Shown here piece by piece: positions 1 through 64,000 of a stretch of 64,000 bases of DNA. The stretch's first letter is position 1. Each line of letters opens with the position of its first letter. The stretch spans positions 1,054,001 through 1,118,000 of the forward strand of contig NZ_LT629749.1 of the NCBI RefSeq assembly GCF_900105065.1. Reading direction: 5' to 3'. The notes under the pieces were generated by a model. That model was given only the letters and a program-made list of their open reading frames with translations. It made no database searches and was not told the DNA's origin. The position numbers and the translations under genes are program-made. The DNA comes from Friedmanniella luteola. Its GTDB lineage: Bacteria > Actinomycetota > Actinomycetes > Propionibacteriales > Propionibacteriaceae.

Positions 1-281
1 GCCACGGCGCCGTCCAGCCCCACGACCTCGCCCGGGGCGAGCAGGGCGGCGAGGTCGGCGGTGATGGTGCCGGCCCCGGAGCCGACGTCCAGCAGCCGCA
101 GCCCGGGCCGAAGGTGCGGGAGCAGGAAGCCGGCCGAGTTCTCCCCCGTCCGCCAGCGGTGCGAGCGCAGGACGGAGGCGTGGTGGCCGTGGGAGTAGGT
201 CTCGGCGTCGGGGGCCCGGGGAGCATCCACCCCGAAAGTGTCAGACCCGTCCCGCACAGTTCTCGACGCGGGGGTGGACAT
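1..281 (-). CDS. class I SAM-dependent methyltransferase (partial, N-terminal part)
   Basis: Only the first 93 residues are inside the window; the gene continues past base 1. The reverse-strand translation starts MSTPASRTVRDGSD and contains a glycine-rich SAM-binding loop LLDVGSGAGTIT followed by the acidic end of strand beta 2 (VVGLDGA). Together these mark a Rossmann-fold UbiE-like methyltransferase. The stretch HGHHASVLRSHRWRTGENSA is typical of actinobacterial members. The ATG at 281 has a GGGGG purine run just upstream. The gene is divergent from the small CXXC gene. The substrate cannot be told from this fragment. Confidence 0.8.
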   Translation of the reverse strand, partial: MSTPASRTVRDGSDTFGVDAPRAPDAETYSHGHHASVLRSHRWRTGENSAGFLLPHLRPGLRLLDVGSGAGTITADLAALLAPGEVVGLDGAV

Positions 282-344
282 GAGCCCCCACGACGGACCG
301 GCGACCGCCGCCCGTCGCGGGGACCCGAGGTGGAGGAGGACGAG

Positions 345-584
345 ATGGACGTGCTGCATGTGGACTGTGCCAGCTGTGTGGCCCGGGGGCCGGCGGCCTG
401 CGGCGACTGCGTGATCAGCGTGCTGCTGGGGTCGCCGCCCCAGGGCGTCGACCTGGACGACGACGAGCAGGCGGCGCTGTCCGCGCTCGCCGACCAGGGA
501 CTGGTGCCGCCGCTGCGGCTCGTGCCGGGTGCGCGGCGTGGACGGGCCAGCCAGAGCCCGCTCAGCTGGCAGGACTACGCATGA
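345..584 (+). CDS. small conserved protein with two CXXC motifs
   Basis: A 79-residue protein preceded by a very strong ribosome binding site, GGAGGAGG at 331-338. Its N-terminus has four cysteines in two CXXC pairs (C8, C11, C19, C22) within a stretch reading CVARGPAACGDC, which looks like a small zinc-ribbon or redox site. The rest is acidic and probably helical. Small proteins of this kind occur next to NlpC/P60 genes in other Actinobacteria (family knowledge), but I know no function. Metal binding is inferred from the cysteine spacing only. Confidence 0.75.
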   Translation: MDVLHVDCASCVARGPAACGDCVISVLLGSPPQGVDLDDDEQAALSALADQGLVPPLRLVPGARRGRASQSPLSWQDYA

Positions 585-597
585 CCGGGGCCCCGGC

Positions 598-626
598 TTG
601 CCTGTGATCTGATCGTGACCTAAGGT
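598..626 (+). promoter_or_regulatory. candidate promoter of the NlpC/P60 gene
   Basis: A TTGCCT -35-like hexamer at 598-603 and a TAAGGT -10-like hexamer at 621-626 are separated by 17 bases. A start near 633 would leave an untranslated leader of about 168 bases before the TTG at 801. The leader can fold locally, for example CCACCC at 753-758 against GGGTGG at 767-772 just before the Shine-Dalgarno. No riboswitch class was recognised. Confidence 0.45.
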
Positions 627-800
627 GACTCCGACTCCGGGAGAGTCGCTGGTCCGGCGGAAGCCGACCCGGCTCGTGTGCGGTGTCGTACACTTGAAGC
701 TCTGACTGGTGGCTCGCCGAGCCGCCCGACCCAGAGCTGGGACCCGGACGACCCACCCGGACCGCTGGGTGGTCACGACTGCTGCAAGGGGAGAGCTCGC

Positions 801-1949
801 TTGACGTCACACCGCCGCGAGGCCGACCACGACCTCCGCGCCGTCCGGGCCACCCGGACCGTGCGGAAGTCGGTCATCGGTCTGTCCACGCTGGCGCTGA
901 CGGTCGCGACCTTCCTCCCCGGTGCCTCCACCGCGTCGGCCGCGCCGACGGCGGTGACGATCGCCGAGGCGAAGGCGCAGATCGAGCAGCTCGAGGTCGA
1001 GTCCGCCGCCATCGACCAGGAGTGGGTGGGCGTCAAGGAGCAGCTGGACGCGGGCCGCGCCAAGCTGGCCCGCAAGCAGGCTGACGTGCGGACGCAGACG
1101 GCGAAGGTCGCCCGCGTGAAGCGGCAGGTCGGTCAGGTCGCGCTGGCGCAGTTCCAGAACCGCAACGTGGACACGGCGGCACAGATCTTCTTCAACTCCG
1201 ACTCCGACAACTTCATGAGCCAGATCTCCACCGTCGAGAAGGTCAGCGAGAACCAGAACACGGTGCTCCAGGACTTCCAGGAGCAGCAGGCGGCCCTGGC
1301 CGAGCTGCAGCACTCCAGCGAGACCGACCTCGCCACCCTCACCGAGCAGGAGAAGAAGCTCGCGGAGCTGCGGGCCGACTCCGACGCGAAGGTCGCCGAG
1401 TCCAAGAAGGTGCTGGCCCGGCTGACGGCCGCCGAGCGTGCGGCCATCGCCGCGGCCGAGAAGAAGGCGGCCGAGGAGGCCAAGAAGAAGGCCGAGGCCG
1501 CCGCCGCGAGCTCCTCCTCGACCACCACGACGGGCAGCACGAGCGGGTCGACCACGACCACTCCCGACACCACCTCCGGGACCAGCGCGGTCAGCGGCAG
1601 CAGCCGCGGCGCGAAGGCGGTCTCGTTCGCGAAGGCCCAGCTCGGCAAGCCCTACCGGTTCGGGGCGACGGGTCCGGCCGCCTACGACTGCTCCGGCCTC
1701 ACCGGGGCGGCCTGGAAGGCCGCCGGGGTCACCCTGCCGCGCACCTCGCAGAGCCAGATCGGCGCCGGCCGGTCCGTCAGCCGCAGCGAGCTGCAGCCCG
1801 GCGACCTCGTCTTCTACTACAGCGGCATCAGCCACGTCGCCCTCTACGTGGGCAACGGCCAGATCATCCACGCCCCGAACTCCCGCAGCAGCGTCAAGTA
1901 CGCCGACGTCGACTCGATGCCGTGGGCCGGGGCGCGCCGCCCGGGCTGA
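801..1949 (+). CDS. secreted NlpC/P60 peptidoglycan endopeptidase with coiled coil
   Basis: A 382-residue secreted cell-wall hydrolase of the RipA/RipC type. The start is a TTG at 801, chosen because AAGGGGAG lies 8 bases upstream and because it gives a proper signal peptide ending near ASA at about residue 48. Residues 55-265 form a long Ala/Glu/Lys coiled coil that ends in a Ser/Thr linker. The C-terminal domain from about 272 is NlpC/P60 (C40), with the catalytic triad visible as C297 (YDCSGL), H345 (ISHVAL) and H357 (IIHAPN). It should cut D-Glu-mDAP peptide bonds during division. It corresponds in position to Rv2190c of M. tuberculosis. Confidence 0.92.
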   Translation: MTSHRREADHDLRAVRATRTVRKSVIGLSTLALTVATFLPGASTASAAPTAVTIAEAKAQIEQLEVESAAIDQEWVGVKEQLDAGRAKLARKQADVRTQTAKVARVKRQVGQVALAQFQNRNVDTAAQIFFNSDSDNFMSQISTVEKVSENQNTVLQDFQEQQAALAELQHSSETDLATLTEQEKKLAELRADSDAKVAESKKVLARLTAAERAAIAAAEKKAAEEAKKKAEAAAASSSSTTTTGSTSGSTTTTPDTTSGTSAVSGSSRGAKAVSFAKAQLGKPYRFGATGPAAYDCSGLTGAAWKAAGVTLPRTSQSQIGAGRSVSRSELQPGDLVFYYSGISHVALYVGNGQIIHAPNSRSSVKYADVDSMPWAGARRPG

Positions 1950-3229
1950 CCGTCCCCCGCACCACCCGCTGGTCGCGTGCCCTGGGCGCGCTGGCCGTCG
2001 CCGCGGCGCTGCTGACCGCCTGCAGCAGTCCCACGCCCCCTGCTCCCAGGCCGACGCCTGCCGCCACCGTCCCGGCCGCCGACCCAGCCGCGCAGTCCGT
2101 CGTCGACACGCTGGTGCAGGCCGGCCGGACCGGCGACCGGGCTGCGTTCGACGCCGCCACCAGCACCGTCGACCCCACCTTCGCCGACCGGGCACGCCTG
2201 CTCTACGGGAACCTCGTCGGGCTGCCGTGGGCGGTCCTCGACGTGCGGCTCCGCGCCGACCGTGAACCCGTGCGCGGCCGGCTGCGCGAGCTCCTCGGGC
2301 CCGACGCCTGGCAGCAGCCGGCCACCGTCCGGTGGCGGCTGGTGGGGGAGACGGCGACGGCGGAGCACACCGTCTGGCTCACCTTCGACCTCGACGGCGA
2401 CCGGCCGCAGCTGGCCGGCACCACCCCGCCGGAGGACCCCGACGACCCCGACGGCGCCGTCCGCCCCCAACCGGTCTGGTGGACGGGTCCCGTGTCCGCC
2501 GCGAGCCGGGACGGCGTCACGGTGCTCGCCGGTCCCGGCCAGTCCGCTGACGCCTGGCTGGACCGGGCGGTCGCTGCGGCCGCCGTGGTGCGGGAGCGGG
2601 TGAGGGCCGGGGACGCCGCCCGCTGGGGCGGGGGGCTCGTCGTCGAGGTGCCGGCGAGCCGCACCGCCTTCGAGGCCGAGCTCGGTGCCGATCCCGGCAG
2701 CTACACGGGCATCGCCGCCGTGACGCTCGGCGAGGGGTCCGGCGCGGGGTCGGCGCTCCGCGTCGTCGTCAACCCCGACGTCACCCGGGTCCTCGCCCCG
2801 CTGGGGGTCGCGGTCGTGCTGACCCACGAGACGGTGCACGTCGCCACCCGCTCGCCCGACTCCCCGGCGCCCACCTGGCTCGTCGAGGGGCTGGCCGACG
2901 AGGTCGCGCTGGCCGCGAACCCCGCGGCGGCCGACGGCGTGGCCGAGCCCCTGCTGGCGCGGGTCCGGGCCGACGGCGCCCCGGAGGCGCTGCCCGGCGA
3001 CGAGGCGTTCCTCGCCGGTGCGGACGACCTCGCCGTCAGCTACGCCGCGGCCTGGACGGCCTGCCGCTACGTCGCCGAGACCTGGTCGGAGGAGGACCTG
3101 CAGCGGCTCTACACCGCCGTCGACGGCGGCCAGCGGCTCGACGCGGCCCTGCAGGCCACGCTCGGCACGGACGAGGCCCGGTTCACCGCCGGCTGGCGGG
3201 CGGCGCTGGCCCGGCAGGCGCGGTCCTGA
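1922..3229 (+). CDS. lipoprotein with gluzincin-type HExxH peptidase domain
   Basis: A 435-residue predicted lipoprotein. The GTG start at 1922 overlaps the NlpC/P60 gene by 28 bases and yields a short basic N-terminus, a hydrophobic segment and a lipobox LLTAC. A second half with HETVH (H302, E303, H306) followed 15 residues later by E322 in LVEGLADE matches the zinc ligands of peptidase-MA-like gluzincins, so a surface zinc protease is plausible. The middle part resembles no domain I recognise. It sits at the position of Rv2189c and lies 1 base before the mannosyltransferase gene. Peptidase activity is inferred from the motif alone. Confidence 0.8.
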   Translation: MGRGAPPGLTVPRTTRWSRALGALAVAAALLTACSSPTPPAPRPTPAATVPAADPAAQSVVDTLVQAGRTGDRAAFDAATSTVDPTFADRARLLYGNLVGLPWAVLDVRLRADREPVRGRLRELLGPDAWQQPATVRWRLVGETATAEHTVWLTFDLDGDRPQLAGTTPPEDPDDPDGAVRPQPVWWTGPVSAASRDGVTVLAGPGQSADAWLDRAVAAAAVVRERVRAGDAARWGGGLVVEVPASRTAFEAELGADPGSYTGIAAVTLGEGSGAGSALRVVVNPDVTRVLAPLGVAVVLTHETVHVATRSPDSPAPTWLVEGLADEVALAANPAAADGVAEPLLARVRADGAPEALPGDEAFLAGADDLAVSYAAAWTACRYVAETWSEEDLQRLYTAVDGGQRLDAALQATLGTDEARFTAGWRAALARQARS

Positions 3230-3230
3230 C

Positions 3231-4349
3231 GTGGGCCGCACCCTCGTCGTCACCAACGACTTCCCGCCGCGGATCGGCGGCATCGAGTCCTTCGTCGCCG
3301 ACCTGTGCCACCTGCTCGACGACGACGTCGTGGTGCTCGCCTCCGGCCCGCCGGGCGCCGCCGCGACCGACACGGCGCGCGGGTACCCGGTGCTGCGGCG
3401 GGGCGGGCTGCTGCTGCCGACCCCTGCCGTGGCCCGGGACGCGGCCCGGCTGCTGCGGAGCACGGGGGCGGACCGAGTGCTCTTCGGGGCGGCGGCGCCG
3501 CTGGGCCTGCTGGCCCCGGCGCTGCGTCGGGCCGGGGCCCGGCACGTCGTCGGGCTGACCCACGGGCACGAGGTGTGGTGGGCGCGGGTGCCGGCCGCCC
3601 GGGCAGTGCTCCGCCGCGTCGGCGACGGCTGCGACCACCTCACCACCATCTCCGACCACACCACGGCCGCCGTCGCCGCCGCGCTGTCCCCGGCCGCCCG
3701 CCGCCGGCTGCTGCGGCTGCCGCCCCCGGTCGACCTCGACCGGTTCACCCCGGCCCCCGACGACGCGCTCGGTGCGCGACCGGTGCGCTGCGTCGCCGTC
3801 GGCCGCTTCGTCCGGCAGAAGGGCTTCGACACCCTGCTCCGGGCCTGGCGCACGGTGCTCGACGGCTGGCCGGCCGCCGCGGCGGCCCCGGAGCTGGTCC
3901 TGGTCGGCGACGGGCCGGAGCGGGCGGCCCTGACCCGGCTGGCCGGTGCGCTGGGACTCGCGCCGACCGTGCGGATGACCGGTGCGCTGGACCGCGACGC
4001 GGTGCTGGCCGAGCTCCGGGCGGCACGGGTGTTCGCCCTGCCGGTGCGCAGCCGCTGGGGCGGGCTGTACGCGGAGGGGCTCGGGCTGGCCGCGGTGGAG
4101 GCGGCGGCCTGCGGGCTGCCCGTCGTCGTCGGCCGCTCCGGCGGGGCCCCCGAGACCGTCGTCGACGGCCGCACCGGCGCGGTGGTCGAGCCCGACGACC
4201 CGGCCGCCGTCGCGGGAGCGGTGCGGACCCTGCTCCTGGACCCCGCCCGGGCCGCCGCCCTGGGCGCGGCCGGACGTCGTCACGTCGCCGCCCGCTACGG
4301 TGCGGACGCCGCCCGCCGGACGCTCCGGGCCGCGCTCGAGCTCGGCTGA
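3231..4349 (+). CDS. pimB: GT4 mannosyltransferase, PimB' type
   Basis: A 372-residue GT-B glycosyltransferase of family GT4. The N-terminus has the usual VTNDFPPRIGGIE motif that contacts the acceptor and donor. The C-terminal half has GRFVRQKGFDTLL and the nucleotide-sugar E-x7-E region EGLGLAAVEAAACGLPVV. By synteny with Rv2188c it should add the second mannose from GDP-mannose to phosphatidylinositol monomannoside at the inner membrane face. The GTG start follows the lipoprotein stop by 1 base, so the two genes are co-translated. Acceptor specificity is inferred from synteny. Confidence 0.85.
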   Translation: MGRTLVVTNDFPPRIGGIESFVADLCHLLDDDVVVLASGPPGAAATDTARGYPVLRRGGLLLPTPAVARDAARLLRSTGADRVLFGAAAPLGLLAPALRRAGARHVVGLTHGHEVWWARVPAARAVLRRVGDGCDHLTTISDHTTAAVAAALSPAARRRLLRLPPPVDLDRFTPAPDDALGARPVRCVAVGRFVRQKGFDTLLRAWRTVLDGWPAAAAAPELVLVGDGPERAALTRLAGALGLAPTVRMTGALDRDAVLAELRAARVFALPVRSRWGGLYAEGLGLAAVEAAACGLPVVVGRSGGAPETVVDGRTGAVVEPDDPAAVAGAVRTLLLDPARAAALGAAGRRHVAARYGADAARRTLRAALELG

Positions 4350-4350
4350 A

Positions 4351-4380
4351 CCCGCCCCCCGGTCGGCGTCCGGGGCGGGG
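4351..4380 (+). terminator. GC-rich hairpin after pimB
   Basis: CCCGCC and CCGG arms pair with CCGG and GGCGGG around a short loop, with two unpaired cytosines. There is no T tract, as is usual in this GC-rich genome. A TACCCT -10-like box at 4392-4397 suggests that transcription restarts for the SRPBCC gene. Confidence 0.35.
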
Positions 4381-4473
4381 TCGGGAGCCGGTACCCTGAG
4401 CAGCGCACCGAGGTCCTCAGCACGAGCGGGGCCGCTCATCCCGGGCGGCCGACGACCCGGGGAGAGGCGGCAC

Positions 4474-4899
4474 GTGCCCGACCAGACGAGCGGCTCCATC
4501 GCCATCGCGGCCCCGCCCGAGGCGGTGATGGCCGTCATCTCCGACGTGGAGCAGTACCCCGCCTGGGTGGACTCGATGAGCAGCGCTGAGGTCCTGACCT
4601 CCGCCAGCGGGCGGCCCGAGACGGTGCGCATGGTCCTCGACCACCCCGTCGTCCAGGACGACTACGTCCTGCGGTACCAGTGGGAGCCCGCGGTGGTCAG
4701 CTGGCGGCTCGTCGAGGGCGACCTGCTCAAGACCATGGACGGCTCCTACACCGTCGAGCCGGCGGGTGCGGGCACGAACGTGACCTACCGGCTGACCGTC
4801 GACGCGAACCTGCCGATGATCGGGATGTTCCGCCGCAAGGCCGAGAAGACGATCATCGACGGCGCCCTCCGGGGCCTCAAGCGCCGGGTGGAGGGCTGA
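4474..4899 (+). CDS. SRPBCC-fold lipid/ligand-binding protein
   Basis: A 141-residue cytosolic protein of the polyketide cyclase/SRPBCC superfamily. It starts with the typical GSIAIAAPPEAVMAVISDVEQYPAW segment, which forms the first strand and lid helices. It ends in the long C-terminal helix that closes the hydrophobic pocket. The GTG at 4474 has GGGAGAGG about 7 bases upstream. The homologous gene Rv2185c and its Streptomyces counterpart also lie beside lipid and glucokinase genes. The ligand is unknown; a lipid or isoprenoid is a guess from context. Confidence 0.85.
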   Translation: MPDQTSGSIAIAAPPEAVMAVISDVEQYPAWVDSMSSAEVLTSASGRPETVRMVLDHPVVQDDYVLRYQWEPAVVSWRLVEGDLLKTMDGSYTVEPAGAGTNVTYRLTVDANLPMIGMFRRKAEKTIIDGALRGLKRRVEG

Positions 4900-4952
4900 C
4901 CACCGCACCGGCGGGCGGGCTGCGACGCCCCACCGCCTGGCCGGTCCCGCCG

Positions 4953-6008
4953 GTGCTGAGCATCGGCATCGACATCGGCGGCACGAAGGTCGCCGCCGGC
5001 GTGGTCGACGAGCAGGGCGTCATCCTCGAGCGGCTGCAGGAGCCGACACCGTCGCACAGCCCCGTCGCGGTCGAGGACGCGATCGTCCGGCTCGTCCGGC
5101 AGCTGCGCTCGCGGCACCGGGTCGACGCGGTGGGCATCGGTGCCGCCGGCTGGGTCGACAACGAGCAGGCCGTCGTCCGGTTCTCCCCGCACCTCGCGTG
5201 GCGCTCCGAGCCGTTGAAGGCGCGGCTCGTCGAGCGGGTCGACCTGCCGCTGATCGTGGACAACGACGCCAACGCCGCCGCCTGGGCGGAGTACCGGTTC
5301 GGCGCGGGCCGCGGCTCCTCGGTGATGGTCTGCATCACCCTGGGCACCGGCATCGGCGGCGGCCTGGTGATCAACCGGCAGCTGTTCCGCGGCACCTACG
5401 GGATGGCGGGGGAGTGGGGCCACATGATCGCGGTGCCCGGCGGGCACTGGTGCGAGTGCGGCAACCGCGGCTGCTGGGAGCAGTACGCCTCGGGCAACTC
5501 CCTCGTCCGCGAGGCCCGGGCGCTGGCCCGGACCAACTCCCCGACCGCCTTCCGGCTGCTGGAGATGGTGGGCGGTGACCCGGACGAGATCACCGGCCCG
5601 GACGTCACCGCCGCCGCCATCGCCGGCGAGCCCAACTCCGTCGAGCTGCTGGCCGACGTCGGCACCTGGCTGGGGCGCGGCATCGCCAACCTCGCGGCGG
5701 CCCTGGACCCGGAGGTGGTCGTCATCGGCGGCGGCGTCAGCGCGGCGGGCGACCTGCTGCTGCTGCCCGCCCGGCAGGCCTTCAGCCGGACGCTGACCGG
5801 GCGCGGGTTCCGCGAGGAGGCCCGGCTGGAGCTCGCGCACTTCCGGAACGACGCCGGACTCATCGGCGCCGCCGACCTGGCCCGGCACGCCATGGTCGAG
5901 CCGCCCGACTCGGCCCGCTTCGGCTTCTGGCCCCGACGTCGCAAGCAGAAGGTCCGCCGCGTGCGGACCCGCCGCGAGCGCCGCGAGCGCTGGGCCACCC
6001 GGGCCTGA
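4953..6008 (+). CDS. glk: ROK-family glucokinase
   Basis: A 351-residue glucokinase phosphorylating glucose with ATP (or polyphosphate) in the cytosol. It shows the phosphate loop DIGGTK at residues 7-12, the catalytic aspartate in DNDAN (D104), and the ROK zinc motif CECGNRGC (C167, C169, C174) with a preceding histidine. The extreme C-terminus is very basic (RRRKQKVRRVRTRRERRERW), which is beyond the normal ROK fold. In Streptomyces the glucokinase central to carbon catabolite control sits in the same neighbourhood. The GTG start was chosen because the fold begins at once after it. Confidence 0.92.
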   Translation: MLSIGIDIGGTKVAAGVVDEQGVILERLQEPTPSHSPVAVEDAIVRLVRQLRSRHRVDAVGIGAAGWVDNEQAVVRFSPHLAWRSEPLKARLVERVDLPLIVDNDANAAAWAEYRFGAGRGSSVMVCITLGTGIGGGLVINRQLFRGTYGMAGEWGHMIAVPGGHWCECGNRGCWEQYASGNSLVREARALARTNSPTAFRLLEMVGGDPDEITGPDVTAAAIAGEPNSVELLADVGTWLGRGIANLAAALDPEVVVIGGGVSAAGDLLLLPARQAFSRTLTGRGFREEARLELAHFRNDAGLIGAADLARHAMVEPPDSARFGFWPRRRKQKVRRVRTRRERRERWATRA

Positions 6009-6049
6009 CGGCTCCGCGGTCCGCTCGCCCCCTCTCCTGCGTCGAGGTG

Positions 6050-6135
6050 GGTCCCCCACTTCACACCCCTGGCGTGGTCCGCGCACCCTCTGCACGGGGT
6101 GTGAAGCCCACCGCAGGGGTGTGAAGTGGGGGACC
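6050..6135. repeat. 21-bp perfect inverted repeat between convergent genes
   Basis: The arm at 6050-6070 (GGTCCCCCACTTCACACCCC plus T) is exactly complementary to 6115-6135. A third copy of the core GGGGTGTGAAG lies inside the 44-base spacer near 6096. It lies between the 3' ends of glk (plus) and the minus-strand gene at 6228. It could be a bidirectional terminator or a dispersed palindromic (REP-like) element. Confidence 0.8.
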
Positions 6136-6227
6136 GGGCTCGGCCCGGGACCCCGGCGCCGGCCGCGGACCGCCCGGGGGGTGCGCCGGCGGTCACCGGT
6201 CCCCGGTGGCGCCCGGGGGACGGGTGG

Positions 6228-6722
6228 CTAGAGGACCGCGCCGTCGCCGGAGCCGGGGGGGCGGTGGCGGGGGAGCCGGGCGACCAGCACCGCGAAGCCG
6301 CCCAGGAAGCCGAGGACGGCGACCCAGCCGACCCAGGACGGGAAGCGGGCGCCGAAGGCGGCGGCCAGCACCACCAGGGCGGCCCAGCCGATGCCCAGCC
6401 AGCCGAGCAGCGCGGGCAGGGCCGGCGGGTCCAGCGGGGGGAGCGGCTCGGGCACGTACGGCTCGGGCTCCTCCTCGGCCGGCTCGCCCGGGGGGCGGCG
6501 CTCGTCCTCGGCCGGGAACTGGAACAGCGGCAGCTGCTCCCAGCGGCGGCCCGCGTCGTCGACGGCGGGGGTCTCGGCCGGTGGTTCCGTCGTGGTCGCT
6601 GCCGCCGCGGCGTCGCCGGCTGCCACGTCGGAGGCCCGCTCGGCGGTGAGGTGGTAGCCGGCCATCATCTCGGCGAAGGCGCGGTCGAAGGCGGCGCGGT
6701 CGTCCTCGCTCGGCCTGGTCAT
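6228..6722 (-). CDS. hypothetical protein with two C-terminal membrane segments
   Basis: A 164-residue protein, not recognised. The N-terminal 60 residues are soluble and helical (DRAAFDRAFAEMMAGYHL). A proline- and glutamate-rich linker follows. Two hydrophobic segments near the C-terminus (ALLGWLGIGWAALVVLAAAF and VGWVAVLGFLGGFAVLVARL) form a hairpin. Its ATG overlaps the stop of the alpha/beta hydrolase by 4 bases, so the two are co-translated. The linker suggests a membrane-anchored adaptor. No function is assigned. Confidence 0.75.
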   Translation of the reverse strand: MTRPSEDDRAAFDRAFAEMMAGYHLTAERASDVAAGDAAAAATTTEPPAETPAVDDAGRRWEQLPLFQFPAEDERRPPGEPAEEEPEPYVPEPLPPLDPPALPALLGWLGIGWAALVVLAAAFGARFPSWVGWVAVLGFLGGFAVLVARLPRHRPPGSGDGAVL

Positions 6723-7570
6723 GCTCGGTCCCCCACGTGTCGGCGGAAGAAGTCCGCGGAGCCGCGGAAGATGTCGTCCGCGTCGTAGTCCAGCGTGGCT
6801 ACATGGTAGCTGCGTTCCAGGGTGACGACCTCCAGGTCGGGGGTGCGCACACCCGCCCGGATGAGGGCCAGCGACGACGGGTCGACGACGTGGTCCTGCC
6901 GAGACCAGTACACCTGGGTCGGCGAGGTCACCCGGTCCAGGCCGGCCCGCACGTCGGCCCACAGCTCGGTCTGCGAGTGCAGCGCCCGCAGCGGGTTGCG
7001 GGTGTAGCCGAACTCGCCCTCGCCCGGCTTGGCGATGTCGCCGGCGATGCCCCGCAGCGACGGCACCACGCTGAGCAGCCGGGAGAACCGGATGCGGGGG
7101 TCGGTGATGTTGATGCACGGGTTGACCAGGGCCAGGGCGGCCACCGCGTCGCCGTGCTGCTCGGCCAGCCGCAGCGCCAGCGCCCCGCCCATCGACAGGC
7201 CGGCTACGCCGACCCGCTCGCACTGCCGGGTCAGGTCGACGAACGCCCGGTCGACCGCGGCGTACCAGTCGGTCCACTGCGTCCGGTTCAGCTCCTGCCA
7301 GCTGGTGCCGTGCCCCGGGAGCCGGGGCAGCACGACCCGGAAGCCCGCCGCCTCCAGGTGCTCGGCCCAGGGGCGCATCGAGTGGGGTGTGCCCGTGAAG
7401 CCGTGGCAGAGCAGGACCCCGTACGGGCCGGAGCCGCCGGCGTACGGCTGAGCCTGCGGCACGACCGGGGCCGACGTCGGGGCCGGTCCCGCGGGCCGGC
7501 CGTACCCGGTCAGCCGGCCCAGCAGGCCGCGGACCGCGGAGGACGGCGCTGACGTCGACGCGGGGCTCAC
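6719..7570 (-). CDS. alpha/beta hydrolase (monoacylglycerol lipase/carboxylesterase type)
   Basis: A 283-residue serine hydrolase. Motifs are the oxyanion segment LLCHGFTGTP near residue 56, the nucleophile elbow GLSMGG (S126), an acidic residue in SRQDHVVDP and a histidine in SYHVATLD. This layout matches the Est30/lysophospholipase-like carboxylesterases. Residues 1-45 are a Pro/Ala-rich extension without a clear signal peptide. The GTG at 7570 is the first start compatible with the fold; no strong Shine-Dalgarno is present. It is divergent from the PlsC genes and may act on acyl lipids, which is an inference from context. Confidence 0.85.
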   Translation of the reverse strand: MSPASTSAPSSAVRGLLGRLTGYGRPAGPAPTSAPVVPQAQPYAGGSGPYGVLLCHGFTGTPHSMRPWAEHLEAAGFRVVLPRLPGHGTSWQELNRTQWTDWYAAVDRAFVDLTRQCERVGVAGLSMGGALALRLAEQHGDAVAALALVNPCINITDPRIRFSRLLSVVPSLRGIAGDIAKPGEGEFGYTRNPLRALHSQTELWADVRAGLDRVTSPTQVYWSRQDHVVDPSSLALIRAGVRTPDLEVVTLERSYHVATLDYDADDIFRGSADFFRRHVGDRA

Positions 7571-7663
7571 CGGGGCATGGTGCCACGGACTCCTGCGGCA
7601 GCGCGACGGTTCGGCGCGGGTCGGCGCTCGCCGGGCAGGTCGGCCGCGGCGGTCGCGGCACAC

Positions 7664-7669
7664 TAGGCT
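7664..7669 (+). promoter_or_regulatory. -10 box of the acyltransferase operon
   Basis: TAGGCT lies about 70 bases before the first plsC-like gene in the divergent intergenic region. It has the same form as the other -10 boxes of the window. Confidence 0.4.
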
Positions 7670-7739
7670 GCCCACGTCTCCTCGACCGGCGGAGGGCCTC
7701 TCCACCGGGCCACGGAGCGTTGAGGTCGCGGAGGTCGGG

Positions 7740-8519
7740 TTGCTCTACTGGGTGCTGAAGTGGTTCCTCTTCCTCCCCGTGATCAAGGTGGCGTTCCGGC
7801 CCTGGATCGAGGGGAAGGAGAACATCCCGTCGTCGGGACCGGCGATCCTGGTGGCGAACCACGTCTCCGCGGGCGACACCTACCTGATCCCGGCGCTGAT
7901 CCCGCGCCGGCTGGCCTTCCCCGCCAAGGCGGAGGCCTTCGCCGGCACCGGCGTGCGCGGACGGGTGCTGAAGTGGTTCCTCGAGGGCGTCGGCATGCTG
8001 CCGATGGACCGCTCGGGCGGCCGGGCCAGCGCCAGCAGCATGACGAGCGTGCTCGACGTGCTGGAGCGCGGCGAGCTGCTCGGCATCTTCCCCGAGGGCA
8101 CCCGCTCGCCCGACGGCCGGCTGCACAAGGGCAAGACCGGCGTCGCCCGGCTGGTCCTGCAGGCCCGGGTCCCGGTGCTCCCGGTCGGTGTCGTCGACAC
8201 CCAGTTCGTCAAGCTGCCGTTGCTCGGCATCCCGGTGATGCGCCGTCCCGGGGTCCGGATCGGCCGGCCGATGGACTTCGACCGCTACGCCGGGGCGGGC
8301 AACGACCGCGACGTCCTGCGGTGGGTGACCGACGAGATCATGGCGGCGGTGCAGGAGCTGTCGGGCCAGACCTACGTCGACGCCTACGCCGCCTCGGTCA
8401 AGAGCGCCGCCGCGGAGGGCCGCGTCTTCCCCACCACGGTGCTGGAGCGCCCGGGAGCCGGCCGTCCGGTGCCGCCCGTGCCCGCGCCGGTGCCCCGACC
8501 GGCCGAGGTCACCCCGTGA
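7740..8519 (+). CDS. plsC: 1-acyl-glycerol-3-phosphate acyltransferase (PlsC family), copy 1
   Basis: A 259-residue membrane-associated acyltransferase that should make phosphatidic acid from lysophosphatidic acid. The catalytic HX4D motif is NHVSAGD (H41, D46), and the substrate block is FPEGTRSP. The N-terminal WVLKWFLFLPVIKV segment is a likely membrane anchor. The TTG start at 7740 is supported by GGAGG at about 9 bases upstream and by the immediate onset of the conserved LYWVLKW block. The gene corresponds to Rv2182c. The C-terminal 25 residues are Pro-rich. Confidence 0.88.
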   Translation: MLYWVLKWFLFLPVIKVAFRPWIEGKENIPSSGPAILVANHVSAGDTYLIPALIPRRLAFPAKAEAFAGTGVRGRVLKWFLEGVGMLPMDRSGGRASASSMTSVLDVLERGELLGIFPEGTRSPDGRLHKGKTGVARLVLQARVPVLPVGVVDTQFVKLPLLGIPVMRRPGVRIGRPMDFDRYAGAGNDRDVLRWVTDEIMAAVQELSGQTYVDAYAASVKSAAAEGRVFPTTVLERPGAGRPVPPVPAPVPRPAEVTP

Positions 8520-8529
8520 GCGGGACCCC

Positions 8530-9357
8530 GTGAGCCGGGCCGGCGACGCCGAGGACCCCGCACCGAGCGACGTGGTCTCGGTCTCGGCCGACGGCCGGGT
8601 CACCCTGGAGCGGGGCCGGGGCGGCGGGGGGCGCGGCATCTACTGGGTGCTGAAGAACGTCCTCCTCGGCCCCGCCATCGACAAGATCTTCCGGCCGGTC
8701 GTCGAGGGCCGGGACCACGTGCCCGCCACCGGACCGGCCATCCTGGCCAGCAACCACCTGTCCTTCGCGGACTGGCTGTTCATGCCGCTGGTCCTCGACC
8801 GGCGGGTGACCTTCGTCGCCAAGTCCGACTACTTCACCGGCGTGGGGGTCAAGGGCTGGGCGCAGCGCCGGTTCTTCGCCGGCACCGGCCAGGTGCCGAT
8901 CGACCGCACGGGCGGGCGGGCCAGCGAGGGCGCCCTGCGGGCCGGGCTCAAGGTGCTGGAGCGCGGCGAGCTGTTCGGCATCTACCCCGAGGGCACCCGC
9001 AGCCACGACGGCCGGCTGTACAAGGGCCGCACCGGCGTCGCCCGGATGGCCCTGCTGGCCAAGGTGCCGGTGGTGCCGACCGCGGTGATCGGCACCGACG
9101 TCATCGCCCCGCCCGGCAAGATCATCACCAAGATCGTCAGCCCCACCGTCCGGTTCGGCGCGCCCCTGGACTTCTCCCGCTACGAGGGCCTGGAGAGCGA
9201 CCGCTTCATCCTGCGCTCGATCACCGACGAGATCATGTACGCGATCATGGAGCTGTCCGGGCAGGAGTACGTCGACCTCTACGCGCCCGCCGCCAAGGAG
9301 GCCGCCGCCAAGGAGGCGGCCGCCGCCGAGCGGGACGAGATCTCACCGCAGGCCTGA
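8530..9357 (+). CDS. 1-acyl-glycerol-3-phosphate acyltransferase (PlsC family), copy 2
   Basis: A 275-residue paralogue of the gene just upstream, 10 bases after its stop. HX4D is NHLSFAD (H76, D81), and the second block is YPEGTRSHDG. The phrase YWVLKN at residue 38 aligns with the start of copy 1, so the first 36 residues are an extra, Gly/Arg-rich N-terminus. The C-terminus ends in an alanine/lysine helix. Two tandem PlsC paralogues suggest distinct acyl-chain or head-group preference (inference). Confidence 0.87.
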   Translation: MSRAGDAEDPAPSDVVSVSADGRVTLERGRGGGGRGIYWVLKNVLLGPAIDKIFRPVVEGRDHVPATGPAILASNHLSFADWLFMPLVLDRRVTFVAKSDYFTGVGVKGWAQRRFFAGTGQVPIDRTGGRASEGALRAGLKVLERGELFGIYPEGTRSHDGRLYKGRTGVARMALLAKVPVVPTAVIGTDVIAPPGKIITKIVSPTVRFGAPLDFSRYEGLESDRFILRSITDEIMYAIMELSGQEYVDLYAPAAKEAAAKEAAAAERDEISPQA

Positions 9358-9393
9358 GCCGGTGCGACCTGCCCCGACCACGGGCGGTGGCCG

Positions 9394-9399
9394 TAGTCT
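9394..9399 (+). promoter_or_regulatory. -10 box, leaderless start of the sigma/stressosome operon
   Basis: TAGTCT ends 6 bases before the ATG at 9406. This is the spacing expected if transcription starts at the A of the start codon. No Shine-Dalgarno is present, which agrees with leaderless translation. Confidence 0.5.
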
Positions 9400-9405
9400 T
9401 CGGCC

Positions 9406-10500
9406 ATGGGGGCCACCGAGGCGCTGGCAGCGCCGCCCGACCCGGACGGGGCGGGTGAGGAGTCCGGCGTCGCCGAGCTCCTCCCGCTGGTCCGGCGCAT
9501 CGTGCACGCCCGGGTCGCGGACCGGGCCGCGGCCGAGGACCTGGTCCAGGAGACCCTCGTCAAGGTCCTCGCCGCCTCCCACCGGGTCGAGCCCGGCATG
9601 CTCGAGCCCTACGCCATCGTCACCGCCCGCAACGTCGTCGCGTCGATGTGGAAGGAACGGGACCGGCACCGGCGCAACGTCCACCGGGTGGTGGACCTCG
9701 TGCCGGTGGAGGCACCCGACGCCGACCTGCTCCGCGAGGAGGAGCGCGGCGCCGTCGCCGCCGCCCTGGACCGGCTGAGCGAGCGCGAGCGGCGGACGCT
9801 GCTGGCCCACGAGGTGGCCGGCCAGGACACCCGCTCGCTGGGCACCGAGCTGGGGCTGTCCGCCGGGGCCGTCGCCGCCCAGCTCAACCGCAGCCGCGCC
9901 CGGCTGCGCGTGGAGTACCTGCTGGCGCTGCAGGACGAGGAGCCGCCCACCGGCCGCTGCCGCCCCGTGCTGTTCGCGCTCTCGCTGGGGGACCGGCGCC
10001 GGCAGCGCGAGCTCGACGCCGCCCGGCACCTGCTGGAGTGCGACTTCTGCGCCGACCTGAGCCAGCCGCTGCTGGAGCGCTCCCCGGAGACCGACACCGT
10101 GGTCACCGTGCGGATCGAGGGCGACCCCGACATCGTGGCCGCCCGCCGGGTGGCGCGCGAGCTGGCGGGGCGGATCGGCTTCTCCCGGACCGACCTGACG
10201 CTGGTGGCGACCGCGGTCTCCGAGATCGCCCGCAACATCGTGCGCTTCGCCGGTCGCGGCGAGGTGGTCGTGGAGCTCCTCGAGCAGCCGCGGCCGGGGA
10301 TCCGGGTGGTCGCGCGCGACGCGGGTCCGGGGATCGCGGACGTCGAGCGCGCGCTGGCCGACGGCTACAGCACCTACCACGGGCTCGGCCTGGGGCTGCC
10401 CGGCGCCCGACGGCTGATGGACGAGTTCGCGGTCGTCTCGGAGGTCGACCGCGGCACGACGGTGACCATGACCAAGTGGCAGAGGGAAGGGACGGCATGA
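9406..10500 (+). CDS. ECF-like sigma factor fused to zinc-type motif and RsbT-like kinase
   Basis: A 364-residue three-part regulator. Residues 25-90 look like sigma region 2 (EDLVQETLVKVL, then ARNVVASMWKERDRHRR). Residues 118-172 look like region 4, with a helix-turn-helix (LSERERRTLLAHEV, LGTELGLSAGAVAAQLNRSR). Residues 208-215 hold HLLECDFC, an HX3CX2C motif like that of zinc anti-sigma factors. Residues 230-362 are a GHKL ATPase very close to RsbT, with N-box SEIARNIVRFA (N277), DAGPGI (305-310) and GLGLGLPGARRLMDEF. It heads an operon with rsbR, rsbS and an RsbU_N gene, each overlapping the next by 4 bases. I infer that the kinase domain phosphorylates the stressosome and ties the sigma domain to it. 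Such a fusion is not one I know as described. Confidence 0.88.
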   Translation: MGATEALAAPPDPDGAGEESGVAELLPLVRRIVHARVADRAAAEDLVQETLVKVLAASHRVEPGMLEPYAIVTARNVVASMWKERDRHRRNVHRVVDLVPVEAPDADLLREEERGAVAAALDRLSERERRTLLAHEVAGQDTRSLGTELGLSAGAVAAQLNRSRARLRVEYLLALQDEEPPTGRCRPVLFALSLGDRRRQRELDAARHLLECDFCADLSQPLLERSPETDTVVTVRIEGDPDIVAARRVARELAGRIGFSRTDLTLVATAVSEIARNIVRFAGRGEVVVELLEQPRPGIRVVARDAGPGIADVERALADGYSTYHGLGLGLPGARRLMDEFAVVSEVDRGTTVTMTKWQREGTA

Positions 10501-11393
10501 GCGAGGGCGACGGCGGGACGACGGAGTTCGCACGGGTCCACCACGAGGACGAGGACGTGGAGCAGCTGCTGCCGCAGCTGGTCGCGCACCTGCGCGAGCA
10601 CCGCAGCCGGCTCCGCGAGGAGTGGGCCGGCCGGATCCAGGACTCGCACCTGCTGCGGTCGATGACGCCGCAGGAGGTGGGCGCCGAGACCACCTCGGTC
10701 TACGACAACTACGTCGAGGTGCTCGAGACCGGCAGCGTGGAGGCCCTCCAGCACTACGCGCGCGACCTGTCCGAGCGGATCATCCCCCGCGGCGTCGAGA
10801 CCCACGAGGTGGTCGGCATCGTCCTGCTGCTGCGCGACGTGCTGGCCCGCTCGCTGTTCGAGAAGTACCAGCGCGACTTCGACCTGCTCAACCGGGTGCT
10901 CGACGCCTACGAGCCCGCCGCCAACCGGATCGCCAACACGGTGGCGGTCAGCTTCGTCGACGAGCGCGAGCGGGTCATCCGCCAGCAGCAGGACTCCATC
11001 CGGGAGCTGTCGACGCCGGTGCTGCCCGTGCGGGAGCGGCTGCTGATCCTGCCGATCATCGGCGTGCTCGACACCGAGCGCGCCCGCCAGCTCACCGAGC
11101 AGCTGCTGCGCGGCATCCGCACCCACCGGGCGAAGGTCGTGGTCATCGACATCACCGGCGCCCCGGACGTCGACGAGGCGGTGGCCAACCACCTGGTCCG
11201 CACCGTCGACGCCTCCCGGCTGATGGGCGCGAGCGTCATCATCACCGGGCTGTCCCCGGAGATCGCGCAGACGCTGGTCACCATCGGGGTCGACCTGAGC
11301 AAGATGAACACCATCGGCGACCTGCAGGGTGGTCTGGAGGAGGCCGAGCGGCTGCTCGGCTTCACGGTCATCCGCGAGGACGGCTCACCGTGA
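10497..11393 (+). CDS. rsbR: RsbR-type stressosome co-antagonist (STAS)
   Basis: A 298-residue protein with an all-helical N-terminal sensor (about 20-165; RsbRD/globin-like in predicted helices) and a C-terminal STAS domain (about 180-290). The STAS core reads VVVIDITGAPDVDEAV, then GLSPEIAQTLVTIGVDL, close to Bacillus RsbR. Threonines T220 and T259 are kept. The residue after the VD pair, the position that carries the phosphoacceptor in RsbS, is Glu (E227). RsbR forms the mixed stressosome shell with RsbS. The ATG overlaps the sigma-kinase stop by 4 bases. The N-terminus would receive the stress signal; its ligand is unknown. Confidence 0.85.
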   Translation: MSEGDGGTTEFARVHHEDEDVEQLLPQLVAHLREHRSRLREEWAGRIQDSHLLRSMTPQEVGAETTSVYDNYVEVLETGSVEALQHYARDLSERIIPRGVETHEVVGIVLLLRDVLARSLFEKYQRDFDLLNRVLDAYEPAANRIANTVAVSFVDERERVIRQQQDSIRELSTPVLPVRERLLILPIIGVLDTERARQLTEQLLRGIRTHRAKVVVIDITGAPDVDEAVANHLVRTVDASRLMGASVIITGLSPEIAQTLVTIGVDLSKMNTIGDLQGGLEEAERLLGFTVIREDGSP

Positions 11394-11794
11394 CCGACGA
11401 CGGCCCGGCGCTGGTCTCGATCCTGCGGCAGGGGTCGCAGCTGATCGCGTCCATCCACACGGCCCTGGACGACACCCAGATGCTGCGGTTCCAGCAGGAC
11501 CTCGTCCACCAGATCGGTGAGCACCGGGCGCGCGGGGTCGTCATCGACGTCGCGGCCCTCGACGTGCTGGACTCGTTCGGGTCGCGGACGCTGCGCGACA
11601 TCGCGGAGATGGCCCGGCTGCGGGGTGCGGCGACCGTGATCGTCGGGATCCAGCCCGAGGTGGCCTTCGCCATGGTGTCCCTGGGCATGGACACGGGCAG
11701 CGTGCACACCGCGCTCGATCTCGAGGAGGGCCTGGCCTACCTCGGCGGGCAGCCGGCGACCGCCGCCCGCGCCCGCTCGGCCCAGCGGCGATGA
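11390..11794 (+). CDS. rsbS: RsbS-type stressosome antagonist (single STAS domain)
   Basis: A 134-residue single STAS protein. Residues 49-68 read GVVIDVAALDVLDSFGSRTL. The serine of DSF (S62) aligns with the RsbS phosphoserine of Bacillus (from memory of that family). The end ALDLEEGLAYL matches the RsbS C-terminus. In known stressosomes, unphosphorylated RsbS traps RsbT and is released by phosphorylation. Here RsbT is part of a sigma factor, so S62 phosphorylation may free the sigma factor. The GTG overlaps rsbR by 4 bases. Confidence 0.87.
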   Translation: MTDDGPALVSILRQGSQLIASIHTALDDTQMLRFQQDLVHQIGEHRARGVVIDVAALDVLDSFGSRTLRDIAEMARLRGAATVIVGIQPEVAFAMVSLGMDTGSVHTALDLEEGLAYLGGQPATAARARSAQRR

Positions 11795-12081
11795 GCAGCC
11801 TCGCGGACCTCCGCCGCGACTACCGCGCCGCCTTCCTGCGCTACCTGCCCCGCCGGGCCGAGGCGCCGCTGCGGGCGGGTTACGAGATCGGCCGCGCCGC
11901 CGTCGTCGACGGCCTGAGCATCCTCGACCTCGCCCAGGTGCACCACGAGGTGCTGCTCGAGGTGATCACGACCGTCCGCCGCGACGAGCTGGGCGACGTC
12001 GCGGCCGCCGCCTCGGAGTTCTTCGTCGAGGTGCTGGCCACCTACGAGATGGCCCAGCGCAGCCTGCCGCCCCGTCGCTGA
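11791..12081 (+). CDS. stand-alone RsbU N-terminal-like RsbT-binding domain
   Basis: A 96-residue helical protein that aligns over its whole length with the N-terminal RsbT-docking domain of Bacillus RsbU. Matching blocks are RDYRAAFLRYLPRR, LSILDLAQVHHEVL and FFVEVLATYEMAQ. The protein stops where RsbU would enter its PP2C phosphatase, and no phosphatase reading frame follows. It could be a free docking partner that competes with the stressosome for the kinase domain of the sigma fusion, or a phosphatase-less switch. It is last in the operon and overlaps rsbS by 4 bases. Confidence 0.78.
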   Translation: MSSLADLRRDYRAAFLRYLPRRAEAPLRAGYEIGRAAVVDGLSILDLAQVHHEVLLEVITTVRRDELGDVAAAASEFFVEVLATYEMAQRSLPPRR

Positions 12082-12469
12082 CCGGGCCGCGGCCGCCCGC
12101 GCCCGCGGACGGACGCCTCCACCCCCGCGTCATGACGCGGCCCGGCCGGGCCCGCCCCGGGCGGCCCAGCCGTCACCGTCCGTCCCTGTCGTCGGCCGTG
12201 CCGGGCCCCCCGGGCGCCGGTCCGCGTCATGACCGGGGAGCCGAGGCGTCTCAGGGGTGACGGCTCCACCGACGCGTGGCGTGTCCGGGGCGTGGGGAGC
12301 GTTCCCGTCGACCGGCGTGGCGGTGGAGCCGTCGAACTGCGGCTGCGGGGCGCCGCACCCCCTGGGGCGTTCCGCAGCCGCAGCCACCGGGAGCGGGCAG
12401 GTGCGCGACCCGGAAGCCGACGAGAGAGGCCGACGATGTCCTGGTTCCCCGACGCGGGCGGGCCGTGCG
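12082..12469. other. 388-base intergenic stretch with palindromes
   Basis: No gene is convincing here. It holds a perfect 16-base palindrome CCGCGTCATGACGCGG at 12125-12140 and a second copy of its first 12 bases at 12222-12233, the latter inside a CCGGTC/GACCGG inverted repeat. It also holds a 12-bp perfect stem, CTGCGGCTGCGG at 12337-12348 with CCGCAGCCGCAG at 12372-12383. A 13-codon ORF follows at 12436-12477. Confidence 0.7.
12337..12383 (+). terminator. strong hairpin, terminator or attenuator
   Basis: A perfect 12-bp stem with a 23-base GC-rich loop that can pair further (CGCC with GGCG). There is no T tract. It may end the stressosome operon transcript or regulate the small gene downstream. 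Confidence 0.45.
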
Positions 12470-12477
12470 GTGCGTGA
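12436..12477 (+). CDS. possible 13-residue leader peptide
   Basis: ATG with an upstream GAGAGAGG ribosome binding site encodes MSWFPDAGGPCGA, and its stop overlaps the GTG start of the next gene region (12470). The overlap would allow translational coupling. The adjacent Trp-Phe pair is notable so close to an aromatic pathway gene, but one pair is weak evidence for attenuation. Confidence 0.25.
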   Translation: MSWFPDAGGPCGA

Positions 12478-12826
12478 CGACGTCCTGCGGGAGGCGCTGG
12501 TCCGGCTCTACACCGCGGACTACGGGGCCCACTGCCCGCTGACGTCCGCGGCGGCCGTCCTCCCCGGGTGCGGGTCGGAGCTCCGGGCGCGCTGCCGGGC
12601 GGAACTGCAGGCCCGGCTGCGGGCGGACGCGGACGGGCTGCGGGTCTGGCTCGCCCAGACCGCGCGCGAGCTGTTCCTCAGCGAGCCGGCGCTCCGCCGC
12701 GGCCTCGGCCTGGAGGACGCGGCCGACTTCTGGGGCTGGTTCGACCGCGCCCTGTGGGCGGTACCCGGCTCCGGCGACGGCCCGGGCGTCCAGCGGCCCC
12801 CGGTCGGGGCGGCGACCACGTCCTGA
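12470..12826 (+). CDS. hypothetical protein
   Basis: A 118-residue protein with no recognised domain. It is helical, with the block LVRLYTADYGAHCPLTSAAAVLPGC near the N-terminus, an Arg-rich middle helix and the aromatic block DAADFWGWFDRALWAV near the end. The GTG at 12470 is a tentative start: the reading frame is open further upstream to 12257, but the upstream part has biased composition and spans the palindromes. It lies 43 bases before the DAHP synthase gene, which appears to have its own promoter. Confidence 0.5.
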   Translation: MRDDVLREALVRLYTADYGAHCPLTSAAAVLPGCGSELRARCRAELQARLRADADGLRVWLAQTARELFLSEPALRRGLGLEDAADFWGWFDRALWAVPGSGDGPGVQRPPVGAATTS

Positions 12827-12857
12827 CAATCGGGCGGTCCCGGCGGCCCCCGGCGTC

Positions 12858-12863
12858 TAGAGT
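12858..12863 (+). promoter_or_regulatory. -10 box, leaderless promoter of aroG
   Basis: TAGAGT ends 6 bases before the ATG at 12870, so transcription should begin at or next to the start codon. No Shine-Dalgarno is present. This also argues for ATG 12870 over the in-frame GTG at 12864. Confidence 0.55.
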
Positions 12864-12869
12864 GTGCGG

Positions 12870-14255
12870 ATGCTCGATGCGTCCCCGGTCCCCTCGCTGG
12901 ACGAGCTGCATGCTCTGAACCCGCTCCAGCAGCCGACCTATGCCGACCAGGGCGCCCTCGCTGACGTGATCGGCAAGCTGCGCACCCTGCCGCCGCTGGT
13001 CTTCGCCGGCGAGTGCGACGAGCTGCGGGCCAAGATGGCCAGCGTCGCCGCGGGGGAGGCCTTCCTGCTGCAGGGCGGTGACTGCGCCGAGACGTTCGAG
13101 GGCGTGACGGCCGACAACATCCAGAACAAGCTGCGCACGCTGCTGTCGATGGCCGTCGTGCTCACCTACGCGGCGCAGGTGCCGATCGTCAAGGTCGGCC
13201 GGATGGCCGGTCAGTACGCCAAGCCCCGCAGCTCCGGCTCCGAGACCCGCGACGGCGTCACGCTGCCGGCCTACCGGGGCGACGCGGTCAACGGTTTCGC
13301 CTTCAGCCCCGCGTCGCGCGAGCCCGACCCGCAGCGGCTGCTCGGCGTCTACAACGCCTCGTCGGCGACGCTCAACCTGACCCGGGCCTTCGTGACCGGC
13401 GGCTTCGCCCACCTGCGGCGGGTGCACAGCTGGAACGCGAACTTCGTCCTCAGCTCGGGCGCCGGTGTCCGCTACCAGGACTTGGCCGACGAGATCGACC
13501 GGGCGCTGGCCTTCATGGTGGCCTGCGGGATCGACGACGACGCCTTCCGCACCGTCGACTTCTACTCCAGCCACGAGGCCCTGGTGATGGAGTACGAGCA
13601 CGCGCTGACCCGGATCGACTCCCGCACCCGGCAGCCCTACGGCACGTCCGGGCACTTCCTGTGGATCGGCGAGCGGACCCGGCAGCTGGACGGCGCGCAC
13701 GTCGAGCTGATGCGGCACATCCGCAACCCGCTGGGCGTGAAGCTGGGACCGACGACGACGGCCGACACCGCCCTGGAGCTCGCCGACCGGCTGGACCCGG
13801 ACCACGAGCCGGGCCGGATCACCTTCATCACCCGGATGGGGGCCGGCAAGGTCCGCGACATCCTGCCCGAGGTGGTGGCCAAGGTGACCGCCAGCGGCCG
13901 TCAGGTGGCCTGGGTCTGCGACCCGATGCACGGCAACACCTTCGAGGCCCGCAACGGCTACAAGACCCGCGCCTTCTCCGACGTGGTGGAGGAGCTCAAC
14001 GGCTTCTTCGACGTGCACGAGGAGCTCGGCACCTGGCCGGGCGGGGTGCACGTCGAGCTCACCGGCGACGACGTCACCGAGTGCGTCGGCGGCAGCGACG
14101 ACCTCGTCGAGGCCGACCTCGTGAACCGCTACGAGACGCTCTGCGACCCGCGGCTCAACCGCAACCAGTCGCTGGAGCTGGCCTTCCTGGTGGCCGAGCG
14201 GCTCACCAGCGGCCGGATCCGCCGAGCCAAGGCCGTCCAGGCCGCCGCGGTCTGA
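12870..14255 (+). CDS. aroG: class II 3-deoxy-D-arabino-heptulosonate-7-phosphate synthase
   Basis: A 461-residue plant-type (class II) DAHP synthase, which condenses phosphoenolpyruvate and erythrose 4-phosphate in the first step of the shikimate pathway. Family blocks are clear: FAGECDELRAKM, LQGGDCAETFEG with the metal-binding cysteine, VGRMAGQYAKPRS, and near the C-terminus WVCDPMHGNT and HVELTGDDVTECVGG. Its length equals that of the M. tuberculosis enzyme Rv2178c, which also lies in this neighbourhood. The leaderless promoter supports the chosen start. Confidence 0.96.
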   Translation: MLDASPVPSLDELHALNPLQQPTYADQGALADVIGKLRTLPPLVFAGECDELRAKMASVAAGEAFLLQGGDCAETFEGVTADNIQNKLRTLLSMAVVLTYAAQVPIVKVGRMAGQYAKPRSSGSETRDGVTLPAYRGDAVNGFAFSPASREPDPQRLLGVYNASSATLNLTRAFVTGGFAHLRRVHSWNANFVLSSGAGVRYQDLADEIDRALAFMVACGIDDDAFRTVDFYSSHEALVMEYEHALTRIDSRTRQPYGTSGHFLWIGERTRQLDGAHVELMRHIRNPLGVKLGPTTTADTALELADRLDPDHEPGRITFITRMGAGKVRDILPEVVAKVTASGRQVAWVCDPMHGNTFEARNGYKTRAFSDVVEELNGFFDVHEELGTWPGGVHVELTGDDVTECVGGSDDLVEADLVNRYETLCDPRLNRNQSLELAFLVAERLTSGRIRRAKAVQAAAV

Positions 14256-14513
14256 CGCCCAGCCCGCCTCGGACCTGCGGGAACGAGGGCCGAGCGGCAC
14301 CGGTCGCTGCTGGACCGTGACGGACGGCGGTGCTCCACCAGGATCCCTGCTGTGCCCGGGCTCGTCGTGCTGGCCGCCGCGCTGGCGCTCCGGACCGGCC
14401 GGCCGGCCGAGCAGCCACCGGCATGGCCGGCCGCGGCCCCGATCCGACGGGGAGCCCGACCACCTGCCGGGCGTCGGCCCGCCGCGTCCGTGCCGCCGGG
14501 TAGAACAGAGGGC

Positions 14514-15539
14514 GTGATCGATCTGCGCTCCGACACCGTCACCCGACCCACCGCCGCGATGCGGGCCGCGATGGCCGAGGCCCCCGTCGGCGACGACGTC
14601 TACGGGGAGGACCCGACCGTCCTCGAGCTGGAGCGGCGGACGGCGGCGCTGCTGGGCCACGAGGCGGGGCTCTACTGCGCCACCGGCTCGCTGGCCAACC
14701 TGCTCGGCGTCCGGATGCTCGTGGAGCCGGGCCAGGAGGTCCTGTGCGACGTCGCCGCCCACGTGGCCCGCGCCGAGATGGGGGCGCACGCGGCCGTGCA
14801 CGGCCTGACGATGCGGACGTGGCCGTCGGACCACGGACGGCTGGAGGCCGAGCGGGTGGCCGAGATCCTGTCGCCGGCCGCCGGTCCCTACCTGGTCTCG
14901 ACCGCCGCCGTCGCGGTGGAGAACACGCACAACTTCGGCGGCGGCACCATCCAGCCGCTGGAGCAGCTCGAGGCCGTCGGCGCCCTCTGCCGGGAGCACG
15001 GCCTGGGCTACCACCTCGACGGCGCGCGGCTGTGGAACGCGCACGTGGCGAGCGGCGTGCCGCTCGAGGTCTACGGCCGGCTGTTCGACACCGTCAGCGT
15101 CTGCTTCTCCAAGGGCCTCGGCGCCCCCGTCGGCTCGGTGCTCGTGGGCAGCGCGGAGAACATGGCCCGCGCCCGGGTGCAGCGGAAGCGGCTCGGTGGC
15201 GGCTGGCGGCAGGCCGGGATGCTGGCCGCGGGCGCCCTGCACGCGCTCGACCACCACGTCGCCCGGCTGGCCGAGGACCACGCGGCGGCCCGCGCCCTGG
15301 CCGAGGCCGTCGCCGAGCACGCCCCCGCGGCCGTGGACGTCGACGCGCTCGAGACCAACATCGTCGTGCTCTCGACCGGCGACCGGCCCGCCGCTCCCGT
15401 GGCGGCGGCCGCCGCCGAGCAGGGGGTCCTGGTCTCCGCACTCGGTCCCCGGATGGTCCGGGTGGTCACCCACCTCGACGTGACCGCCGAGGAGTGCACG
15501 AGCGCCGGCAAGGTGCTCGGCGCGCTGCTCGGCGGCTAG
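14514..15539 (+). CDS. ltaE: low-specificity L-threonine aldolase
   Basis: A 341-residue fold-type I PLP enzyme that splits threonine or allo-threonine into glycine and acetaldehyde. The N-terminus IDLRSDTVTRPT is the family signature. GDDVYGEDPTV and VENTHNFGGGT follow. The PLP lysine is K200 in CFSKGLGAPVGS. The GTG at 14514 is chosen because the conserved block starts at residue 2. A TAGAAC -10-like box 7 bases upstream suggests leaderless transcription. The 258 bases between aroG and this gene hold only GC-rich repeats of GGCC. Confidence 0.93.
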   Translation: MIDLRSDTVTRPTAAMRAAMAEAPVGDDVYGEDPTVLELERRTAALLGHEAGLYCATGSLANLLGVRMLVEPGQEVLCDVAAHVARAEMGAHAAVHGLTMRTWPSDHGRLEAERVAEILSPAAGPYLVSTAAVAVENTHNFGGGTIQPLEQLEAVGALCREHGLGYHLDGARLWNAHVASGVPLEVYGRLFDTVSVCFSKGLGAPVGSVLVGSAENMARARVQRKRLGGGWRQAGMLAAGALHALDHHVARLAEDHAAARALAEAVAEHAPAAVDVDALETNIVVLSTGDRPAAPVAAAAAEQGVLVSALGPRMVRVVTHLDVTAEECTSAGKVLGALLGG

Positions 15540-15564
15540 CCGGACCACCCCGGCGGGCGGTCGT

Positions 15565-16140
15565 TCAAGGGGTGACGCGGCGGTAGTCCCGGCCGGCGGA
15601 GCGGGTGAGGCGGTTCTCCTCGACCAGGAACCGGCGGACGCTGGCCACGTCGTCGGTGACCTCGGCCAGGGCGGCGTTCACCTCGCCCTCGGTCAGGGCC
15701 CGGTCGGCGGGCAGCAGCTGGACCAGCAGGGCGGCCAGCCGCTCCCGCTCGTCCACGCGGGCCAGCACCGGGAGCCCCGTCAGCCGGCCGTGCCGGAACA
15801 GCCGGCCGAGCGCCGGGTCCGCGGCCAGCAGTGCGGTGACGGGCAGCGCGGCCAGCAGCGCCCCGGCGGTCTCCTCGAGGACCTGGACCCGCGGCCGCAC
15901 CCGGTGCGCGGCGACGGTGACCAGGCCGGCTGCCTCGAGCGCCGCGAGGTGGCGGGCCGTCGTGCGGAGGTCCGTGCCCTGGTCCGCCGCGAGCGCCGGG
16001 ACCGTGCAGCCCTGCGTCGGCTCCTCCAGCCGCAGGACGCCGCCGAGCAGCGCGGCCCGCTGCCGGTCCGCCAGGACCGCCAGCTGCTGCGCGGCCCGGC
16101 TGAGCAGGGTGGCGGACGGGGCGGCGTCGTCGTCGGTCAC
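15565..16140 (-). CDS. DUF2087-containing ArsR-like transcriptional regulator
   Basis: A 191-residue protein. The N-terminal two thirds form a winged helix: LADRQRAALLGGVL, then LAADQGTDLRTTARHLAALEAAGLV and a wing. The C-terminal 70 residues (RHGRLTGLPVLARVDERERLAALLVQLLP ending in NRLTRSAGRDYRRV) match DUF2087, a domain seen with HTH regulators. The GTG at 16140 is preferred over an in-frame ATG at 16176 because GGGAGAG lies 8 bases upstream. It is divergent from the metallo-beta-lactamase gene across 73 bases, so it may regulate that gene. Confidence 0.82.
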   Translation of the reverse strand: MTDDDAAPSATLLSRAAQQLAVLADRQRAALLGGVLRLEEPTQGCTVPALAADQGTDLRTTARHLAALEAAGLVTVAAHRVRPRVQVLEETAGALLAALPVTALLAADPALGRLFRHGRLTGLPVLARVDERERLAALLVQLLPADRALTEGEVNAALAEVTDDVASVRRFLVEENRLTRSAGRDYRRVTP

Positions 16141-16201
16141 GGCCGCAGTCTCTCCCGCCGGGGAGGCGGACGCCATCGGTTTCGCCGCGGGCGGGCTGCC
16201 G

Positions 16202-16207
16202 TAGGTT
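16202..16207 (+). promoter_or_regulatory. -10 box, leaderless promoter of the MBL gene
   Basis: TAGGTT ends 6 bases before the ATG at 16214. The intergenic region is shared with the divergent DUF2087 regulator. Confidence 0.45.
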
Positions 16208-16213
16208 GACGCC

Positions 16214-16873
16214 ATGCGCATCGCCCACCTCGGCCACGCCGCCGTCCTGATCGAGACCGCCGACGCCCGGATCCTGCTGGACCCGGGGAACCTGTCGACG
16301 GGCTGGCACGGGCTCACCGACCTCGACGCCGTCCTGGTCACCCACGGCCACCCCGACCACCTCGACCCCGAGCACCTGCCGGCCCTGCTGGCGGCCAACC
16401 CGTCCGCCCGGGTGCTGCTGGAGCCGTCGGTGCTGCAGCAGGTGCAGGCCGGCGACCTGCCGCCGCTCGGGGAGGGCGCGGCCGCCCTGGCGCCGGAGGA
16501 GCAGACCGCCGTGGGTGACGTGCTGGTCACCGCGGTCGGCGGTCAGCACGCCGTCATCCACCGCGACATCCCCCGGATCGGCAACGTCGGCTTCGTGCTG
16601 CGGTCCGAGGGGGAGCCGACGTTCTTCCACCCCGGCGACTCCTACGAGACCGCGCCGAGCGGGGTCGACGTCGTCGCCATGCCCTCCTACGGGCCCTGGG
16701 GCGCGCTCAAGGAGACGGTGGACTGGGTGCGCGCCGTGGGGGCGCTCGAGGGGTTCCCGATCCACGACGAGCTGCTCAACGACCGCGGCCGCGGGCTGAT
16801 CTCGGGCCGCGTCGACGCCATGACCGGCACCCGGGTGCTCGACCTGCGCGGCGGTGCGAGCCATGACTTCTGA
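16214..16873 (+). CDS. metallo-beta-lactamase-fold hydrolase
   Basis: A 219-residue member of the UlaG-like MBL group. The N-terminus RIAHLGHAAVLIE is typical, and the metal motif is THGHPDHLD (H44, H46, D48, H49). Later ligands are in GGQHAVIHRDI and in FFHPGDSYE. It lacks a signal peptide, so it acts in the cytosol. The substrate is unknown; relatives act on lactones, phosphodiesters or sulfonates. The next gene starts within its last 11 bases. Confidence 0.88.
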   Translation: MRIAHLGHAAVLIETADARILLDPGNLSTGWHGLTDLDAVLVTHGHPDHLDPEHLPALLAANPSARVLLEPSVLQQVQAGDLPPLGEGAAALAPEEQTAVGDVLVTAVGGQHAVIHRDIPRIGNVGFVLRSEGEPTFFHPGDSYETAPSGVDVVAMPSYGPWGALKETVDWVRAVGALEGFPIHDELLNDRGRGLISGRVDAMTGTRVLDLRGGASHDF

Positions 16874-17546
16874 GGACGGACGCGCTGCGGGGCGCGGGAT
16901 GCGCGTCGTCATCGCCGGGGGTCACGGCCAGATCGCCCTGCTCACCGCCCGGCTGCTGGCCGACGCCGGGCACCGGCCCGTCGGCCTGATCCGCAACCCC
17001 GCCCAGGGCGGGGACCTGGTCGCCGCCGGGGCCGAGCCGGCCGTCGTCGACCTCGAGCACAGCGACGTCGACACGGTGGCCGCGCTGCTGAGCGGGGCCG
17101 ACGCCGTCGTCTTCGCCGCGGGGGCGGGCCCGAACAGCGGGGCGGCCCGCAAGCTCACCCTCGACCGGGACGGTGCCGTCCTGCTGGCCGACGCGGCCGA
17201 GCGGGCCGGGGTCCGGCGCTACGTGATGGTCTCCTCGATGGGCGCCGACACCTTCGACGCCGGCTCCGAGGACGTCTTCCAGGTCTACCAGCGGGCCAAG
17301 AGCGAGGCGGACGCCGACCTCCGCCGCCGCGACCTGGACTGGACCGTCGTCCGGCCGGGCGGGCTGACCGACGAGGCGCCGACCGGTCGCGTCCGGGTGG
17401 CCGTCGAGACCGGGCGGGGCACCGTGCCGCGGGCCGACGTGGCCGCGGTGCTCGCCGCCCTGCTGAGCACGGGGGCGGGCGTCGGCGCACAGTTCGAGCT
17501 GGTCAGCGGGGACACGCCCGTGGCGGAGGCCGTCGCTGCGCTCTGA
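16863..17546 (+). CDS. NAD(P)-binding Rossmann protein (atypical SDR)
   Basis: A 227-residue NAD(P)H-binding protein. VVIAGGHGQIALLTARLLADAGH is the nucleotide loop, followed by a second strand with RNP, DAVVFAAGAG and YVMVSSMGAD. The protein has no classical YxxxK and ends in a short C-terminal part, like the BVR-B/YwnB group of atypical SDRs. The ATG at 16863 overlaps the MBL gene by 11 bases. An in-frame ATG at 16899 is also possible. Substrate unknown; quinone or flavin reduction is the family guess. Confidence 0.85.
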   Translation: MTSEDGRAAGRGMRVVIAGGHGQIALLTARLLADAGHRPVGLIRNPAQGGDLVAAGAEPAVVDLEHSDVDTVAALLSGADAVVFAAGAGPNSGAARKLTLDRDGAVLLADAAERAGVRRYVMVSSMGADTFDAGSEDVFQVYQRAKSEADADLRRRDLDWTVVRPGGLTDEAPTGRVRVAVETGRGTVPRADVAAVLAALLSTGAGVGAQFELVSGDTPVAEAVAAL

Positions 17547-17550
17547 CCCC

Positions 17551-18282
17551 TCAGGGCGCGTCGGGGGCGTTGCGCGTGACGCAGAAGACCTGCCCGGCCG
17601 GGTCGCGCAGGGCGACGAAGCCGTCGCCCTCGTGCAGCGGCGCGGCGCCCCGGTCCTGGAGCAGTGTGACGTCGGCCGCGAGGTCCTCCGAGCCGAGGTC
17701 GAGGTGCAGCCGGGTCGGGCCGCCGTCGTCGTCGTCCAGCCGCTGCAGCAGCACCTGCAGGGGGTGGCCGGGCGACGGGACCAGCCGGCCGAGGAACTCG
17801 GGGTCGTCGACGGGCACCTCTCGCCAGGCCAGCGCCGCCCGCCAGAACGCGGCGTCGACGTCCACCAGCCGCGGCGGCAGGTCCAGGCAGACCTGCACCA
17901 GCCGTCGGCGGGTGCCCGAGGGTCCCGTGACCGGCGCCGGCCGGGTCCGGGGACGGGCGGCCAGCAGGCAGAGCTCCAGCCCGCCGGGGGAGCGCACGGT
18001 CCACCAGTCGGCGGTCCGGCGCACGTCGGTGGCCCCCAGGGCCAGCAGCCGGGCGTGCTCGGCGTCGACGTCGTCGACCTCGAGGTCGAGGTGCCGGCCG
18101 GCCGGGCCGTCGACCTGCTGGAGGTGCACGTACGCGTCGCCGTCGGGTGGGCTGAAGCTGCGCAGCTCCGGGTGGTCCGGCCACGGGCCGCCGAGCGGCC
18201 AGCCGAGGGCGGTGGCCCAGAAGCCGCCCGTGGGCTCGGCGGCCGGCACGTCGAGCACGACGTGCAGCCAGCCGGCGGTCAC
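17551..18282 (-). CDS. tandem VOC (glyoxalase-like) domain protein
   Basis: A 243-residue protein with two vicinal-oxygen-chelate domains. The first half starts LHVVLDVPAAEPTGGFWATALGW and includes HLDLEVDDVDAEHARLLALGA. The second starts VQVCLDLPPRLVDVDAAFWRAALAW and includes RLHLDLGSEDLAADVTLLQDRG. Several metal-type His and Glu positions remain. It could be an enzyme or a small-molecule-binding immunity protein. Its GTG overlaps the stop of the upstream membrane protein by 4 bases, making it third in an operon led by the EamA transporter. Confidence 0.85.
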   Translation of the reverse strand: MTAGWLHVVLDVPAAEPTGGFWATALGWPLGGPWPDHPELRSFSPPDGDAYVHLQQVDGPAGRHLDLEVDDVDAEHARLLALGATDVRRTADWWTVRSPGGLELCLLAARPRTRPAPVTGPSGTRRRLVQVCLDLPPRLVDVDAAFWRAALAWREVPVDDPEFLGRLVPSPGHPLQVLLQRLDDDDGGPTRLHLDLGSEDLAADVTLLQDRGAAPLHEGDGFVALRDPAGQVFCVTRNAPDAP

Positions 18283-19589
18283 CGGAGCTCCGGGGTGGGC
18301 TGCGCCCCGAGCGGGGCGTGCGCCGGTGCCGGGGGCAGCGGTGCGGTCAGCGCGTCCACGCGGAAGGCCGGCGGGGAGATCTGGAGGTTCTTCCACACGA
18401 AGGAGGGCACCCGGGCGAGGAAGTCGTGGGCGAAGTCGGCGCAGAAGGCGAGCGTCTCGGTGTCGTGGGAGGAGACGAGGAACCGCATCAGGTTCCCCTC
18501 GATCCGGAGGCCCGGCGGCCGGACGGCCATCAGGAACTCCATGGTGCGCGGGTGGATGACGTCGTAGGCGAGCCGGGCGCTGGCCGAGCGGACCTTGAAC
18601 CGGTCGTTGAACTCCTCGCTCTCGAACCGGATGCGCTCGCCGCCCCAGCCGCCGTCGACGCTGAGCTGCGGGAGCGCGAAGGGCAGCCAGACCCCGGCGA
18701 CGACCTCGTCGTGGTGCTCGGTGACGGTCCGCGTCTGGCTGCGGCCCTGGCTGTCGGTGCTGGTCTCGGTGCGGTGGGTCTTCCAGCGGTGCACCAGCCC
18801 TTCGACGGGGAGCCCGCCGTTGTCGCCGCGGACGACCTGCTCAGTGGTGTGCCCGAAGCCGGCGGTGGTCAGGCCGAAGCGGGCGATCGCGCTGTCGTCG
18901 GAGCCCACCAGCACCCAGTCGGGCCGGCCGTGGAAGGTGAACCCGGGGGCCACCGGGGGCCGGGACCAGGGGGCGACGGCGGCGGGGTCGACGGCCAGCA
19001 CCACCGGGGCCAGCGCCTCGAGGTACGCCTGCAGGGCGTCGGGGTCCTTCGGGGCGCCCACCGCCACCAGCTGGGCACCGTCGACGCTGACGTCGACCGG
19101 GTGACCGGCCCGGCCGAAGGCGGCGAGGGCGGCGAGCACCGCGGGGCTCAGCAGCGCCCGGGCGTAGCCGGGGTCGGCGGCGTGCACCTGCAGGGCCGGG
19201 TCGAGAGGGACCGCGGGCAGCCGGACGCCGGCCCGGACGGGTCCCGCGCTGACGAACAGGTCGGGCAGGGTGGCGGGCAGCCGCAGGCTCGCCAGGCGGG
19301 CGTCGAAGCGGGGTCCGCCGCTCTTCACCTCGTACTCGAAGACCCGGAAGGGCACGCCCGCGCGCGTGGTGCCGGCGATACCCTCGTCGACGGCCCGGAC
19401 CAGGCCGAGACCGAAGGGCGGGGCGTGGTGGTCGAGCACCGACTCCAGGGACGGGGCGCTCTCGAAGGCCCAGCCGCGCTCCCGGAGGCTGGCGACGTAG
19501 CGGTGCCGGCGGACCAGCAGGAGCACCCCGAGGACCACGCCCACCAGGAGCAGGCCGAGCAGGACGTAGACCACCGGGCCCCCGTTCAC
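18279..19589 (-). CDS. membrane-anchored protein of unknown function
   Basis: A 436-residue protein with a single N-terminal transmembrane segment (VYVLLGLLLVGVVLGVLLLV) and a large cytosolic part. The centre repeats the theme of comparing residues to a threshold sheet (PATLPDLFVSAG, PRFDARLASL). The region RIRFESEEFNDRFKV followed by AYDVIHPRTMEFLM resembles DUF3137-like proteins, but I am not certain. The GTG overlaps the EamA gene by 4 bases. Nothing in it suggests an enzyme. Confidence 0.75.
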   Translation of the reverse strand: MNGGPVVYVLLGLLLVGVVLGVLLLVRRHRYVASLRERGWAFESAPSLESVLDHHAPPFGLGLVRAVDEGIAGTTRAGVPFRVFEYEVKSGGPRFDARLASLRLPATLPDLFVSAGPVRAGVRLPAVPLDPALQVHAADPGYARALLSPAVLAALAAFGRAGHPVDVSVDGAQLVAVGAPKDPDALQAYLEALAPVVLAVDPAAVAPWSRPPVAPGFTFHGRPDWVLVGSDDSAIARFGLTTAGFGHTTEQVVRGDNGGLPVEGLVHRWKTHRTETSTDSQGRSQTRTVTEHHDEVVAGVWLPFALPQLSVDGGWGGERIRFESEEFNDRFKVRSASARLAYDVIHPRTMEFLMAVRPPGLRIEGNLMRFLVSSHDTETLAFCADFAHDFLARVPSFVWKNLQISPPAFRVDALTAPLPPAPAHAPLGAQPTPELR

Positions 19590-20533
19590 GACGTCTCGCG
19601 GCCCACGTCGACGGGGGTCGCCGGGCCGGTCGGGCCGGCGTCGGCACGGCCGCGGCGGCGCCGCGGGGCGAGCTCCACGAGGTACATGGCGGCGAGGATA
19701 GCGAGCCCACCGGCCACCATCCTGGACGTCAGCCGGTCGTCGCCGAGGGTCACGGCGAAGGCCGCGGCCCACACCGGCTCCATGGCCATCACGACGGCGG
19801 CGCGCGCGGCCTCCACCCGGGCCTGGGCCCAGGTCTGCAGCACCATGGTGAGCGCGCCGGCGACGACGGCGAGGTACAGCACGGCCAGCCAGTCGCCCGT
19901 CGACGCGGGCAGCTGCAGGCCCGGGCTGCCCGCGCCGGGCCAGACCGCGGCCACCGTGCAGACCGCGGTGATGACGACCATCTGCACCAGGCTGAGCGGC
20001 AGCGCCTCGCCGGGGGTGGACAGCCGGCCCATCGCGATGATGTGGCCGGCGTAGACCAGGGCCGACAGCAGGGTGAGCAGCTCGCCGGGGCCGAGGGCGA
20101 AGCCGTTCAGGCTCAGCACCCCGAGCCCGACGGTGGCCAGCCCGGAGGCCGCCCAGGTGGTGGCGCTGACCCGGGTCCGCAGCAGCAGCGCGGCCAGCAG
20201 GGGCGTCGCCACGACGTAGAGGCCGGTGATGAAGCCCGAGACGCTGGCCGAGGTCAGGGCGAGCCCGGCGGTCTGCAGGATCTGGGCGACCCCGTAGAGC
20301 AGTCCCAGCAGCAGGCCCGAGCGCAGGGTCGCCCGGCTCATCCGCAGCCGGCGCCCGGCCAGCAGCACGAGGGCGAGGCTGCCGATCCCGAACCGCAGGG
20401 CCAGCATGTCCGCGACGGGCAGCCGGACCAGCAGGTCCTTGATCAGGAAGAAGGTCGACCCCCAGGCCGCGGTCATGGCCAGCAGGGCCAGCAGCGGGGC
20501 GAGGTCGGACCGGCGACGGAGGGGGGACGGCAC
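19586..20533 (-). CDS. EamA/DMT-family transporter
   Basis: A 315-residue inner-membrane exporter of the drug/metabolite transporter superfamily with about ten membrane segments in two EamA repeats. The first repeat opens with LLALLAMTAAWGSTFFLIKDLL; the second contains LYLAVVAGALTMVLQTWAQ. Such proteins export amino acids, metabolites or drugs. It heads a three-gene operon with the membrane protein and the VOC protein, all coupled by 4-base overlaps. A VOC protein beside an exporter suggests handling of a small toxic molecule (inference). Confidence 0.9.
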   Translation of the reverse strand: MPSPLRRRSDLAPLLALLAMTAAWGSTFFLIKDLLVRLPVADMLALRFGIGSLALVLLAGRRLRMSRATLRSGLLLGLLYGVAQILQTAGLALTSASVSGFITGLYVVATPLLAALLLRTRVSATTWAASGLATVGLGVLSLNGFALGPGELLTLLSALVYAGHIIAMGRLSTPGEALPLSLVQMVVITAVCTVAAVWPGAGSPGLQLPASTGDWLAVLYLAVVAGALTMVLQTWAQARVEAARAAVVMAMEPVWAAAFAVTLGDDRLTSRMVAGGLAILAAMYLVELAPRRRRGRADAGPTGPATPVDVGRETS

Positions 20534-20539
20534 CCGCCC

Positions 20540-20545
20540 AGCCTA
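20540..20545 (-). promoter_or_regulatory. -10 box, leaderless promoter of the EamA operon
   Basis: On the minus strand TAGGCT lies 6 bases before the GTG at 20533. No Shine-Dalgarno is present. Confidence 0.5.
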
Positions 20546-20567
20546 GGGGTGGGGTGCCGGCCCGGGA

Positions 20568-22643
20568 TCAGACGACGTAGAGGGTGATCGTCGAGCCCTT
20601 CGGTGCCTGCGAGCGGGCCTTCGGGTCGGTGGAGACGACGAAGCCGACGCCGATGTAGTTGACCGCCGCCGCCTGCACCCGGGTCCGGAAGCCGGCGTCC
20701 TGCATCACCTTCTCGGCGGCCCGGACCCCCATCGCCCGGACGTTCGGCACGGTGACCAGGACGGGTCCGAGCGAGCGGGCGAGCTCGACCTCGTCGCCCT
20801 TCTGCCCGGTGCCGGGCCCGGGCGACTGGCTGATGACCCGGCCGACCGGCACCTCGTCGGAGTGGGCGGTCGTGACCGTGACCAGGAAGCCGGCCTTCTC
20901 GAGCGCCGCGACGGCGTCGTCGACGCCCTTGCCGGTCCAGTCGGCGATCTTGACCGGCTTCGGGCCGCGGGACACCGTCAGCGCGACGGCGGTGCCGGGC
21001 TTGACCGGGGTCCCGGCCGCGGCCGAGGCCCCGGTCACGGTGCCGGCCGGCACGGTGTCGCTCCAGGCCTCGGTGACCTCGCCGGCGCTGAGCCGCCCGT
21101 TCGCCAGGGCCGCCGCGGCCTCGGCCCGCGGCAGCCCGACGAGGGTGGGCACGGGGTAGCGCTCGGGGCCCCGGGAGACGACGGCGTCGATCGGGCCGCC
21201 GTCGAGGATCTTCGCGCCGGGGCCCGGCTCGGTCGAGATGACGGCGCCGCGGGGAACCGACTCGCTGTAGGCCTCGTCGACCCGCAGGTCCAGCCCGGCC
21301 CGGTCGGCGACCTGCTCGGCGTCGGCGCGGGTCAGGCTGGCCAGCGCGGGCGCCGTGGTGAAGCGGCCCTCGGTCAGGTACCAGCCGGCCAGCAGCGCCA
21401 GGGTGGTGAGCAGCAGCACCAGCAGCACGGCCAACCAGCCGCGGCGGCGGCGGCGGGCCTGCCGCTCCCGCTGGGCGGCGGCCCGGCCGAGCCCCGAGGG
21501 GCGGGGAGCCACCGGCACGACGGGCGGCGGGGCCGAGGCCGCGGTGGGCCGGAGGGCCTCGACGTGGGCCGGTCCGGGTCCGGCCGTCGGCGGTGCCGGG
21601 GCGGGCGGCGGGGCGTCGGCGGCCGGCGAGCGCGGGGTGGCCGGGGCGCCACCGGTGGTCAGCGGCGCCGCCGCGACCCACTGGGTGGGCTCGCCGTCGG
21701 CGTCGTCCACGGGCTGCGTGCGCAGCACGCTGAGGTCCTGGGTGAGCTCGGGGTCGTCGACGACGCCGTCGCGCAGGGCCGCCCGGACCCGGCGCACCTG
21801 GGTGAGCAGCACCCGGGCGTCGTGCGGGCGGCTGTCGGCGTCGCGGGCGGTGGCCCCGGCGACCAGGGCGTCGAGGTAGGGCGGGATCCGGCCGGAGCGG
21901 TTCACCGCCGACGGCGCCGGGACGTCGTTGTGGACGTGGGCGTAGGCGACCTGGATGGGGGTCTCGCCGGTGTGCGGCTTGCGGCCGGTGAGCAGCTCGA
22001 ACAGCACGACCCCTGCGCTGTACACGTCGGAGCGGGCGTCGGCGCGGCCCGAGAGCACCAGCTCGGGCGGCAGGTAGGACACCGTGCCGATCAGCATCCC
22101 CTGGGTGGCCGTCGAGGTCTGCGCGGAGACGGCCTTGGCCAGGCCGAAATCGGCGACCTTGATCTGCCCGCGGTCGCTGATCAGCACGTTCTCGGGCTTG
22201 ACGTCGCGGTGCACCAGCCCGGCGTCGTGGGCGGCGGCCAGCGCGGCGAGCACCGGCTCGAACACCTCCAGGGCCCGGGTGGGCGCCATCGGCGCCTCGC
22301 GCAGGATGACGTCGCGCAAGGTGGGGCCCTCGACGTACTCCATGACGATGTAGGGCCGCAGGGTGTGGCCGTCCAGCACGGCCTGGCCCTGGTCGAACAC
22401 CGAGACGACGTTCGGGTGGGAGAGCCGGGCCGCGGCGCGGGCCTCGCGGTCGAACTTCTTGGCGAACTCGACGTCGTCGCCGAGCCCGACGTGCATGACC
22501 TTGACGGCGACGGTGCGGGTCAGCCGGGTGTCCACGGCCTGGTAGACGGTGGCCATGCCGCCCCGGGCGAGACGCTGGGTGATCTGGTAGCGACCGTCGA
22601 GGACCTGGCCGACCAGGGGGTCGCCGACGCTCGTCATGGTCAC
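20568..22643 (-). CDS. pknL: PASTA-domain Ser/Thr protein kinase, PknL type
   Basis: A 691-residue bitopic membrane kinase. Residues 20-285 form a eukaryote-type kinase with glycine loop LARGGMATVY, K48 (VAVKVM), HRDVKPEN (145-152), DFG (165-167) and activation segment TATQGMLIGTVSYLPPE. A Pro/Ala-rich linker and a basic stretch precede the single membrane helix at 402-422. Four PASTA repeats follow outside the cell and should bind muropeptides or lipid II. The GTG at 22643 is preferred because GGAG lies 5 bases upstream; ATG 22637 is possible. It matches Rv2176 in synteny and probably controls envelope synthesis. Confidence 0.93.
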   Translation of the reverse strand: MTMTSVGDPLVGQVLDGRYQITQRLARGGMATVYQAVDTRLTRTVAVKVMHVGLGDDVEFAKKFDREARAAARLSHPNVVSVFDQGQAVLDGHTLRPYIVMEYVEGPTLRDVILREAPMAPTRALEVFEPVLAALAAAHDAGLVHRDVKPENVLISDRGQIKVADFGLAKAVSAQTSTATQGMLIGTVSYLPPELVLSGRADARSDVYSAGVVLFELLTGRKPHTGETPIQVAYAHVHNDVPAPSAVNRSGRIPPYLDALVAGATARDADSRPHDARVLLTQVRRVRAALRDGVVDDPELTQDLSVLRTQPVDDADGEPTQWVAAAPLTTGGAPATPRSPAADAPPPAPAPPTAGPGPAHVEALRPTAASAPPPVVPVAPRPSGLGRAAAQRERQARRRRRGWLAVLLVLLLTTLALLAGWYLTEGRFTTAPALASLTRADAEQVADRAGLDLRVDEAYSESVPRGAVISTEPGPGAKILDGGPIDAVVSRGPERYPVPTLVGLPRAEAAAALANGRLSAGEVTEAWSDTVPAGTVTGASAAAGTPVKPGTAVALTVSRGPKPVKIADWTGKGVDDAVAALEKAGFLVTVTTAHSDEVPVGRVISQSPGPGTGQKGDEVELARSLGPVLVTVPNVRAMGVRAAEKVMQDAGFRTRVQAAAVNYIGVGFVVSTDPKARSQAPKGSTITLYVV

Positions 22644-22692
22644 GCCTGCTCCAGACACGGTGGGGACGATGGCCGTGTGGGCCTCGGCCGCG

Positions 22693-22698
22693 AGCATA
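22693..22698 (-). promoter_or_regulatory. candidate -10 box of pknL
   Basis: On the minus strand TATGCT lies about 50 bases upstream of the GTG start. No clear -35 box. It is the best match in the 215-base region between pknL and the next gene. Confidence 0.3.
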
Positions 22699-22858
22699 GG
22701 CCGGTCGGGGCGCTCGCCCGGGGAGGGCACGCCGTCGCCCGTCCGCCCGTCGCCGTCCACCGGTCGAGGATGCCGGACGCTCCTGTGCGTCCCGGGCGTT
22801 CTCGGGGGAGGACCGGGGTCACCGGCCCGGCGGTCCGGGTCACCCCCGACGGGCCGGG

Positions 22859-23722
22859 CTAGTCCTCACCGCGCAGCGCGGTCACGACCGCGGCGATGTC
22901 GTCCTCGCCGTGCCCGGCGGCCGACGCGGTGGCGTAGCAGTCGCGGACGGCGCCGAGCAGCCGCGACGGGAGCCCCCGGGCCTCGGCGGCGGCCAGGATG
23001 AGGCCGAGGTCCTTGAGCCCGCCGTCCAGCCCGAAGGCGGGGGAGAAGGCGCCCTGCAGCATGGCCGGCCCCTTCGTCTGCGCGTAGGCGCTGTCGGTGG
23101 CCGTGCCGCGGATGGCCTCGAGGAAGAGCTCCGGGTCGACGCCCTGCGCCTGGGCCAGGACGAGCGACTGCGCCGTCGCCGCCGTCAGCGTCAGCACCCA
23201 GGTGTTCGCGGCGAGCTTGAGCGCCGACGCCGCCCCCGCGCGGTCGCCGGCCCAGACGACGCGCGCCGCGACGGCGTCCAGCACCGGCGCGACCCGGGCC
23301 CGCAGCGCCGGGTCGCCGCTGGCCAGCACGACGAGGGTGCCGTCCTCGGCGGGCTTCCGGGTGCCGAGGACGGGGGCGTCGAGGAAGGCCAGCCCGTGCT
23401 CGGCGGCGAGGGCGGCCAGCTCCGCCGTCCCCACCGGGCCGACGGTCCCCGTCTGCAGCCACACGGCGCCCAGGCCGACGGCCCCGACGGCCTCCGCCAT
23501 CACCGCGCGGGTGGCCTCGAGGTCGAACAGCATGGTCAGCACGACGTCCGCGCCGGCCACGGCCTCCGCGGGGGAGCGCGCCGCGGTCGCGCCGGCGGCG
23601 ACCAGGGCGTCGGTCCTCCCGGGTGAGCGGTTCCAGACCCGGACGGCGTGCCCCGCCGCCAGCAGGCTGGCGGCCATCGGCGCGCCCATCGTCCCGGTCC
23701 CCAGCACGGCCACGTCTGTCAT
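22859..23722 (-). CDS. beta-hydroxyacid dehydrogenase family oxidoreductase
   Basis: A 287-residue NAD(P)-dependent enzyme of the 3-hydroxyisobutyrate dehydrogenase family. It has the dinucleotide loop VLGTGTMGAPMAASLLAAGH, the substrate block FLDAPVLGTRKPAEDGTL in place of the usual DAPVSGG, and the catalytic lysine in ALKLAANTW. The C-terminal all-alpha domain (GLKDLGLILAAAEARGL) is typical. The altered DAPVLGTRK block suggests a substrate other than hydroxyisobutyrate, perhaps a glyoxylate/succinic semialdehyde or an imine. It is divergent from the LLM monooxygenase around a palindrome. Confidence 0.88.
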   Translation of the reverse strand: MTDVAVLGTGTMGAPMAASLLAAGHAVRVWNRSPGRTDALVAAGATAARSPAEAVAGADVVLTMLFDLEATRAVMAEAVGAVGLGAVWLQTGTVGPVGTAELAALAAEHGLAFLDAPVLGTRKPAEDGTLVVLASGDPALRARVAPVLDAVAARVVWAGDRAGAASALKLAANTWVLTLTAATAQSLVLAQAQGVDPELFLEAIRGTATDSAYAQTKGPAMLQGAFSPAFGLDGGLKDLGLILAAAEARGLPSRLLGAVRDCYATASAAGHGEDDIAAVVTALRGED

Positions 23723-23769
23723 GGTGTCTGTTCTACCCGCTGGCCCCGCGGCGCCCGCATCCGGGAATA

Positions 23770-23783
23770 ATTGAACGCTCAAT
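23770..23783. promoter_or_regulatory. operator-like palindrome ATTGAACGCTCAAT
   Basis: A 14-base palindrome with one mismatched pair lies in an AT-rich patch between the divergent oxidoreductase and LLM genes. Its form (TTGAACGNTCAA) is that of many TetR-family operators. No regulator gene is adjacent. Confidence 0.5.
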
Positions 23784-23816
23784 CGTCGTTGCGTCGGCAA
23801 CCAGGAGGAGACAGAC

Positions 23817-24839
23817 ATGGAGTTCGGACTCACCACCTTCGCCGAGATCAACGACCCGGCCGTGTCGCCGGGCGAGCGGCTCCGCGAGGTCGTCGAGGAG
23901 GCGGTGCTGGCCGACCAGCTCGGCCTCGACGTCTACGGGATCGGGGAGCACCACCGGCCCGACATGGCCGCGTCGGCCCCCGAGATCGTGCTGGCCACCA
24001 TCGCCGGCCGCACCGAGAAGATCCACCTGAGCAGCGCGGTGACCGTGCTCAGCTCGGCGGACCCGGTGCGCGCCTTCCAGAACTTCGCCACCCTCGACCT
24101 CCTCTCCAGCGGCCGGGCGGAGCTGATGGCGGGCCGCGGCTCCTTCACCGAGTCCTTCCCGCTGTTCGGCTACTCCCTCGGCGACTACGACGAGCTGTTC
24201 GCCGAGAAGCTCGACCTGCTGCTGGCGCTCCGGGCGGAGGGCCCCACCACCTGGTCGGGCCAGTTCCGCGCCCCGCTGGACGGCGTGGTCGTGCACCCGC
24301 GGCCCGAGGGCCGGCCGCTCCCGGTCTGGGTCGCCGTCGGGGGGACCCCGAACTCGATCGTCCGGGCCGGCACGCTGGGTCTGCCCATGGCGCTGGCGAT
24401 CATCGGTGGCCAGCCCGCCGGCTTCGCCCCGCACGCCGACCTCTACCGGCGCGCCCTCGAGCACGGCGGCCACCCGGCCAGCACCCCGCTGGCGGTGCAC
24501 GCGCACGGCTACGTCGCCGGCGACGAGCAGGCCGCCCGCGCCGACTTCCTGCCCGGCTACAAGGCCACCTTCGACAAGCTCGGCCGGGAGCGCGGCTGGG
24601 CCCCGATGTCCCGCGCCCAGATCGAGGGCCTGATCGGCCCCGAGGGAGCCCTCTTCTTCGGTCACCCCGAGCGGGTGGCGGACAAGATCGTCGCCCTGCA
24701 CGACCTGCTGGGTCTCGACCGCTTCGAGATGCACGTCAGCCACGTCGACCACGCGAGGACGATGCGCTCCATCGAGCTCTTCGCGACCGAGGTGGTCCCG
24801 CTGGTCCAGGCCCGGTTGGCGGTACCGGCCACCGTCTGA
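23817..24839 (+). CDS. LLM-class flavin-dependent oxidoreductase
   Basis: A 340-residue luciferase-like (LLM) monooxygenase with a TIM-barrel fold using FMNH2 or F420. The start MEFGLTTFAEI follows an excellent AGGAGGAGA ribosome binding site. Characteristic segments are YGIGEHHRPDMAASAPEIVLA, the loop VTVLSSADPVRAFQNFATLDLLSSGRAEL and VWVAVGGTPNSIVRA. No single substrate can be read from the sequence. Divergent orientation to the beta-hydroxyacid dehydrogenase and the shared palindrome suggest that both are induced together. Confidence 0.9.
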   Translation: MEFGLTTFAEINDPAVSPGERLREVVEEAVLADQLGLDVYGIGEHHRPDMAASAPEIVLATIAGRTEKIHLSSAVTVLSSADPVRAFQNFATLDLLSSGRAELMAGRGSFTESFPLFGYSLGDYDELFAEKLDLLLALRAEGPTTWSGQFRAPLDGVVVHPRPEGRPLPVWVAVGGTPNSIVRAGTLGLPMALAIIGGQPAGFAPHADLYRRALEHGGHPASTPLAVHAHGYVAGDEQAARADFLPGYKATFDKLGRERGWAPMSRAQIEGLIGPEGALFFGHPERVADKIVALHDLLGLDRFEMHVSHVDHARTMRSIELFATEVVPLVQARLAVPATV

Positions 24840-24877
24840 GGGGCCGCGCGCGCCGTCGGTCGCCCGGCGCCGCTCGC

Positions 24878-24883
24878 TAGGGT
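24878..24883 (+). promoter_or_regulatory. -10 box, leaderless promoter of thiE-RNase-barstar
   Basis: TAGGGT ends 6 bases before the GTG at 24890. A single leaderless transcript can serve all three overlapping genes. Confidence 0.5.
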
Positions 24884-24889
24884 GACCGC

Positions 24890-25600
24890 GTGAGCGCACT
24901 GATGGGCCTCGAGGCGCGGCTGCGGCTGGCCCGGCTGTTCCTGCGGACCGACGCCCGCCGCCGGCAGGGCGACCTGGCCGCGTTCCTGACGGCCGCCTTC
25001 GCCGGCGGGGTCGACGTGGTCCAGATCAGGCAGGACGGTCTGGACGTGGTGACCGGCCGCGAGGTCCTCGAGACGGCGCGTCGAGCCGCCGCGTCCGCCC
25101 AGGCTGTCGTCGGGGTGCTGGGCGACCCCGCCTGGGCGGGTGCCCTGCAGGCCGACCTGCTGCACGTCGGGGCCGCCGGGGGCAGCTCCGCGGAGGCGCG
25201 CGCGCCGCTGCACGCCTCGGCCCTGCTCGGCCGCTCCACCCGGCGCGCCACGGACGTCGGCGCGGCGCTCGCGGACGACGCGCTCGACTACTTCTCCGTC
25301 GGACCGGTGCACGCCGCCCCGGGACTGGAGCTGGTCCGCCACGCGGCCCGGGTGGCCCCCGTCTTCGACGTGGCTGCCAAGCCCTGGTTCGCCGTCGGCG
25401 GGGTCACCGAGGCCTCCCTGGTGCGGGTGCTGGACGCCGGCGCCCGCCGGGTCTGCGTCGAGACGGCGCTGACGGCCGCCGACGACCCGCAGGAGGCCGC
25501 GGCCCGGCTGGCCCGCCCGCTGGCCGAGGCCTGGCGCGCCGACCCGGCCGCGGCGCGCTACGGGTTCGCCGCCGCGGCCAGCCGCGGCCGCCCGCGGTGA
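24890..25600 (+). CDS. thiE: thiamine-phosphate synthase-like TIM barrel, lacks TPTKPG loop
   Basis: A 236-residue protein that follows the ThiE barrel: GVDVVQIRQDGLDVV (normally VQLREK), VVGVLGDPAWAGALQADLLHVG, YFSVGPVHAAPGLELVRHAAR and WFAVGGVTEASLVRVLDAGA. Where ThiE has TPTKPGRP, which grips the pyrophosphate and thiazole phosphate, this protein goes from GPVHA straight into APGLELVRHA. REK is also changed to RQD. The gene lies at the thiE position next to metF of the Streptomyces map. Normal ThiE activity is doubtful; a moonlighting or lost-function paralogue is possible. The RNase gene overlaps its end. Confidence 0.72.
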   Translation: MSALMGLEARLRLARLFLRTDARRRQGDLAAFLTAAFAGGVDVVQIRQDGLDVVTGREVLETARRAAASAQAVVGVLGDPAWAGALQADLLHVGAAGGSSAEARAPLHASALLGRSTRRATDVGAALADDALDYFSVGPVHAAPGLELVRHAARVAPVFDVAAKPWFAVGGVTEASLVRVLDAGARRVCVETALTAADDPQEAAARLARPLAEAWRADPAAARYGFAAAASRGRPR

Positions 25601-26061
25601 CCGGTCGGCTCAGGGCCGTCGCCGCCGTCGGCGCGCTGCTCGTCCTGGTCCTGCTCGCCCTCTGGGGCAGCACCGGCACCCAGACCGCCGAGCCGCCGGC
25701 CGCCGGCACCGCCGGTCGGGGGACGGCCACCGGCGGCGCCACCCCCGCCCCGACCGGCGGCGGCACGGACCGGGAGTCCGGGCTGCCGCTGGTCGCCCTC
25801 GCGTCGCTGCCCCGGGAGGCGCAGCAGACCGTCCGGCTCATCGACGCCGGCGGCCCGTTCCCCTACGACCGCGACGGCGTCACCTTCGGCAACCGGGAGG
25901 CGCTGCTGCCCAGCCGGCCGCGCGGCTACTACCGCGAGTACACGGTCCCCACGCCGGGCGAGGACGACCGCGGCGCCCGGCGGATCGTCGCCGGGGACGA
26001 CGGCCGCCAGCTGTTCTGGACCGACGACCACTACGCCTCCTTCGCCCGGGTGCAGCGGTGA
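25597..26061 (+). CDS. secreted guanyl-specific ribonuclease (RNase Sa/F1 type)
   Basis: A 154-residue microbial ribonuclease. Residues 5-23 are a hydrophobic signal or anchor, then a Gly/Thr/Pro linker to about 60. The catalytic domain has the fold TFGNREALLPSRPRGYYREYTV with general base E114, the arginine pair R128/R129 in GARRIV and catalytic H145 in TDDHYASF. It should cleave single-stranded RNA after guanine outside the cell or in a competitor. The GTG overlaps thiE by 4 bases, and the stop overlaps the barstar start. The pair is a toxin with its inhibitor. Confidence 0.9.
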   Translation: MTGRLRAVAAVGALLVLVLLALWGSTGTQTAEPPAAGTAGRGTATGGATPAPTGGGTDRESGLPLVALASLPREAQQTVRLIDAGGPFPYDRDGVTFGNREALLPSRPRGYYREYTVPTPGEDDRGARRIVAGDDGRQLFWTDDHYASFARVQR

Positions 26062-26414
26062 CCGGCGACCGGCCGCCGCTGACGCCCGGCGTCTACCGGA
26101 TGGCCGACGCCGCGACGGTGGCGCAGCGGCTGGCCTCGAGCGGCTGGGACGCCCGCCCGGTGGGCGCCGCCCGCACGACGCCCGCGCTCTACGCGTCGCT
26201 GGCCGCCGCCCTGGCGCTGCCGTCCTGGTTCGGCGCCAACCTCGACGCCCTCTGGGACTGCCTGGCCGACCTCGACCGGCCGACCGCGCTGGTGCTGGCC
26301 GGCTGGGACGGCTTCGCCCGCGCCCAGCCGCGCCAGGCCCGCCGCCTGCTGGAGCTGTTCGCCGAGCGCGCTGCCCAGGACCCGCCCTTCGTCGTGGTGC
26401 TCGCGGCCGGCTGA
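26058..26414 (+). CDS. barstar-family ribonuclease inhibitor
   Basis: A 118-residue cytosolic barstar-like protein. The inhibitor signature is present: LPSWFGANLDALWDCLADLD, in which the aromatic and acidic residues fill the RNase active site. It should protect the producer from the RNase encoded just upstream. The GTG overlaps the RNase stop by 4 bases, so toxin and inhibitor are translated together. The N-terminal 30 residues (TPGVYRMADAATVAQRLASSGW) are longer than in barstar itself but normal for actinobacterial members. Confidence 0.9.
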   Translation: MTGDRPPLTPGVYRMADAATVAQRLASSGWDARPVGAARTTPALYASLAAALALPSWFGANLDALWDCLADLDRPTALVLAGWDGFARAQPRQARRLLELFAERAAQDPPFVVVLAAG

Positions 26415-26430
26415 GCCGGCGGCCGGCCCC

Positions 26431-27588
26431 TCAGAACTGCCGGCGGACCGCGGCCTCGGCCAGCGCGGTGAGCCCGCGACGGCCCTCGTCGGTGACCGGC
26501 GCGGTCCCCAGCGCGGCCAGCGCCCGCGCGAGGCCGTCGGCGATCATCGCCTCCACGGCGTCCACCGCCCCCGAGCTGACGATGACGTCCTGCAGCGCGG
26601 CCACGCCGTCGGCGTCGAGGTCCGGGTCGCCGAGCCGGGCGGCCAGCAGGGCGCGGCCGGCGGCGTCGGCGCCGGCGTAGGCGTGGGCGACCAGCACGGT
26701 CCGCTTGCCCTCCCGCAGGTCGTCGCCGGCCGGCTTGCCGGTCACGGCGCTGTCGCCGAAGACGCCCAGCAGGTCGTCGCGGAACTGGAACGCCCGGCCC
26801 GCGGGCGACCCGTACGCGGCCAGTGCGTCCTGCAGCCCCGGGTCGGCGCCGCCGAGGGCCGCGCCCAGCTGGCAGGGCCGCTGGACGGTGTAGCGCGCGG
26901 ACTTGTACTCCACCACCCGGCCCGCCTCGGCGAGCGCGGCCGCGGGGTCGGCCCGCAGCGGCTGCGCCTGGGCGACGATGTCGAGGTACTGCCCGCAGGT
27001 GACCTCGGTGCGCATCGCCTCGGCGACCGGGGTGGCGCGGGCCAGGGCGTCGGCGGCCATCCCGGAGCGCAGCAGCAGCTCGGCGGACCACATCAGCAGC
27101 AGGTCCCCGAGCAGGATCGCCGCGGCCCGGCCGAACGCGCCGGCGTCGCCCAGCCGCCCGGCGGCGGTGTGCTGGGCCTCGAACTGGCGGTGGGCGGCCG
27201 GTCGCCCGCGGCGCAGGTCGGAGGAGTCCATCACGTCGTCGTGCACGAGGGCGGAGACGTGCAGCAGGTCCAGGCTCGCGGCCGCCCGCAGCAGGGGCTC
27301 CGCCGTCGCGGCGTCCGGCAGCCCGGCGGCGGCGACGTAGCCCCAGACGCAGAACGCGGGCCGCAGCCGCTTGCCCCCGTCCAGCAGCTCCGCGGCCAGG
27401 GTGCGCAGCGGCGCCAGCTCGGGTCCCATCCCCGCCAGCACCGGCTCCTGCCCGGCCAGGAAGGCCGTCACCGTGGAGCCGACCGCCTCCCGGAAGGACG
27501 GCCCGAGCGGCGCGTCCGCGTCCAGCAGCGGGGCGGGGCCGGGTGGGTGGTGCTCAGCGGCGGACCGGGCAGGGGATCGGGTGACCAC
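26431..27588 (-). CDS. idsA: trans-isoprenyl diphosphate (geranylgeranyl) synthase
   Basis: A 385-residue polyprenyl synthase that extends allylic diphosphates with isopentenyl diphosphate. The first aspartate-rich motif is VHDDVMD (D117, D118, D121), with the arginines of DLRRGRP after it. The second motif is FRDDLLGVFGD. GGKRLRPAFC precedes. It corresponds to Rv2173 (IdsA2). Products could feed carotenoids, menaquinone or the decaprenyl carrier; the chain length is not readable by eye. The GTG at 27588 follows a leaderless -10 box. Confidence 0.93.
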   Translation of the reverse strand: MVTRSPARSAAEHHPPGPAPLLDADAPLGPSFREAVGSTVTAFLAGQEPVLAGMGPELAPLRTLAAELLDGGKRLRPAFCVWGYVAAAGLPDAATAEPLLRAAASLDLLHVSALVHDDVMDSSDLRRGRPAAHRQFEAQHTAAGRLGDAGAFGRAAAILLGDLLLMWSAELLLRSGMAADALARATPVAEAMRTEVTCGQYLDIVAQAQPLRADPAAALAEAGRVVEYKSARYTVQRPCQLGAALGGADPGLQDALAAYGSPAGRAFQFRDDLLGVFGDSAVTGKPAGDDLREGKRTVLVAHAYAGADAAGRALLAARLGDPDLDADGVAALQDVIVSSGAVDAVEAMIADGLARALAALGTAPVTDEGRRGLTALAEAAVRRQF

Positions 27589-27594
27589 ATGCTG

Positions 27595-27600
27595 AGCCTA
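27595..27600 (-). promoter_or_regulatory. -10 box, leaderless promoter of idsA
   Basis: On the minus strand TAGGCT ends 6 bases before the GTG at 27588, with no Shine-Dalgarno. Confidence 0.5.
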
Positions 27601-27624
27601 CGGAGGGGGTGCCGGGGGCCGACC

Positions 27625-27630
27625 TATGGT
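27625..27630 (+). promoter_or_regulatory. -10 box, leaderless promoter of metF
   Basis: TATGGT ends 6 bases before the ATG at 27637. It is only 25 bases from the divergent idsA -10 box, so polymerases at the two promoters will compete. Confidence 0.5.
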
Positions 27631-27636
27631 GTTCGC

Positions 27637-28566
27637 ATGCCGGGCCGGACTGCGTCACCACCGCGTCCGCGGACCCCCACGGTGGCCGAGCTGCTGGCCA
27701 CCGCCGGCCGGCCCCTGTTCTCCTTCGAGCTGTTCCCGCCCCGCGACGAGGCCGGCTCGCGCCAGCTGTGGCAGACGGTCCGGGAGCTCGAGGCGCTGGG
27801 GGCGGACTTCGTCTCCGTCACCTACGGGGCCAGCGGCTCCACCCGCGAGCGGACGATCGGCGCGACCGAGCAGATCGCGCTCACCACCACGCTGCGCACC
27901 GTCGCCCACCTCACCTGCGCCAGCCAGAGCCGCGAGCAGCTGCGCCGGGTCGTCGGCGCCTACGCCGCGGCCGGGGTCCGGCACGTGCTCGCCATCCGCG
28001 GGGACATGCCCGGCGGGCCGCGGGAGCCGTGGGTGAAGCACCCGGACGGCCTCGACAACGCGACCGAGCTGGTCCGCCTGGTCCGCGAGCTGGGGGACTT
28101 CTGCGTCGGGGTGGGCGCGTTCCCCGACCCGCACCCGTCGTCCTGCGACGCCGACCTCGACGCGCGGATCCTGGTCGAGAAGGCCCGGGCCGGCGCCAGC
28201 TACGCCATCACCCAGCTGTTCTTCCGGCCCGAGGACTACTTCGCGCTGGTCGCCCGGGTCCGCGCCCTGGGCTGCGACCTGCCGATCATCCCGGGCATCA
28301 TGCCCATCACCAACGTCCGCCAGGTCGCCCGGTTCGCCGAGCTCTCCGGGGCCGCGCTGCCCGAGGCGGTGGTCGACCGCGTCGAGGCCGTCGCCGGCGA
28401 CGACGACGCGGTCCGCCGCGTGGGCACGGCGATCGGCACCGAGCTGTCCGAGGCGCTGCTCGACGGCGGCGCCCCGGGTCTGCACTTCTACACCCAGAAC
28501 CGCTCCCGGGCTACCCGAGAGATCTACGCCAACCTGGCGAGCCGGCTCCTGCCGCGTCGAGGGTGA
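27637..28566 (+). CDS. metF: 5,10-methylenetetrahydrofolate reductase
   Basis: A 309-residue FAD-dependent enzyme that makes 5-methyl-THF for methionine synthesis. The family blocks are FSFELFPPRDEAGSRQLW, FVSVTYGASGSTRERT, HLTCASQSREQLRR, VLAIRGDMPGG, and later YAITQLFFRPEDYFALV and PGIMPITNVRQVARFAELSGA. Homologous to Rv2172c. The last 56 bases overlap the 3' end of helR, which is read from the other strand. Confidence 0.95.
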   Translation: MPGRTASPPRPRTPTVAELLATAGRPLFSFELFPPRDEAGSRQLWQTVRELEALGADFVSVTYGASGSTRERTIGATEQIALTTTLRTVAHLTCASQSREQLRRVVGAYAAAGVRHVLAIRGDMPGGPREPWVKHPDGLDNATELVRLVRELGDFCVGVGAFPDPHPSSCDADLDARILVEKARAGASYAITQLFFRPEDYFALVARVRALGCDLPIIPGIMPITNVRQVARFAELSGAALPEAVVDRVEAVAGDDDAVRRVGTAIGTELSEALLDGGAPGLHFYTQNRSRATREIYANLASRLLPRRG

Positions 28567-30775
28567 CCAGGCGCTGCGTCGGCCGCGTCAGCGCCACGTA
28601 GAGCGACCGCACCCCACCGGGCGACTCGGCCACCAGCCGGTCCGGGTCCACCACCAGCACCCCGTCGTACTCCAGGCCCTTGGACTCGAGCGAGGTCACG
28701 ACGGCGAGCCGCTCGGCCCCGGGGAGGGCGGCCGCGTCGAGGGCGGCGCGGACGCCGTCCCGGGCGGTCGGGGGGCAGATGACGCCGACGGTGCCCTCCA
28801 CCTGCGTCAGCAGGTCGGCCACCGCGTCGACGGCGGCGGGCTCGACGCCCCGCTCGTCGGCGACCAGCAGCAGCGGTGCGACGCCGGTGGAGCGGACGGC
28901 CTTGGGCAGGTCGGCCTCCGGGTAGGCCTGCACGACGACGGAGGCGGCCAGGTCGAAGACCTCGGCCGGGCTGCGGTAGTTGGTGCTCATCCGGAACCGG
29001 CGGACCGGGGCCGTCCCGACCAGCTCCTGGAGCGCCCGGTCGGTCTCGGCCGCGTCCGGCCACGAGCTCTGGGCCGGGTCGCCGACGATCGTCCAGGAGG
29101 CCCCCGCCCCCCGGCGGCGGAGCATCCGCCACTGCATGGGCGTGATGTCCTGCGCCTCGTCCACCAGCACGTGGCTGTAGGTCTCGTGCGGCTCGGCGAA
29201 CGGGTCGACCTCGCGGACCGGGGTCAGCCGGTCGGCGGTGGTCACCACCTCGGCGTACTCGGCGTCGTCGGGCAGGAAGAGCGGCTCGTCGCGGTCCTCG
29301 GTCTCCGTGACCGGCCCCAGCAGGCTGACCAGCTCGTCGAGCAGCGCGCCGTCGGCGACGGTCCAGTCGGCCGTGCGGGCGAGGTCGGCCGTCCGCGGGT
29401 AGGAGGCGGCCAGCCGGTCCTGCTCGGCCTCGCTGAGGGTGGAGCCGGCGAGCCGGGCCAGCAGCCCGCGGTCGCCCAGCCGGGCCAGGGCGGTCGGCGC
29501 GCTCACCCCGGGCCACCAGGCCAGCAGGAACATGGTGAAGGCGGCCGTGTCGGTGACCGCGTCGTCGAACTCGTCGCGCTCCAGGTCCAGCTCGGCCGGC
29601 CGGCCCCGCCACAGCGCCTGCAGCAGCGCCTTCTCGGCGGCCTCCCGGCCGGCGTTCAGCTTGTGGTGCGCGAGCACGTCGGCGCGGATCCGCTCCAGGG
29701 CGTCCACCCGCAGCACCAGCACGTGCCCCTTGAGGGTCAACCGGAGCTCGAGCGGGACCGCCTGCGGCGGCTCCTGCACGAGCCGGCGGAGCACCCGGAC
29801 CATCCGCAGGCTGCCCTTGACCGCCGACGTCGGGGCGTCGTCCACCCGGTCACCGGCCAGCCGGACGACGTCCGCGGCCACCGTGCCGACCGGGCGCAGG
29901 GTCACCGACTCCTCGCCGAGGGAGGGCAGCACCCGCTCGATGTAGTTCATGAACACCAGGCTGGGCCCCACCACGAGCACGCCGCCCGAGGTGAAGCGGC
30001 GGCGGTTGGAGTAGAGCAGGTAGGCCGCGCGGTGCAGGGCGACGACGGTCTTCCCGGTGCCGGGACCGCCGGAGATCATCGTGAAGCCCTGGTAGGGGGC
30101 CCGGATCGCCTCGTCCTGCTCGCCCTGGATGGTGGCGACGATGTCGCGCATCGTGTGCCCGCGGGCGCGGGAGAGCGCGGCCATCAGGGCACCCTCGCCG
30201 ACGACGGCCAGGTCGTCGCGGGCGTTCTCGCCGTCCAGCAGGTCGTCCTCGATGCCGACCACCCGCTGGCCCTGGCAGCGCAGCACGCGGCGGCGGACCA
30301 CCTGCATCGGGTCGTGCGGGGTGGCCCGGTAGAACGGCTCCGCGGCCCGGGCACGCCAGTCGATCACCAGCGGCTCGTAGTCGGCGTCGCGCACGCCGAT
30401 CCGGCCCACGTAGCGGACCTCGCCGTCGGTCCGGTCCAGCCGGCCGAAGACGAGGCCCTCGTGCTCGGCGTCCAGCACCGCGAGCCGCTTGGCGGCCTGG
30501 AAGGCGAAGACGTCGCGCTCGTAGAGGCCGGTGCCGTCCTCCTCGCGGACGTAGGAGCCGCGGTCGGACTGGTAGAGCGAGCGGCCCGCGGAGGCCACCT
30601 CCTGGGCGGTGCGGGTGGCGTCGGCCAGCCGCGCGTAGACCAGGTCCACGTGCGCCTGCTCGGCCGCCACCTCGCGCTCCACGAGGTCCGGGGAGGCCGG
30701 CCCGCCCGACTCGTCGGCGGGACGCCGGCTGTCCTCGGGCTCGTCGGGAGCGGTCACTCGGTGCACGGAAGTCAA
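28511..30775 (-). CDS. helR: HelD/HelR-type RNA polymerase-recycling ATPase
   Basis: A 754-residue superfamily 1 helicase-like protein. The N-terminal coiled coil (about 28-100) precedes LYERDVFAFQ and IDWRARAAEPFYRATPHDP, both typical of HelD. Walker A is GGPGTGKT (236-243). Walker B/motif II is VLVDEAQDITPMQW, and motifs III-VI follow (GDPAQSSW, YRSPAEVF, SLESKGLEYDGVLV, LYVALTRPTQRL). These enzymes pry RNA polymerase from DNA and, in actinobacteria, give tolerance to rifamycins (family knowledge). The TTG start at 30775 has GAGGACGAGA upstream. The 3' end overlaps metF by 56 bases. Confidence 0.92.
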   Translation of the reverse strand: MTSVHRVTAPDEPEDSRRPADESGGPASPDLVEREVAAEQAHVDLVYARLADATRTAQEVASAGRSLYQSDRGSYVREEDGTGLYERDVFAFQAAKRLAVLDAEHEGLVFGRLDRTDGEVRYVGRIGVRDADYEPLVIDWRARAAEPFYRATPHDPMQVVRRRVLRCQGQRVVGIEDDLLDGENARDDLAVVGEGALMAALSRARGHTMRDIVATIQGEQDEAIRAPYQGFTMISGGPGTGKTVVALHRAAYLLYSNRRRFTSGGVLVVGPSLVFMNYIERVLPSLGEESVTLRPVGTVAADVVRLAGDRVDDAPTSAVKGSLRMVRVLRRLVQEPPQAVPLELRLTLKGHVLVLRVDALERIRADVLAHHKLNAGREAAEKALLQALWRGRPAELDLERDEFDDAVTDTAAFTMFLLAWWPGVSAPTALARLGDRGLLARLAGSTLSEAEQDRLAASYPRTADLARTADWTVADGALLDELVSLLGPVTETEDRDEPLFLPDDAEYAEVVTTADRLTPVREVDPFAEPHETYSHVLVDEAQDITPMQWRMLRRRGAGASWTIVGDPAQSSWPDAAETDRALQELVGTAPVRRFRMSTNYRSPAEVFDLAASVVVQAYPEADLPKAVRSTGVAPLLLVADERGVEPAAVDAVADLLTQVEGTVGVICPPTARDGVRAALDAAALPGAERLAVVTSLESKGLEYDGVLVVDPDRLVAESPGGVRSLYVALTRPTQRLVTLDAAGAGSPGWRRSLG

Positions 30776-30810
30776 AGAGTCTCGTCCTCAGTCAGGAAAG
30801 CGAACGTCTC

Positions 30811-30816
30811 ACTATA
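30811..30816 (-). promoter_or_regulatory. -10 box of helR
   Basis: TATAGT on the minus strand, about 36 bases before the TTG. It is the most AT-rich hexamer of the intergenic region. I see no rifamycin-associated palindrome next to it. Confidence 0.5.
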
Positions 30817-30872
30817 CGGGGACGGGGCGCGTTCCGGAGGCGCTGGAGTGGCTGGAGTGACGACCGCGTCGC

Positions 30873-32183
30873 TCACCCGAGGGCGTCGTGGCACGCGTAG
30901 GAGGCGAGGGCACCGGACAGCACGACCTGCGACGGACCGTTCCCGCCGGCGGAGGCGGCGCTGGCCAGGTGCAGCCCGGGCAGGCCCGGGGTGACGGGCG
31001 GGCGCTGCAGCCAGCTCCGCCAGCCCCGCCAGGCCGCGCCGGCGGACGGGTTCGGCCCGGCCCGGCCGAAGTCGTGCCGGCTGACCACCGTGGCCCCGTC
31101 GACCGTCCCGTCCCCCACCGGCCGGGCCCAGCTGACGACGGGGGTGCCGTCGACGTCCAGCTCGACGGTCTCGGTGACCGCCCGCGCGGGCCGGTCGAGG
31201 CGGCCGTGCTCGACGGCCGGCGCCGCGGCGGGGTGCAGCCGGTGGGTGCGCCGGCGCAGCGCCGGTGCGGCGTCGGGTGGCAGCAGCGCGTCGACCAGCT
31301 GCCACGGGTCGGTGGTCACGACGACGGCCGCGGCCCGGCGGAGGCCGTCCGGCACCCGGACGCCGACCACCCGGCCGTCCTCGACCTCGAGTCCGGTGAC
31401 CGGCGTGCCCCGGTGCACCACCACCCGGCGGGTGGCCAGCCGTGCCGCCAGCACCTCGACGAGCACCGACGAGCGCCCGGTGTCGGAGGGCCGGGCGGCG
31501 GGGTCGCTCGCCGCCACGTGCCAGTGCCCGAACCGCCGGCTGACGCTGAGGTCGACCGCGACGAAGGCCGGCGTCCGCTCCGGGCGGGACCCGTGCCGGT
31601 GGGCCAGGCTGCGGACGAGCGCCTCCAGGTGCGGTTCCTGCAGCCGTGCGGCCAGCCAGGCCAGGCTGCGACGGGCGTGCAGCCGGGCCAGCACCGGCCG
31701 GGAGAGCTGGCGGCGCTCCTGCAGCGGGTACTCCAGACCCAGCGGCCGGAGCGTCTGCCACACCTCGTCGAGCTCGTCGAGCAGGTCGCGCCAACGGTCG
31801 GCGGCGGCGGCGCCGTAGGCCGCCCGGAGGGTGGCCTGCTGGGCGCCCCGCTCGGTGGGCAGGTCCAGCAGGCTGCCGTCGGCGAAGCGGTAGCGGACGG
31901 GCGGGGCGGGCACCAGCGCGTGCCCCGACCGGGCCAGCTCCGCCTCCAGCGGCCGGCCGCTCTTGCGGAACAGGTCCCGCCACGGGGCGGGGAAGGGGAG
32001 CAGCCCGGGTGCCGCGTCCACCGGGCCGACCCCGGGGAGGTCGCCGGGGGCCCAGCGGCCGCCCAGGACGTCCGCCCGCTCGAACAGCTCGACGGGGTGG
32101 CCCGCCTTGGCGAGGCGCGCCGCGGCGGCCATCCCGGCCACGCCGCCGCCGACGACGACCACCGGCGCGGGAGGGGCGGACAT
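30873..32183 (-). CDS. FAD-dependent oxidoreductase, phytoene desaturase-like
   Basis: A 436-residue flavoprotein. The N-terminus VVVVGGGVAGMAAAARLAKAGHPVELFERADVLGGRW is a full FAD/NAD Rossmann motif of the CrtI/amine oxidase superfamily. A C-terminal segment GLHLASAASAGGNGPSQVVLSGALASYAC closes the FAD site. The middle is alanine/arginine-rich and divergent from true carotene desaturases, so substrate is uncertain; an isoprenoid is suggested by the idsA gene 3.3 kb away. The ATG at 32183 has a leaderless -10 box TACGCT 7 bases upstream. Confidence 0.85.
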   Translation of the reverse strand: MSAPPAPVVVVGGGVAGMAAAARLAKAGHPVELFERADVLGGRWAPGDLPGVGPVDAAPGLLPFPAPWRDLFRKSGRPLEAELARSGHALVPAPPVRYRFADGSLLDLPTERGAQQATLRAAYGAAAADRWRDLLDELDEVWQTLRPLGLEYPLQERRQLSRPVLARLHARRSLAWLAARLQEPHLEALVRSLAHRHGSRPERTPAFVAVDLSVSRRFGHWHVAASDPAARPSDTGRSSVLVEVLAARLATRRVVVHRGTPVTGLEVEDGRVVGVRVPDGLRRAAAVVVTTDPWQLVDALLPPDAAPALRRRTHRLHPAAAPAVEHGRLDRPARAVTETVELDVDGTPVVSWARPVGDGTVDGATVVSRHDFGRAGPNPSAGAAWRGWRSWLQRPPVTPGLPGLHLASAASAGGNGPSQVVLSGALASYACHDALG

Positions 32184-32190
32184 GGGCACG

Positions 32191-32196
32191 AGCGTA
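32191..32196 (-). promoter_or_regulatory. -10 box, leaderless promoter of the FAD enzyme
   Basis: TACGCT on the minus strand, 7 bases before the ATG at 32183. Confidence 0.45.
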
Positions 32197-32226
32197 GGCG
32201 GTGGCGCGGGCTGCCAGGCTGGGCGC

Positions 32227-32568
32227 ATGGACCCCGAGCAGCCGCCCGCCACCGCCCCCCGGGCGGGGGCGCGGGTCGAGATCACCTACTGCACCCAGTG
32301 CCGCTGGCTGCTCCGGGCGACCTGGCTCGCCTCGGAGCTGCTGACCACCTTCACGACGGACCTCGGGGAGGTGGCCCTGGTGCCCGGCACCGGGGGTGTC
32401 TTCCGGGTCCGCCTCGACGACGACGTGGTGTGGGACCGGGCCGTCGACGGCGGCTTCCCCGAGCTGGCCGACCTCAAGCGCGTCGTGCGGGACCGGGTGG
32501 CGCCCGGCCGGAGCCTCGGGCACACGGACCGGGCGGCCGCCGCCCGGGCGACACCCCCGGCCGGCTGA
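32227..32568 (+). CDS. SelT/SelW/SelH family thioredoxin-like protein (Cys form)
   Basis: A 113-residue Rdx family protein. The redox motif is CTQC at about residues 22-25 in VEITYCTQCRWLLRA, with cysteine at both positions instead of selenocysteine. LASELLTTF, GVFRVRLDDDVVWDRA and FPELADLKRVVRD follow as in the family. The last 15 residues are low in complexity. It is probably a thiol-disulfide or glutathione-like redox protein; the partner is unknown. A tandem 14-base duplication (CCCCGGCCGGCTGA) at 32555-32582 spans its stop codon. Confidence 0.85.
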   Translation: MDPEQPPATAPRAGARVEITYCTQCRWLLRATWLASELLTTFTTDLGEVALVPGTGGVFRVRLDDDVVWDRAVDGGFPELADLKRVVRDRVAPGRSLGHTDRAAAARATPPAG

Positions 32569-32612
32569 CCCCGGCCGGCTGACCCGGCCGCCGACGCGGG
32601 CGCCGGCACCCC

Positions 32613-32640
32613 TTGACGTGTCAGAGCCGCGGTGTAGATT
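32613..32640 (+). promoter_or_regulatory. promoter of the DNA-damage operon
   Basis: TTGACG and TAGATT are separated by 16 bases. This is one of the strongest sigma-70-like promoters of the window. The transcription start, near 32647, lies just before the SOS box. Confidence 0.7.
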
Positions 32641-32650
32641 GTTCCCCAGA

Positions 32651-32666
32651 TCGAACAGGCGTTCGA
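32651..32666 (+). promoter_or_regulatory. LexA-binding SOS box
   Basis: TCGAACAGGCGTTCGA is a perfect match to the actinobacterial SOS box TCGAAC-N4-GTTCGA. It lies right after the -10 box, where bound LexA would block polymerase. It places the operon that ends in DNA polymerase IV under DNA-damage control. Confidence 0.85.
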
Positions 32667-32929
32667 TTCCACCCTCCGCTCTTGGGGAAGCAGCGGCGGA
32701 CGGGTCGACCGCCTGCAGGATGCGGCGTCGTGTTCGCGGCACGCGCTCCTGGCACGCCTCGACGCGGACGGACCTCGACCCCCGTCCGCGTCGGGGTGGC
32801 CCGTCCGTCCGCGACCCACCCGACCGTGCCACCGGCCCCTGCCGGCGTCCGGTCGTGCCCCCGCCCTGCCGCTCGCCCCGTCCGTTCGTCCTGCCCGCCC
32901 CGTCCACCAAGCCTGCTGAAGGAGCCTCC

Positions 32930-33268
32930 GTGCCTGCTCTGAGGAGCGTCGCCGTGCTCGACCCGTCCGCGTCCGCCGCCCGCCTGCCCGTCCCGAGCCG
33001 CCCCGTCGGTGCCGACGACCGGGAGCCCGTCGAGGTCCGCACCGAAGCGGTCGACGGGGTCGTGACCCCCACCCAGCTGCTGCGCGACGGGCGGCTGTGG
33101 GTCGTCCGCGCGGCCGCGGCGCTGCCGGGACCCCTGGTCCGCTGGCGGGTCGACGCGACCCCGGGGCCCGGGGTGCCGGCCGTGCCGTTGGAGCTCAGCG
33201 ATCAGCACGGACGTTGGACGCTGGTCGAGGTGTCCGCCGCGGGGACCGGGTCGCCGTCGTGGTCGTGA
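32930..33268 (+). CDS. DUF6504-like small protein
   Basis: A 112-residue protein resembling the DUF6504 group that occurs near error-prone polymerases in actinobacteria (tentative). The conserved part is PVEVRTEAVDGVVTPTQLLRDGRLWVVRA, followed by a WRVDA strand and a beta-rich end (HGRWTLVEV). The GTG at 32930 has AAGGAG 6 bases upstream. It is the first gene of the SOS-controlled operon, and the HEPN gene starts within its stop codon. Function unknown. Confidence 0.65.
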   Translation: MPALRSVAVLDPSASAARLPVPSRPVGADDREPVEVRTEAVDGVVTPTQLLRDGRLWVVRAAAALPGPLVRWRVDATPGPGVPAVPLELSDQHGRWTLVEVSAAGTGSPSWS

Positions 33269-33720
33269 GCGTGGTGGCACCGGTCCGGCTGGCCGAGCGG
33301 CAGGCGTCCCGGGCCCAGGGGCGGCGGGCCGTCGCGACGGACCTGGCGCGCGCCCGCGCCGCCCTCGACGAGGCGGCGGCGGCCGCCAGCCCCGCCGAGC
33401 GGTACCTGGCGACCCACGCCGCGGCCCTCCGCGTGGCGGCCGTCGTGCTCGCGGTGCGGGCCCGGCCCGCGCCCGGGGCCCGGCCGCGCAACGCCTGGTG
33501 GCTGCTGGCCGAGGTGGCGCCCGAGCTGGGGGAGTGGGCCGCCTTCTACGCCGCCACCGGGTCGCGTCGGGACGCGCTGCTCGCCGGCTCGACCGGCGCG
33601 GTCAGCACGCGTGAGGCGGACGACCTGCTGCGCGACACGGAGGGATTCCTCGCCCTGGTCCAGCACGCGGTGGCCCCGCCCGGACCGGCGGCCGCCCGGC
33701 CGGGTGCGGAGTCGTCGTGA
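33265..33720 (+). CDS. SAV_6107-type HEPN-fold protein
   Basis: A 151-residue all-helical protein. The core RARAALDEAAAAASPAERYLATHAAALRVAAVVLAVRARP and the block RPRNAWWLLAEVAPELGEWAAFYAATGSRRDALLAG match the SAV_6107 HEPN family. Its RNase-type RX4-6H is not obvious, so it may bind rather than cut nucleic acid. The GTG at 33265 overlaps the DUF6504-like stop by 4 bases. Its place between an SOS promoter and DNA polymerase IV suggests a role in damage-induced synthesis or its control. Confidence 0.8.
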   Translation: MSVVAPVRLAERQASRAQGRRAVATDLARARAALDEAAAAASPAERYLATHAAALRVAAVVLAVRARPAPGARPRNAWWLLAEVAPELGEWAAFYAATGSRRDALLAGSTGAVSTREADDLLRDTEGFLALVQHAVAPPGPAAARPGAESS

Positions 33721-33821
33721 CCGCCGCTCGCGCGCCCGTCCCGACGCGGGGGCATGCCCTAGGCTGCCGCTCGACGGCGGGCTCTCCCGGATCCCGCCCA
33801 CCCGGCACGCAGGAGGAGACG

Positions 33822-34559
33822 ATGGCCGAGCCCCGACGCCGGCGGTCGGTCTCGGCGACGTTCCTGCTGGAGCTGCTGGCCGGTCAGCTCCGCGGGCTCG
33901 ACCCGGCCGGGAGCCCCCTGGAGGTCGTCGACCTCGGGGGCGGCACCGGGGGCGTGGCCACGGCGCTGGCCGGCTACGGCCACCGCGTCACCGTCATCGA
34001 CCCCAGCCCGGACGCCCTCGCCTCGCTCGGACGACGCACCGCCGAGGCCGGGCTCGGGAACCGCATCCGCGCCCGGCAGGGTGACGCCGCCGACCTGGTC
34101 GACGTGGTCGGCGAGCGCTCGGTCGACGTCGTCGTCTGCCACCGGGTGCTGGAGGTGGTGGAGTCGCCGCCGGAGGCGCTCGCCGCCGTCGCGTCGGTGC
34201 TGCGGCCGGGTGGCGCGCTCAGCCTGCTGGCCTCGCAGCGCAAGGCCGCCGTGCTCGGGCACGCCCTGGCCGGGCACATCGGCCTGGCCCGCCGGGCCTG
34301 GGCCGACACCCAGCGCTTCGACCACGACGGCCTGGTCGCGCTGCTCGACGGTGCCGGCTTCACCCTGCAGGCCAGCCACGGCATCGGGGCGCTGGCCGAC
34401 CACGTCGCGGAGTCGGTGCTGGAGGCGCAGCCCGGCGCCTTCGCCGAGCTGAGCGCGCTGGAGGCGGAGGTGAGCACCGACCCGGCCTTCCGGGCCCTGG
34501 CGCCGCAGGTGCACCTGTTCGCCCGGGTGGGGCTGACCACCCCCGCCGCCGTCGACTGA
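33822..34559 (+). CDS. class I SAM-dependent methyltransferase
   Basis: A 245-residue methyltransferase with a near-perfect ribosome binding site AGGAGGAG before ATG 33822. VVDLGGGTGGVATALAGYGH is the SAM loop, VIDPSPDAL gives the acidic residue, RQGDAADL and VDVVVCHRVLEVV follow. It belongs to the UbiE/BioC-like group, and the substrate is unknown. A TAGGCT -10-like box at 33758-33763 may give an extra promoter. It forms part of the SOS operon with dinB 13 bases downstream. Confidence 0.85.
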   Translation: MAEPRRRRSVSATFLLELLAGQLRGLDPAGSPLEVVDLGGGTGGVATALAGYGHRVTVIDPSPDALASLGRRTAEAGLGNRIRARQGDAADLVDVVGERSVDVVVCHRVLEVVESPPEALAAVASVLRPGGALSLLASQRKAAVLGHALAGHIGLARRAWADTQRFDHDGLVALLDGAGFTLQASHGIGALADHVAESVLEAQPGAFAELSALEAEVSTDPAFRALAPQVHLFARVGLTTPAAVD

Positions 34560-34572
34560 GCCCGGTGCGGCG

Positions 34573-35757
34573 GTGAGCAGCGCGGGCCCCTCGACCGGTC
34601 CGATCATCATGCACGTCGACATGGACGCCTTCTACGCCTCCGTCGCGCTGCGGGAGCGCCCCGACCTGCGGGGCACCCCCGTCGTGGTGGGCGGGGAGCA
34701 CCGCGGCGTCGTCCTGTCGGCCACCTACGAGGCCCGGGCGCTGGGCGTGCGGTCGGGCATGTCGTCGACGCAGGCCCGGCGGCTGGCGCCCGCGGCGACC
34801 TTCGTGCCGCCCGACTTCGACCGCTACAGCGAGGTCTCCCGCGCCATCGTCGCCGTGTTCGGCACGGTGTCCGCCGTCGTCGAGTCCGCCTCGATCGACG
34901 AGGCCTTCCTCGACCTGACCGGCTCGGTGCGGATGTTCGGCCCGCCCGCCGAGATCGGCGAGCACGTCCGCGCCGTCGTCGCCGACGAGCAGGGCATCAC
35001 CTGCTCGGTCGGCATCGGTCCCACCAAGTTCGTGGCCAAGATGGGCAGCCGCGCCGCCAAGCCGGACGGTCTGGTGGAGGTCCCGCCGGGTGCGGTCGCC
35101 TCCTTCCTGCACCCGCTGCCGGTGGAGGCCATGTGGGGTGTCGGCCCGTCGACCGCCCGACGGCTGCACGGCCTGGGGCTGGAGACCGTGGGGGACCTCG
35201 CAGGCACCCCCGTGTCGACGCTGCGGCAGACCTTCGGTCCGCACAGCGGCCGGGTGCTGCACGAGCTGGCCCACGGGCGGGACCGCCGGCGGGTGGTCCC
35301 CACCGAGCCCGAGCGCAGCGTCGGCTCGCAGGAGACCCTGGGCCGGGACACCGACGACCCGGACGTCGTCCGCCGGGAGCTGCTGCGGATGGCGGACCGG
35401 ACGGCCGGCCGGATGCGCAAGGCCGGCCTGGTGGGCCGGGTGGTCGCGGTCTCGCTGCGGTTCTCCGACTTCACCGAGGTGACCCGCTCGACCACGCTGC
35501 CCACCCCGACCGACGTCACCGAGGAGATCTACGAGGCGGCGGTGGCCCTGCACGACAAGCTGGGCCTGGACCGTGCCCGGATCCGCCGCGTGGGGGTGCG
35601 GGTGGAGGGCGTCGCCCCCGCCGGGCAGGCCTACCGGCAGCCGCAGCTGACCGACCCCGAGCACGGCTGGCAGGAGGCCGACCAGGCCGTCGACGCCGCC
35701 GTCGCCAGGTTCGGGCCGGCCGCCGTCCAGCGACTGGCGCTCAAGCGCCGACACTGA
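34573..35757 (+). CDS. dinB: DNA polymerase IV (Y family)
   Basis: A 394-residue translesion polymerase. The metal-binding carboxylates are D16 and D18 in MHVDMDAFYASV and D109/E110 in SIDEAFLDLTG. The steric gate region is VALRERPDLRGTPVVVGG. The helix-hairpin-helix MWGVGPSTARRLHGLGLETVGDLA and the little-finger domain (VVAVSLRFSDFTEVTRSTTL) complete it. A terminal beta-clamp motif is not obvious. It is last in the LexA-controlled operon, so it is expected to be induced by DNA damage. Confidence 0.95.
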   Translation: MSSAGPSTGPIIMHVDMDAFYASVALRERPDLRGTPVVVGGEHRGVVLSATYEARALGVRSGMSSTQARRLAPAATFVPPDFDRYSEVSRAIVAVFGTVSAVVESASIDEAFLDLTGSVRMFGPPAEIGEHVRAVVADEQGITCSVGIGPTKFVAKMGSRAAKPDGLVEVPPGAVASFLHPLPVEAMWGVGPSTARRLHGLGLETVGDLAGTPVSTLRQTFGPHSGRVLHELAHGRDRRRVVPTEPERSVGSQETLGRDTDDPDVVRRELLRMADRTAGRMRKAGLVGRVVAVSLRFSDFTEVTRSTTLPTPTDVTEEIYEAAVALHDKLGLDRARIRRVGVRVEGVAPAGQAYRQPQLTDPEHGWQEADQAVDAAVARFGPAAVQRLALKRRH

Positions 35758-35938
35758 TCGGTCGATTCCGTTTCCCTTAGCGGATCTGCCACCTAAACTG
35801 AACTCGACTCGCCCAGCAGGGCGGCGCTGGATGCACGAGACGTCCGGGCTGCAGGTCCAGGGGTACCTCCTGGCCCGGCGCCGGAGGCGACGTACGATGG
35901 CGGGGAGTCAACGACGAGACCGGCGGGAGGTGGGTCCG

Positions 35939-36355
35939 ATGGCCCTCTCGGACGAGGAGCAGCGGCTCCTGGCGCAGATGGAGGCCGCCCTGGCGGCCGA
36001 GGACCCCAAGCTGGTCAACGCCTTGCGCGGGACCGGGGTGCGCCGGGTCCACCGTCGTCGAGCCGCGGTCGCGGGCGTCGGCTTCTTCGTGGGACTGGCC
36101 CTCCTGGTCGTCGGCATCACGCTGGACCGCGAGGTGCTGGGTGTCGTCGTGAGCGTGCTCGGCTTCGTCGTCATGGTCGCCGCCTCGGTCGTGGCCATCT
36201 ACTCCTGGCAGCACGTCGGGGGCGTGGGCGCCGACCCGGCGCAGACCCCCGACCGGGCCACCACCGCCCAGGGTTCCCGTTCCGCGGGCGACCAGGGCTT
36301 CATGAACAAGATGGAGGAGCGCTGGCGCAAGCGCCGCGACGAGTCGGGGTTCTGA
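35939..36355 (+). CDS. DUF3040 membrane protein
   Basis: A 138-residue protein of DUF3040 (Rv2169c type). The N-terminal motif MALSDEEQRLLAQMEAAL followed by a basic RRVHRRR linker leads into two membrane helices (VGFFVGLALLVVGITL and VVVSVLGFVVMVAASVVAIY) and a soluble tail ending in basic WRKRRDESGF. GGGAGG lies 6 bases upstream of the ATG at 35939. The family is actinobacterial with unknown function. Confidence 0.88.
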   Translation: MALSDEEQRLLAQMEAALAAEDPKLVNALRGTGVRRVHRRRAAVAGVGFFVGLALLVVGITLDREVLGVVVSVLGFVVMVAASVVAIYSWQHVGGVGADPAQTPDRATTAQGSRSAGDQGFMNKMEERWRKRRDESGF

Positions 36356-36375
36356 CCCGACCTCCAGGAACCACC

Positions 36376-36406
36376 CGACGCACCTGCTCCTCGAGCAGGT
36401 GCGTCG
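36376..36406 (+). terminator. intrinsic-like terminator after DUF3040
   Basis: CGACGCACCTGCT and its exact complement AGCAGGTGCGTCG form a 13-bp stem with a 5-base loop CCTCG. No T tract follows. It ends 21 bases after the DUF3040 stop begins and precedes the next gene start, which rules out the GTG at 36399 inside the stem as the start of the hydrolase. Confidence 0.75.
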
Positions 36407-36428
36407 TCGCGTCTCCGCCCGCGCCCCG

Positions 36429-37328
36429 GTGACGAGCCGTCGCCGGGTCCTCGGCCTCGGCCTGGCCGGGGTCGGCCCGGCCGCGCTCGGGCTGTCCGCG
36501 GGCTGCCGTGCCCGTCCCACCCCGACCGACGAGGAGAGCCCGGTGCCCCGCTACCGCTACGGCGACCACCCCAGCCAGTACGCCGAGCTCAGCCTGCCGG
36601 CCGGCACGGGTCGTGTCCCCGTCGTCGTGGTCGTCCACGGCGGCTTCTGGCGGGACGCCTACGACGCCGAGCTGGGTCGCCCGCTGGCCGCCGACCTCGT
36701 GCCGCGCGGCTGGGCCGCCCTGGTGGTGGAGTACCGCCGCGTCGGCAGCAGCCCGACCGACGGCGGGGGCGGGTGGCCGCAGACCGCGCTCGACGTCGCC
36801 GCCGCCGTCGACGGCTTGGCCGGACCGGGGCAGGAGCGGGCCGGCGGTCGGCTGGACCTGGACCGCGTGGTCGCGCTGGGCCACTCGGCCGGCGGCCAGC
36901 TGGCCGGCTGGCTGGCCGCCCGGCCGGGCCTCCCCGCCGGGGCGCCCGGGGCCGGTCCCGCCGTCCGGCTCCGCGGCTTCGTGGCGCAGGCCGGCGTCCT
37001 CGACCTGGTGACCGCCGCGCGCGAAGGGGTCGGCGGAGCCGCGGTGCCCGACCTGATGGGGGGCGGTCCGGACGCCCGCGCCGCGGACTACGCGCTGGCC
37101 TCGCCGACGGCCCGGCTGCCGCTCGGCGTCCCGTCGGTCTGCGTGCACGGCACCGCCGACAGCACCGTCCCCCACCGGCAGTCGGCGGCCTTCGTCGCCG
37201 CGGCGCGGGCGGCCGGCGACGTCAGCGAGCTGCGCTCCTGCGCCGGCGACCACTTCGAGCCCGTCACCGTCGGCAGTGACGCCTGGGCGCTGTGCACGGA
37301 CGCGCTCGACGGCCTGCTGGCCGGCTGA
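36429..37328 (+). CDS. Tat-exported lipoprotein alpha/beta hydrolase
   Basis: A 299-residue hydrolase with a twin-arginine signal SRRRVLGLGLAG and a lipobox LSAGC, so it is probably exported folded and lipid-anchored. The esterase motifs are VVHGGFWRDAYD (oxyanion HGG), GHSAGGQLAGW (nucleophile serine), HGTADSTVPHRQS (acid) and GDHFEP (histidine). This set is typical of kynurenine formamidase/HSL-like esterases, substrate unknown. The GTG at 36429 is chosen because the preceding hairpin is a terminator. Confidence 0.85.
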   Translation: MTSRRRVLGLGLAGVGPAALGLSAGCRARPTPTDEESPVPRYRYGDHPSQYAELSLPAGTGRVPVVVVVHGGFWRDAYDAELGRPLAADLVPRGWAALVVEYRRVGSSPTDGGGGWPQTALDVAAAVDGLAGPGQERAGGRLDLDRVVALGHSAGGQLAGWLAARPGLPAGAPGAGPAVRLRGFVAQAGVLDLVTAAREGVGGAAVPDLMGGGPDARAADYALASPTARLPLGVPSVCVHGTADSTVPHRQSAAFVAAARAAGDVSELRSCAGDHFEPVTVGSDAWALCTDALDGLLAG

Positions 37329-37364
37329 CGAAACGGCGCCGGCGGGAGCTCCACCGAGCCCGGG

Positions 37365-39584
37365 TCAGGCGTCCGGGTCCTCGCGGCCGGCCCGGCGGAA
37401 CAGGGAGCGGGGCACCAGCAGCCCCAGCAGCCGGCGCCGGCGACTGAGCGGCGCGACGATGCCGCGGCGGATCTCGTGGGTCAGGGCGGGCAGGGTGGCG
37501 GTGTCGGCGTCGAGCGTGCGCGCGTAGCGCGACCGCTCCACCAGGGTGGCCACCTGCCCCATGGCCGCCGACTCCTCGGCGTCCAGCCGGTCCCCGAGCT
37601 GGCGGCCGATGGCGTGCGGGGAGCCCGAGGGCCAGGTCCCGCCGTGGTCGAGCACCGTGTCGCGGATCTCGGCCCACGCCGCCTCCACCTGCTCGTCGCC
37701 GAGCTGGTCACCGGCGAGCCGGGCACTGCGGCGGCGGAGCCGCACGGTCGCCGGCAGCGCGAGCACCACCAGGGCCAGCAGGCCGATCCCCGAGCCCAGC
37801 AGCGTCCGGGCCCAGGGGAAGCCGACGGCCGTGTCCCCGGTGCCCTGCTGGTCGGCCGGCACGTCCTGGGGGGCAGCGGTCGGCGCTGCGGTGCTGGCGC
37901 TGGGGGCGGCGGTCGGTTCGGCGCTCGCGGAGTCGCTCGGGTCGTCGGCACCCTGCAGGGTCCACGGCGGGGCCGACCCGGTCACGCTGCCGGGGGTCGG
38001 CTCGAAGCGGACCCACCCGTAGCCGGAGAAGTACAGCTCCGGCCAGGCGTGCATGTCGCGGATCGAGACCCGCCAGCTGTTGCCCTCGCGCTGGCCGGGC
38101 AGGAAGCCGACGGAGACCCGCGACGGGATGCCGACCACGCGGGCCATCATGGCCATCGACGCCGCGAACTGCTCGCAGTACCCACGCCGGTCGCGGAGCA
38201 GGAAGTTCTGCAGGGCCCGGTAGCCGCTGCCCGGCAGCGGCTCCGTGCTGTAGGTGAAGGTGCTGCCGCGCAGGTACGTCTGGATCGCCGCCGCCTGGTC
38301 GGCCGGGCTGTCGGCGCCCTCGGTCACCTTCCGGGAGAGGTCGATGAGGTCCTGCGGCAGGTCTTCGGGGATGGCGTCGGTGATGGCGTCGTCCAGCGGG
38401 GTGCCGGCGATGGCCCCCTCCAGCTGCTCGCGGCTCGGAGCCAGGTCGACGCTCTGCACGCTGTAGCTGAGGTCGGCCAGCGCCTGCGCCTCGTTCTCGC
38501 CGTTCACCACGGTCAGCGAGTTCGCGTCGTAGCGCCAGTCGCCCTCGGCCTGGAAGCTGCGCGGCGCGTAGGGCAGCGGCAGGTACTGGGAGCGGAAGTC
38601 CTTGACGGTGATGCGCGTGCTGCGCAGCTCGTCGGGCTGGTCCGTCAGCCCCGGCACCGCGGGCAGGTCCGTGCCGGAGTTCAACCGGATCGGCACGCTG
38701 CTCCAGCCGCCGGCGTCGAACTGCGGCAGCGACGCGAGCCGGAGGTAGACCCCGCTGGACTCGCTGGTCTGGTAGGTGATGACCTCCTGGTCCTGCGGCT
38801 GGTTCAGGTTGCGCCGCAGGTCCAGGGCGGGGTCGGTCAGCTGCAGCGGTCCGTTCCCGCCCGTCCCGCTGCCGAACCCGAAGCCGGGCAGGCTCAGCGT
38901 CGGCAGCAGCCCGCCGAGCAGCAGGGTGCCGACCAGGGCGGGGACGCCGATCAGCGCCGCGGCCCGCCAGACGACCGGGGTGGCGCCGATCGACTCCGCC
39001 GTGTCGCGGGAGAGCCCGCGCGTCCAGCGGCCGGAGCTGTTGAGCCCGTCGGCGACGAGGACCCCGAGGTAGCCGAGCGCGACCAGCAGGAAGCTCGTGA
39101 CGCCGGTGTCGGTCCCGAGCGCGAGGGCGGGCACGAGGAAGAGGGTGGCCGTCGGCGCGATGGCCCAGGCCGGCCGGGCGAGCCCGGCCGCGAGCAGGTC
39201 GGTGAGCACGAAGAGCGCGGCCACGATGGTGGCGAAGATCAGCGTCACGCCGTCGTCCGGGTCCATCGGCGTGCCCTGGGTCTGCATGTGCAGCACGCCG
39301 CCCTGCCACAGACCGGCGTAGTGCTGGTACCAGGGCAGCCCCAGGCCGGCCATGGTCAGGCTCAGCCCGACGCTGAGCAGCGCCGTGCCGAACAGCTGGG
39401 CGGCCAGCACCACCCCGCTGCCCAGCCGGGCCCGGCGGAGCAGGGCGGTGGTCACGCCCAGCACGGCCAGGAAGAACCAGGCCGCACCGAGGTAGGAGAG
39501 GTCGGAGGTGAGCGGGGCCAGGGTGAACCCGGCCAGGAAGAGGGCGAGGACGACGGCCAGCGTCATCCGGTCGGTCGCGCGCAT
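37365..39584 (-). CDS. membrane transglutaminase-like protein (TgpA/DUF3488)
   Basis: A 739-residue protein with several N-terminal membrane helices (about 10-225), an extracytoplasmic transglutaminase-like domain and one late membrane helix before a cytosolic DUF4129-type tail. The Cys-His-Asp triad is in RGYCEQFAASMAMMAR, MHAWPELYF and WVRFEPTPG. The ATG shares one base with the DUF58 stop (TGATG), so it is co-translated. It forms a module with DUF58 and MoxR. The substrate of such proteases or cross-linkers is unknown. Confidence 0.9.
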   Translation of the reverse strand: MRATDRMTLAVVLALFLAGFTLAPLTSDLSYLGAAWFFLAVLGVTTALLRRARLGSGVVLAAQLFGTALLSVGLSLTMAGLGLPWYQHYAGLWQGGVLHMQTQGTPMDPDDGVTLIFATIVAALFVLTDLLAAGLARPAWAIAPTATLFLVPALALGTDTGVTSFLLVALGYLGVLVADGLNSSGRWTRGLSRDTAESIGATPVVWRAAALIGVPALVGTLLLGGLLPTLSLPGFGFGSGTGGNGPLQLTDPALDLRRNLNQPQDQEVITYQTSESSGVYLRLASLPQFDAGGWSSVPIRLNSGTDLPAVPGLTDQPDELRSTRITVKDFRSQYLPLPYAPRSFQAEGDWRYDANSLTVVNGENEAQALADLSYSVQSVDLAPSREQLEGAIAGTPLDDAITDAIPEDLPQDLIDLSRKVTEGADSPADQAAAIQTYLRGSTFTYSTEPLPGSGYRALQNFLLRDRRGYCEQFAASMAMMARVVGIPSRVSVGFLPGQREGNSWRVSIRDMHAWPELYFSGYGWVRFEPTPGSVTGSAPPWTLQGADDPSDSASAEPTAAPSASTAAPTAAPQDVPADQQGTGDTAVGFPWARTLLGSGIGLLALVVLALPATVRLRRRSARLAGDQLGDEQVEAAWAEIRDTVLDHGGTWPSGSPHAIGRQLGDRLDAEESAAMGQVATLVERSRYARTLDADTATLPALTHEIRRGIVAPLSRRRRLLGLLVPRSLFRRAGREDPDA

Positions 39585-40846
39585 CAGACCCCCACCGGTG
39601 TGTTCTCCAGGGCGGCCCAGGCGTCGGCCACCCCCATCCCGCGCGGCACCTGCACCACCCGCCACTGGTTCTCGCGGAGGATCCGCGCCGCCAGCTCCTG
39701 CTCCTCGCGACGGCGCGGGGAGGCCGGGGTGTCGGCGAAGGTGTCGACGTCCAGCAGCAGCGCCAGGCCCTGGGCCCGGTTGCGCTGCAGCCGCAGCAAC
39801 CCGTTGGCGTCCTCGGCGTCCAGCCGGCCGAGGACGGCGACCACCAGCTGACCGGGCCGGTCCGCCGCGGCGGACTCGATCGCGTAGTGCAGGCTCGAGG
39901 TGATCTTCGGGGTCAGGTCGGTGAGCCGGCTGATCACCGCCTCGGCGGAGGCGGCGCTGTGCTGGCCGAGCACGCTGCTGACGTGCAGGGGGCCGTCGGC
40001 CTCGAACACCTCGACGGTGTAGCCCTCGTCGAGGAAGTGCAGGGCCACCGACGCGGCCGCCGAGACCGCCCACTCCAGGGAGCTCTGCAGCCCGGCGCCG
40101 GCGTGGGCGGTCGAGCGCGAGTCGAGGATGATGCTGGCGCTGGGGTCCCAGGCCTGCTCCTCGCGGCGCACCATCAGCTGCCCGCGGTGGGCGGTGGAGC
40201 GCCAGTGGATGCGGCGGACCTCGTCGCCCTGGCGGTACTCGCGCACCAGCGCGTCGTCCTGGCCCACCACCCCGATCCGGTGCGGCCGGGCCTCACCGGT
40301 GCTGCCCCCGCCGCCCGTCGAGCGGATCGGCGAGAGCGGCACGACCTGCGGCGTGACCATCACCTCGCTGGTGGCCACGAACTGTCGGTCGAGCTGGACC
40401 AGCCCGAACGGGTCGGTCGTGCGGACCAGCAGGGGGCCGGTGTGGAACCGGCCGCGCACCCGGCCGAGCAGCGGGTACTCGACCTCGCGCCGCCAGCTGA
40501 GCCCGGCCTTGTCGACGAGGAAGCGGGGCCGCGGGCCCAGCTCGCGCGGGACGTCGTCCTCGAGCATGAGGATGCCGGCGGGCAGCCGGCCGTCCTGGCC
40601 CAGCGTGATCCGGCCGCGCATCGGCGAGCCGAGCGGGACCTGGGACGGTTCGACGGAGCGCTCGCAGGAGAGCCGGAGCCGCGCGCGGGAGACCAGCAGG
40701 GCGGCGACGAGCGGCAGCGCCAGCACCAGCAGCGCCAGCCGCATCACGTCGCGCTGCCCGGCGACCATCGCGGTGAGCAGGGCGAGCACGCCCACGACGA
40801 CGAACAGCCGGCCGCGGGCGGTGAGGAGGCGCCAGGGGCGGCCCAC
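39584..40846 (-). CDS. DUF58 (vWA-like) membrane protein
   Basis: A 420-residue protein. Two N-terminal membrane helices (GRLFVVVGVLALLTAMVAG and LALLVLALPLVAALLV) precede a beta-rich part and a DUF58/vWA-like domain with REYRQGDEVRRIHWRSTAHRGQLMVRREEQ, the family signature. The metal-site pattern SIILDSRS is close to DXSXS. It works with the MoxR ATPase and the transglutaminase in the same operon. Function in known systems is poorly defined. The GTG at 40846 follows the MoxR stop by 2 bases. Confidence 0.92.
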   Translation of the reverse strand: MGRPWRLLTARGRLFVVVGVLALLTAMVAGQRDVMRLALLVLALPLVAALLVSRARLRLSCERSVEPSQVPLGSPMRGRITLGQDGRLPAGILMLEDDVPRELGPRPRFLVDKAGLSWRREVEYPLLGRVRGRFHTGPLLVRTTDPFGLVQLDRQFVATSEVMVTPQVVPLSPIRSTGGGGSTGEARPHRIGVVGQDDALVREYRQGDEVRRIHWRSTAHRGQLMVRREEQAWDPSASIILDSRSTAHAGAGLQSSLEWAVSAAASVALHFLDEGYTVEVFEADGPLHVSSVLGQHSAASAEAVISRLTDLTPKITSSLHYAIESAAADRPGQLVVAVLGRLDAEDANGLLRLQRNRAQGLALLLDVDTFADTPASPRRREEQELAARILRENQWRVVQVPRGMGVADAWAALENTPVGV

Positions 40847-40848
40847 GG

Positions 40849-41844
40849 TCAGCGCCGGTCCGGCAGGTGCACCGAGGAGATGGCCTGGGCGATGATGTCG
40901 GTCACCGTGCGCCGGGCCAGCTGGGCATCGGTGGAGGGCAGCACCCGGTGGGCCAGCACGGCGACCCCGAGGGCGGCCACGTCGTCGGGGGTGACGTAGT
41001 CCCGGCCGGCCAGCGCGGCGTAGGCGCGGGTGGCCCGGAGCAGCTGCAGGGTGGCGCGCGGCGAGGCGCCCAACCGGAGCTCGCGCGAGCTGCGGGTCGC
41101 GTTCACCACCTGCACGAGGTACTGCTTGACCGCCGGGCTGACGTAGACCGTCTTGACGGCGTCGATCAGGCCCCGCAGCGTCTCGGCGTCGGTGACGGGG
41201 GTGAGCGCGGCGAGCGGGTCGGTGGTGCCGTGCGAGTCGAGCATGTCGAGCTCGGCCGTCGGGGTGGGGTAGCCCATCTGGATGCGGGCCATGAAGCGGT
41301 CGCGCTGCGCCTCGGGGAGGGGGTAGGTGCCCTCCATCTCGATGGGGTTCTGGGTGGCCACCACCATGAACGGCGCCTCGAGCAGGTAGGTCGTCCCGTC
41401 GACGCTGACCTGCCGCTCCTCCATCGACTCCAGCAGCGCGGACTGCGTCTTCGGCGAGGCGCGGTTGATCTCGTCGCCCACCACGATGTTGGCGAAGATG
41501 CCGCCGGGCTTGAACTCGAAGTCGCGCGTCTCCTGGTTGAAGATCGAGACGCCGGTGATGTCGGAGGGGAGCAGGTCCGGGGTGAACTGCACCCGGCGGA
41601 CCGAGCAGGCGATCGAACGTCCGAGGGCCTTGGCCAGCATCGTCTTGCCGACCCCGGGGACGTCCTCCACGAGGAGGTGGCCCTCGGCCAGCAGGACCAC
41701 CAGGGCGAGGTCGACCGAGGCCCGCTTGCCCTCGATGACGCTCTCGATGGCCGACCGGACCTCGCCCATGACGCTGACGACGTCTCCCAGGGAGTACGTC
41801 GTCGTCACGTCGTCGAGGTCGGTGTTCTCGTAGCTCAGACTCAC
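40849..41844 (-). CDS. MoxR-family AAA+ ATPase
   Basis: A 331-residue AAA+ chaperone. Walker A is EDVPGVGKTMLAKALG, Walker B is VVGDEINRASPKTQSALLE, and TQNPIEMEGTYPLPEAQRDRF holds the sensor I region. It probably helps the DUF58 protein mature. The GTG at 41844 has GGAGG 4 bases upstream; upstream residues are low in complexity. It is the first gene of this minus-strand operon, divergent from mraZ across 263 bases. Confidence 0.94.
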   Translation of the reverse strand: MSLSYENTDLDDVTTTYSLGDVVSVMGEVRSAIESVIEGKRASVDLALVVLLAEGHLLVEDVPGVGKTMLAKALGRSIACSVRRVQFTPDLLPSDITGVSIFNQETRDFEFKPGGIFANIVVGDEINRASPKTQSALLESMEERQVSVDGTTYLLEAPFMVVATQNPIEMEGTYPLPEAQRDRFMARIQMGYPTPTAELDMLDSHGTTDPLAALTPVTDAETLRGLIDAVKTVYVSPAVKQYLVQVVNATRSSRELRLGASPRATLQLLRATRAYAALAGRDYVTPDDVAALGVAVLAHRVLPSTDAQLARRTVTDIIAQAISSVHLPDRR

Positions 41845-42056
41845 TCTGCCTCCGTCCGGACCGGGACGTGGCCGGGGTGGGTCCCCCGGTCGTCGCTGTC
41901 CCCGCGCCCGCGCGCAGCCCGGTGGCCGTGTCGCGGTCGTCGTCATCGTATGCGCCGACGGGAAGGAGTGGCGCCCGTTCCTCCGGCCCCCGCGTGCTAC
42001 CCGCTCGGGGGGTGCGGACACGCTCCGGGGTTGCCAGGGGAGCGCCTGGAGGTCAA

Positions 42057-42111
42057 AGTGGAGCGAAGTGGAGTAGAGTGGCGGAAAGTGGAGCGAAGGG
42101 TGGGTGAGTGG
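42057..42111 (+). promoter_or_regulatory. MraZ-box repeat array
   Basis: AGTGG occurs at 42057, 42067, 42077 and 42087 with an exact 10-base period, is degenerate (AGGGT) at 42097 and returns at 42107 across the mraZ start codon. MraZ is known to bind such repeats one helical turn apart and to repress the dcw cluster. A TAGAGT -10-like box at 42074-42079 lies inside the array. Confidence 0.75.
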
Positions 42112-42539
42112 CGGTGTTCCTCGGCACGCACACCCCGAAGCTCGACGAGAAAGGACGACTGATCCTTCCGGCGAAGTTCCGAGACGAGCTGGCGGACGGC
42201 CTGGTGATCACGCGGTTCCAGGAGCGCTGCCTGGCGATCTGGCCGATCGCGACGTTCGTCGAGGTGGCCCAGTCGGTGCGGGGGACGTCGTCCAGCCAGC
42301 AGGTCCGGGACTACCAGCGCATGCTCGCGTCGGGAGCCTCGGACGAGACGCCGGACAAGCAGGGGCGGATCACCATCCCGCCGCACCTGCGGGCCTACGC
42401 GTCGCTGGAGAAGGACTGCGTGGTGGTGGGGGCCATCAACCGGGTGGAGGTGTGGGACGCCGCCGCCTGGGAGCAGTACGCGAACGCCAAGGAGTCGGCG
42501 TTCGCCGACCTGGACGAGGGCGTCTTCCCCGGCGCCTGA
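42108..42539 (+). CDS. mraZ: transcriptional regulator MraZ
   Basis: A 143-residue DNA-binding protein with two AbrB-like MraZ repeats: [24 protein letters not shown] at the N-terminus and [24 protein letters not shown] at about 75-100. It forms a ring and represses the first dcw promoter by binding the repeat array that overlaps its own start. Homologous to Rv2166c. The GTG start is fixed by the conserved [11 protein letters not shown]. The next 375 bases hold the mraW-type RNA and a small ORF before rsmH. Confidence 0.95.
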
Positions 42540-42629
42540 GCCCCGCTCCCAGCAGGACAGCACGACCCGGCAGCACAGCACCACCAGCAGGACGGCACGA
42601 CGAGCACGGCAGCACCGAGCACGCGACGC

Positions 42630-42726
42630 GTGCGCAGAGGCTTCAACCCGAGCGTCCGACTCCCTGGCGCACCTTCCCCGGTGCCAGGTAGTGACGCTCG
42701 GACCTCGGGTTGAAACCCCTGCGCAC
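42630..42726 (+). ncRNA. mraW-type structured RNA element
   Basis: Nested perfect arms occur: GTGCGCAG (42630-42637) with CTGCGCAC (42719-42726), and TTCAACCCGAG (42642-42652) with CTCGGGTTGAA (42704-42714). An inner stem GAGCGTC/GACGCTC and a tip of CCTGG-CACC pairing with GGTG-CCAGG close on the loop CTTCCCC. The Rfam mraW RNA motif, described in Actinobacteria upstream of mraW, has a conserved CUUCCCC loop. The element lies just before rsmH (mraW), so a cis-regulatory role for the division cluster is likely. Confidence 0.7.
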
Positions 42727-42751
42727 GGATCGCGCGAACTGAAGGGTCGAG

Positions 42752-42901
42752 ATGGCGCAGTCCGAGATCGAGGACGTCCCGAGCACGGACCGGCGCGTCC
42801 GGCACGCGGCCCGCGACGGCCTGTCGGCGGCCGCGGTGTCCCTCGCCGGCTCGGTGGCCCTGACCCTCGCCCTGGCGCTGGTCCTCCGGTGGGTCGGATG
42901 A
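42752..42901 (+). CDS. small single-pass membrane protein between mraZ and rsmH
   Basis: A 49-residue ORF starting [15 protein letters not shown]. The N-terminal half is charged, and residues about 27-46 ([20 protein letters not shown]) form one membrane helix. GAAGGG lies 6 bases upstream of the ATG, and the stop is 13 bases before the rsmH GTG. The placement after the mraW RNA and within the operon suggests that it is expressed. I do not recognise a family. Confidence 0.6.
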
Positions 42902-42914
42902 GCCGGGGTCGCCG

Positions 42915-43916
42915 GTGAGCGCGGCCGGCCCCGTCCACGTCCCCGTGATGCTGGAGGAGATCCTCGCGCTGCTGACGCCGGCCCTCGAGCCCACCCCGGA
43001 GCACCCGCACCCCGTCCTGGTCGACGGCACCCTCGGCCTGGCCGGGCACGCGTCCGCCCTCCTCGAGGCGTGCCCGCAGGCCCACCTGGTCGGGCTGGAC
43101 CGTGATCCCGAGGCGCTGGCCCGGGCGCGGGAGCGGCTGGCCCCGTTCGCCGACCGCGTCACCCTCGTCGAGGCGGTCTACGACGAGCTGCCGGCGGTGC
43201 TGGCCGGGCTCGGCCGGCCGCGGGTGCAGGCGGTGCTGCTGGACCTGGGGCTGTCCTCCCTGCAGATCGACGACCCCGCCCGCGGCTTCGCCTACGCCCA
43301 GGACGCGCCGCTGGACATGCGGATGGGCCGCCAGGAGCTCACCGCGGCCGAGGTGCTCAACACCTACAGCGCGCCCGCGCTGGCCACCGTGCTGCGCCGC
43401 TACGGCGAGGAGCGCTTCGCCGACCGGATCGCCCGCCGGGTGGTCAGCGAGCGCGAGCGCGAGCCGTTCACCACCTCGGCGCGGCTGGTCGAGCTGCTCT
43501 ACGCGGCCATCCCGGCCGCGACCCGCAAGACGGGCGGGCACCCCGCCAAGCGCACCTTCCAGGCGCTGCGGATCGAGGTCAACGGCGAGCTCGCCGCCCT
43601 GGAGTCCGTGCTGCCCAGCGCCGTGGCCGCCCTCGCCGTCGGCGGCCGCATCGCCGTCCTGGCCTACCACTCGCTGGAGGACCGGCCGGTCAAGCAGGTG
43701 CTCGCGGCCGCCGCCAGCGACCGCGCCCCGCGCGACCTGCCCGTCGTGCCGGCCGGCCTCGGACCCGAGCTCCGGCTGCTCACCCGCGGCGCCGTCCGGC
43801 CCGGCGAGGCCGAGTCCGCCACCAACCCGCGAGCCGCCTCGGCGCGGCTCCGGGCCGCCGTACGCATCGACGAGCCCGGCGGCCTGCGCCGGGCCCGACA
43901 GGAGGTAGGCGCATGA
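42915..43916 (+). CDS. rsmH: 16S rRNA m4C1402 methyltransferase RsmH
   Basis: A 333-residue methyltransferase (MraW). [17 protein letters not shown] is the N-terminal signature, [20 protein letters not shown] the SAM loop, [32 protein letters not shown] the catalytic region. An all-alpha insertion and [13 protein letters not shown] follow. It methylates N4 of C1402 in the ribosomal P site. The GTG start follows the small membrane ORF by 13 bases, and ftsL overlaps its end by 4 bases. Confidence 0.97.
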
Positions 43917-44563
43917 GCGCGTTGTGGGCACCCGTTGACGATCCCCGGGAGACCCAGGCCGGCGGTCGTCGCGACCCGGGTCTGCGGGCCGTCGGACGAC
44001 CGGCGCCGCGGCTGTCCCGCGCGCCTTTCCTGCTCGTGCTGATCGCCGTGTTCGGCTTGGGCATGGCCGGTCTGCTGATGTTGAACACCACCCTGCAGAA
44101 CCAGGCGTTCTCCTCGCGGGCGCTGGACCGCCAGGCGACCGAGCTGGCCTACACCCAGGCCGACCTCGAGAGCCAGATCGACGTGCTGACCGCACCGCCG
44201 GAGCTGGCCCGCCAGGCCTCCGCGCTGGGCATGCGGCCCAACCCCTACCCGGCCCTCCTCGAGCTGCCCAGCGGCGACGTGATCGGTGACCCGCGGCCGG
44301 TGGCGGGCGGTGAGGTGCCGAGCATGGTCATCAAGACCCCGGCCGAGGTCGCCGCCGAGAAGGCCGCGGCCAGGGCCAAGGCGAAGGCCGACGCCGCGAA
44401 GGCCGAGGCGAAGGCGGAGCGGGCGGCCGCCGAGGCCGCGGCCGAGAAGAAGGCGGCCGAGAAGAAGGCGGCCGAGAAGAAGGCGGCCGCGGACCAGGAG
44501 GCGGCGAAGAAGGAGAAGGCCGCCGAGAAGCCACGCGGGCAGGACGAGGAGGGGCAGGGCTGA
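43913..44563 (+). CDS. ftsL: cell-division protein FtsL with Lys/Ala-rich tail
   Basis: A 216-residue bitopic protein. About 40 cytosolic residues precede one membrane helix ([21 protein letters not shown]). A periplasmic coiled coil follows ([22 protein letters not shown]), then [12 protein letters not shown] as in actinobacterial FtsL. The final 70 residues are a highly charged Ala/Lys/Glu stretch with three copies of AAEKK in a row. This tail is much longer than usual for FtsL. It overlaps rsmH by 4 bases, and ftsI starts at its stop (TGATG). Confidence 0.88.
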
Positions 44564-46560
44564 TGGCCGAGCGCCGACCGCACCCCACCGCAGCCGGCCG
44601 CGCGCCCCGGCACCCCGCCACCAGCCAGCGGACCGCGACCCCCGGTGCCCGCGGCGGCGCCCCCCGCCCGGCCGCCGCCCGGGCCGACGCACGCTCCGAG
44701 CGCCCCGTCCGCCGCCCCCAGGACGACCGTCGGGCGCCCGCGACCCGCCGCTCCGCCGGAGGTCGTCCCGGCGCCCGGCCCAGCAGTCGCAGGGGTGGCC
44801 CGCCGGCGCCCCCGCGCACTCCGCTGCGGTTGCCGCTGGCGTCCTCCCCGCGCCGGTTGCACGCCGTGCTCATCGTCATCGCCGTCGGCCTGTCGCTCTG
44901 CGGCGGCCGGCTGCTGCAGCTGCAGGGCTTCGACTCCGCGGCCTACGCCGCGACCTCGGCGGACCTGCTGACCCGCAAGCTGCCCCTGCTGCCCTCGCGG
45001 GGCACCATCACCGACCGGAACGGCGAGGTGCTGGCCTCCACCCAGCCCGCCGTCGCGGTGACCGCTGACCCGACGCTGACGACCCCCCGGGCCGCGGAGA
45101 TCGCCGACGTGCTGAGCGGCTACCTGCAGATGCCGGCGGCCGACCTCGTACCGCTGCTGACCAAGCCCGACACCCACTTCGTCTACCTGAAGAAGAAGGT
45201 CCCGGCCCTCACCTACAGCGCCCTGTCGTCGGCGCTGGCGCAGAAGGGCGTCTACGGCGTCTTCCGGGAGAGCGACCCGATCCGCACCTACCCGGCCGGC
45301 ACGGTGGGCTCGTCGGTGGTCGGCTTCGTCGGGGCCGACGGCAAGGGCCTGGCCGGCATGGAGCTGGAGCTGGACCGCGAGCTGGCCGGCGTCGAGGGCA
45401 CCGAGACCTACGAGAGCGCGCCGAACGGCAGCCGGATCCCGCTGGGGGAGAGCTCCACCACCCCGGCCCAGAACGGCGTCGACGTGCAGCTGACGCTCGA
45501 CTCCGAGCTGCAGTTCATGGCCCAGCAGCGGCTGGCGGCGCAGGTGCAGAAGATGGGCGCCGACTCCGGCTTCGCCATCACCCTCGACGTGAAGACCGGC
45601 CAGGTGCTGGTGCTGGCCAACGCGCCGACCTTCAACTCCGCGGCGCCGCAGAAGGCCGACGCGGACGACCGCGGCAACCGCGCCGTGCTGGCGCCCTACG
45701 AGCCCGGCAGCGTGGAGAAGGTGCTGACCTCGGCGGCGCTGATCGACTCGGGCACCGCGAACCCGGCCACCAGGGTCGAGATCCCGGGCCGGCTGCCGTC
45801 CGGTGGCGCCTCGATCAAGGACCACTTCGTGCACGGCGACATCCGCCTCAACATGCGCGGCATCATCGCCAACTCCTCGAACATCGGCACGGCGCTGCTG
45901 ACCCGCCAGCTCGACAAGCAGACCCTGCACGACTACCTCGCCAGCTTCGGGCTGGGCCGCCCGACCGGCATCGAGGTGCCCGGCGAGGCCTCGGGCATCC
46001 TGCCCGGCGGGGACATGAGCGACTCCCAGCGCGACCAGATCGCCTTCGGCCAGGCGCTGTCGGTGTCCGGGATCCAGGAGGCCGCGGCGATCGCCGGCAT
46101 CGTCAACGACGGCGTCTACAACCCGCCGACGCTCGTCAAGCAGAAGACCGACGCGGCCGGCGCCGTCCTGCCGAACCCGCAGGAGGCGCCGCGGCGGGTC
46201 ATCTCCAGCGCCAGCTCGGCCGCCGTCCGCGACCTGATGGCCTCGGTCACCGACAGCCCCAACGGGGTGCAGAACCTGCGGCTGGACGCCTACACCAGCG
46301 GCGGCAAGACCGGCACGGCCCAGCGGGCCGACCCGAAGTGCGGCTGCTACCGCGGCTACGTCACGTCCTACGTGGGCTTCGCCCCCCTGGACGACCCCCG
46401 GCTGCTGACCTACGTCGTGCTGACCAACCCGCGCAACGGCGACACCGGCACCAGCGTCGCCACACCCGTCTTCAAGGACATCATGAACCAGGCGCTGCCG
46501 CGCTACTCGGTGGCGCCGGACGGCGACACGAAGCGCAAGGCGCTGCCGACGGAATGGTGA
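44563..46560 (+). CDS. ftsI: septal class B penicillin-binding protein FtsI
   Basis: A 665-residue septal transpeptidase. The first 100 residues are an Arg/Pro-rich cytosolic tail. A single membrane helix (LHAVLIVIAVGLSLCGGRLLQL) follows, then the pedestal domain (RGTITDRNGEVLAST) and the transpeptidase domain with SxxK at S383-K386 (EPGSVEKV), SSN at 438-440 and KTG at 582-584. It cross-links peptidoglycan at the septum with FtsW. The very basic N-terminus is longer than in E. coli but common in Actinobacteria. Confidence 0.95.
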   Translation: MAERRPHPTAAGRAPRHPATSQRTATPGARGGAPRPAAARADARSERPVRRPQDDRRAPATRRSAGGRPGARPSSRRGGPPAPPRTPLRLPLASSPRRLHAVLIVIAVGLSLCGGRLLQLQGFDSAAYAATSADLLTRKLPLLPSRGTITDRNGEVLASTQPAVAVTADPTLTTPRAAEIADVLSGYLQMPAADLVPLLTKPDTHFVYLKKKVPALTYSALSSALAQKGVYGVFRESDPIRTYPAGTVGSSVVGFVGADGKGLAGMELELDRELAGVEGTETYESAPNGSRIPLGESSTTPAQNGVDVQLTLDSELQFMAQQRLAAQVQKMGADSGFAITLDVKTGQVLVLANAPTFNSAAPQKADADDRGNRAVLAPYEPGSVEKVLTSAALIDSGTANPATRVEIPGRLPSGGASIKDHFVHGDIRLNMRGIIANSSNIGTALLTRQLDKQTLHDYLASFGLGRPTGIEVPGEASGILPGGDMSDSQRDQIAFGQALSVSGIQEAAAIAGIVNDGVYNPPTLVKQKTDAAGAVLPNPQEAPRRVISSASSAAVRDLMASVTDSPNGVQNLRLDAYTSGGKTGTAQRADPKCGCYRGYVTSYVGFAPLDDPRLLTYVVLTNPRNGDTGTSVATPVFKDIMNQALPRYSVAPDGDTKRKALPTEW

Positions 46561-46579
46561 GGGACACCGGGACGCTCGG

Positions 46580-46585
46580 TAGCGT
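46580..46585 (+). promoter_or_regulatory. -10 box, possible internal leaderless promoter of murE
   Basis: TAGCGT ends 7 bases before the GTG at 46593. It gives murE a possible second promoter within the dcw operon and is my reason for choosing that start over the ATG at 46554. Confidence 0.4.
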
Positions 46586-46592
46586 CGGGGCC

Positions 46593-48164
46593 GTGCCACC
46601 CGTCCCGACTCTGCGTCCCCGCCTCGGCCGGCCGCTGCCCCTGCGCGCGCTGGCCGCCGAGCTGGGGGAGGAGCCGCGGCTGGTGGCGCCGGCCGGCGCC
46701 GACCCCGCGGTCACCGGCATCACCCTGGACTCCCGGCTGGTCCTGCCGGGCGACCTGTACGTCGCCCTGCCCGGCCAGCACCACCACGGCGCGGCGTTCT
46801 CCGCCGCCGCGCGGGCCGCCGGAGCCGTCGCCGTGCTGACCGACCCCGCCGGCCGGGCCGACGCCGAGGCGGCCGGGCTGCCGGTGCTGGTCACGGCCCG
46901 CGCCCGGCCGCTGATGGCGCACGCCGCGGCCGCGGTCTACGGGCACCCCGCCGAGCGGCTCACCATGCACGCCGTCACCGGCACCAACGGCAAGACGACC
47001 ACCACGTTCCTGCTCGACGCGGCGCTCCGGGCCGCGGGGCACCGGGTGGGCACGGTCGGCACCATCGGCTTCCTCCTCGACGGCCGACCGCTGCCCGCCG
47101 GCCGGACCACCATCACCACGCCGGAGTCGCCGGAGCTGCAGGCCCTGCTCGCCCACCTGCTGGAGGCCGGCGCGGACAGCGTCGCGATGGAGGTGTCCTC
47201 GCACGCCCTGGTCCTGGGCCGGGCCGACGCCATCACCTTCGACGTCGCCGCCTTCACCAACCTCGGCCGGGACCACCTCGACTTCCACGGCGACGAGGAG
47301 TCCTACTTCGCCGCCAAGGCCCAGCTGTTCACCCCGGAGCGGACGCGGCAGGTCGTCCTCAGCGTCGACGACGCGGGTGGTCGTCGGATGCTCGACCAGG
47401 TCCGCCGCACCCCGGAGCTCACCCTGCGCACGGTCAGCCTGTCCGACCCGGACGCCGACTACCTGCTGCTCGACGCGCGCCCGGCTCCCGACGGCCGCAC
47501 CGCCGTCACCGCCCGCGCCGACGGGCGCCGGCTCGACCTGGTGCTGCCGCTGCCGGGCGACTTCAACGTGCGGAACGCCCTGACGGCGCTGGCCATGGTC
47601 GCCCTGGCCGGCGGCGACGTGGCCGCGGCCGCCGCCGGCCTGGCCGACGTCGACGTGCCGGGCCGGATGCAGCGGGTCGCGCTGGGTCCCGGCGCCCCCA
47701 CCGTCGTCGTCGACTTCGCCCACACGCCGCAGGCCGTCGCCGCCGCCCTCGGTGCGGTCCGCGACCGGCGGGTGGTCGCCGTCCTCGGCTGCGGCGGCGA
47801 CCGCGACCCGGCCAAGCGGCGCCCCATGGGTGAGGCCGCGGCCCGGGGGGCCGCCGTCGTCGTGGTCACCGACGACAACCCGCGCTCGGAGGACCCGGCC
47901 GCCATCCGCGCCGAGGTGCTGGCGGGCGCGCGCGCCGCCGGCGGCCCGGCGGAGGTCCACGACGGCGGCGACCGCGCGTCGGCCATCCGGCTCGCCCTGT
48001 CGCTGGCCGGCCCCGACGACGTGGTGGCCGTGCTCGGCAAGGGCCACGAGACCGGCCAGGAGGTCGCGGGCACCGTGCTGCCCTTCGCCGACGCCGACGT
48101 GGCCCGCGCGGCCTGGGCCGCGCTCGGCGGCCCGCCCGCCGCCCCCGCCGGAGGTCCGCGGTGA
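46593..48164 (+). CDS. murE: UDP-MurNAc-tripeptide synthetase MurE (meso-DAP adding)
   Basis: A 523-residue Mur ligase that adds meso-diaminopimelate to UDP-MurNAc-L-Ala-D-Glu. ITLDSRLVLPGDLYVALPG is the uridine-binding domain, [12 protein letters not shown] the ATP loop, and DNPRSEDPA the DAP-selecting motif (DNPR). GRDHLDFHGDEESYFAAKAQLF contains the carbamoylated lysine region. The start is either GTG 46593 (leaderless -10 box upstream) or ATG 46554, which overlaps the ftsI stop. It implies a DAP-type murein. Confidence 0.94.
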   Translation: MPPVPTLRPRLGRPLPLRALAAELGEEPRLVAPAGADPAVTGITLDSRLVLPGDLYVALPGQHHHGAAFSAAARAAGAVAVLTDPAGRADAEAAGLPVLVTARARPLMAHAAAAVYGHPAERLTMHAVTGTNGKTTTTFLLDAALRAAGHRVGTVGTIGFLLDGRPLPAGRTTITTPESPELQALLAHLLEAGADSVAMEVSSHALVLGRADAITFDVAAFTNLGRDHLDFHGDEESYFAAKAQLFTPERTRQVVLSVDDAGGRRMLDQVRRTPELTLRTVSLSDPDADYLLLDARPAPDGRTAVTARADGRRLDLVLPLPGDFNVRNALTALAMVALAGGDVAAAAAGLADVDVPGRMQRVALGPGAPTVVVDFAHTPQAVAAALGAVRDRRVVAVLGCGGDRDPAKRRPMGEAAARGAAVVVVTDDNPRSEDPAAIRAEVLAGARAAGGPAEVHDGGDRASAIRLALSLAGPDDVVAVLGKGHETGQEVAGTVLPFADADVARAAWAALGGPPAAPAGGPR

Positions 48165-49636
48165 TCGGGCTGAGCGTCGCCGAGGTCGCCGAGGTCGTCG
48201 GCGCCGAGCTGACCGCCGGGGACCCGGACGCCCTCGTCACCTCCGTGGTCGCGGACTCCCGCGCCGTCGTCCCCGGTGCGCTGTTCGTCGCGCTGGCCGG
48301 CTCGCGCGTGGACGGCCACGACCTCGTCGTCAGCTCGTGGCGGGGCGGTGCCGTCGCGGCGCTGACCGGCCGGGACGTGCCGCCCGCCCCCTGCCTGCCC
48401 GTCGACGACCAGGTCACCGCGCTCGGCCGGGTGGCCCGCCGGGTGGTCGACCGCGGCGTCGCGGGCGGCCTGCAGGTCGTCGGCATCACCGGGTCGCAGG
48501 GCAAGACCTCCACCAAGGACCTGCTGGCGCAGGTGCTCGAGGGCGTCGGGCCCACGGTCGCCCCGGTCGGCAACCTCAACAACGAGCTGGGCGTGCCGCT
48601 GACCGTCTGCCGGGTCGAGCCGGGGACCCGCTTCCTCGTGGCCGAGCTGGGCGCCCGTGGGGTCGGGCACATCGCCTACCTGTGCGACGTCGTCGCGCCC
48701 CGGGTCGGGGTGGTGCTCAACGTCGGCCAGGCGCACGTCGGCGAGTTCGGCGGCCAGGACGCCATCGCCCGCGCCAAGGGGGAGCTGGTCGAGGCGCTGC
48801 CCGCCACCGGCGTGGCCGTCCTCAACGCCGAAGACCCGCGGGTCTGGGCCATGCGCTCCCGCACCGTCGCCCCGGTGCTGGCCTTCGCCGGCTCCGGCGG
48901 CCCACCGCCCCCCGGCGGGCCGGCGCTGTGGGCCGAGGACCTGACCGCCGACCGGCTCGGCCGCCACGCCTTCGCCCTGCACGCACGGGACGCCGCCGGC
49001 GCCACCGCGGCCGCCCCGGTGGTGCTGCGGCTGACCGGCCGGCACCAGGTGCCCAACGCGGTGGCCGCCGCCGCGGCGGCCGTGGCCCTCGGGCTGCCGC
49101 TGGACGTCGTCGCCGCCGCGCTGAGCGCGGCCGGCCCCCGTTCCCGCTGGCGGATGGAGCTGCACGAGCGCGCCGACGGCGTCGTGGTGGTCAACGACAG
49201 CTACAACGCCAACCCCGACTCCATGCGGGCCGCGGTGGGCACCCTGGTCGAGCTGGGCCGCTCCACCGGCGGCCGCACCGTCGCCGTCGTGGGCGACATG
49301 CTCGAGCTCGGCGACAGCGCCGAGGCCGAGCACGCCGACCTCGGGCGGCACCTCGCCGAGCACCAGGTCGGCCGCGTGCTGGCCCTCGGCGAGCACGCCG
49401 GCACCGTCGTCCGGGCCGCCGTGGAGGCCGGGCTCCCGCCCGGCGCCGCGACCGCCCCGCAGGACAAGGAGGAGGCCCTCGCCGTCCTCCGGGCCGAGCT
49501 CGGTCCCGGCGACGTGGTGCTGGTGAAGGCGTCCCGTGGCTTAGCCTTGGACACCGTGGCCGAGGCCCTCGTCGCTCCCGACGCGGTCCCCGGCGCGCTC
49601 GAGCACCCGTCCGCCGCCAGTGAGGAACCCGCGTGA
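48161..49636 (+). CDS. murF: UDP-MurNAc-pentapeptide synthetase MurF
   Basis: A 491-residue Mur ligase that adds D-Ala-D-Ala. The ATP loop reads [16 protein letters not shown], followed by [32 protein letters not shown] and [17 protein letters not shown], all typical of MurF. The GTG overlaps the murE stop by 4 bases, and mraY overlaps its end by 4 bases. Confidence 0.95.
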
Positions 49637-50721
49637 AGACCATCGTTTTCGCGGGCTCGCTCGCCCTCCTGGGCACCCTGCTGGGCACGCGGCTCGCCAT
49701 CACGCTGCTGGTCAAGAAGGGCTACGGCCAGCTGATCCGCGACGACGGGCCCACCACCCACCACGTCAAGCGCGGCACCCCGACGATGGGCGGGTTGGTC
49801 ATCATCGCCGCCGTCCTGGTCGCCTACTTCGGCGCGCACCTGCTCACCTGGACGCTCCCGTCGGCCTCGGCCCTGCTGGTGCTGTTCCTGTTCACCGGCC
49901 TCGGCGTCGTCGGCTTCCTCGACGACTACATCAAGATCAGCAAGCAGCGCTCGCTCGGCCTGCGCAGCAAGGCCAAGATCATCGGCCAGTCGGTCGTCGC
50001 GATCATCTTCGCCCTGCTCGCCCTCCAGTTCCCCGACGAGCGGGGCGTCACCCCGGCCTCACCGGCGATCTCGTTCCTGCGCGACATCAAGGGCCTGGAC
50101 GCGCTGCCGGTGGTGGTCGTCGTGCTGTGGGTGATGCTGCTGATCGCCGCGGCCAGCAACGGCGTCAACCTCACCGACGGGCTCGACGGCCTCGCCGCCG
50201 GCACCTGCGTGATGATCTTCGGCGCCTACGCCCTCATCAACATCTGGCAGTACAACCAGTCCTGCGCCTACACGGCCTCCGCCGGACCCAAGTGCTACGA
50301 GGTGCGCGACCCCTACGACCTCGCGGTGGTGGCGATCGCCCTGGCCGGCGCCTGCTTCGGGTTCCTCTGGTGGAACGCCGAGCCGGCCAAGATCTTCATG
50401 GGCGACACCGGCTCGCTGTCCCTGGGCGGCGCGCTCGCCGGCATGGCCATCTTCACCCGCACCGAGCTGCTGCTGCTGATCATCGGCGGCCTGCTGGTGA
50501 TCGAGGTCGGGTCGGTCATCCTGCAGACCAGCTACTTCAAGCTGACCCGGCGGATGTACGGCACGCCGCGGCGGCTGTTCAAGATGACCCCGTTCCACCA
50601 CCACTTCGAGCTGCTCAACTGGGCCCAGGTGACCATCGTCATGCGTTTCTGGATCATCGCCGGGCTCTTCGTCTCCGGTGGGCTCGGCCTGTTCTACGCG
50701 GAGTGGGTGGCCGGGACATGA
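49633..50721 (+). CDS. mraY: phospho-MurNAc-pentapeptide transferase MraY
   Basis: A 362-residue polytopic enzyme that forms lipid [30 protein letters not shown] with the catalytic aspartates, [17 protein letters not shown] and [12 protein letters not shown] are the canonical loops. About ten membrane helices are visible. The GTG overlaps murF by 4 bases. A gap of 82 bases precedes murD. Confidence 0.97.
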
Positions 50722-50803
50722 GGTCTCCTGGGTCGTCACGGGGGGCGAGGACCGTCGGACCGCTCCCGAGCGGCGCGAGGGCCGAGATGGTCGGGGTCGT
50801 CGC

Positions 50804-52303
50804 ATGACCCGGCCGGGTTGGCTCCCCGCTGCGGACGGGGCGTCGCCCTGGGAGCAGGCGCACGTCGTCGTCGCCGGGATCGGGGTGTCGGGGTTCGCCG
50901 CGGCCGACGGGCTGCTGCAGTTCGGCGCCCGGGTGACCGTGCTCGACGAGCGGGCCGACGAGGTCGGCACCGACAAGGGTGCGCTGCTGGAGGTGCTCGG
51001 CGGGACGGTCCGGCTGGGGCCCGGCTCGACGGCGGCGCTGCCCGAGGACGCCGACCTGGTCATCACCACGGGCTGGGCGCCCGGCAACCCGCTGCTCGTG
51101 GCGGCCGCCGCGCGGGACGTGCCGATCTGGAGCGAGGTCGAGCTGGCCTGGCGGCTGAGCCGTCCCGCCAAGGTCATCCCCTGGCTGGGCGTGACCGGCA
51201 CCAACGGCAAGACCACCACCACGCAGATGCTCGAGGCGATGCTCGCCGCCTCGGGGCTGCGGACGGCGGCGGTCGGCAACATCGGCCGTCCGATCATGGA
51301 GATCGTCCTCGACCCCGAGCCCTACGACGTGCTGGCGGTCGAGCTGTCCAGCCACCAGCTGCACTGGTCGAACTCCCTGGCCCTGCACTCGGCGGCCGTC
51401 CTCAACCTGCAGCCCGACCACCTCGAGTGGCACGGCTCCTTCGAGGCCTACGCCGCGGCGAAGGCCTCGATCTACGAGCGCGTCTCCACCAGCTGCGTCT
51501 ACAACGTGCAGGACCCGGCCACCGAGCGGATGGTCGAGGACGCCGAGGTGGTGGAGGGCGCCCGCGCCATCGGTTTCACGCTCGGCACGCCCGCACCCTC
51601 GATGCTCGGCGTCGTCGACGACCTGCTGGTCGACCGGGCGTTCATCGAGCAGCGCCGGGACTCGGCGCTGGAGCTGGCCAAGCTGTCCGACATCTCCCCG
51701 CTGGCCCCGCACAACGTCGCCAACGCGCTGGCCGCCGCCGCGCTGGCCCGCTCGTTCGGGGTGCTGCCGCTGGCCGTCCGCGACGGGCTGCGCAGCGTCA
51801 CCCTGGGCTCGCACAAGATCCAGACCGTGACCGAGCGGGACGGGATCCGCTGGGTCGACGACTCCAAGGCCACCAACCCCCACGCGGCGGACGCGGCGCT
51901 GCGGGCGTTCGGCTCCACCACCCCGGACGACCCGGCCGGCAAGGTGGTCTGGATCGCCGGCGGGCAGGCCAAGGGGACCAGCTTCGACGAGCTCGTGACC
52001 GCGCACGCCGGCCGGCTGCGCGCTGCCGTGCTGCTCGGCGTCGACCGCGACGTGATCGCCGGGGCGCTGGCTCGACACGCCCCCGATGTCCCCGTCGAGA
52101 TGATCGGGGCCACCGACACTGGTGCCATGGTGCAGGCCGTCACGGCGGCTGCCTCGATGGCTCGGCCCGGTGACACGGTGCTGCTCGCCCCGGGGTGCGC
52201 CAGCAAGGACATGTACACCGACTACGCCGCGCGCGGCCACGCGTTCGTCCGGGCGATCCGGCACCTGACCTCCGGGTCGGGCGGGACGGGTGGCGCGGCG
52301 TAG
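50804..52303 (+). CDS. murD: UDP-MurNAc-L-alanine D-glutamate ligase MurD
   Basis: A 499-residue ligase that adds D-glutamate. [28 protein letters not shown] is the uridine-binding Rossmann part, [12 protein letters not shown] the ATP loop, [11 protein letters not shown] and [24 protein letters not shown] the central domain, [15 protein letters not shown] the C-terminal motif. The ATG at 50804 is the first start after mraY in frame with the fold; upstream open frame of 42 codons is unlikely to be translated. Confidence 0.95.
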
Positions 52304-52326
52304 GCGAGCACGAAGGAGCAGCAGGC

Positions 52327-53652
52327 GTGGCGACAACAGTTCCCTCCCGGGGTGGCGTTCCGGCCCCCCGCACCGCGGGGACGCCGCGCAGCTCCGTCAA
52401 GCGGGAGCGGCTCGCCACCGGCCGCCGCAGTGCCGGCGCCCTGCACGAGACGCTCGGCTGGCTCCGCGCGGTGCTCGACCGGCCGCTGACCAGCTACCAC
52501 CTCGTCCTCGCCTCGGTCTCCCTGCTGCTCGTCCTCGGGCTGATGATGGTGCTGTCGGCGTCCAGCGTCAGCGCCTACCTCAACGAGGGCGACTCCTACT
52601 ACTACGTCAAGCGGCAGGCGATCTTCCTCGTCGCCGGGCTGGTCGCCGCCGTCGTGATCGCCCGCCTGCCGCTCGGCACCCTGCGGATGCTCGGCTGGGC
52701 CGGCGTCGGTCTCGCGGCCGTGCTGCTGACCCTCACCTACACCGGGCTGGGCAAGACCATCAACGGCAACCGGAACTGGCTCTACCTGGGGTCGGAGTCG
52801 TTCTCCATCCAGCCGGCCGAGTTCGCGAAGCTGGCCATGATCGTGTGGGGCGCGGACGTGCTGGCGCGCAAGCAGCGGCTGCTCGACCAGCCCAAGCACC
52901 TGCTGGTGCCCTACCTGCCGGTCTGCGGGCTGCTCATCCTGCTCGTCGTCTTCCAGGGCGACGCCGGCACGGCCGTGGTGATGGCCGGGATCGTCGCCGG
53001 GGTGCTGTGGATCGTCGGGGCCCCGCTCCGCGTCCTCGGCGCGCTGGCCGGCGTCGGCGTCCTCGGGGTGGTCGGCCTCTTCGCCTCCAGCCCCAACCGG
53101 ATGCGCCGGCTGGCCGCCTTCCTCGACCCGACCGCCGACCTGGGCGGGGCCAACGACCAGTCGCAGGCCGGCATGTACGCCATCGCCTCGGGCGGCTGGT
53201 GGGGCGTCGGCCTGGGCGCCAGCCGGCAGAAGTGGGGGAGCCTGCCCGAGGCGCACACCGACTTCATCTTCGCCGTGCTCGGTGAGGAGTTCGGGCTGTT
53301 CGGCAGCCTCGTCGTGCTCGGGCTGTTCCTCGTCCTCGGCTACGCCGGCGTGCGGATCGCCACCCGCTCCGACGAGCCCTTCGCCCGCTACGCCGCCGGA
53401 GGGGTCACCGCCTGGTTCATGATCCAGGCGCTGATCAACCTGGCCGTCGTGCTGCGGCTGGTCCCGATCGCCGGGGTGCCGCTGCCCCTGGTGTCCTACG
53501 GCGGCTCGGCACTGGTGGCCAACCTGCTGGCCGTCGGCGTGCTGCTGGCCTGCGCGCGCCGGGAGCCCGGGGCCCGCGCCCTGCTGGCCCAGCGGCCCGA
53601 GCGGCACCGCCCGCGGGTGAGCACCGTCGTCGGCTCGCGGGGTCCCCGGTGA
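52327..53652 (+). CDS. ftsW: septal lipid II polymerase FtsW
   Basis: A 441-residue SEDS glycosyltransferase with about ten membrane helices. LVLGLMMVLSASSVSA opens helix 1, KTINGNRNWLYLG and IQPAEFAKLAMIVW are the SEDS loops, and FAVLGEEFGLFGSLVVL and GVPLPLVSYGGSALVANL the late ones. It polymerises lipid II with FtsI at the septum. The GTG at 52327 has AAGGAG 8 bases upstream. Confidence 0.96.
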   Translation: MATTVPSRGGVPAPRTAGTPRSSVKRERLATGRRSAGALHETLGWLRAVLDRPLTSYHLVLASVSLLLVLGLMMVLSASSVSAYLNEGDSYYYVKRQAIFLVAGLVAAVVIARLPLGTLRMLGWAGVGLAAVLLTLTYTGLGKTINGNRNWLYLGSESFSIQPAEFAKLAMIVWGADVLARKQRLLDQPKHLLVPYLPVCGLLILLVVFQGDAGTAVVMAGIVAGVLWIVGAPLRVLGALAGVGVLGVVGLFASSPNRMRRLAAFLDPTADLGGANDQSQAGMYAIASGGWWGVGLGASRQKWGSLPEAHTDFIFAVLGEEFGLFGSLVVLGLFLVLGYAGVRIATRSDEPFARYAAGGVTAWFMIQALINLAVVLRLVPIAGVPLPLVSYGGSALVANLLAVGVLLACARREPGARALLAQRPERHRPRVSTVVGSRGPR

Positions 53653-54752
53653 CCTCCGCCGCGCCCTCGGTCGTCCTCGCGGGCGGCGGGACCTCCGGGC
53701 ACACCTCGCCGCTGATCGCGACCGCCGCCGAGCTCGAGCGGCTGCGGCCCGGCGTCAGGGTCACCGCCGTGGGCACGGCCCGCGGGCTCGAGACCCGGGT
53801 CGTACCCGCCGCTGGCCTGACCCTCGAGCTCATCCCGCCCGTCCCGCTGCCCCGCCGGCCCGGCGTCGACCAGGCCCTGGTCGGCGTCCGGCTCTGGCAG
53901 GCCGTGGCCGCGGCCGTCACCCTGCTCCGGCGGGTCGAGGCCGACGTCGTGCTCGGGTTCGGCGGCTACGTCTCCACCCCGGTGTACCTGGCCGCCCGCC
54001 GGCTGGGCCTGCCGATCGTGCTGCACGAGCAGAACGCGGTGCCGGGGCTGGCCAACAAGCTGGCCGCCCGGCTCACCCGGCACGTGTACACCGCCTTCCC
54101 GGACACCCCGCTGCCGCACGCCCGCTACCTGGGCCTGCCGCTGCGGCGGGGGATCACCGAGCTGGACCGCGCGGCCGCGCGCTCCGACGCCCGCAGCCGG
54201 GCCGGGCTGGACCCCGAGCGGACGACGCTGCTGGTCAGCGGCGGTTCGCAGGGTGCGGCGAGCATCAACCGCGCCGTGCTCGGCGCCCGCGACTCCCTGC
54301 TGGCCGCGGGCATCCAGGTGCTGCACGTGCTGGGGCCGAAGAACCTGACCGACGAGACCCGGCCGACGGTCGACCTCGCCACCGGCGCGGGCTACCACCC
54401 CGTCGGCTACGTCGACGCCATGGAGGACGCCTACGCGGCCGCGGACCTGATGCTCGGGCGCTGCGGGGCCAGCACGGTGCTGGAGACCGCCGTGGTCGGC
54501 CTGCCCGCCGTGTTCGTGCCCTACCCGCACGGCAACGGTGAGCAGGCTCGCAACGCGGCCCTCGTCGTCGACGCGGGGGGCGGCCTGCTGCTGCCCGACG
54601 CCGCGTGCACGGCGACGTGGGTCGCCCGGACGGTGCCGGCCCTGCTGGCCGACGCCGCGCGGCTGCGCGGGATGACGGACGCCCTCCGCGGCGTTGCCCG
54701 GGTGGACGCCGCGTCGCAGCTGGCGCGCAGAACCCTGGAGGTGGTGGCCTGA
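53649..54752 (+). CDS. murG: UDP-GlcNAc:lipid I transferase MurG
   Basis: A 367-residue GT-B enzyme that makes lipid II. VVLAGGGTSGHTSPLIATA is the N-terminal G loop, GFGGYVSTPVYLAARRL and HEQNAVPGLANK follow, and VSGGSQGAASINR with LGRCGASTVLE forms the UDP-GlcNAc site. The GTG overlaps ftsW by 4 bases, and murC begins at its stop (TGATG). Confidence 0.96.
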   Translation: MTSAAPSVVLAGGGTSGHTSPLIATAAELERLRPGVRVTAVGTARGLETRVVPAAGLTLELIPPVPLPRRPGVDQALVGVRLWQAVAAAVTLLRRVEADVVLGFGGYVSTPVYLAARRLGLPIVLHEQNAVPGLANKLAARLTRHVYTAFPDTPLPHARYLGLPLRRGITELDRAAARSDARSRAGLDPERTTLLVSGGSQGAASINRAVLGARDSLLAAGIQVLHVLGPKNLTDETRPTVDLATGAGYHPVGYVDAMEDAYAAADLMLGRCGASTVLETAVVGLPAVFVPYPHGNGEQARNAALVVDAGGGLLLPDAACTATWVARTVPALLADAARLRGMTDALRGVARVDAASQLARRTLEVVA

Positions 54753-56200
54753 TGGCGCTGGTGGAACCGGTCGAGCTGGTGCCGGCCCAGGAGCTGGGTC
54801 CGGTGCACTTCATCGCCATCGGCGGGTCCGGGATGAACGGCATCGCCTCGATGCTGGTCCAGCTGGGCGTCGAGGTGAGCGGCAGCGACCGCAACGACTC
54901 CGCCTACCTGCGCTCGCTGGAGGCGGCCGGCGCCCGGGTGCACGTGGGCCACGCGGCCGAGCAGCTGGGCGACGCGCGCACCGTCGTCGCCTCCTCCGCC
55001 ATCCGGCCCGAGAACCCGGAGCTCGCCGAGGCCCGGCGCCGGGGGCTGCGGGTGCTGCACCGCAGCGCCGCCCTCGGCTCGCTGATGCTCGGCCGCCGCG
55101 GGGTCGCCGTCGCCGGCACCCACGGCAAGACGACGACGACGGGCATGCTCGCGCACGTCCTCACCGGCTGCGGGCTCGACCCGTCCTTCGTCATCGGCGG
55201 CGCCCTGACGGGCACCAAGACGGGCGGCCACCTCGGCGGCGGCGACGTCATGGTGGTCGAGGCCGACGAGAGCGACGGCTCGTTCCTGCAGTACCCGGCC
55301 GAGGTGGCCGTCGTCACCAACGTCGACGCCGACCACCTCAGCAACTGGGGGACCGCGGAGCACTACGCCGACGGCTTCCTGCGCTTCGCGACCGGCCCGG
55401 CCGTCCGGCTGCTCGTGGTGAGCGCTGACGACCCGGGCGCGGTCCTGCTGACCGAGCGCGTCCGCCGCGCCCAGGCCGACGGCCGGGCCCCGGAGGGGCT
55501 GGAGGTCGTCACCTTCGGCGTGTCGCCGGACGCCGACGTGCGGATCGCGGGCACCGCCTTCGCCGGCACCGGCTCCCAGTTCAGCCTGCACCGGCGGGGG
55601 GCGGGCGGTCCCGTGGCGATGGCCGTGCCCGGTCACTACAACGTGCTGAACGCCGCCGCCACCTACGCCGTCGCCACCTGGCTGGGCGCCGACGAGGCCC
55701 GGGTCCGGACCGAGCTCGGCGGCTACGCGGGCACCAACCGCCGCTTCCAGCTGGTCGGCACCGTCGACGGCGTCCGGGTCTACGACGACTACGCCCACCA
55801 CCCGACCGAGGTGCACCACACCCTGGTCGCGGCGCGGACGGGGGTGGGGGAGCACGGCCGGGTCGTCGTCTGCTTCCAGCCCCACCTCTACACCCGGACC
55901 CGGGACTTCTGGCCCCAGCTGGCCGCGGCCCTCGAGCTGGCCGACGAGGCCGTCGTGATGGACGTCTGCGGCGACCGGGAGGACCCCATCGCCGGCGTCG
56001 ACGGGGCCCTCGTCGCCGACGCCGTCAGCCCGGGCACGGCGCACGTCACCTACGTGCCCGACTGGGACGCGGCGGCGCCGACGGTCGCCGCCCTCGCCCG
56101 GCCGGGCGACCTGGTCATCACCGTCGGCTGCGGGGACGTCACGAAGGTGGCCCCGCAGATCGTCGCCCAGCTGGAGCAGCGCGCAGGAGGAGGCCGATGA
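54752..56200 (+). CDS. murC: UDP-MurNAc L-alanine ligase MurC
   Basis: A 482-residue ligase adding L-alanine to UDP-MurNAc. FIAIGGSGMNGIASMLVQLG is the uridine domain, AGTHGKTTTTGMLAHVL the ATP loop, and VEADESDGSFLQY with NVDADHLSNWGT follows. YDDYAHHPTEV is the MurC signature. It overlaps murG by 1 base and ftsQ by 4. Confidence 0.96.
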   Translation: MALVEPVELVPAQELGPVHFIAIGGSGMNGIASMLVQLGVEVSGSDRNDSAYLRSLEAAGARVHVGHAAEQLGDARTVVASSAIRPENPELAEARRRGLRVLHRSAALGSLMLGRRGVAVAGTHGKTTTTGMLAHVLTGCGLDPSFVIGGALTGTKTGGHLGGGDVMVVEADESDGSFLQYPAEVAVVTNVDADHLSNWGTAEHYADGFLRFATGPAVRLLVVSADDPGAVLLTERVRRAQADGRAPEGLEVVTFGVSPDADVRIAGTAFAGTGSQFSLHRRGAGGPVAMAVPGHYNVLNAAATYAVATWLGADEARVRTELGGYAGTNRRFQLVGTVDGVRVYDDYAHHPTEVHHTLVAARTGVGEHGRVVVCFQPHLYTRTRDFWPQLAAALELADEAVVMDVCGDREDPIAGVDGALVADAVSPGTAHVTYVPDWDAAAPTVAALARPGDLVITVGCGDVTKVAPQIVAQLEQRAGGGR

Positions 56201-56958
56201 GCCCGACCGCCACCGGGACCCCGGCCCGGCCGTCCAGCCCGCCGACCCCACGGCCCCGGCCCGACCTGCGGCGCGAGCTCGACCGGCGCCGGGCCACCCG
56301 ACGGCGGCTGGTGGCCGCCGGGGTGGTGGCCCTGGTCGTGGTCCTCGCCGGCGTGCTGGTGTGGCTGGTCACCGCCTCGTCCGTGCTCGCGGCCCGGGAG
56401 GTCACCGTCACCGGGCAGCGCGAGCTGACCGAGACCCAGGTGCGCGACGCCGTCGCCGTCCCGCTCGGTGTGCCGCTGGCCCGCCAGGACGTGGACGCCA
56501 TCGCCCGCCGGGCCACCACGCTGCCGCAGGTCGCCTCGGCCACCGTGGAGCGCCGCTGGCCGCACACCGTCGAGGTGGCGGTCGTCGAGCGCGAGCCGCT
56601 GCTCGCGATCCGGCAGCCGGACGGTTTCGCCCTGGTCGACCTCCGCGGCGTCGCCTACGAGACGCGGTCCGCGGTGCCCGACGGGGTGCTGCGCGCCGAC
56701 GCCGACCCGGGCGCCGTGCCCCTGCTCACCGACCTCGCCGTGGTCGCCGAGTCGCTGCCCACGGAGCTGCGCGACGACGTGCAGCGGATCCGGGCGACCT
56801 CCGCCGACGACATCGTGCTGGAGCTGCGGTCGGGGACCACCGTCCGCTGGGGTGACGCGCGGGAGTCCCCGCTCAAGGCGCAGATCGTCGACGCGCTCCG
56901 CACGAAGACCACCCGCACCATCGACGTCTCGGCCCCGCACACGCCCGCCGTCCGCTGA
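56197..56958 (+). CDS. ftsQ: cell-division protein FtsQ
   Basis: A 253-residue bitopic protein. A Pro/Arg-rich cytosolic tail of 45 residues leads to one membrane helix (LVAAGVVALVVVLAGVLVWLV) and the POTRA domain (LAAREVTVTGQRELTETQVRDAV). The FtsQ domain then has RRWPHTVEVAVVEREPLLAIR, typical of the family. It bridges FtsL/FtsB to early division proteins. A 237-base gap with promoters separates it from ftsZ. Confidence 0.94.
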   Translation: MSPTATGTPARPSSPPTPRPRPDLRRELDRRRATRRRLVAAGVVALVVVLAGVLVWLVTASSVLAAREVTVTGQRELTETQVRDAVAVPLGVPLARQDVDAIARRATTLPQVASATVERRWPHTVEVAVVEREPLLAIRQPDGFALVDLRGVAYETRSAVPDGVLRADADPGAVPLLTDLAVVAESLPTELRDDVQRIRATSADDIVLELRSGTTVRWGDARESPLKAQIVDALRTKTTRTIDVSAPHTPAVR

Positions 56959-57195
56959 GCCGCGGGAGCGTCCTGCGCGAGCGGGCGTGAAGGTATACCT
57001 CAGGTCGAGCATTCGGGGCGTTTTGGCGGATGCCGGGCGTGTCTGGCGCCTGCGGGTGGACAGCCGCCCGCCGGTCTCGGATAGCCTCGTGCCACGCCGG
57101 TCCGTCCGTCCCAGGCCCCTTCCCCGTTGACTGAAGGTCGAGACTTCTCCGCGCGCCCCCCATGTCGTCAGCACGGAAGTCGAGGCGGAATACCC
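56959..57195 (+). promoter_or_regulatory. ftsZ promoter region
   Basis: 237 bases without a gene. A 10-base palindrome AGGTATACCT lies at 56991-57000 in an AT-richer patch, a GATAGCCT -10-like box lies near 57078, and AGGCGGAA lies just before the GTG at 57196. Strong independent ftsZ promoters at this position are known in other Actinobacteria. Confidence 0.55.
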
Positions 57196-58434
57196 GTGGT
57201 CTCTGCATCACAGAACTACCTGGCCATCATCAAGGTCGTCGGGGTCGGCGGCGGCGGCGTCAACGCCGTCAACCGGATGATCGAGGCCGGACTTCGGGGA
57301 GTCGAGTTCATCGCCGTCAACACCGACGCCCAGGCGCTGCTGATGAGCGACGCCGACGTCAAGCTGGACATCGGCCGCGAGCTCACCCGCGGCCTCGGGG
57401 CCGGCGCCGACCCGGACAAGGGCCGCCAGGCCGCGGAGGACCACGCCCAGGACATCGAGGACGCGCTGAAGGGCGCCGACATGGTCTTCGTCACCGCCGG
57501 CGAGGGGGGTGGGACCGGGACCGGAGGGGCGCCCGTCGTCGCCCGCATCGCCCGCGCCCTCGGCGCCCTGACCATCGGCGTGGTCACCCGGCCGTTCTCC
57601 TTCGAGGGCAAGCGCCGCGCCACCCAGGCCGAGTCCGGCATCGCCGGCCTCCGCGAAGAGGTCGACACCCTCATCGTCATCCCGAACGACAAGCTGCTGC
57701 AGATGGTCGACCACCAGATCGCCATCCTCGACGCCTTCAAGCAGGCCGACCAGGTGCTGATGCAGGGTGTCTCGGGCATCACCGACCTCATCACCACCCC
57801 CGGCCTGATCAACCTGGACTTCGCCGACGTCAAGGCGGTCATGTCCAACGCCGGGTCCGCGCTGATGGGCATCGGCTCGGCCCGGGGCGAGGACCGCGCC
57901 CGGGCGGCGGCCGAGATGGCCGTCTCGTCCCCGCTGCTGGAGGCGAGCATCGACGGTGCCCGCGGGGTGCTGCTCTCGATCGCCGGTGGCTCCGACCTCG
58001 GCCTGTTCGAGGTCTCGGCCGCGGCCAACCTGATCCAGGCCGCCGCGCACGAGGACGCGAACATCATCTTCGGCACGGTCATCGACGACGCCCTCGGCGA
58101 CGAGGTCAAGGTCACGGTCATCGCGGCGGGCTTCGAGGGCGGCCAGCCGCCGCGCCGGCAGCCGGGCATCAGCCGGAACGCCGACCTCCGACCGAGCGGT
58201 CAGGGCGCGCGCCCGGGCGGCGGCCCGGCGCCCACCGCCCCGCAGAACGGCGGTGCCCCGACCCCCGCCCCCGCCCCGCAGCCGGCCCCGGCCGCAGCGC
58301 CCGCCGGCCACGCCCCCACCGGCCCCGCCGGTGCACCCGTGTTCCGGCCGACGCCGCAGCAGCAGGCGGCCGCCCCGCGGTCGACCCGTCCGGCCGACGA
58401 CGACGACCTGGACATCCCCGACTTCATGAAGTGA
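57196..58434 (+). CDS. ftsZ: cell-division GTPase FtsZ
   Basis: A 412-residue tubulin-like GTPase that forms the Z ring. The GTP loop is [15 protein letters not shown], with [20 protein letters not shown] at the N-terminus and [22 protein letters not shown] as the T7 region. A Pro/Ala-rich linker of 80 residues ends in the conserved tail [12 protein letters not shown], which binds SepF. The GTG at 57196 was chosen because the family starts with XXQNYLAVIKVVG shortly after. Confidence 0.98.
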
Positions 58435-58456
58435 GCCGGTCGCCCGGCGGCGCGCC

Positions 58457-58481
58457 CACCCCGGTCCGGCGGACCGGGGTG
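58457..58481 (+). terminator. terminator-like hairpin after ftsZ
   Basis: CACCCCGGTCC and GGACCGGGGTG form an 11-bp perfect stem with a 3-base loop GGC. No T tract. A TAGCGT box at 58531-58536 could be the promoter that drives sepF. Confidence 0.65.
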
Positions 58482-58652
58482 GACCCGCGTGTCGGGGAGG
58501 ACCTGGCTCGCTTCGCGGCCACCGGCCGGTAGCGTCGGCGGCAGCGACGCGGGGGACCCGGCCGGCGACGCCGGACCCGTCCCCCACCCGACCGGCCCGC
58601 GAGGGCTGGTCCAGCACGAGCACCTTCGAGACGGCAGAGGCAGGACGACCAC

Positions 58653-59192
58653 ATGGCGGAGAAACTGAAGCGGGCAGCCGCGTGGCTGGGTCTGGTCACC
58701 GACGACCGGTACGCGGACTACGACGACGCCGACGCCACGGAGCGCACCGAGGGCATCAGCCGCGAGGAGCTGCTGGGGGCGCAGGAGAAGCGGCCCGCCA
58801 GCGTCACGCCCCTCGAGACCCGGCGCACCACCCCGCCGGCGGCCCACGGCTCCACCCCCGTCTCGATCCCGAGCGCCGCCCCGGCGCCCAACCCGACCCC
58901 CCGGACGGCCGACGTGTCCCGCATCATCACCGTCCACCCGCGCACCTACAACGAGGCGCGGACCATCGGCGAGCACTACCGCGACGGCGTCCCGGTGATC
59001 ATGAACCTGACCGAGATGGAGGACGTGGACGCCAAGCGTCTCGTCGACTTCGCCGCCGGGCTGATCTTCGGCCTGCGCGGCACCATCGAGCGCGTCACCA
59101 GCAAGGTGTTCCTGCTGTCCCCGCAGAACGTCACCGTGACCGCCGAGGACAAGGAGCGGATCGCCGCCGGGGGCTTCTTCAACCAGAGCTGA
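58653..59192 (+). CDS. sepF: SepF, FtsZ membrane-anchor protein
   Basis: A 179-residue protein. The N-terminal amphipathic helix [15 protein letters not shown] is the membrane anchor. A disordered linker leads to the SepF domain ([52 protein letters not shown]), which binds the FtsZ tail. In other Actinobacteria two genes (yfiH, yggS) come between ftsZ and sepF; here they are missing. Confidence 0.94.
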
Positions 59193-59321
59193 GCCGGCCG
59201 CGGCCGGTCCGGTCCGCCCGGCCGGCGCGCACCCGTGCCACCCGTTGCCCGGGGGCCTACCCTGGGAGCAACGGAGTGCCGCTCGACCTCGACTGGCCGT
59301 AGCAGAACAGGGTTCCTCACC

Positions 59322-59618
59322 GTGGTAATCGTCGGATCGCTCATCCTCGTGGTGCTGAGGATCTTCCTCGTGTTCCTCTTCGCGCGGATGATCCTCTCCT
59401 GGGTCCCCGTGCTCGTCCGCGACTGGGAGCCCCGCGGCCCCCTCCTCGTGGCCGCCGAGTTCGTCTACTCCGTCACGGACCCCCCGCTGCGCGCCCTGCG
59501 CAAGGTGCTGCGCCCCGTCCGGATCGGGACGGTCATGCTCGACCTCGCCTTCATCGGGCTGTTCATCCTGGTGAGCCTGCTGATGCGGGTCGTCGCGCTG
59601 GTCTTCTTCGGTCTGTGA
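59322..59618 (+). CDS. YggT family membrane protein
   Basis: A 98-residue protein with two to three membrane segments. VLRIFLVFLFARMILSWVP and the loop SVTDPPLRALRKVLRP are family features, ending in a final helix. The GTG at 59322 gives an N-terminal hydrophobic start VVIVGSLILVVLR. It corresponds to Rv2146c. Function is unknown; it is always near division genes in Actinobacteria. Confidence 0.9.
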   Translation: MVIVGSLILVVLRIFLVFLFARMILSWVPVLVRDWEPRGPLLVAAEFVYSVTDPPLRALRKVLRPVRIGTVMLDLAFIGLFILVSLLMRVVALVFFGL

Positions 59619-59619
59619 C

Positions 59620-59641
59620 CCGGCCGCGCCCGGCGCGGCCC
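59620..59641 (+). terminator. hairpin after the YggT gene
   Basis: GGCCGCGCC pairs with GGCGCGGCC across one spacer base, then TTGCTG follows. A TAGGGT -10-like box at 59671-59676 gives wag31 its own promoter. Confidence 0.45.
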
Positions 59642-59670
59642 GTTGCTGCGTGATCCCCGGAGCCAGCCGG

Positions 59671-59676
59671 TAGGGT
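59671..59676 (+). promoter_or_regulatory. candidate -10 box of wag31
   Basis: TAGGGT lies 52 bases before the ATG at 59729, with GAGATCGCGAGGTGG (59711-59725) containing the ribosome binding site. Confidence 0.4.
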
Positions 59677-59728
59677 GACCCGGTTGGGTGAACCTGCCCA
59701 GCGCCCCTGTGAGATCGCGAGGTGGACG

Positions 59729-60637
59729 ATGACTCTGTCGTTGGACGACGTGCGCAACAAGCGCTTCCGGATGGCCCGCAAGTCCGGCTACGAGGTCCTG
59801 GAGGTCGACGAGTTCGTCGACGAGGTGGAGGCCACCTTCGAGCAGCTGTTCGAGGAGAACCGGAACCTCAAGAAGCAGGTCGAGTCGCTGAAGTCGACCG
59901 GCTCGGCCGCCAGCACGCCCGCCGAGGACGCGAAGCCCGTGGTGGCCGAGCGCCAGCCGGCCGCCAGCAGCCCGGCCCCCGGCACGGCTCCCGCGCCGGT
60001 CGTCAGCGCCCCCGCGCAGCCCGTCGAGCGGCTCGTCGTCACCGCCAGCAAGGAGGCCAGCTCCGCGGTCGTCCGGCTGGTCGAGCTGTCGACGGACCAG
60101 GCCGAGCGGCTGGTGGCCGAGGCCGCCGCCGAGGCCGCCCAGATCCGCGAGCAGGCCTCGACGGCCGCCGCCGAGGAGACGTCCGAGGCCCACGCCCGCG
60201 CCCAGAAGGTCGAGACCGAGGCCCGCGCCCACGCCGAGCGGCTGCAGGCCGACGCGCTGGGCCGCGCGGAGTCGCTCGACCGGGAGATCGAGACGCGGCG
60301 CACCCAGATGTTCGGGGAGCTGGAGAAGCAGCGCGACGAGCTCACCGCGACCGTGCAGGCGCTCCGCAGCTTCGAGGCGACCTACCGCAGCAACCTCACC
60401 CGCCACCTGCAGAGCCAGATCGAGGTGCTCGCCAGCGGCCACGAGGAGCCGGCCGACCCGCCGGCCGCGCTGGACGCCGCCCCGACCGCTCCGCGGACCA
60501 CCGGTGGCGCGTCCGCCGCCGACGGCGCGGAGCCGGGGGCCGACCCGGCCGCGGACGACGCCCCCACCGCCGGTGGGGGATCGGCCACCAGCAGCGACAC
60601 CCCGCGCCTGGACGCGCTGCTCGGCGACCAGCGCTGA
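59729..60637 (+). CDS. wag31: polar growth protein DivIVA/Wag31
   Basis: A 302-residue coiled-coil scaffold for polar cell-wall growth. The membrane-curvature domain reads DDVRNKRFRMARKSGYEVLEVDEFVDEVEATFEQLFEENRNLKK (residues 6-49; quoted here only in part as KSGYEVLEVDEFVDEVE). A Pro/Ala-rich stretch at 60-110 interrupts two coiled coils (about 110-230), and the tail after about 240 is disordered. Homologous to Rv2145c. The basic MARK segment replaces the usual phosphosite region. Confidence 0.93.
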   Translation: MTLSLDDVRNKRFRMARKSGYEVLEVDEFVDEVEATFEQLFEENRNLKKQVESLKSTGSAASTPAEDAKPVVAERQPAASSPAPGTAPAPVVSAPAQPVERLVVTASKEASSAVVRLVELSTDQAERLVAEAAAEAAQIREQASTAAAEETSEAHARAQKVETEARAHAERLQADALGRAESLDREIETRRTQMFGELEKQRDELTATVQALRSFEATYRSNLTRHLQSQIEVLASGHEEPADPPAALDAAPTAPRTTGGASAADGAEPGADPAADDAPTAGGGSATSSDTPRLDALLGDQR

Positions 60638-60645
60638 CCCCGGCA

Positions 60646-60677
60646 CGCACACGGCCCGGAACCACGGGCCCTGTGCG
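60646..60677 (+). terminator. terminator-like hairpin after wag31
   Basis: CGCACACGGCCCG pairs with CGGGCCCTGTGCG across a 6-base loop, with one mismatch. It marks the end of the dcw transcript. Confidence 0.65.
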
Positions 60678-60739
60678 CTGCCCGGTGTCCCGCTCAGCAG
60701 ATTCTTCGCCCTCCGGTGGTCCCGCGGGTCCTCCGGACA

Positions 60740-60768
60740 TTGAGTTGCGGCCGATCACCGCCTACTGT
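60740..60768 (+). promoter_or_regulatory. promoter of the DksA-like gene
   Basis: TTGAGT and TACTGT lie exactly 17 bases apart, followed 33 bases later by the ATG at 60802. One of the best sigma-70-type promoters in the window. Confidence 0.65.
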
Positions 60769-60801
60769 CTCTGCGTCACTCCAACCCTCAGGGGGAACCC
60801 C

Positions 60802-61332
60802 ATGTCAACCGCCAAGGCGACCACCGCCGGCGACGGCGCTGCGACCACGACCCGCACCGGTGCGCGGCAGGCCCCCGCGATCCACGCACTCCCGGTCAAC
60901 GAGACCGTGATCGCCGACCACGTCGAGGCTGCGAACGCCGCCGAGCTGCCGGTGCGCGAGGGTGAGGACCCCTGGACCGAGGCGGAGCTCGCCGAGGTGA
61001 TCGAGGTGCTCGAGGCCGACATCGTCCGCTTCCGCGAGCAGCTCGCGACCTCCACCGCCGAGCTGGTCGGGCTGCTGCGCGACGGCACCGAGGGCGCCGG
61101 CCGCGACCCCGCCGACGTCGGCTCCGCCAACTTCGAGCGGGACGCCGAGATGTCGTTGGCCAACAACGCCCGCGAGATGCTCGACCAGTCCAAGCTGGCC
61201 CTGCGGCACATCCAGCTGGGCACCTACGGCAGCTGCGACAACTGCGGCCAGCCCATCGGCAAGGGGCGTCTGCAGGCGTTCCCCCGCGCGACCTTGTGCG
61301 TGAAGTGCAAGCAGCGCGAGGAGCGACGGTAG
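60802..61332 (+). CDS. TraR/DksA-family zinc-finger protein
   Basis: A 176-residue DksA-like protein that may bind the RNA polymerase secondary channel. The N-terminal 50 residues are disordered, the middle is a coiled coil (EAELAEVIEVLEADIVRFREQL), and the zinc finger is CDNC (C145, C148) with CVKC (C166, C169). The acidic tip differs from E. coli DksA (DPADVGSANFERDAE), as in other actinobacterial members. lspA starts within its last 37 bases. Streptomyces has the same order. Confidence 0.9.
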   Translation: MSTAKATTAGDGAATTTRTGARQAPAIHALPVNETVIADHVEAANAAELPVREGEDPWTEAELAEVIEVLEADIVRFREQLATSTAELVGLLRDGTEGAGRDPADVGSANFERDAEMSLANNAREMLDQSKLALRHIQLGTYGSCDNCGQPIGKGRLQAFPRATLCVKCKQREERR

Positions 61333-61958
61333 CGCCTCCGCCGCAGCCCGCGGCCCCCGTCCTGACGGCGGCGCACCGCCGCCGGCTGCGGGGGCTGTTC
61401 GCCGTCGTGGCCCTGACCGGGCTCGTCCTCGACGTGGTGACCAAGGTCGTCGCCGTCGGCCAGCTCGAGCCGGGCCGGCCGGTCCCGCTGCTCGGTGGGC
61501 TGCTGACCCTGCTGCTGATCCGCAACCCGGGCGCCGCCTTCAGCACCGGGGAGGGGATCACCCCGGTGTTCGCGCTCGCCGCCTGCGCGGTGCTGGTCTT
61601 CGTCGTCGCCCGCCTGGTCCCGAAGCTCGGCCACCCGGCCTGGTCGGTGGCCCTCGGGCTGCTCTCCGCCGGCGTGGCGGGCAACCTCGTCGACCGGTTC
61701 GCCCGGCAGCCGGGGCCGCTGCGGGGCCACGTCGTCGACTTCCTGCAGCTGCCGCACTGGCCCATCTTCAACGTGGCCGACATGTGCATCACCGCGGCCG
61801 CGGTGCTGATCATGGTGCTGGCCGTGGTCAAGAACGTGGGGATCGGCGGCGAGCGCTACCCGCGCGGGGCCACCCCCGCCCAGTCGGCGGCCACCGCCCC
61901 GTCGGCCGGCCGGGCCGTCGTCGACGACGGGCCGCGGCGCGAGGTCGAGGATGCCTGA
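61296..61958 (+). CDS. lspA: lipoprotein signal peptidase II LspA
   Basis: A 220-residue membrane aspartic protease that removes signal peptides from lipoproteins. Four membrane helices are visible. The catalytic motifs are [17 protein letters not shown] (first aspartate) and VVDFLQ with FNVADMCI (second aspartate). The start is uncertain among GTG 61296, GTG 61305 and a CTG near 61360; all overlap or follow the DksA-like gene. The end has a Pro/Ala-rich tail, and the next gene overlaps it by 8 bases. Confidence 0.92.
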
Positions 61959-62880
61959 GACCCGCGTGGTCCTCGTCCCCGACGGGCTCGAGGGGGAGCG
62001 CGTCGACGCAGCCGTCGCCCGGATGCTGGGCCTCTCGCGCAGCCGGACGGCCGACCTGATCGGTCGCGGTCAGGTCCGGGTCGACGGCACGACCGTCGCC
62101 AAGTCCGACCGCGTGCTGGGCGGTGCCATGCTCGAGGTCGAGCTGGACGACCAGGAGGAGCGCACCGCTCGCGTCGTCCCCCGGACCGTCGAGGGCGTCG
62201 GCATCGTGCACGACGACGAGGACATCGTGGTGGTGGACAAGCCGGTCGGCGTCGCCGCCCACCCCAGCGTGGGCTGGGACGGCCCGGACGTGCTGGCGCA
62301 CCTGGCCGGGGCCGGCTTCCGCATCTCCACCTCCGGTGTGCCCGAGCGGAAGGGGATCGTGCAGCGCCTGGACGTCGGCACGTCGGGGCTCATGGTGGTG
62401 GCCAAGAGCGAGCGCGCCTACACCGTGCTCAAGCGTGCCTTCAAGTCACGGACGGTCGACAAGACCTACCACACGCTGGTGCAGGGCCACCCGGACCCGT
62501 TCACGGGCACCGTCGACGCCCCCATCGGCCGGCACCCCGGCGCCGACTACAAGATGGCGGTCGTCGAGGGCGGCCGGCACAGCGTCACCCACTACGAGAC
62601 CCTGGACGCCTTCGTCGGCACCACGCTGCTCGAGGTCACGCTGGAGACGGGTCGCACCCACCAGATCCGGGTGCACATGGCGGCGATCAAGCACCCCTGC
62701 GCCGGCGACCCCACCTACGGTGGCGACCCGGTGCTCGCCGCCAGGCTCGGCCTGCAGCGGCAGTGGCTGCACGCCGTCCGGCTCGGGTTCGTGCACCCGA
62801 CCACCGGCGAGCCCGTCGCGTTCACCTCGCCCTACCCGGCGGACCTGCAGCACGCGCTCGACGTCGTCCGCGCCGCCTGA
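61951..62880 (+). CDS. RluA-family 23S rRNA/tRNA pseudouridine synthase
   Basis: A 309-residue pseudouridine synthase. An S4 RNA-binding domain lies at about 12-75 ([30 protein letters not shown]). The catalytic aspartate is D141 in [37 protein letters not shown] is the C-terminal signature. The gene follows lspA with an 8-base overlap, as in many bacteria. Members modify 23S positions 1911/1915/1917 or others; the site here is not readable. Confidence 0.94.
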
Positions 62881-62938
62881 CGCGACCGCGCAACGGACCA
62901 GTGCCCCGGTTGGTCTCGCCGGGCCCAGGGGGTCCGGC

Positions 62939-62944
62939 TAGGGT
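62939..62944 (+). promoter_or_regulatory. -10 box, leaderless promoter of pyk
   Basis: TAGGGT ends 6 bases before the GTG at 62951. No Shine-Dalgarno is present. Confidence 0.55.
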
Positions 62945-62950
62945 CAGGCC

Positions 62951-64000
62951 GTGCGTAGAGCCAAAATTGTCTGCACGCTGGGGCCTGCGTCCTCAGCGCC
63001 CGAGCGCCTCATCGAGCTGGTCCAGGCCGGCATGGATGTCGCCCGTCTGAACATGAGCCACGGTGAGTACGCCGACCACGAGGCCAACCTGGCGAACGTC
63101 CGGGTGGCCGCGGCCGCCGTCGGTCGTCCGGTCGGCGTCCTGGCCGACCTCCAGGGGCCGAAGATCCGCCTCGGCCGCTTCGCCAGCGGCAAGGAGGTGC
63201 TCGAGGTCGGCGCCACCTTCACCATCACCGTCGACGACATCGCCGGTGACGTGACCCGCTGCTCCACCACCTTCAAGGGCCTGCCCGGCGACGTGAACCC
63301 GGGCGACCGGATCCTCATCGACGACGGCCGGCTGATGCTGCAGGCCACCTCGGTCACCGCGACCGACGTCGTCACGGAGGTCATCGTCGGCGGTCCGGTC
63401 AGCAACAACAAGGGCATCAACCTGCCCGGGGTGGCCGTCAGCGTCCCCGCCATGAGCGAGAAGGACAGCGACGACCTGCGCTGGGCCCTGCGGCACGGCG
63501 TCGACATGGTCGCGCTGTCCTTCGTCCGCAGCGCGCAGGACGTCGAGATCGTCCACCAGATCATGGACGAGGAGGGACGTCGCGTCCCCGTCATCGCCAA
63601 GATCGAGAAGCCGCAGGCCGTCGAGAACCTCGACGAGATCATCGACGCGTTCGACGCGCTGATGGTGGCCCGCGGCGACCTGGGCGTCGAGCTGCCGCTC
63701 GAGGACGTGCCGCTGGTCCAGAAGCGGATCGTCACCGCAGCCCGGCGCTGGGCCAAGCCGGTCATCGTGGCCACCCAGATGCTCGAGTCGATGATCTCCG
63801 CACCCCGCCCCACCCGCGCGGAGGCCTCCGACGTCGCCAACGCCGTCCTCGACGGCGCCGACGCGGTCATGCTCTCCGGCGAGACCAGCGTGGGCGAGTA
63901 CCCGGTGGTCACCGTCGAGACCATGGCCCGGATCGTCTCGACCACCGAGGCGCACGGCCAGGAGCAGATGCAGGACATCGACTGGGACCCGCACACCACC
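62951..64000 (+). CDS. pyk: pyruvate kinase (partial, C-terminus outside window)
   Basis: At least 350 residues are in the window; the C-terminal regulatory domain is cut off. RRAKIVCTLGPASSAPERLIELVQAGMDVARLNMSHG is the N-terminal signature; the quoted core is CTLGPASS and ARLNMSHG. LADLQGPKIRLGRF, FIT-like metal site IAKIEKPQAVENLDEI, VARGDLGVELPLEDVP and ATQMLESMI follow. It makes pyruvate and ATP from PEP and ADP at the end of glycolysis. The GTG is supported by a leaderless -10 box. Confidence 0.96.
   Translation, partial: MRRAKIVCTLGPASSAPERLIELVQAGMDVARLNMSHGEYADHEANLANVRVAAAAVGRPVGVLADLQGPKIRLGRFASGKEVLEVGATFTITVDDIAGDVTRCSTTFKGLPGDVNPGDRILIDDGRLMLQATSVTATDVVTEVIVGGPVSNNKGINLPGVAVSVPAMSEKDSDDLRWALRHGVDMVALSFVRSAQDVEIVHQIMDEEGRRVPVIAKIEKPQAVENLDEIIDAFDALMVARGDLGVELPLEDVPLVQKRIVTAARRWAKPVIVATQMLESMISAPRPTRAEASDVANAVLDGADAVMLSGETSVGEYPVVTVETMARIVSTTEAHGQEQMQDIDWDPHTT

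Follow-up and report, generated by a model that had tools for sequence, protein, structure and literature searches.

Organization of the operon and its start

Positions 9406 to 12081 of the window, a stretch of 64,000 nucleotides from Friedmanniella luteola (NZ_LT629749.1:1054001-1118000), hold four open reading frames on the plus strand, with short ATGA-type overlaps between neighbours (Table 1). A sequence-only reading of this DNA had proposed four overlapping genes for a sigma-ZAS-RsbT fusion, RsbR, RsbS and RsbU_N, and the ORF coordinates, together with Pfam and profile searches of the PDB, bear this out. Given overlaps of only a few bases, the arrangement resembles a translationally coupled operon.

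Table 1. Features of the fusion operon and of the DNA behind it, with positions counted from the first nucleotide of the window
Feature	Position	Strand	Remarks
-10 element TAGTCT (TANNNT), 6 nt ahead of start codon	9394..9399	+	kept in 17/17 loci
Fusion protein, ECF sigma - zinc-type module - RsbT, 364 aa	9406..10500	+	
Sigma-70 region 2, residues 23-87	9472..9666	+	Pfam PF04542 Sigma70_r2, E 7.2e-12
Sigma-70 region 4, residues 116-167	9751..9906	+	Pfam PF08281 Sigma70_r4_2, E 2.2e-7
ZAS-like helical module, residues 185-223, C185 / H208xxxC212xxC215	9958..10074	+	predicted zinc site
RsbT kinase domain, residues 232-358	10099..10479	+	HATPase_c_2 and alignment
RsbR: globin-like N-terminal domain, signalling helix, STAS; T193 first phosphosite, Glu227 second	10497..11393	+	
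RsbS: single STAS domain, invariant Ser62 in DSF motif	11390..11794	+	
RsbU_N: RsbT-binding domain of RsbU alone, no phosphatase; invariant E24	11791..12081	+	
ECF-type promoter motif CCGCGTCATG-N14-GCGTC, directed back into operon 3' end	12112..12140	-	putative
ECF-type promoter motif CCGCGTCATG-N14-GCGTCTCAGG, directed downstream	12222..12256	+	putative; conserved in related genome G413
Presumed target transcript: SnoaL-like gene start, body deleted, then unassigned ORF of about 118 aa	12436..12826	+	

A TANNNT sequence lies 5 to 9 nt 5' of the start codon in all 17 loci compared, against 0.5% of the RTG triplets in the same loci, and in most of the 17 it is accompanied by GCGTA. The start codon at 9406 is supported by this element, which suggests that the operon mRNA is leaderless and made from a housekeeping-type promoter. 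The exact start-site pattern CGTAGTNTT-N6-ATG had no match in the genome, even at the operon itself, since the spacing in the window differs, and this search is uninformative.

Domains of the fusion protein

The sigma part of the fusion consists of regions 2 and 4 only, as in an ECF sigma factor, and the homologue alignment shows the DLVQE stretch of region 2 conserved, with D45 to E49 invariant. Residues 25-172, which had been taken for sigma domains, were recognized as regions 2 and 4 by Pfam and in the AlphaFold2 model alike. The module that follows folds in the model into four helices (185-194, 197-202, 205-211 and 213-223), and its C185, H208, C212 and C215 are invariant in 19 homologues. 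The earlier assignment of this module to the ZAS type stands as to its invariant Cys/His pattern, which ends in H-x3-C-x2-C, and has to be amended in that Cys replaces the first His; it is a ZAS-like module with predicted zinc binding.

The C-terminal domain matches HATPase_c_2 over residues 244-357 (Pfam, E 9e-14) and retains the ATP-binding residues E273, N277, D305, G307, G309, G328 and G330. It shares 49-64% identity with stand-alone RsbT genes of R-S-T-U operons. R19 and R23 of RsbT contact RsbU, and E24 of RsbU contacts RsbT (PMC12143880); the equivalents of the two arginines, R247 and R251, are invariant among the fusion homologues (the B. subtilis RsbT sequence served as outgroup and for residue numbering only). 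In the profile search of the PDB the fusion matched SpoIIAB and ECF SigE, and the solved folds closest to its kinase domain are SpoIIAB and RsbW. The AlphaFold2 model has the sigma helices, the four-helix module and a GHKL fold at a mean pLDDT of 85.5, with an orientation of the domains that is unsure (pTM 0.43), and it is therefore silent on any masking of the sigma domains by RsbT or by the zinc module.

RsbR, RsbS and RsbU_N

The RsbR protein has a STAS domain (Pfam, 8e-15) and a weak RsbRD_N match just under the cut-off, aligns with Listeria stressosome RsbR over 258 positions (7.5e-38 in the PDB profile search), and in a Foldseek comparison its model, similar to the Listeria protein and in its N-terminal half to a globin, matched 7b0u best. 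Its His103, a candidate haem ligand, is Gln in two homologues, hence we make no claim of haem binding. RsbS is a STAS protein (Pfam, E 2e-12) that matches stressosome RsbS at 8.5e-32, and its phospho-serine is kept in every fusion locus. The fourth gene passes the Pfam cut-off for RsbU_N (E 4e-12) and matches the N-terminus of B. subtilis RsbU at 4e-5; its residue E24, the equivalent of the RsbT contact, is invariant among homologues. This gene looks like a truncated remnant of RsbU retained as a binding partner of RsbT.

In Listeria, phosphorylation of RsbS at S56 has been tied to the release of RsbT, while of the RsbR sites T175 serves to prime the particle and T209 to tune it (PMC12154155). 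At the second of these RsbR sites none of 19 fusion-type RsbR proteins has Ser or Thr (14 have Glu), and ordinary actinobacterial RsbR usually has Ser, though the site varies there too; the first site is occupied by T, S, R, G, Q or A among the fusion-type proteins. The pair of Thr phosphosites expected of a stressosome RsbR is thus absent here, and is a variable rather than a strictly defining feature. Because the second RsbR site is lost and the first is variable while the RsbS serine is invariant, the RsbS site seems to carry most of the control in the fusion system.

Distribution and origin of the fusion

The fusion architecture was found in about 23 genomes, from Geodermatophilaceae, Intrasporangiaceae, Propionibacteriaceae, Nocardioidaceae and one lineage outside the class, a recurrence that rules out chance or an assembly artefact. 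It is nevertheless rare: full fusions in a sample of 396 genomes of the phylum are those of the window's genome, G085, G269 and G205; 4 of 395 genomes of the class carry it, as do 5 of the 20 genomes searched in the window's genus. Among named genomes, 16 full relatives were found, namely Blastococcus, Geodermatophilus (three), Modestobacter, Terrabacter, Phycicoccus (two), Tetrasphaera, Humibacillus and Knoellia, as well as metagenome-assembled genomes (MAGs) of Propionibacteriaceae (including L035) and Nocardioidaceae. The search for the same four-gene order in other Actinobacteria, which the sequence-only reading had called for, was successful: within the reach of their contigs all 16 named homologues have the order fusion-RsbR-RsbS-RsbU_N, and so do G085, G269 and G205. 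The contig of L040 stops before gene 4; that of L049 ends inside gene 4, and a frameshift divides the L049 fusion in two.

The same search recovered ordinary actinobacterial stressosome loci, in which the series RsbR-RsbS-RsbT leads into a longer gene that includes an RsbU_N domain; in the fusion loci, by contrast, RsbT comes first and RsbU_N is a gene by itself. In a tree, a branch with support 94/92 separates the fused RsbT domains from 19 unfused RsbT proteins and that of B. subtilis. The phosphatase half of RsbU would have been dropped and its docking half kept, the order of events being a reconstruction. No description of an RsbT-sigma fusion was found in the literature searched, and it may be listed in the 2021 ECF re-classification.

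The sigma-zinc core also occurs without RsbT in the homologues L009-L015, which have a membrane segment and an outer domain instead, and L051 groups with these in the sigma-core tree, the rooting of which on distant ECFs is unreliable (outgroup branch 2.9). This pattern indicates that the partner of the core is either RsbT or a membrane anchor. The outer domain of L009-L015 is conserved, with a pattern like EGFWxG, and the group looks like an undescribed or an ECF52/53-like one.

Absence of the sigmaB-type output cascade

It had been remarked that no RsbU phosphatase, RsbV, RsbW or PP2C lies nearby, and searches for SpoIIE, STAS and HATPase domains extend this, for RsbU, RsbV and RsbW, to the whole genome of the window. 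A Pfam search for the SpoIIE-type phosphatase (PF07228), in which the B. subtilis positive control gave a match, found none in this genome, which therefore has neither an RsbU nor an RsbX of the SpoIIE family. No RsbV candidate was found in the genome either, the only other STAS matches being two SulP transporters, and no RsbW candidate, the three next-best HATPase matches being sensor histidine kinases; it is on these three that the exclusion of RsbW rests, the weaker matches all lying in ORFs of 410 aa or more. With SpoIIE phosphatase, RsbV and RsbW candidates all lacking, the standard output cascade is missing from the window's genome, and a hidden RsbU/V/W set elsewhere in it was searched for and not found. 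The genome has one SigB/F-like sigma factor (L120, G000:C1:876076-876732), which scores under the family cut-off and for which no RsbW candidate was found. Among the five fusion-bearing genomes of the genus, three have no SpoIIE match (two of these are incomplete MAGs) and two have SpoIIE proteins.

An ECF-type promoter motif beside the operon

The DNA flanking many fusion loci contains a two-part motif, CCGCGTCATG-N14-GCGTC, the second half of which includes CGTC, the usual -10 of ECF promoters. In 334 kb of fusion loci the pair CGTCAYG and CGTC occurs 26 times at a spacing of 15, and the counts for the remaining spacings in the range 5 to 30 are 0 to 9; spacing 15 gives 4 matches and no peak in the 942 kb of control loci, and unfused stressosome loci and membrane-type loci likewise lack the peak. 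Several of the 26 matches fall on the DASRLMGASVI codons of the RsbR gene and were left out of account, although one such match, in L035, slipped through the filter into the weight matrix; the 1.2 kb flanks alone give 14 matches at spacing 15 and 0 or 1 at others. The strict form CGTCATG-N15-CGTC (13 fixed bases) has two copies in the 4.7 Mb genome, at 12112-12140 on the minus strand and at 12222-12256 on the plus strand of the window, both no more than 170 bp from the operon end. In nine fusion-bearing genomes it has seven copies, every one within 2.5 kb of the operon, compared with four copies in 16 genomes without the fusion.

Several loci, L038, L039, L116 and L117 among them, have no flanking site that scores above 9 in the weight matrix, and a genome-wide search found the strict motif absent from the two f48 genomes. 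Weight-matrix scores are circular, since the motif was drawn partly from the same loci; the fixed spacing and the absence from the rest of each genome are not. GCGTCATG by itself is not in excess in the window (4 occurrences against 2.5 in shuffles), and only the fixed-spacing pair is significant. A permuted 7-mer that scored 16 in the flank control appears to be the motif itself, displaced by one base (GCGTCAT). From the association of motif and operon we infer that the sigma factor of the fusion may read CGTCATG-N15-CGTC.

Autoregulation through the ECF-type motif was considered and rejected: the operon start has no CGTCATG-like -35, and the conserved element there is TANNNT, so that there is no sign of positive autoregulation. 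In about six loci (the window, L133, L134, L044, L047 and L115) a minus-strand copy of the motif, close to where RsbU_N ends, points back into the operon 3' end, and could give rise to an antisense RNA that feeds back on the operon.

The genes behind or near the motif vary by lineage and include PRC-barrel/DUF2382, mechanosensitive-channel, alpha-amylase-family, esterase-like and, in G413, SnoaL-like genes, a mix that, going by gene names, suggests osmotic or envelope stress. The SnoaL-like gene is intact in the sister genome G413; in the window (12436-12470) the loss of about 0.8 kb from its interior has left 13 codons, and its promoter is conserved between the two. The operon adjoins a gene for a small secreted protein of no known family in six or seven loci; such proteins, of about 180 aa with the pattern CxIxxLxLGPLxLDLLGL...GNLLGNLLCAVAGLL, stand beside the operon in L044, L045, L047, L048, L050, L115 and L134, and gave no significant match to a Pfam family. 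The next gene in the window, at 12864, is by its sequence a class II DAHP synthase; the element GTCTAGAGTG at 12850-12870, shared with G413, is read as a separate, housekeeping-type promoter of this gene.

Discussion

We consider it probable that the stressosome at this locus, and likewise in some soil actinobacteria, sequesters a sigma factor directly, and that phosphorylation of RsbS frees this factor for a small local regulon. The route could be as follows: (i) RsbR and RsbS would build the megadalton particle typical of a stressosome, and the RsbT domain of the fusion would bind RsbS, so that the attached ECF sigma factor is parked on it; (ii) on a signal to RsbR, RsbT would phosphorylate Ser62 of RsbS and the fusion would leave the particle; (iii) free RsbU_N, the truncated RsbU, would then probably take up the RsbT domain and prevent its return; and (iv) the freed sigma part, perhaps additionally restrained by its own zinc module as a second lock, would join RNA polymerase and fire the CGTCATG-N15-CGTC promoters beside the operon. 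With somewhat less assurance, and still on the favourable side, we hold to the scheme in full, in which a single phosphorylation of RsbS replaces the RsbT-RsbU-RsbV-RsbW-sigma relay, the lone RsbU_N is the acceptor, the regulon is confined to the neighbourhood, and an antisense promoter possibly supplies feedback. The one-step short-cut that had been read from the sequence gains further support from the promoter motif tied to the operon, with release of the sigma factor as its conjectural step.

Three other explanations can be weighed against direct storage and release of the sigma factor. The logic may be inverted, the GHKL domain acting in cis as an anti-sigma domain that is pulled off the sigma part, and so activates it, by docking to unphosphorylated STAS proteins; the solved folds nearest to the kinase domain are those of SpoIIAB and RsbW, which inhibit sigma factors directly, in trans. 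We regard this as unlikely, since by sequence the domain is a true RsbT, with the identity to stand-alone RsbT given above, and its partners are the stressosome proteins RsbR and RsbS, not RsbV.

The two remaining explanations concern the other parts of the chain. That the zinc module is the main redox or metal switch, as in ZAS-fused ECFs, with RsbT only modulating it or carrying a separate signal, would agree with its four invariant Cys/His residues and with the relatives in other families that keep the sigma-zinc core with a membrane segment and without RsbT; yet the kinase and stressosome residues are just as strictly conserved, and RsbR, RsbS and RsbU_N accompany the fusion wherever contigs allow, which makes this reading improbable in our estimate. 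Least credible of all, and very improbable, is that the sigma domains are a decoy without a role in transcription: although such mimics exist, as in PhyR, whose sigma-like domain acts as a decoy, regions 2 and 4 of the fusion score as ordinary ECF domains, its DLVQE is invariant, and a promoter motif of ECF type goes with the operon.

If direct storage and release is true, no shorter route from a stressosome to RNA polymerase is known. Stressosome output is hard to follow because of its phosphatase and anti-sigma steps; with both gone, release from the particle could be read from one reporter gene. The locus would also exemplify the collapse of a multi-step partner switch into one protein, the RsbU phosphatase being lost and its docking domain kept. 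ECF sigma factors, for the most part paired with anti-sigma factors in the membrane, would be connected with a sensory particle of the cytoplasm, and the predicted pair of sigma factor and promoter would be compact, its sites being very few in each genome.

The system shares with the RsbR-RsbS-RsbT stressosome of Bacillus and Listeria the globin-like N-terminus and STAS domain of RsbR, the phospho-serine of RsbS and the kinase residues of RsbT. It differs in that RsbT carries a sigma factor and is encoded first, RsbU is cut to its RsbT-binding domain, the second RsbR phosphosite is lost, and no RsbV, RsbW or SpoIIE protein was found in the genome, whereas in Bacillus several further relay proteins stand between stressosome and sigma factor. 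Gene 4 belongs to the domain family of the N-terminal domain of B. subtilis RsbU and has the invariant contact residue E24, but lacks the phosphatase domain and has little or none of the linker helix. Among ECF sigma factors, ECF48, ECF52 and ECF53 (PMC8999054) likewise combine region 2, region 4 and a zinc module in one chain, and share with the L009-L015 homologues a membrane segment after that module; in the fusion, by contrast, RsbT follows the zinc module directly, with no membrane segment, the chain ends in the kinase domain, and control would be exerted by a cytoplasmic stressosome rather than by proteolysis. ECF41, with its promoter TGTCACA-N16-CGTC, its narrow local regulon and its SnoaL-like C-terminal extension (PMC3426412), resembles the fusion in having a regulatory C-terminal extension and, as predicted for the fusion, a local regulon and a promoter of similar build, but the extension of the fusion is a zinc module with RsbT rather than a SnoaL-like domain, and the -35 element and the spacing differ.

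Follow-up and report, generated by a model that had tools for sequence, protein, structure and literature searches.

A predicted DNA-damage-inducible translesion operon of Friedmanniella luteola with an exact LexA box, a PafBC-type promoter motif and a structured leader RNA

The window analysed here, a 64,000-nucleotide stretch of the Friedmanniella luteola genome (NZ_LT629749.1, positions 1,054,001 to 1,118,000), contains four tightly packed genes behind a promoter and an exact LexA box, all on the forward strand. The first gene (32930-33268) encodes a diverged DUF6504 protein of 112 residues, the second (33265-33720) a HEPN_SAV_6107 protein of 151 residues (PF18726, E 2.5e-30, over cut-off), the third (33717-34559) a class I SAM methyltransferase (PF08241, E 2.8e-18; no NCBIfam equivalog over cut-off), and the fourth (34573-35757) DinB, the Y-family DNA polymerase IV (PF00817, E 9.8e-50; NCBIfam PRK03858 over cut-off). 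The first three genes overlap by 4 bases each, and dinB starts after a gap of 13 bases, bearing out a preliminary description of this DNA that had the genes lying close together up to DNA polymerase IV and had named the HEPN, methyltransferase and polymerase proteins. The first gene starts approximately 280 bases 3' of the promoter and approximately 270 bases from the LexA box, leaving a long leader between; the preliminary description opens at the -35 box, and the leader is not mentioned there.

The LexA box (TCGAACAGGCGTTCGA, 32651-32666) matches TCGAAC-N4-GTTCGA with no mismatch, as had been described, and is one of only three exact boxes in the whole genome (4,717,514 bases), which also encodes LexA. 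The remaining two lie in front of lexA and imuA'-imuB-dnaE2, so the consensus is valid for this organism and the box of the operon is not a chance occurrence; near lexA (at 1608012) three boxes are found, one exact and two with one mismatch. The HEPN gene is present in 42 of 58 sampled genomes of the order, with an exact upstream box in all 30 loci fetched. The survey was widened with loci across the class and with 80 named loci, and among the 81 loci outside the Streptomyces group that offer at least 650 bases upstream of HEPN, every one carries an upstream box: 70 are exact, 79 have at most one mismatch, and the other two have two mismatches, both at loci carrying the PafBC motif described below. 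Elsewhere in the surveyed loci, exact boxes occur at four per 714 kb. The presence of the box upstream of orthologous operons had been set as a check on SOS induction, and its retention within one mismatch at 79 of these loci strongly supports the predicted SOS (LexA) control of the operon. At Streptomyces-group HEPN loci the LexA box is absent or unclear; a site of the form CCGAACN4GATCGA occurs in some of them only, where it adjoins another palindrome, and we do not claim it as a LexA box.

Downstream of the box, the leader contains two hairpins. Hairpin B (32755-32798) has a 17-bp stem and the loop ACCTCGACCC, whose core, CUCGACCC, recurs in hairpins with stems of up to 18 bp that are common to the leaders across loci. 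Counting CUCGACCC hairpins with stems of at least 8 bp, we find 37 in 19 kb of leader DNA versus 13 in 989 kb of other locus DNA, an approximately 145-fold enrichment. When the pairing register was set on the first three pairs and the score taken on pairs 4-12, 83% of the positions were paired, compared with 51% (sd 3) for arms swapped between loci and 40% for random positions. In an alignment of 27 sequences, 92.6% of the cells are paired (60% shuffled, 40-54% slid), both-side changes occur in 13 of 14 pairs, and the covariation score is 0.867 versus 0.240 for the shuffled control; this alignment was selected for stems, with one loop C omitted in the last ten rows for register, a selection bias of which the arm-swap test is free. 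Across loci the stem sequence turns over while the loop stays invariant. Covariation thus shows hairpin B to be a conserved structured RNA outside Rfam, the covariance-model search of the leader against Rfam 15 having returned no family. Our model R1 has a single match in the F. luteola genome, the operon leader (E 4.5e-7), and 26 matches in 782 kb of loci plus the window, all on the plus strand and 5' of cassette genes. Its matches outside the training set lie in two same-genus genomes devoid of HEPN and DUF6504, in which the LexA box and the leader precede the methyltransferase gene and dinB, and a third HEPN-less relative also has a matching hairpin; the occurrence of the RNA in these three genomes speaks against HEPN as its obligatory partner. 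A coding function of the leader was likewise rejected, as hairpin B does not keep to one frame with respect to the first gene but is seen in all three, and in-frame stops lie between the two in 8 of 55 leaders.

The second structure, hairpin A (32676-32696), consists of CCGCT-CTTGGGGAAGC-AGCGG with the loop motif GGGGAAG, which is approximately 28-fold enriched in leaders; its arms pair at 0.69 versus 0.47 when swapped between loci, a weaker but positive support for the structure. Downstream of hairpin B, the complement of its loop (GGGTCG) occurs in 22 of 55 leaders, where 2.7 would be expected, suggesting that some of them form a pseudoknot. In the remainder, and in the window leader, it was not found, so that no single pseudoknot covers all cases. 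Hairpin B might instead act as a transcription terminator or as a DNA-level element whose loop has no specific function, a reading compatible with its very stable, GC-rich stem and with the frequent lack of a T-run in actinobacterial terminators. However, a loop that is kept while its stem changes, the strong concentration of such hairpins in leaders, and a position 5' of all operon genes make this reading unlikely in our view, even if it keeps an appreciable share.

Upstream of the box, the promoter had been described as TTGACG/TAGATT. Both elements are present (32613-32618 and 32635-32640, separated by a 16-bp spacer), and most related promoters likewise have TTGAC in this position, but the promoter is not a plain one, since the same bases hold a PafBC-type motif, TGTCAGAG-N8-TAGATT (32619-32640). 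PafBC is a heterodimer that uses RecA-NDp promoters (PMC6789036), for which the consensus is tTGTCRgtg-8nt-TannnT (PMC5656591). The operon promoter matches TGTCRgtg-N8-TAnnnT, occupies the same position in relatives, and ends 10 bp before the LexA box; from the published consensus it deviates twice, each time at a lower-case letter (gtg has A in place of t, and TGTC is not preceded by T). The genome contains 37 matches to the 22-base pattern TGTCRGNG-N8-TANNNT, this promoter among them, and none to the reversed-pattern control. At 51 of 78 boxed loci, TGTC precedes the box at a fixed spacing of 29-32 bases, and it occurs almost nowhere else. In the Streptomyces group, 42 of 43 loci keep TGTCAGTG (TGTC(A/G)G(T/C)G) 5' of HEPN, the background frequency being 0.1 per 500 bases; the -10 sequence there is cACgAT, so that PafBC dependence of these loci is only suggested.

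These observations bear on a simpler explanation, in which LexA alone controls an ordinary SOS operon and TGTCAG is part of a standard SigA spacer with no role for PafBC. Such an explanation would account for the TTGACG element, which PafBC promoters do not need, and for the 27 of 78 boxed loci that lack TGTC and have ordinary SigA promoters by look, showing that dual control is not universal. Set against this are the excess of the pattern over its reversed control, the confinement of TGTC to a fixed place before the box, and its retention at Streptomyces loci without a clear box, and we regard LexA control alone as rather improbable. The PafBC motif and the LexA box at fixed spacing in the 51 loci indicate that the operon is probably under double DNA-damage control, by LexA and PafBC. 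A promoter of its own may in addition serve dinB. As candidate pafB and pafC, the genome has two adjacent, overlapping WYL-domain genes, neither of which is named PafB or PafC by an NCBIfam search.

In many actinobacteria, the genes of the operon belong to a cassette with the order DUF6504, HEPN, DnaE2 (PHP-type), methyltransferase, DinB. The full cassette, together with an exact LexA box and the PafBC motif, is found in another genome of the same genus (L242), while the window operon and that of its nearest relative (G001) have no cassette dnaE2. The window operon is best explained as a derivative of the cassette from which dnaE2 has been lost, with a separate imuA'-imuB-dnaE2 operon elsewhere in the genome. 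A profile HMM of the cassette type scores cassette DnaE2 proteins at 1752-2000 bits and the genome's own ImuB-linked DnaE2 at 531. Within the order, genomes with a cassette dnaE2 mostly lack the other DnaE2 type, and two apparently have both; DnaE2 is near-universal there, so co-occurrence of HEPN and DnaE2 was discarded as uninformative.

The DUF6504 label given to the first gene product is confirmed only at the level of profiles: a Pfam search of the window protein for PF20114 gives no match, but its positional counterparts in relatives match PF20114 over cut-off, and HHalign of the profile of these relatives against the window protein yields a probability of 96% (E 1e-9). In the alignment the window protein is diverged, without the central W..ET..WW segment. 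DUF6504 also precedes DnaE2 in distant classes that lack HEPN, and in one genome of this family that lacks HEPN (L243) the order is exactly DUF6504-DnaE2-DinB. The structural model of DUF6504 has a beta fold with no PDB match, as is likewise reported for ImuB-C. Neither HHalign of DUF6504 against ImuB C-termini nor Pfam (PF20114 was not found in three ImuB proteins) gave a significant match; from its gene position, where that protein would be expected, the window protein is probably the stand-alone 'ImuB-C' reported in a 2026 study.

The HEPN assignment is supported by the structural model (pLDDT 93), whose top PDB matches are HEPN proteins with a Foldseek probability of 1.00, though with an E value of 0.26. 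A 2013 survey of HEPN domains lists the SAV_6107 family without a catalytic motif and gives no context for it (PMC3710099). The window protein contains an R46-x4-H51 string, but in several relatives a Q or Y replaces H51, and the RX4-6H catalytic motif of HEPN ribonucleases is therefore not conserved; the protein probably serves as a scaffold for binding and not as a nuclease. Corynebacterium glutamicum has PF18726, and we take its gene cg2381 to be, probably, the HEPN orthologue, going by gene order. Cg2381 belongs to the LexA regulon, and ciprofloxacin induces it to the same extent as recA (M 3.86; PMC5055667). An exact or near-exact box is kept by HEPN genes that are not followed by a polymerase gene within the locus stretch seen (L092, L093, L095, L137, L151 and Kribbella-type loci), which makes it likely that HEPN acts independently as an SOS effector.

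The preliminary description had also proposed that the uncharacterised proteins and the methyltransferase may be accessory factors of mutagenic repair. This is plausible for DUF6504, because its relatives directly precede DnaE2 and DinB; for HEPN it is an argument from gene neighbourhood, given the boxes kept where no polymerase follows; and an SOS role of the methyltransferase is unproven, because in Streptomyces it accompanies HEPN with neither polymerase nor box. Alternatively, only DinB (or DnaE2) might be useful, with DUF6504, HEPN and the methyltransferase carried along as passengers, as could be argued from the two same-genus genomes that have lost DUF6504 and HEPN and keep the box, the leader, the methyltransferase and DinB. 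The retention of the box at HEPN genes lacking a polymerase, and of DUF6504 before DnaE2 in distant classes, renders this improbable. An SOS-controlled toxin-antitoxin pair, with HEPN as RNase toxin and DUF6504 as antitoxin, is very improbable: HEPN proteins are often toxins and the R46-x4-H51 string is present, but the histidine varies in a family listed as non-catalytic, several loci have HEPN but no DUF6504, and a plasmid search found no HEPN relatives.

Considered jointly, the data favor a DNA-damage-inducible translesion operon with a three-layer switch, encoded by a cassette derivative without dnaE2, a reading to which we assign a probability of about 78%; the recurrence of the switch across many relatives makes it real and testable. 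As a plausible mechanism suggested by the motif, DNA damage would activate PafBC via single-stranded DNA, allowing it to aid SigA RNA polymerase at TGTCAG...TAGATT, while LexA, bound to the exact and conserved box just 3' of the -10 element, would block the start until its RecA-triggered cleavage. The leader of approximately 270 bases, which folds into the conserved hairpins A and B, may then modulate elongation or translation. Besides a methyltransferase, the operon would yield an active DinB for translesion synthesis, a DUF6504/ImuB-C-like protein of reduced size and a HEPN protein that is probably no nuclease, the last two serving as putative recruitment or scaffold factors. More tentatively, one can picture a new family of pseudoknotted cis-regulatory RNAs, which add a post-transcriptional checkpoint to actinobacterial mutagenesis and let translesion genes be expressed only once LexA is cleaved, PafBC is active and the RNA has switched, and HEPN as a new mutasome subunit, a combination that is possible but doubtful.

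Actinobacteria can acquire drug resistance through induced mutagenesis, a process whose accessory factors and control are poorly known outside mycobacteria. From the locus we predict that LexA and PafBC act jointly on a single promoter, that a new structured RNA regulates the translesion genes, and that HEPN_SAV_6107, so far without an assigned function, has a role. Taken singly, dinB operons under SOS control, dual regulation by PafBC and LexA, and ImuB-C/PolY modules are all known; in open papers and Rfam, we found no compact joint promoter of the cassette, no link of HEPN to DnaE2/DinB and no such leader RNA. Structured RNAs in 5' leaders are familiar from Rfam, but no Rfam 15 family fits this one.

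DnaE2B-[ImuB-C]-PolY-RecA and PolY-[ImuB-C] modules have been described in Actinobacteria, with Tessaracoccus cited (PMC12926913, Nucleic Acids Res 2026). These modules likewise have a small stand-alone protein adjoining DnaE2 and an active Y-family polymerase, whereas the cassette of the window has no dnaE2; in the text searched we found HEPN, methyltransferase, LexA, a PafBC site or a leader RNA nowhere mentioned. The ImuA'-ImuB-DnaE2 mutasome is also encoded by an SOS-controlled mutagenic operon, with its own exact LexA box elsewhere in the genome, but consists of other genes, and the DnaE2 of the HEPN cassette is of another lineage. In Streptomyces venezuelae, dnaE2-dinP and pvnz_37140-37135 are LexA-bound, mitomycin-induced dinP operons (PMC9380542); they are different loci, the Streptomyces HEPN locus having neither dinB nor a clear LexA box. 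The closest parallel in control is mycobacterial recA, where PafBC and LexA exert dual control through P1/P2 (PMC5656591). There, as predicted here, a single gene answers to both damage regulators, but mycobacterial recA has two separate promoters, whereas the operon has one compact promoter in which the LexA box immediately follows the PafBC-type -10 element. The recA gene of F. luteola itself shows the two-signal layout known from mycobacteria, with a one-mismatch box followed, 81 bases further on, by a PafBC-type promoter.

The gene after dinB in the window belongs to the DUF3040/SCO2097 family (35831-36355), and in many relatives a gene of this family comes after HEPN or the methyltransferase; it is therefore a fixed neighbour of the SOS operon across the class. 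Two related loci from the same genus (L277 and L278, in genomes G042 and G012) have lost DUF6504 and HEPN while keeping the LexA box, the leader RNA, the methyltransferase and dinB. At the start of dinB, L277 carries an additional LexA-like box together with TGTCGGTG, an element of the type recognized by PafBC, the second DNA-damage regulator beside LexA. Upstream of HEPN, TGTC(A/G)G(T/C)G is present in 42 of the 43 Streptomyces-group loci (L076-L185), in most cases as GATTGTCAGTGG followed by cACgATg, in contrast to a reported first motif search in S. venezuelae, in which the PafBC motif was not found conserved (PMC9380542).

The central W..ET..WW segment has been lost from DUF6504 of the window (32930-33268), its nearest relative (G001), L106 and L162, and the cassette dnaE2 is absent from all four of these loci; other loci without dnaE2 retain the segment. 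Among the order-level genomes, the cassette DnaE2 and the second type of DnaE2 seem to be mutually exclusive, except in G032 and G044, where both are apparently present. ImuA and ImuB are reported to be absent from DnaE2B genomes (PMC12926913).

Within the leader, GGGTCGA (32702-32708) is complementary to most of the loop of hairpin B and lies upstream of that hairpin (32755-32798), not downstream. A further LexA-like site with one mismatch (59838-59853), located within a DivIVA-like coding region, is probably a chance match.
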